Positions 1-11,020 of a stretch of DNA of 11,020 nt are shown here, in pieces (positions within the stretch are counted from its first letter, which is position 1; the number at the start of each line of letters is the position of its first letter). The position numbers and the translations under genes are program-made. This DNA is from Pseudomonadota bacterium. Its GTDB lineage: Bacteria; Pseudomonadota; Gammaproteobacteria; Burkholderiales; Rhodocyclaceae. The stretch covers positions 1 to 11,020 of the forward strand of contig JAUPVD010000278.1 of the NCBI GenBank assembly GCA_030917225.1, given 5' to 3'. Below the pieces are notes generated by a model that saw only the letters and a list, made by a program, of their open reading frames with translations, had not been told where the DNA came from and ran no database searches.

Positions 1-1
1 G

Positions 2-667
2 GTGCTGGCAGCGCTGGCGGACGAATTGAAAACGCTGGGCGGTGACGCAGCCGTCTACGTTCTGGATGTGACGGATACGGTGGCGCTGGATGCCGCTGCC
101 CGGGATTTCATGACGCGCTTTGGTGCACCTGACATCGTCATCGCCAATGCCGGCGTTTCTGCCGGCACCCTGACAGAACACGCGGAGGATATGGCCGTGT
201 TCCGCCGTGTCGTTGATACCAATGTGTTCGGCATGGTCGCCACCTTTGCCCCCTTCATCGCCCCGATGCTTGCGACGGCAAACGTTCGTGAACGGCGGCT
301 GGTCGGCATCGCGTCGGTTGCCGGCATCCGTGGTTTGCCGGGTGCCGAAGCCTACAGTGCATCGAAGGCAGCCGTAATCAGTTACCTCGAAAGTCTGCGT
401 CTTGAACTGGCCCCGGCCGGCTTGCGCGTGGTGACCATTGCTCCCGGCTACATCGATACGCCGATGACCGAGATCAACCCGTATCCCATGCCCTTCATCC
501 TGCCTGCCGACGAGGCTGCTCGCCGTTTTGCTGCCGCCATCCGGCGCGGCACCAGTTACACGGTCATCCCCTGGCAGATGGGTGTGGTTGCCAAGCTGCT
601 GCGCCTCTTGCCCAATTGGCTTTATGACCGTTTGTTCGTCGGCGCGCCGCGCAAGCCCCGGCTATAA
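2..667 (+). CDS. SDR-family oxidoreductase, 5' end missing
   Basis: Short-chain dehydrogenase/reductase, NAD(P)-dependent and probably cytosolic; the substrate cannot be told. The reading frame is open to the left edge, and the glycine-rich TGxxxGxG cofactor motif that begins this family is absent, so about 30-40 residues lie outside the window. Within the visible 221 residues are the family's NAG motif (IANAG, about residues 47-51), the catalytic Ser (S105 in GIASVAG) and the YxxxK pair (Y118, K122 in AYSASK). Ser-Tyr spacing is 13 residues, as expected. The PGYIDTPM stretch after the active site is the usual SDR 'PG' segment, and the C-terminal tail is basic. The GTG at base 2 is only the first possible start codon inside the window and is unlikely to be the true start. 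The gene ends 33 bases before the SCO-family gene on the same strand, so the two may be cotranscribed. Confidence 0.9.
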   Translation: MLAALADELKTLGGDAAVYVLDVTDTVALDAAARDFMTRFGAPDIVIANAGVSAGTLTEHAEDMAVFRRVVDTNVFGMVATFAPFIAPMLATANVRERRLVGIASVAGIRGLPGAEAYSASKAAVISYLESLRLELAPAGLRVVTIAPGYIDTPMTEINPYPMPFILPADEAARRFAAAIRRGTSYTVIPWQMGVVAKLLRLLPNWLYDRLFVGAPRKPRL

Positions 668-668
668 T
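663..668 (+). promoter_or_regulatory. Possible -10 hexamer (TATAAT) before the SCO gene
   Basis: A perfect TATAAT overlaps the TAA stop codon of the SDR gene and lies 32 bases before the SCO-family ATG, which would give a leader of about 25 bases. No convincing -35 hexamer sits 16-18 bases upstream (that stretch is GC-rich) and there is no TGn extended -10. It may therefore be a chance consequence of the ...CTATAA stop context. Low confidence. Confidence 0.3.
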
Positions 669-700
669 CGCCGCCGACCCGATTTCCGGAGTATCCGCTG

Positions 701-1555
701 ATGAAACGCCTCGTTCTGCTGCTTCTGCTTCCCCTGGCCTTCACGATGCCCTCCCTTGCCTTGGCGGAAGATGCCGCTGGCCCGGCGGCGATCGACAAGC
801 TCGGCCGCCTGAATGGCCAGGCACTCGCTTGCCGTTACGTGGACGTGTCGTCGCGTGCGAAGAATGCGCTGGTAACCCACGCGCCGAAGACCCGGCAGTC
901 GGGTGAGGCATTCGAGGCGGCAACCAACAAGGCCTTCCTGTCGCCGGCTTCCTGCCGGGACAAACAGCGCCTGGCGACGGAAGTCGATGCAGCCATCATC
1001 GATTTGCGACTGGCTTTCCCGAGCGTGCGTCACGAGACGGGTACGGCGCCGGTGGCTGCCGAAATCGCAACGCGCTACATGCTGCAGGACACCAGCGGCC
1101 GTGCGGTATCGAACCAGGATTTTCGTGGCCGTTTCCAGCTGCTGACTTTTGGCTACACCTCGTGCCCCGATGTCTGCCCGACAACGCTCTCGGAGATGGC
1201 GGCGGTGATGAAGGCGTTGGGTGAGGATGCCAAGAAGCTGCAGCCGATCTTCATCACGGTTGATCCGGAGCGCGACAGTGCCGAGGTGCTGAAGAGCTAT
1301 ACCGGTTTCTTCGACGCCCGCATCATTGGCCTGACCGGCTCACCGGAACTGATCCGCAAGACGGCCGACAACTTCAAGGTTCGCTTCGAGAAAGTGCAGG
1401 AACCGGGCTCGCCGCCGGAGCGCTATGTCGTCGATCATTCGGCCGGGATGTTCCTGCTCGGGCCGGACGGGCGCTTTCTGGCCAAGTTCGCCTATGCCAT
1501 GCCGGTGCCGGAATTGACCCGACGGATCAGCGACTATCTGAAGGGTGCGCCCTGA
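701..1555 (+). CDS. SCO1/SenC-family copper protein with extra N-terminal domain
   Basis: Periplasmic thioredoxin-fold protein of the SCO1/SenC/PrrC family. Family members deliver copper to, or reduce the CuA site cysteines of, cytochrome oxidases; some have redox or copper-stress roles. The 284-residue product begins with a clear signal peptide (MKRLVLLLLLPLAFTMP..., cleavage near ALAED, about residue 22). The SCO domain covers about residues 110-280, with the copper-binding CxxxC (C155 and C159 in TSCPDVCPTT) and the distal His ligand (H246 in VVDHSAGMF), followed by LLGPDGRF. Between the signal peptide and the SCO fold lies an unusual segment of about 80 residues (about 25-105) with two cysteines (C44, C85), so the protein is longer than a typical bacterial SCO of about 200 residues. 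The ATG at 701 has GGAG at 688-691, 9 bases upstream. No oxidase gene is visible nearby, so the target enzyme is unknown. Confidence 0.92.
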   Translation: MKRLVLLLLLPLAFTMPSLALAEDAAGPAAIDKLGRLNGQALACRYVDVSSRAKNALVTHAPKTRQSGEAFEAATNKAFLSPASCRDKQRLATEVDAAIIDLRLAFPSVRHETGTAPVAAEIATRYMLQDTSGRAVSNQDFRGRFQLLTFGYTSCPDVCPTTLSEMAAVMKALGEDAKKLQPIFITVDPERDSAEVLKSYTGFFDARIIGLTGSPELIRKTADNFKVRFEKVQEPGSPPERYVVDHSAGMFLLGPDGRFLAKFAYAMPVPELTRRISDYLKGAP

Positions 1556-1569
1556 AAGCTTGACTCAGG

Positions 1570-1614
1570 CTGCGTCAGGCCGATCAGGCCGATCAGGCCG
1601 ATAGGGTGACGCAG
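1570..1614. terminator. Possible hairpin between convergent genes
   Basis: Between the convergent SCO and response-regulator genes, CTGCGTCA (1570-1577) is complementary to TGACGCAG (1607-1614). This gives an 8-base-pair stem with a 29-base loop made of 9-base repeats. The right arm lies inside the end of the response-regulator coding sequence. There is no T-run on either strand, so this is not a standard intrinsic terminator. Termination here is speculation. Confidence 0.25.
1572..1607. repeat. Degenerate 9-base tandem repeat over a stop codon
   Basis: Four consecutive 9-base units: GCGTCAGGC (1572-1580), CGATCAGGC (1581-1589), CGATCAGGC (1590-1598) and CGATAGGGT (1599-1607). The two central units are identical and the outer ones diverged. 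Read on the minus strand, the array spans the end of the response-regulator gene. Because the period is three codons, it puts three TGA stop codons in the same frame (1593-1595, 1584-1586, 1575-1577). It looks like local duplication of the last codons (Ser-Ala-stop). Confidence 0.7.
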
Positions 1615-2492
1615 GCCACGACCGTGCTGCCGCTACCCTGATACTCGATGTTGCAGAAGCTGGAACGGTGGGCCATGGCGATGCCGCGACCATTCGGATC
1701 GAAGATGCGCGAGGGGTCGAAGTCAAGGTAGCGCTGCCAGTCGAAGCCGTTGCCTTCGTCGGCGATGGTGAAGCACATTCTGTCGGCAAGACGCTCGAAA
1801 CGCACCCGGGCCACCCGGTTGCGAAATTGCGGCAGTTCCAGGCGACGATTGACCTCCGCCTGCCAGTCGTTCTCCATGAGCAGCAGCGTCTTTTCGCGAT
1901 AGGTGATGCCCAGATTGCCGTGCTCGACGGCGTTGATCATCAGCTCGGTCAGGCCGAACAGCACGCCCTGCGGGTTCGGGCAGAAGTCGGCGAGCAGTTG
2001 CGCCAGCTCGCTGGCCTCCTCCAGCGTGCGGAAACGGAACTCCACCACCGATAGCTGCTGGAATGCTTTCTCCAGGCATTCGGCGCGCGAGCGTGCGCTG
2101 CGCAGTGCATGGCGATCACCGATGGCGGCACGCACCACGGCGCACAGCGTCTCCGGTTCGTAGGGCTTGGTCAGGTAATAGTAGGCGCCGGCAGCCAGGC
2201 CTTCGCGCACCTGCTCGGGAGCTGCCGCCGCCGTCTGCATGATGACCGGGACATCGGCAAAGCGTGCGTCGGCCTTCATGCGGTTGAGAAGTGCCATGCC
2301 ATCGAGCACCGGCATCATGCGATCGAGAATCACCAGGTCGTAAGCCGGTCTGGCGCTTTCCAGCGCGGTCCAGGCGCATTCGCCATCCTGTGCTGTATCG
2401 AGCGTGTAGTTCTGCTCCTCGCACAGGTATTCCTCGATGATGGCGAGGTTCAGCGGTTCGTCGTCCACGGCAAGAATTCGGGTCTGGGTCAT
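1593..2492 (-). CDS. Response regulator with RsbW-like ATPase output domain
   Basis: Cytosolic 299-residue regulator. Residues about 5-122 form a receiver domain: acidic pair D10/D11, phosphoacceptor D57 (VILDRMMP), switch Thr T87 and K109 (YLTKPY). After a linker, residues about 150-297 form a GHKL/Bergerat ATPase domain with N-box E183/N187 (ELMINAVEHGN), G1 box DEGNGF (245-250) and a second glycine box NGRGIAMAH (267-275). There is no phosphoacceptor His, so this is not a kinase of the HisKA type. The domain resembles the anti-sigma/partner-switch kinases RsbW and SpoIIAB. No DNA-binding domain is present. The ATG overlaps the stop of the histidine-kinase gene (ATGA at 2489-2492), so it is translationally coupled to its likely phosphodonor. 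The output partner, for example an anti-sigma antagonist or a sigma factor, is not in the window. The gene ends in a 9-base repeat with three in-frame stops. Confidence 0.9.
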   Translation of the reverse strand: MTQTRILAVDDEPLNLAIIEEYLCEEQNYTLDTAQDGECAWTALESARPAYDLVILDRMMPVLDGMALLNRMKADARFADVPVIMQTAAAAPEQVREGLAAGAYYYLTKPYEPETLCAVVRAAIGDRHALRSARSRAECLEKAFQQLSVVEFRFRTLEEASELAQLLADFCPNPQGVLFGLTELMINAVEHGNLGITYREKTLLLMENDWQAEVNRRLELPQFRNRVARVRFERLADRMCFTIADEGNGFDWQRYLDFDPSRIFDPNGRGIAMAHRSSFCNIEYQGSGSTVVACVTLSA

Positions 2493-4576
2493 GGTGCCCT
2501 TTCGGTATCGATATCGTTCGCGTCCAGCGGCAGCTTCACCTCGAAGCAGGCCCCGCCGGATGGCTGGTTGTTGGCGCTTATGCTACCGCAATGCGCCTCG
2601 ACAATCTCGTGACAGATGGCCAGCCCGAGGCCGGTTCCACCGGCACCCGAACGGGTGCTGGAACTCTGCACGAATTTTTCGAAGATGGCATCTTCTTCGC
2701 CCGGAGGAATGCCGACGCCGCTATCGCATACCGAGATGCACATTGCTGGTTTCGGCAATCCGTCGCGACTCAGGGTGGCCGCGTGCCAACGGATGGTCAC
2801 GCTGGTGTTCTCGGCGGTGAACTTGATGGCGTTGCCGATCAGGTTGTTCAGCACCTGCATCAGACGCTCACGGTCGGCAGGAACCAGTGCAGGGTCGGGG
2901 CCCTCCACCAGCAGGCTGACCTTGCGGCTGGCAGCAAGGGCCGAAAGGCTGGCGACCGATTCGCTGGCAACCGCCGCGACATTGGTCTCGGTGATGGCCA
3001 TTGGCATGCGGCCGGCTTCCAGCTTGGAGAGGTCGAGCAGATCGTTGAGCAGCCCGAGCAGGCGCTTGCCGCTGTCGTGTATATGCGAAAAATACTCTTG
3101 CAGCTTGGCCGGGGTGGTCGAGTTGGCGCGGGTTTGACCAAGCCGAGCGAAGGAAAGCACGCCGTGCATCGGGGTGCGCAGTTCGTGCGACATGTTGGCC
3201 AGAAACTCGGATTTGGCACGGTTTGCACGTTCGGCCTCTTCCTTGGCCAGTTGCAGGTCGGCGGTCCGGGCGCTGATGAGTTCCTGCAGGTGGTCCTGAT
3301 GCTGGCGCAGTTCGAGCTCGTATTCCTTCTCCTGCGTGATATCCCAGTGCGTACCGACGACGCCGACAGGTTTGCCGGCGAGGTCGGCTTCGATGACCGC
3401 ATAGGCGCGGAAGAAGCGGCGCGATCCATCCGGCAGGCGGGCCGGGAAATCCATGTGGCGCGAACCTTTGCCGTCCCAGACTTCGGCAATCTGGTTGATG
3501 GCCTGCTGCGCGATGGCGGTTTCCATGCTCATGGCCCAGACCTTGTAGGGGTTTGGCTCGGCCTCGCGGCTGGAATGGTATTGGCTGTAGATTAAGTCGT
3601 CCCAGTACAGGCGTTCATCCTCGGCCACCCAGCGCCAGATGCCGATGCCGGCACCCTCGGTGGCGATGCTCAGCTGGCGGCTGAGAACGGCCATCCGCTC
3701 CTGTGCCTCTTTCCGTCGCGTGATGTCGCGGCCGGTGCCGCGATAGCCAAGGAACTCTCCCTCCGGAGAAAAACGTGGACGGCCGGAGATGCTGAACCAG
3801 CGCACTTCGCCCTGGTTGTCGCGAATGCGGTATTCGAAACTGCTGAATGGCCGGCGGGCATCCAGGTCGGCCTGGTGCCGTTGCCGATCATCGTCCGAAA
3901 TGATGATCGGCAGTTGCCAGCGGGTCGATCCGATAATCGTTGTCGGCACAAAGTTTTGCTTGTCACCGAGCGTGGTGTGTTCGGTGAAGCGCAGTTGTGC
4001 GTCCTGCTCCCAGATCCAGTCAGAACCGATGCCCGCCAGTTCACGGAAGCGTCTTTCACTTTCCTCGAGGGCCGTGTTGGCGCGGCGGATGCTGGCCAGT
4101 TGCAGTCGATAGAGCGGGTAGAAAAGCCCCAGTCCGAGCAGGCCGCTGGCCAGGGATATCCACAGCGTGTCGATCAACGATGCACGCAGCGAACCTTCGA
4201 CCGTAACACTGCCGACGGCCATGCCGGATTCCATGAAGTCGGCTGTGGCCGAGAGTGTCGGCCACTCCTGAATCGGGCCGAGGGAGGCCAGAACCTTGTT
4301 GCTGGTGTCCTGAATGAGCGAGCGGTGTGAAAAATGACGGACGTCGATGATGGCAGTGGCCAGACGTTCAGTGTCGTAGCCCCAGAGTTTGGGATTGCGG
4401 GCGACCGTTCGGGCAATCAGCGAGGACTGGGCGCGCGCCTCGGTTTCCAGGCTTTCGTTGATGCGTGCCTGCTCCATCAGGAGATACGTGATCGGCGGGA
4501 TCGCGGCGAGCACGAAGGCCGCGAACAGCCCCATGCGCAGCGCGGGGCGGGTGAGCCGGGCGACGGTTTTCGCCAT
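2489..4576 (-). CDS. Membrane PAS-PAS sensor histidine kinase
   Basis: Inner-membrane sensor kinase, 695 residues. A first membrane helix (about residues 13-34) and a second (about 134-157) enclose a periplasmic sensor region of about 100 residues with no family I can name. Two PAS domains with PAC-type tails follow, about 175-295 (ending GTGRDITRRKEAQ) and about 305-420 (ending GTHWDITQEKEYE), then a coiled-coil linker (about 420-455). The HisKA domain has phosphoacceptor H464 (MSHELRTPMHG). The HATPase_c domain (about 565-685) has N-box N578/N582, G1 DSGVGIP (618-624) and G2 GTGLGLAI (647-654). There is no attached receiver; the response regulator encoded next (4-base overlap) is the evident partner. 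The ATG shares one base with the stop of the upstream binding-protein gene (TGATG), and AGGAG lies 8 bases before it. The overlaps point to one operon in which the periplasmic binding protein may supply the signal; that link is inference. Confidence 0.95.
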   Translation of the reverse strand: MAKTVARLTRPALRMGLFAAFVLAAIPPITYLLMEQARINESLETEARAQSSLIARTVARNPKLWGYDTERLATAIIDVRHFSHRSLIQDTSNKVLASLGPIQEWPTLSATADFMESGMAVGSVTVEGSLRASLIDTLWISLASGLLGLGLFYPLYRLQLASIRRANTALEESERRFRELAGIGSDWIWEQDAQLRFTEHTTLGDKQNFVPTTIIGSTRWQLPIIISDDDRQRHQADLDARRPFSSFEYRIRDNQGEVRWFSISGRPRFSPEGEFLGYRGTGRDITRRKEAQERMAVLSRQLSIATEGAGIGIWRWVAEDERLYWDDLIYSQYHSSREAEPNPYKVWAMSMETAIAQQAINQIAEVWDGKGSRHMDFPARLPDGSRRFFRAYAVIEADLAGKPVGVVGTHWDITQEKEYELELRQHQDHLQELISARTADLQLAKEEAERANRAKSEFLANMSHELRTPMHGVLSFARLGQTRANSTTPAKLQEYFSHIHDSGKRLLGLLNDLLDLSKLEAGRMPMAITETNVAAVASESVASLSALAASRKVSLLVEGPDPALVPADRERLMQVLNNLIGNAIKFTAENTSVTIRWHAATLSRDGLPKPAMCISVCDSGVGIPPGEEDAIFEKFVQSSSTRSGAGGTGLGLAICHEIVEAHCGSISANNQPSGGACFEVKLPLDANDIDTERAP

Positions 4577-5382
4577 CAGCGGACTCCTGGCTGGTGACCC
4601 AGTTGCAGCAGCAGCTTGCGCGCGGGCGCCGACTGCAGGACGGAAACAAAGTCGGCAGTGGCGGCATCCTGCTGCACACGGGTATTGAGGAACAGCGACT
4701 TGGCCAGCGGGTAGATGCCTGTCGAGAGCATTTCGACGGAAGGTTGCGTGCCATCCAGTGTGTGGATGGTCAGCGGCTGTTCGAGCAGGCGGATCAGGCC
4801 GAGCGTGGTCAGCCCGAGCGAACCGGGTAGTTTGGCGATCAGTTCGATGGCGTCCAGGTCGTTTTCGCCAACGGGTCCGGCCTTGCGTTTGAGGGCCTCA
4901 TCGACTGCGGCGCTTATTTCAGGACCCAGCTGACGCAGCGTCAGCGTGTCGCTTTCGAAGGGGCTGCGCAGGACAAGGCGGATCGGTTCGCCGTCCGGCC
5001 ATTTCTGGCGCTTGCCGGCGTAGATGTCGGCGATTTCCCGGCGACTGAAATTCACTGGCTTCTGCTGGCTGCCGCTGGCGAATACCAGTGGTGAGCGAGC
5101 GTACTCGAGTGTTGTGAAACGGCCTTCCTCATCACGCGGTGGTCGGCCCGATATGGCGATATCGATGCGGCCAGCGGCCAGCGCGCGCAAGCCGCCGCTG
5201 GAACCGAGTGTCGGCTGGATGATGTCGAAGGTCGTGCCGGGGTGGGTTTTCTGATAGGTCTCGGCGAGCACCTTCAACAGCGTGGTACCGGAGCCCGTTC
5301 CACCGATACGCAAGGGTTCGGCTGCCATGAGCGGCGGCGCGATCAGAAGAGCAGCGATTGCCAGCAGGTGTCGGAATTGCAT
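4576..5382 (-). CDS. PstS-like periplasmic substrate-binding protein
   Basis: Periplasmic solute-binding protein of the PBP-like/PstS type, 268 residues. The signal peptide is MQFRHLLAIAALLIAPPLMA, with cleavage near residue 21. The mature start LRIGGTGSGTTLLKVL and the later GSSGGLRALAAGRIDIAIS match the two anion-binding loops of PstS-like proteins (Gly/Ser/Thr-rich turns). The ligand is probably an oxyanion, but phosphate is not proven. No permease or ATPase genes (pstCAB) are adjacent; the gene is joined to a histidine-kinase gene by a TGATG overlap, which suggests sensing rather than transport. Start choice: ATG at 5382 has AAGGG 8 bases upstream. An in-frame ATG at 5409 (277 residues) has no ribosome binding site and would lie only about 6 bases from the transcription start predicted from the -10 at 5422-5427. 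The frame stays open further upstream into the divergent ubiU gene, but without signal-peptide logic. Confidence 0.87.
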   Translation of the reverse strand: MQFRHLLAIAALLIAPPLMAAEPLRIGGTGSGTTLLKVLAETYQKTHPGTTFDIIQPTLGSSGGLRALAAGRIDIAISGRPPRDEEGRFTTLEYARSPLVFASGSQQKPVNFSRREIADIYAGKRQKWPDGEPIRLVLRSPFESDTLTLRQLGPEISAAVDEALKRKAGPVGENDLDAIELIAKLPGSLGLTTLGLIRLLEQPLTIHTLDGTQPSVEMLSTGIYPLAKSLFLNTRVQQDAATADFVSVLQSAPARKLLLQLGHQPGVR

Positions 5383-5421
5383 GCGCCAGACCCTTTGCGT
5401 GGTGTTCATGGCCGAAACGCC

Positions 5422-5451
5422 AGTATATATGCGGATGTCCTCGGCTGTTAG
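5422..5451 (-). promoter_or_regulatory. Predicted promoter of the binding protein-kinase-regulator operon
   Basis: Read on the minus strand: -10 TATACT (5427-5422, five of six consensus bases) and a weaker -35 CTAACA (5451-5446, four of six) with an 18-base spacer. Transcription would start near 5415, giving a leader of about 33 bases to the ATG at 5382. The FNR box at 5455-5468 lies just upstream of the -35, centred about 46 bases before this start. That is not a classical FNR activation distance, so any effect on this promoter is uncertain. Confidence 0.5.
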
Positions 5452-5454
5452 CGT

Positions 5455-5468
5455 TTGACGCACATCAA
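5455..5468 (+). promoter_or_regulatory. FNR/ANR-type binding site upstream of ubiUVT
   Basis: TTGACGCACATCAA matches the FNR/ANR consensus TTGAT-N4-ATCAA at 9 of 10 defined bases; only the fifth base differs (C for T). The palindrome centre is at 5461.5, exactly 41.5 bases before a transcription start at 5503, the start expected from the TACACT -10 at 5491-5496. That is the canonical class II FNR activation position. FNR is an oxygen-labile [4Fe-4S] regulator active without oxygen, which fits the anaerobic role of the downstream genes and the FNR control reported for E. coli ubiUV. Confidence 0.8.
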
Positions 5469-5490
5469 GGGTGAAAAAAAGCCCGGCAGA

Positions 5491-5496
5491 TACACT
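5491..5496 (+). promoter_or_regulatory. -10 element of the ubiUVT promoter
   Basis: TACACT (four of six bases of TATAAT) sits at -12 to -7 relative to a start at 5503, the spacing expected when FNR bound at 5455-5468 replaces the -35 contact. No good -35 lies 16-18 bases upstream, consistent with activator dependence. The resulting leader is about 24 bases and contains no strong Shine-Dalgarno sequence. Confidence 0.6.
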
Positions 5497-5526
5497 GGGC
5501 GTCCCCCGGATACCTACTCTTTCGCC

Positions 5527-6540
5527 ATGGATCGCTCCGCCTTGCCGGATCTCGTCTGCCCCGCTGGTAGTTTGCCGGCGCTGAAAACCGCAGTCGATAA
5601 CGGTGCCGATGCCGTTTATCTCGGTTTCAAAAACGATACCAACGCCCGCAATTTTGCCGGGCTCAACTTCGACCAGAAAACCATGGTTGAGGGTATCCGT
5701 TACGCCCATGGCAAGGGTTGCGAGGTGTTGATGGCGATCAATACCTTCCCGCAGCCGGGGCGTACTGCCGACTGGCGGGCGGCAGTGGACGCCGCTGCCG
5801 ACATGGGAGTGGATGCGATCATCCTCGCCGACGTCGGCCTGCTCGACTACGCTCGCAACCGTCACCCGAACCAGCGCCTGCACCTTTCGGTACAGGGTTC
5901 GGCGACCAGCTACGAGGCGATCAACTTTGCCCACCGCGAGTTCGGCGTGCGCCGCGCCGTGCTGCCGCGTGTGCTGACGCTGGCCCAGGTCGAACATGTG
6001 ATCAAGAACACGCCAGTCGAGATCGAGGTCTTCGGCTTCGGCAGCCTGTGCGTCATGAACGAGGGCCGCTGCTGGCTTTCTTCTTATGCCTGCGGTGAAT
6101 CACCGAATACAGTGGGCGCTTGCTCGCCGGCCAAATACGTCAAGTGGGACAAAAAGCCCGGCGAGATGGAGACGCGGCTGAACGGCATCCTGATCGATCG
6201 TTTTGCCGACAACGAACCGGCTGGCTACCCGACTCTGTGCAAGGGCCGCTTTGACGTGCAGGGCGAAACCTATTACGCGCTTGAGGAACCAACCAGCCTG
6301 AACGTGCTGGAGATTCTGCCCGAGATCGTCAAGATCGGCGTCAAGGCGATCAAGGTTGAAGGTCGACAGCGCAGCCCGGCCTACGTGACGCAGGTCACCC
6401 GCACACTGCGTGCCGCACTGGATGCGCTGGCCAACGAGAGTGAGCGCTACCACGTCAAACCGACCTGGCAGGCCGAATTGTCCAAGGTGTCGGAAGGCAA
6501 TCAGGCGACGCTCGGCGCCTACAACCGGCCGTGGAGGTAA
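5527..6540 (+). CDS. ubiU: UbiU, O2-independent ubiquinone hydroxylation subunit (U32 family)
   Basis: UbiU (formerly YhbU), a U32 'peptidase'-family protein that with UbiV carries out oxygen-independent hydroxylation of ubiquinone precursors, so ubiquinone can be made anaerobically. It is cytosolic and binds a [4Fe-4S] cluster. The 337-residue product follows the E. coli protein closely along its length (e.g. [43 protein letters not shown]). The four cluster cysteines are present at C175, C182, C199 and C238, each six residues beyond the recalled E. coli positions 169/176/193/232, matching a six-residue longer N-terminus. Start: ATG at 5527 gives the family N-terminus; the frame is open upstream to 5455, but that part overlaps the FNR promoter. 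There is no strong ribosome binding site. It is the first gene of ubiUVT and is followed after 4 bases by ubiV. Confidence 0.97.
6533..6537 (+). promoter_or_regulatory. Ribosome binding site of ubiV inside the ubiU end
   Basis: GGAGG lies in the last codons of ubiU, immediately before its TAA, 7 bases before the ubiV ATG at 6545. This placement fixes the ubiV start and implies translational coupling. Confidence 0.8.
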
Positions 6541-6544
6541 GGGA

Positions 6545-7474
6545 ATGAAGCTGGCGCTCGGTCCCTTGTTGTACTTCTGGACCAAGGAAGAAGTACTGAA
6601 TTTTTATGCCGAGATGGCGCAGAACCCGGCCATCGAGATCATCTATGTCGGCGAAGTCGTCTGCTCGCGCCGCCAGCAGATGCGCACCGCCGACTGGGTC
6701 GGGCTGGCGCGCGACCTGACCGATGCCGGCAAGGAAGTGGTGGTGTCGGCGCAGGCGCTGCTGGAGTCGGAAAGCGATCTCAAGGCGATGCGCCGGCTGA
6801 TCGACGAACTGGCGGAGAATCCCGGCTGCAGCATCGAGGCCAACGACCTCGGTGCGGTCAATCTGGTGCAGGGCGGCAAGCCTTTCGTCGCCGGCCCACA
6901 CCTCAACATCTACAACGAGGAAACGCTGGCCACCTATGCCCGCTATGGCATGAAACGCTGGGTGCCGCCGCTGGAGGCCGACCGCAAGCTGATCGATCTC
7001 CTGCACAAGAGTCGCCCGGCAGGTGTCGAAACCGAGGTCTTCGTCTTCGGCAAGCTGCCGTTGGCCTTCTCGGCGCGCTGCTTCACCGCCCGCCACTACA
7101 ACCTGAACAAGGACGACTGCCAGTTCAAGTGTCTTGACCACCCCGAGGGCATGACACTGAAGACCCGCGAAGGGCAGGCCTTCCTGTGCATCAACGGTAT
7201 CCAGACCATGTCGGCGCAGAGTTACAATCTGCTCGGCGAGGTGGCGACAATGCGCGAAATGGGCATCGACATCATCCGCGTCAGCCCGCAGCCAAAATAC
7301 ACGACGGAAATCGTTGCCGCCTTCGATGCTGCGCGTCGCGGTGAATTGACATCAGCTGCGGCGAGTACCAACCCTGCGTGGAACAGCGAAGGGCTGGTCG
7401 ATGGCTACTGGTTTGGCGACGCGGGCATCGTTCAGCGCAACGGCCAGGCCGTAGCCGAACTGCAAGGAGCATGA
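6545..7474 (+). CDS. ubiV: UbiV, O2-independent ubiquinone hydroxylation subunit (U32 family)
   Basis: UbiV (formerly YhbV), partner of UbiU in the anaerobic ubiquinone hydroxylation complex; cytosolic and [4Fe-4S]-containing. The 309-residue product has the U32 fold signature with N-terminal [10 protein letters not shown] and [11 protein letters not shown]. Cysteines C40, C179, C192 and C196 have the same internal spacing (Cx12Cx3C for the last three) as the E. coli cluster ligands recalled as C39/C180/C193/C197. An additional cysteine, C95, is outside that pattern. The start at 6545 is set by GGAGG 7 bases upstream. The stop overlaps an ATGA with the first possible ubiT ATG. Both iron-sulfur proteins have intact cluster ligands, so the pathway is predicted functional. 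Confidence 0.96.
7464..7469 (+). promoter_or_regulatory. Ribosome binding site deciding the ubiT start
   Basis: AAGGAG ends one base before an ATG at 7471 and 7 bases before a second in-frame ATG at 7477. Only the second has normal spacing, so ubiT probably starts at 7477; the 7471 ATG would overlap the ubiV stop as ATGA. Confidence 0.7.
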
Positions 7475-7476
7475 AC

Positions 7477-7953
7477 ATGAATCAAGGTTTCACGATACCG
7501 AAGTTCCAGCTTCCCGGCTTTGTCGCTCGCCTTGGCGAAAAGCTGCCGCAGTGGCCGCATGCCGTCGCGCTGACCACGGCGCTGAATGCTGCCGTGAAGA
7601 TGAATCTGCTGCCGGAAGAGAGCCTTGAGCCGATGCAGGACAAGACCTTTCTGGTGCAGGTAATCGATACCGGCGGCCAAGCCTCCTTCACTTACCGCAA
7701 CGGCTTTTTCCGCCCGATCTTCAGGCCGGTCGGCTCGCCTGACCTGGCCTTCCGCGCCAATCTCTCGGCTTTTCTTCAGGTGGCTTCACGCCAGGAGGAT
7801 CCGGATACGCTGTTCTTCAACCGCGAGTTGTCGATCGAGGGTGATACCGAACTCGGGCTGTTGGTGAAGAACATGCTGGACGCAGTCGATCTGTCCCAGT
7901 TCCGGCCGCAGCTGCCCAAGCTTCCGTTCAGCCTGCCACTCGGACAACGCTGA
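7477..7953 (+). CDS. ubiT: UbiT, SCP2-domain lipid carrier for anaerobic ubiquinone synthesis
   Basis: UbiT (formerly YhbT) is a small SCP2-domain accessory protein of the oxygen-independent ubiquinone pathway, thought to bind hydrophobic intermediates and to be the anaerobic counterpart of UbiJ. The 158-residue product has an SCP2 fold at about residues 40-145. The diagnostic block around QEDPDTLFFNRELSIEGDTE (about residues 107-126), followed by LGLLVKNMLDAVDL, closely matches the E. coli protein. The N-terminal region FTIPKFQLPGFVARLGEKLP is proline-rich and amphipathic and may contact the membrane (inference). It is slightly shorter than the E. coli protein (about 174 residues), mainly at the C-terminus. 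It is third in the operon, 2 bases after ubiV using the ATG at 7477; 7471 is an alternative start. In E. coli ubiT is divergent from ubiUV; here all three are codirectional. Confidence 0.95.
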   Translation: MNQGFTIPKFQLPGFVARLGEKLPQWPHAVALTTALNAAVKMNLLPEESLEPMQDKTFLVQVIDTGGQASFTYRNGFFRPIFRPVGSPDLAFRANLSAFLQVASRQEDPDTLFFNRELSIEGDTELGLLVKNMLDAVDLSQFRPQLPKLPFSLPLGQR

Positions 7954-7971
7954 TCGCGCTGATCGGCCTGG
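7951..7971 (+). repeat. 9-base iterated motif at the ubiT stop codon
   Basis: Starting at the ubiT TGA, the 9-base units TGATCGCGC and TGATCGGCC follow each other and then CTG. Over these 21 bases the sequence differs at only three positions (the third being the last base) from the minus-strand sequence that starts at the stop codon of the response-regulator gene (1595 down to 1575). No T-run follows, and only a weak 5-base-pair hairpin (GCCTG 7966-7970 with CAGGC 7978-7982) is possible. Confidence 0.5.
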
Positions 7972-7998
7972 CGGGTACAGGCGGACGCTGGCGGCGCG

Positions 7999-8355
7999 TC
8001 AGTGTGCGCCGGGGATGACGAAAGCCGGGAAGCTGCCGGTGTCGAGGAAATTGACCTCGGGGATTTCGTTGGCCAACGCCAGCAGGTCGTTGATCTGCTG
8101 GTATTCGAAGCAATAAAACTCCCGGATCACGTCAAATACGAGGACCCCCTCGGCCGCAAGCGCGTCCTCGGTCTCTGCAACGATGCGCTTGGCGCGCTTG
8201 CTGGCGGTATCCTGATCCGTATCGGCGAGAAACAGACGAAGGTGCTGCGAAAAGCCGGCCATCTCCATCCTGTGCACGAGTTCCTCCCAGATCCTGCGGC
8301 AGGTCGTGGCGGAATGGTGCTTGTAGTCAAGGTTGATGATGACGGCGCTTTTCAT
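7999..8355 (-). CDS. Small protein of unknown function
   Basis: I do not recognise a characterised family. The 118-residue product begins MKSAVIINLDYKHH, is rich in charged residues, and has no signal peptide or membrane helix, so it is probably cytosolic. It alternates predicted strands (AVIINLD, RLFLADTD, VLVFDVI) with helices (CRRIWEELVHRMEMAGF, ASKRAKRIVAETEDAL), suggesting a compact alpha/beta fold. C100-odd positions hold an aromatic run, REFYCFEYQQ, and the tail ends FPAFVIPGAH. The ATG at 8355 is chosen because it begins the first strand; an in-frame ATG at 8382 would add nine residues, and neither has a good ribosome binding site. It is convergent with ubiT (45-base gap) and follows the MoaD-like gene after 146 bases on the same strand. 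Its coding potential is supported by length, codon pattern and the lack of a better competing frame. Confidence 0.7.
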   Translation of the reverse strand: MKSAVIINLDYKHHSATTCRRIWEELVHRMEMAGFSQHLRLFLADTDQDTASKRAKRIVAETEDALAAEGVLVFDVIREFYCFEYQQINDLLALANEIPEVNFLDTGSFPAFVIPGAH

Positions 8356-8501
8356 GGCTTGTTGCTTGCTGACCGGGAACATGAAGAAGTGTTAACGATA
8401 GCAAACCGGCTCAAGTTGGCCTCGACCGTTCGTCACGCCCCGGTGGCCGGCGGTCGCAGTCAGTGATTTGTCAGTGGCAATGGCCGATTCCACCTGTACC
8501 G

Positions 8502-8813
8502 TCAGCCGACGCTGATTTCACCCTCAATCACCCGGGTCGTGCGCGGCACGATGCTGATGACTTCCTGGCCTTCGATTGGCGTGGCGACACCGTTCATCGC
8601 CCGAATGCTCATGGCCCCGAGATAGACGTCGAACGCGGGTTGCAACTGGCCGTTGCTGCGTACGATCCTGCCAGCCAGTCGCGGGTACGCATGCTCCAGC
8701 GCATGCAGGGCGTCGGCAACGGTGTCGCCGCTGGCAGTGACTTCCTCGCGGCCGTCGACCAGCCGGCGCAAGGGAAGGGGAATGTGAATGGAAACAACCG
8801 GTGATTCGATCAT
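8502..8813 (-). CDS. MoaD/ThiS-like beta-grasp protein lacking terminal Gly-Gly
   Basis: The 103-residue cytosolic product resembles MoaD/ThiS/CysO small sulfur-carrier proteins: a first strand VVSIHIPLPLRRLVDGREEV, then ASGDTVADALHALEHAYPRL (strand-turn-helix typical of the fold), then AFDVYLGAMSIRAM and the late loop GQEVISIVP. Sulfur carriers end in Gly-Gly, which is adenylated and thiocarboxylated. Here the chain continues about 12 residues past the usual end (TTRVIEGEISVG) and ends in a single glycine, so the classic chemistry is in doubt. It could act in another role, be processed, or be a structural relative. The start at 8813 is secured by AGGAGG at 8820-8825, 6 bases upstream. It lies 75 bases downstream of the yajD-like gene on the same strand. 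No molybdopterin or thiamine genes are nearby. Confidence 0.8.
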   Translation of the reverse strand: MIESPVVSIHIPLPLRRLVDGREEVTASGDTVADALHALEHAYPRLAGRIVRSNGQLQPAFDVYLGAMSIRAMNGVATPIEGQEVISIVPRTTRVIEGEISVG

Positions 8814-8819
8814 GGTGAG

Positions 8820-8825
8820 CCTCCT
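8820..8825 (-). promoter_or_regulatory. Strong ribosome binding site of the MoaD-like gene
   Basis: A full AGGAGG on the minus strand, 6 bases before the ATG at 8813, is the strongest Shine-Dalgarno sequence in the window. It suggests the product is made efficiently and independently of the upstream genes. Confidence 0.8.
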
Positions 8826-8888
8826 GCTCCAGCGCGTTTCTCTCTGATTGAGACAGCGTTTGGTGGCTGGGCGTTCCTGATCCCGGTG

Positions 8889-9266
8889 TCAGCGTGCCCG
8901 TGTTTTCAGCAGATCCTTCAGGTTGGCGAACGGCTGTGCGGTGGCGCGGCCGGCGGCCGGATCATCGCGAGCCCCCGCCTGTCTTGCTGCCTCCGCATCG
9001 AGTTCCCGCGCATGTTCGTTGTCGTGGCAATAGAGGCAGAGCAACTCCCAGTTGCTGCCATCGGGTGGGTTGTTGTCGTGGTTGTGGTCCTTGTGATGGA
9101 CTGTCAGCTCACGCAGATTGTCGCGCGTAAACTCGCGGCTGCAACGGCCGCAGATCCACGGAAACAGCTTGAGGGCGCGTTCCCGGTAGCCGGTCTCGCG
9201 CGCCTGGCGATCGCGGAGCGCCGCCGCGATCACCCGGTCGGTGTGTGCGCGCTTGGCGTCATTCAT
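8889..9266 (-). CDS. yajD: YajD-type HNH nuclease-fold protein
   Basis: Cytosolic 125-residue protein closely resembling E. coli YajD, an HNH-fold protein whose cellular role is not established. Zinc-type cysteine pairs C39/C42 (CGRCSREF) and C77/C80 (CLYCHDNEH) flank the HNH core: VHHKDHNHDNN with H57/H58, then N72 in GSNWELLCLYCH and H81/H85. The N-terminal GYRERALKLFPWICGRC and the C-terminal PFANLKDLLK also follow the E. coli protein, so the chain looks complete. The ATG at 9266 overlaps the last 8 bases of the lipase gene; GAG lies 7 bases upstream. The frame extends upstream to 9302, but that part overlaps the lipase C-terminus and has no family support. There is no sign of a toxin partner, intein, intron or restriction system, so mobile-element activity is not suggested. 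Confidence 0.93.
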   Translation of the reverse strand: MNDAKRAHTDRVIAAALRDRQARETGYRERALKLFPWICGRCSREFTRDNLRELTVHHKDHNHDNNPPDGSNWELLCLYCHDNEHARELDAEAARQAGARDDPAAGRATAQPFANLKDLLKTRAR

Positions 9267-10467
9267 GGTTGATCTCGTCGAGCCATGCCCGGATCTGTGC
9301 ATAGACTCTCGCTTCAGTGAGCAGGGCCATGTGGGCGATGCCGCCGAGACGGGTACTCTTCACGTCGCCGGTGATCGGATGTTCGGTGGCGCTGCCCAGT
9401 GTCACCAGACCATCGCCGAACCAGTCGGCAAGCGGGTGATCGACGTCGTCGGTGAGCGTGCTGCCGAGAAAGCGCAGGGCAATGTCGTGCGGGGTCGTCG
9501 GGCTGGCGCCGGGCCCGTGGCGCAGGTCCTTGACGCCCTGGCTGCGGGTTGCTGCAATCTTGCCCAGTGGCGCCGTAATGTCAGTCATCTGGAGTGCCGT
9601 GTTGACGGTATGCCCGAGCCGTTCCACTGGCGAGCCAAGGTGCGGCGAGCCGAGGCAGATCAGCATGCTGGTGGCCTGTGGCCAGTACAGATCTGCGGCG
9701 GCTGCCTGCTCGCAGGCGTTGCGTGCGATCAGCCCGCCCATGCTGTGGCCGATCAGTAGCAGTTCTTCGACTTCCTCCGGCCATGTGGCCAATAGTGCTT
9801 CCAGTACTACCGTCAATTGGCTGCCGTTGTCGGTGATCGGCAGTCCGGTGTTGTAGCGCAGATAGAGCGGGGTGTAGCCGAGTTCGGCCTGCAGCCTGGC
9901 GCCGAAATCAACCTCGACCTCACTTCCCCCACCGGGTTCCCAGCAGTGTTCGTCGAAAGCCAACCCGTGAATGAACAGGCAGATCCGCTTGCCGCCAGTC
10001 GGAAACGCCGTATCGAGGGCCTCGGTATCAAGCGGAACCTGGCGGCCATCGACATAGATACCCATGTCGATGGCCATGATGTTGCCGATGCCGGCGAGAT
10101 GGTCGCCGAAGGCTGCATTGAGTGCGCTACGCAGGCTGCTGGCAGCGCGGCTGGGCGGCCCTTCCGATTCTGGCAGCTGGCGCTCGATGGCAGCTGCGGC
10201 GCCAAAGACGCCGGTGGCACCATGATGGATTGCCGCGTAGACGCCGCCGGAAATGGCGTCGTGCATCATTTTTGCAAAAGCTGCTGGCCCGGCAACCAGT
10301 GGAATGCGGGTCAGGACATTGAATGATTTGCCGGCAATGGCTTGATGCATTTCCTGTACGCGCGCCGTCGTTCCCTGCACGGCGGCCTTGGCCGCATCGC
10401 TGTAGCCCGATTCTGGGCTGGGTGTCGGCATCGGGTGGGAGTGTGCTTTGTCTCGACTTCGTTTCAT
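9259..10467 (-). CDS. Alpha/beta-hydrolase (lipase/esterase, PGAP1-like)
   Basis: The 402-residue product has an alpha/beta-hydrolase domain at about residues 160-400. The oxyanion region is FIHGLAFDEHCWE, the nucleophile elbow is GHSMGG with S242, and probable acid and base are D352 (GDGLVTLGSA) and H379 (GGIAHMALL). Spacing and motifs resemble PGAP1-like lipases and esterases; the substrate is unknown. The first about 150 residues are not part of the hydrolase fold: a basic start (MKRSRDKAHSH), then a long Ala/Gly-rich helical stretch (e.g. GPAAFAKMMHDAISGGVYAA, GVFGAAAAIERQLP), perhaps membrane- or lipid-associated. There is no clear signal peptide. The start at 10467 lies 7 bases after the phosphodiesterase gene stop and is preferred over 10536, which overlaps that gene. 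Its 3' end overlaps yajD by 8 bases, indicating an operon. Confidence 0.87.
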   Translation of the reverse strand: MKRSRDKAHSHPMPTPSPESGYSDAAKAAVQGTTARVQEMHQAIAGKSFNVLTRIPLVAGPAAFAKMMHDAISGGVYAAIHHGATGVFGAAAAIERQLPESEGPPSRAASSLRSALNAAFGDHLAGIGNIMAIDMGIYVDGRQVPLDTEALDTAFPTGGKRICLFIHGLAFDEHCWEPGGGSEVEVDFGARLQAELGYTPLYLRYNTGLPITDNGSQLTVVLEALLATWPEEVEELLLIGHSMGGLIARNACEQAAAADLYWPQATSMLICLGSPHLGSPVERLGHTVNTALQMTDITAPLGKIAATRSQGVKDLRHGPGASPTTPHDIALRFLGSTLTDDVDHPLADWFGDGLVTLGSATEHPITGDVKSTRLGGIAHMALLTEARVYAQIRAWLDEINHE

Positions 10468-10474
10468 GGTCGTC

Positions 10475-11020
10475 TCACGCGTTGATGGTAACCAGCGGCA
10501 CCAGCATTTCGTCGGCGGAAATCCCGCCATGGACACCGAGCAGCGAGTAGCGACGCTCTCCCGGCAGCCAGTCCTTGATCGTCCAGTTTTCCTGCATCAC
10601 CAGCGCAAAATCACCGATGCGCGAGGCCAGTTTCGGGTGAGCCATACCAGGGCCAAACCACTGTTCGCTCAGCAGCCTGCCCCTGGAGATCACTTCGGCA
10701 CGGTCACCTAGTCGGGCATGAGCGCAGCGCTCGAAATTTTCTGCCGCTCCCGTCTTCAGGTAGCACCAGGCGACGCGCTGTTCGCCGCAGAGCGGCCGGG
10801 CCAGCATGTCGGCCAGTTCGGGGTGGTCGTCGAGCTGGATGACGCGGTCACTCGGGGAGTTGATGAAACCGTGGTCAGCGGTGACCAGCAAGGTGGTATC
10901 GCTGCCTTCGATCAGGGCGAGCATCGTGTCGAAGGCGATGCAGAACTGCTCGAGTACGTTCGCAACTTCTGCGCTGTCGATGCCGAAGCGATGTGCCGTG
11001 CTGTCGAGGACCGGCCAGTA
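10475..11020 (-). CDS. Alkaline-phosphatase-superfamily phosphodiesterase, C-terminal part
   Basis: C-terminal 181 residues of a type I phosphodiesterase/nucleotide pyrophosphatase-like protein of the alkaline phosphatase superfamily; the frame is open through the right edge and the N-terminus with the catalytic Thr/Ser lies outside. Visible signatures: YWPVLDSTAHRFGID (metal-ligand Asp and His), LLVTADHGFI (the paired Asp-His metal ligands) and near the end LLGVHGGISADEMLVPLV (the last metal-ligand His and the typical family C-terminus). Such enzymes hydrolyse phosphodiester or pyrophosphate bonds using two metals; the substrate cannot be told. The stop is 7 bases before the lipase start, so the two are likely cotranscribed; a phosphodiesterase and a lipase together could act on phospholipid-like substrates, but this is inference. 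Confidence 0.9.
   Translation of the reverse strand, partial: YWPVLDSTAHRFGIDSAEVANVLEQFCIAFDTMLALIEGSDTTLLVTADHGFINSPSDRVIQLDDHPELADMLARPLCGEQRVAWCYLKTGAAENFERCAHARLGDRAEVISRGRLLSEQWFGPGMAHPKLASRIGDFALVMQENWTIKDWLPGERRYSLLGVHGGISADEMLVPLVTINA

Follow-up and report, generated by a model that had tools for sequence, protein, structure and literature searches.

The DNA directly upstream of ubiU in this Rhodocyclaceae genome (positions 5455–5526 of the window, the whole 11,020-nucleotide stretch analysed) is very probably a class II FNR-activated promoter of a ubiUVT operon. On the plus strand, ubiU is preceded by an FNR-type box, TTGACGCACATCAA (5455–5468, centre 5461.5), followed by 22 nt, a −10 hexamer TACACT (5491–5496), 30 nt and the ATG. 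The box agrees with the FNR/ANR consensus TTGATNNNNATCAA at 9/10 positions and the best −35 candidate at spacers of 15–19 in the window has 2/6 matches; both observations bear out the original prediction, which had described a near-consensus box and no good −35. A G at 5489 (plus strand), two bases 5′ of the −10, occupies position −14, as in an extended −10. If transcription starts 7 nt past the −10, at 5503, the box centre is 41.5 nt away and the 5′UTR would be about 24 nt long. The earlier claim that the centre lies exactly 41.5 bases before the start holds insofar as the 22-nt gap to TACACT fits, but “exactly” depends on the assumed start. The box-to-TACACT distance, which fits a centre at −41.5 for this inferred start, also equals the gap preferred by the genome’s other boxes.

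Modelled on what known families do in binding, activation, start-site use and physiology, the promoter would work as follows. At low oxygen, FNR would retain its [4Fe-4S] cluster, dimerise and bind 5455–5468, about 41.5 bp before the start and over the place of the missing −35, from where it would recruit RNA polymerase to the weak −10 TACACT. UbiU, UbiV and UbiT would then be made and ubiquinone synthesis would go on without oxygen, feeding anaerobic respiration; the same genome also has napA- and nosZ-type genes. FNR-type control of ubiUVT, the core of the original prediction, appears well supported by a box in 67/80 relatives, a fixed distance to the −10, an FNR with cluster cysteines and an E..SR motif, and the 22-nt geometry elsewhere in the genome.

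Downstream, ubiU (5527–6540), ubiV (6545–7474) and ubiT (7471–7953, with its start at 7471 or 7477, at the ubiV stop) are adjacent on the plus strand, and all three exceed NCBIfam equivalog cut-offs (NF047963, 555.9 bits, cut-off 440; NF047965, 382.1 bits, cut-off 275; NF047962, 127.4 bits on 7474–7953, cut-off 46.9), which identifies the oxygen-independent ubiquinone operon ubiUVT. An open frame runs from 5455, and the TTG of the box could be taken as the ubiU start by an automatic gene caller, in which case the promoter would be hidden. Matches to relatives begin at residue 1–7 of the ubiU form that starts at 5527 in 79/80 loci, and at residue 12 in the truncated L070. In an Rfam search of the window no family reached threshold, although Rfam may not include the small RNA SicX, and on that result we do not favour RNA leader control of ubiUVT.

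We scored the ubiU upstream regions of relatives, a check that had been proposed with the original prediction, and recovered both the box and a −10 at a fixed distance. The relatives are 80 named loci, the best of 91 confirmed ones, and, having been found via short exact peptides, are close kin. A family search detected ubiU in 164/199 genomes, upstream regions being scored for the 80 named loci; loci L097–L125 overlap this set and were left out of the counts. The nearest named ubiU relatives (L016–L020), with 91–94% identity, come from MAGs whose labels read Rhodocyclaceae, Rhodocyclales or just Proteobacteria. Among these best 80 of 91, a box of at least 8/10 lies within 300 nt upstream of ubiU in 67 and one of at least 9/10 in 64, with L070, which has one base upstream of its match, scored as a miss in the 67/80.

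The distance between box and −10 is nearly constant across the 68 boxed promoters (67 relatives and the window). TATACT stands at a gap of exactly 21 nt in 62 of them, and the other six, the window and L016–L020, have a gap of 22 with TACACT or TAGACT as the hexamer. The expected distance is thus fixed among relatives, but outside the window’s genus the box lies one base nearer, at 21 and not 22 nt. The fifth base of the −10 is C in 68/68 boxed promoters and position −14 is G in 66/68; the eighth base past the −10 is T in 62/62 gap-21 rows and 3/6 gap-22 rows. A −35 of 4/6 can be found in 16/68, the remaining 52 having at most three matches. Column conservation was computed over 41 gap-21 representatives below 75% identity, picked by a box of at least 8/10 and not selected for the −10. 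TATACT is kept in 41/41 and TTGA and ATCA stand at 0.98–1.00; in the 21-column spacer, conservation is 0.34–0.6 at 14 columns and 0.63–0.98 at the other seven, which include the G at −14. In a phylogeny of UbiU with 81 rows, the gap-22 rows group in a single clade (97/91); its sister, L021 and L022 (95/87), has gap 21, so that a single shift from 21 to 22 suffices. In E. coli, 19/23 FNR-activated promoters with a known start are reported to have the site at −41.5 ± 4, some of them at −40.5 (PMC3688515), and gaps of 21 and 22 nt therefore both fit class II.

The same box pattern is frequent across the genome. Matches to TTGAYNNNNRTCAA number 26 against 2 for a reversed control pattern in the window’s own genome, a MAG-like, fragmented assembly (2.6 Mb, 74% complete, 509 contigs; the window is contig C247), and 188 against 6 summed over seven genomes of its genus; the counts in other genera are 30 against 7 (G112) and 29 against 6 (G018). 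Gaps were counted between exact matches to TTGAYNNNNRTCAA and hexamers with at least 4/6 matches to TATAAT that keep A at position 2 and T at position 6, leaving out both window boxes in the own genome and the ubiU boxes in G053, G112 and G018. The 24 other exact boxes in the own genome have 48 flanks, in which a −10-like hexamer occurs 14 times at gap 22 and once each at 21 and 23, with a mean of 0.69 and a maximum of 3 at the remaining gaps. The sibling genome G053 (60 flanks) gives 12 at gap 22, none at 21 and two at 23 (mean 0.69, maximum 3 elsewhere), counts that are not independent of the first because the two genomes have genes in common. Regulon signal and gap peak are weaker in the outgroups, where gaps 21, 22 and 23 are used 3, 3 and 3 times in G112 (mean 0.90) and 3, 4 and 1 times in G018 (mean 0.53); G112 also shows four −10-like hexamers at gap 42.

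In the own genome, boxes precede or adjoin hemN/fnr, ccoN, napA, nosZ and ctaA, among others, and some show the 22-nt geometry. Of these genes, hemN is above its cut-off, whereas ctaA falls below its full-length cut-off, as do napA, ccoN and nosZ, all three truncated by locus ends. Some boxes sit inside long open frames (L008, L162) and may be chance occurrences. A further locus, L163, was suspected of being nirS from its N-terminus; family searches gave first nothing and later weak cytochrome c matches, and we make no such claim. The genus’s other gap-22 promoters carry G at −14 in 2/14 cases (own genome) and 0/12 (G053), and T at the eighth base after the −10 in 5/14 and 2/12; in the outgroups G112 and G018, pooled, the values are 5/17 for G and 3/17 for T. 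Neither the G nor the T that is invariant in gap-21 ubiU promoters is preferred where the genus has other FNR-type promoters.

The genome encodes an FNR (L126:1477–2229, minus strand; NF008365, 259.9 bits, cut-off 228) whose C-x2-C-x5-C motif and fourth C align with the solved FNR structures 5cvr/5e44 and whose ETVSR aligns with ETISR; it thus has the four cluster cysteines and the E..SR recognition helix of an oxygen-sensing FNR. Its gene and hemN are transcribed divergently, and a box lies in the DNA that separates them. A DNR-type regulator is also present (L135:1033–1731, plus strand), with DNR 3dkw as best solved match (E 8.9e-33) and an E..SR helix; it reaches no NCBIfam cut-off. FNR and DNR sites are alike, and the box alone cannot tell FNR from a DNR-type paralogue. 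We consider it unlikely that the box is used mainly by this paralogue, so that ubiUVT would answer nitric oxide during denitrification and not oxygen itself, or that it is common to both regulators. The DNR-type gene and the boxes by the denitrification genes nosZ and napA would agree with such a role, but the activators reported elsewhere are FNR in E. coli (PMC10470549) and Anr in P. aeruginosa (PMC10247376).

Activation of ubiUVT by FNR also has to be weighed against use of the box by the neighbouring gene. A divergent group on the minus strand (1593–5409) encodes a PBP-like (PstS-related) protein, a PAS histidine kinase and, in addition, a response regulator that has a HATPase domain. The PBP-like gene (4576–5409, minus strand; PF12849) probably lies outside the ubiUVT system. 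A sigma-70-like minus-strand site, CTAACA-18-TATACT at 5451–5422 (9/12 matches; shuffle mean 0.2 such sites), suggests that this gene has its own promoter near the box, and the box might then serve it, its distance to TACACT being accidental. We judge this very improbable: the gap between the box and the minus-strand TATACT is 27 nt instead of 22, and tblastn found no homologue of the PBP-like gene in the DNA available for the 80 relatives, some loci having little upstream, whereas the box is present in 67.

Coincidence as the origin of box and −10 has a negligible chance of being right, for although a perfect box within ubiU shows that chance boxes do arise, genome enrichment, spacing, conservation and shuffling all contradict it, 3/20,000 dinucleotide shuffles of 5410–5526 containing such a box and 0/20,000 containing a box, 22 nt and a −10. 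A looser scan of the whole window with one mismatch allowed gave three matches (shuffle mean 0.69; 8/200 shuffles reach three) and is weak evidence taken alone. The perfect 10/10 box lies at 5728–5741, within the ubiU coding sequence. We rejected it as a second operator and judge it a coincidence, since 5/80 relatives match it, the commonest form has CTG instead of TTG and its codons encode a conserved peptide. The box at 5455–5468 looks real: it is well conserved and appears placed for switch-on when oxygen runs out.

Twelve relatives have upstream DNA but no box that reaches 8/10 within 300 nt, and L070 is the thirteenth miss among the 80. As judged by eye, Propionivibrio dicarboxylicus (L075) retains the right half-site ATCAT and a TATACT at the 21-nt gap, whereas its left half-site is gone; as a strict anaerobe, this species may not need oxygen control. 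L083, L084, L092 and L093 have a weaker site (7/10) around −77 to −81 relative to the ubiU match, and it reads TTGACnCGnCGCAA in the first three. At the same place, these loci have a different, partly palindromic site instead of an FNR box, with GCCTTGAC..CGCAAGGC in the first three. An open frame upstream of ubiU runs up to or into the gene in L085, L086, L088, L090, L091 and L095; it encodes a TIGR01212 (MnmL/YtqA) radical SAM protein in both loci tested (L086 and L095), and the upstream DNA present at the six loci contains no exact box. L089 has two 8/10 sites just past 300 nt and one 9/10 site at −1137. The Azonexus/Dechloromonas/Propionivibrio group thus shows strong wiring, whereas among the more distant relatives in this sample it is weak or missing.

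Control of ubiUV by FNR in E. coli, to which the original prediction had appealed, is reported as proven by experiment, the genes being needed for anaerobic ubiquinone (PMC10470549). Like site F1 in that system, the FNR-type site here stands before ubiU at a distance suited to activation. The present arrangement differs in that F1, TTGATTTAAGGCAG, has a degenerate right half, whereas here there is one 9/10 box, and in that E. coli ubiT is divergent and has a separate FNR site, F2, whereas ubiUVT here lies on one strand (PMC10470549). In P. aeruginosa, transcription of a ubiUVT operon under Anr has been shown by experiment (PMC10247376); the gene order is the same as here and the regulator is an FNR homologue, as predicted for the window. 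Translation of that operon is described as also controlled by the sRNA SicX via a 5′UTR stem-loop (PMC10247376), whereas here the inferred leader is short and the window has no Rfam match. A survey of 1566 ubiTUV triplets in Pseudomonadota reports predicted FNR sites before ubiU in 1180 and before ubiU, ubiT or both in 1362 (PMC11707229). The original prediction had expected this kind of control to recur in a class and gene order other than those of E. coli: an FNR-type box does stand before ubiUVT, but as a surprise the idea had been anticipated in print (PMC11707229, PMC10247376). Given FNR control in E. coli, Anr control in P. aeruginosa and predicted sites in 1362/1566 triplets, the present case is a further example of published wiring.

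The survey describes median distances to the start codon (PMC11707229), whereas the box-to-−10 spacing of 21 nt, the invariant TATACT core and the single one-base respacing to 22 in the window’s genus are added by the present analysis. We found no paper in the open-access literature on the box-to-−10 spacing of ubiU and nothing linking ubiTUV with Rhodocyclaceae. Ideonella dechloratans is a betaproteobacterium. Its cld promoter is likewise described as of class II FNR type and was tested with the native FNR in E. coli; it differs from the present one in driving another gene and in its weaker −10, GAAGAT, with TG at −15/−14 (PMC7349173). With the present case, the published rule that FNR homologues switch on oxygen-independent ubiquinone synthesis would extend, with its geometry given at the base level, to a Rhodocyclaceae genus with napA- and nosZ-type genes, and the occurrence of 21 and 22 nt with the same core offers a natural experiment on the precision that class II spacing requires.

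A joint reading of these data, which we offer tentatively as one possibility, is that Rhodocyclaceae and Azonexaceae have, before ubiU, a finely tuned class II module made up of the box, 21 nt, GnTATACT and an invariant T eight bases on. In the window’s genus, whose other FNR boxes show a strong preference for 22 nt, the module would have gained one base in a single event, and its −10 would have become weaker. The T and the C at the fifth −10 base, both invariant, would then mark a further layer of control that the genus’s other FNR promoters lack, for instance the choice of start site or a built-in weakness through which the promoter stays dependent on FNR.

One observation on the UbiU tree concerns the labels of the relatives. 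The ubiU genes of L076, L077 and L079, labelled Nitrosomonadales, Gallionellaceae and Sideroxyarcus, form one clade (100/100) that sits within the 70-row Rhodocyclaceae/Azonexaceae group (100/99), and the box and TATACT at 21 nt are found there too. Other Gallionellaceae (L088, L095) lie far from this clade on the tree, and the pattern suggests that the operon was transferred together with its promoter or that the bins are mislabelled.
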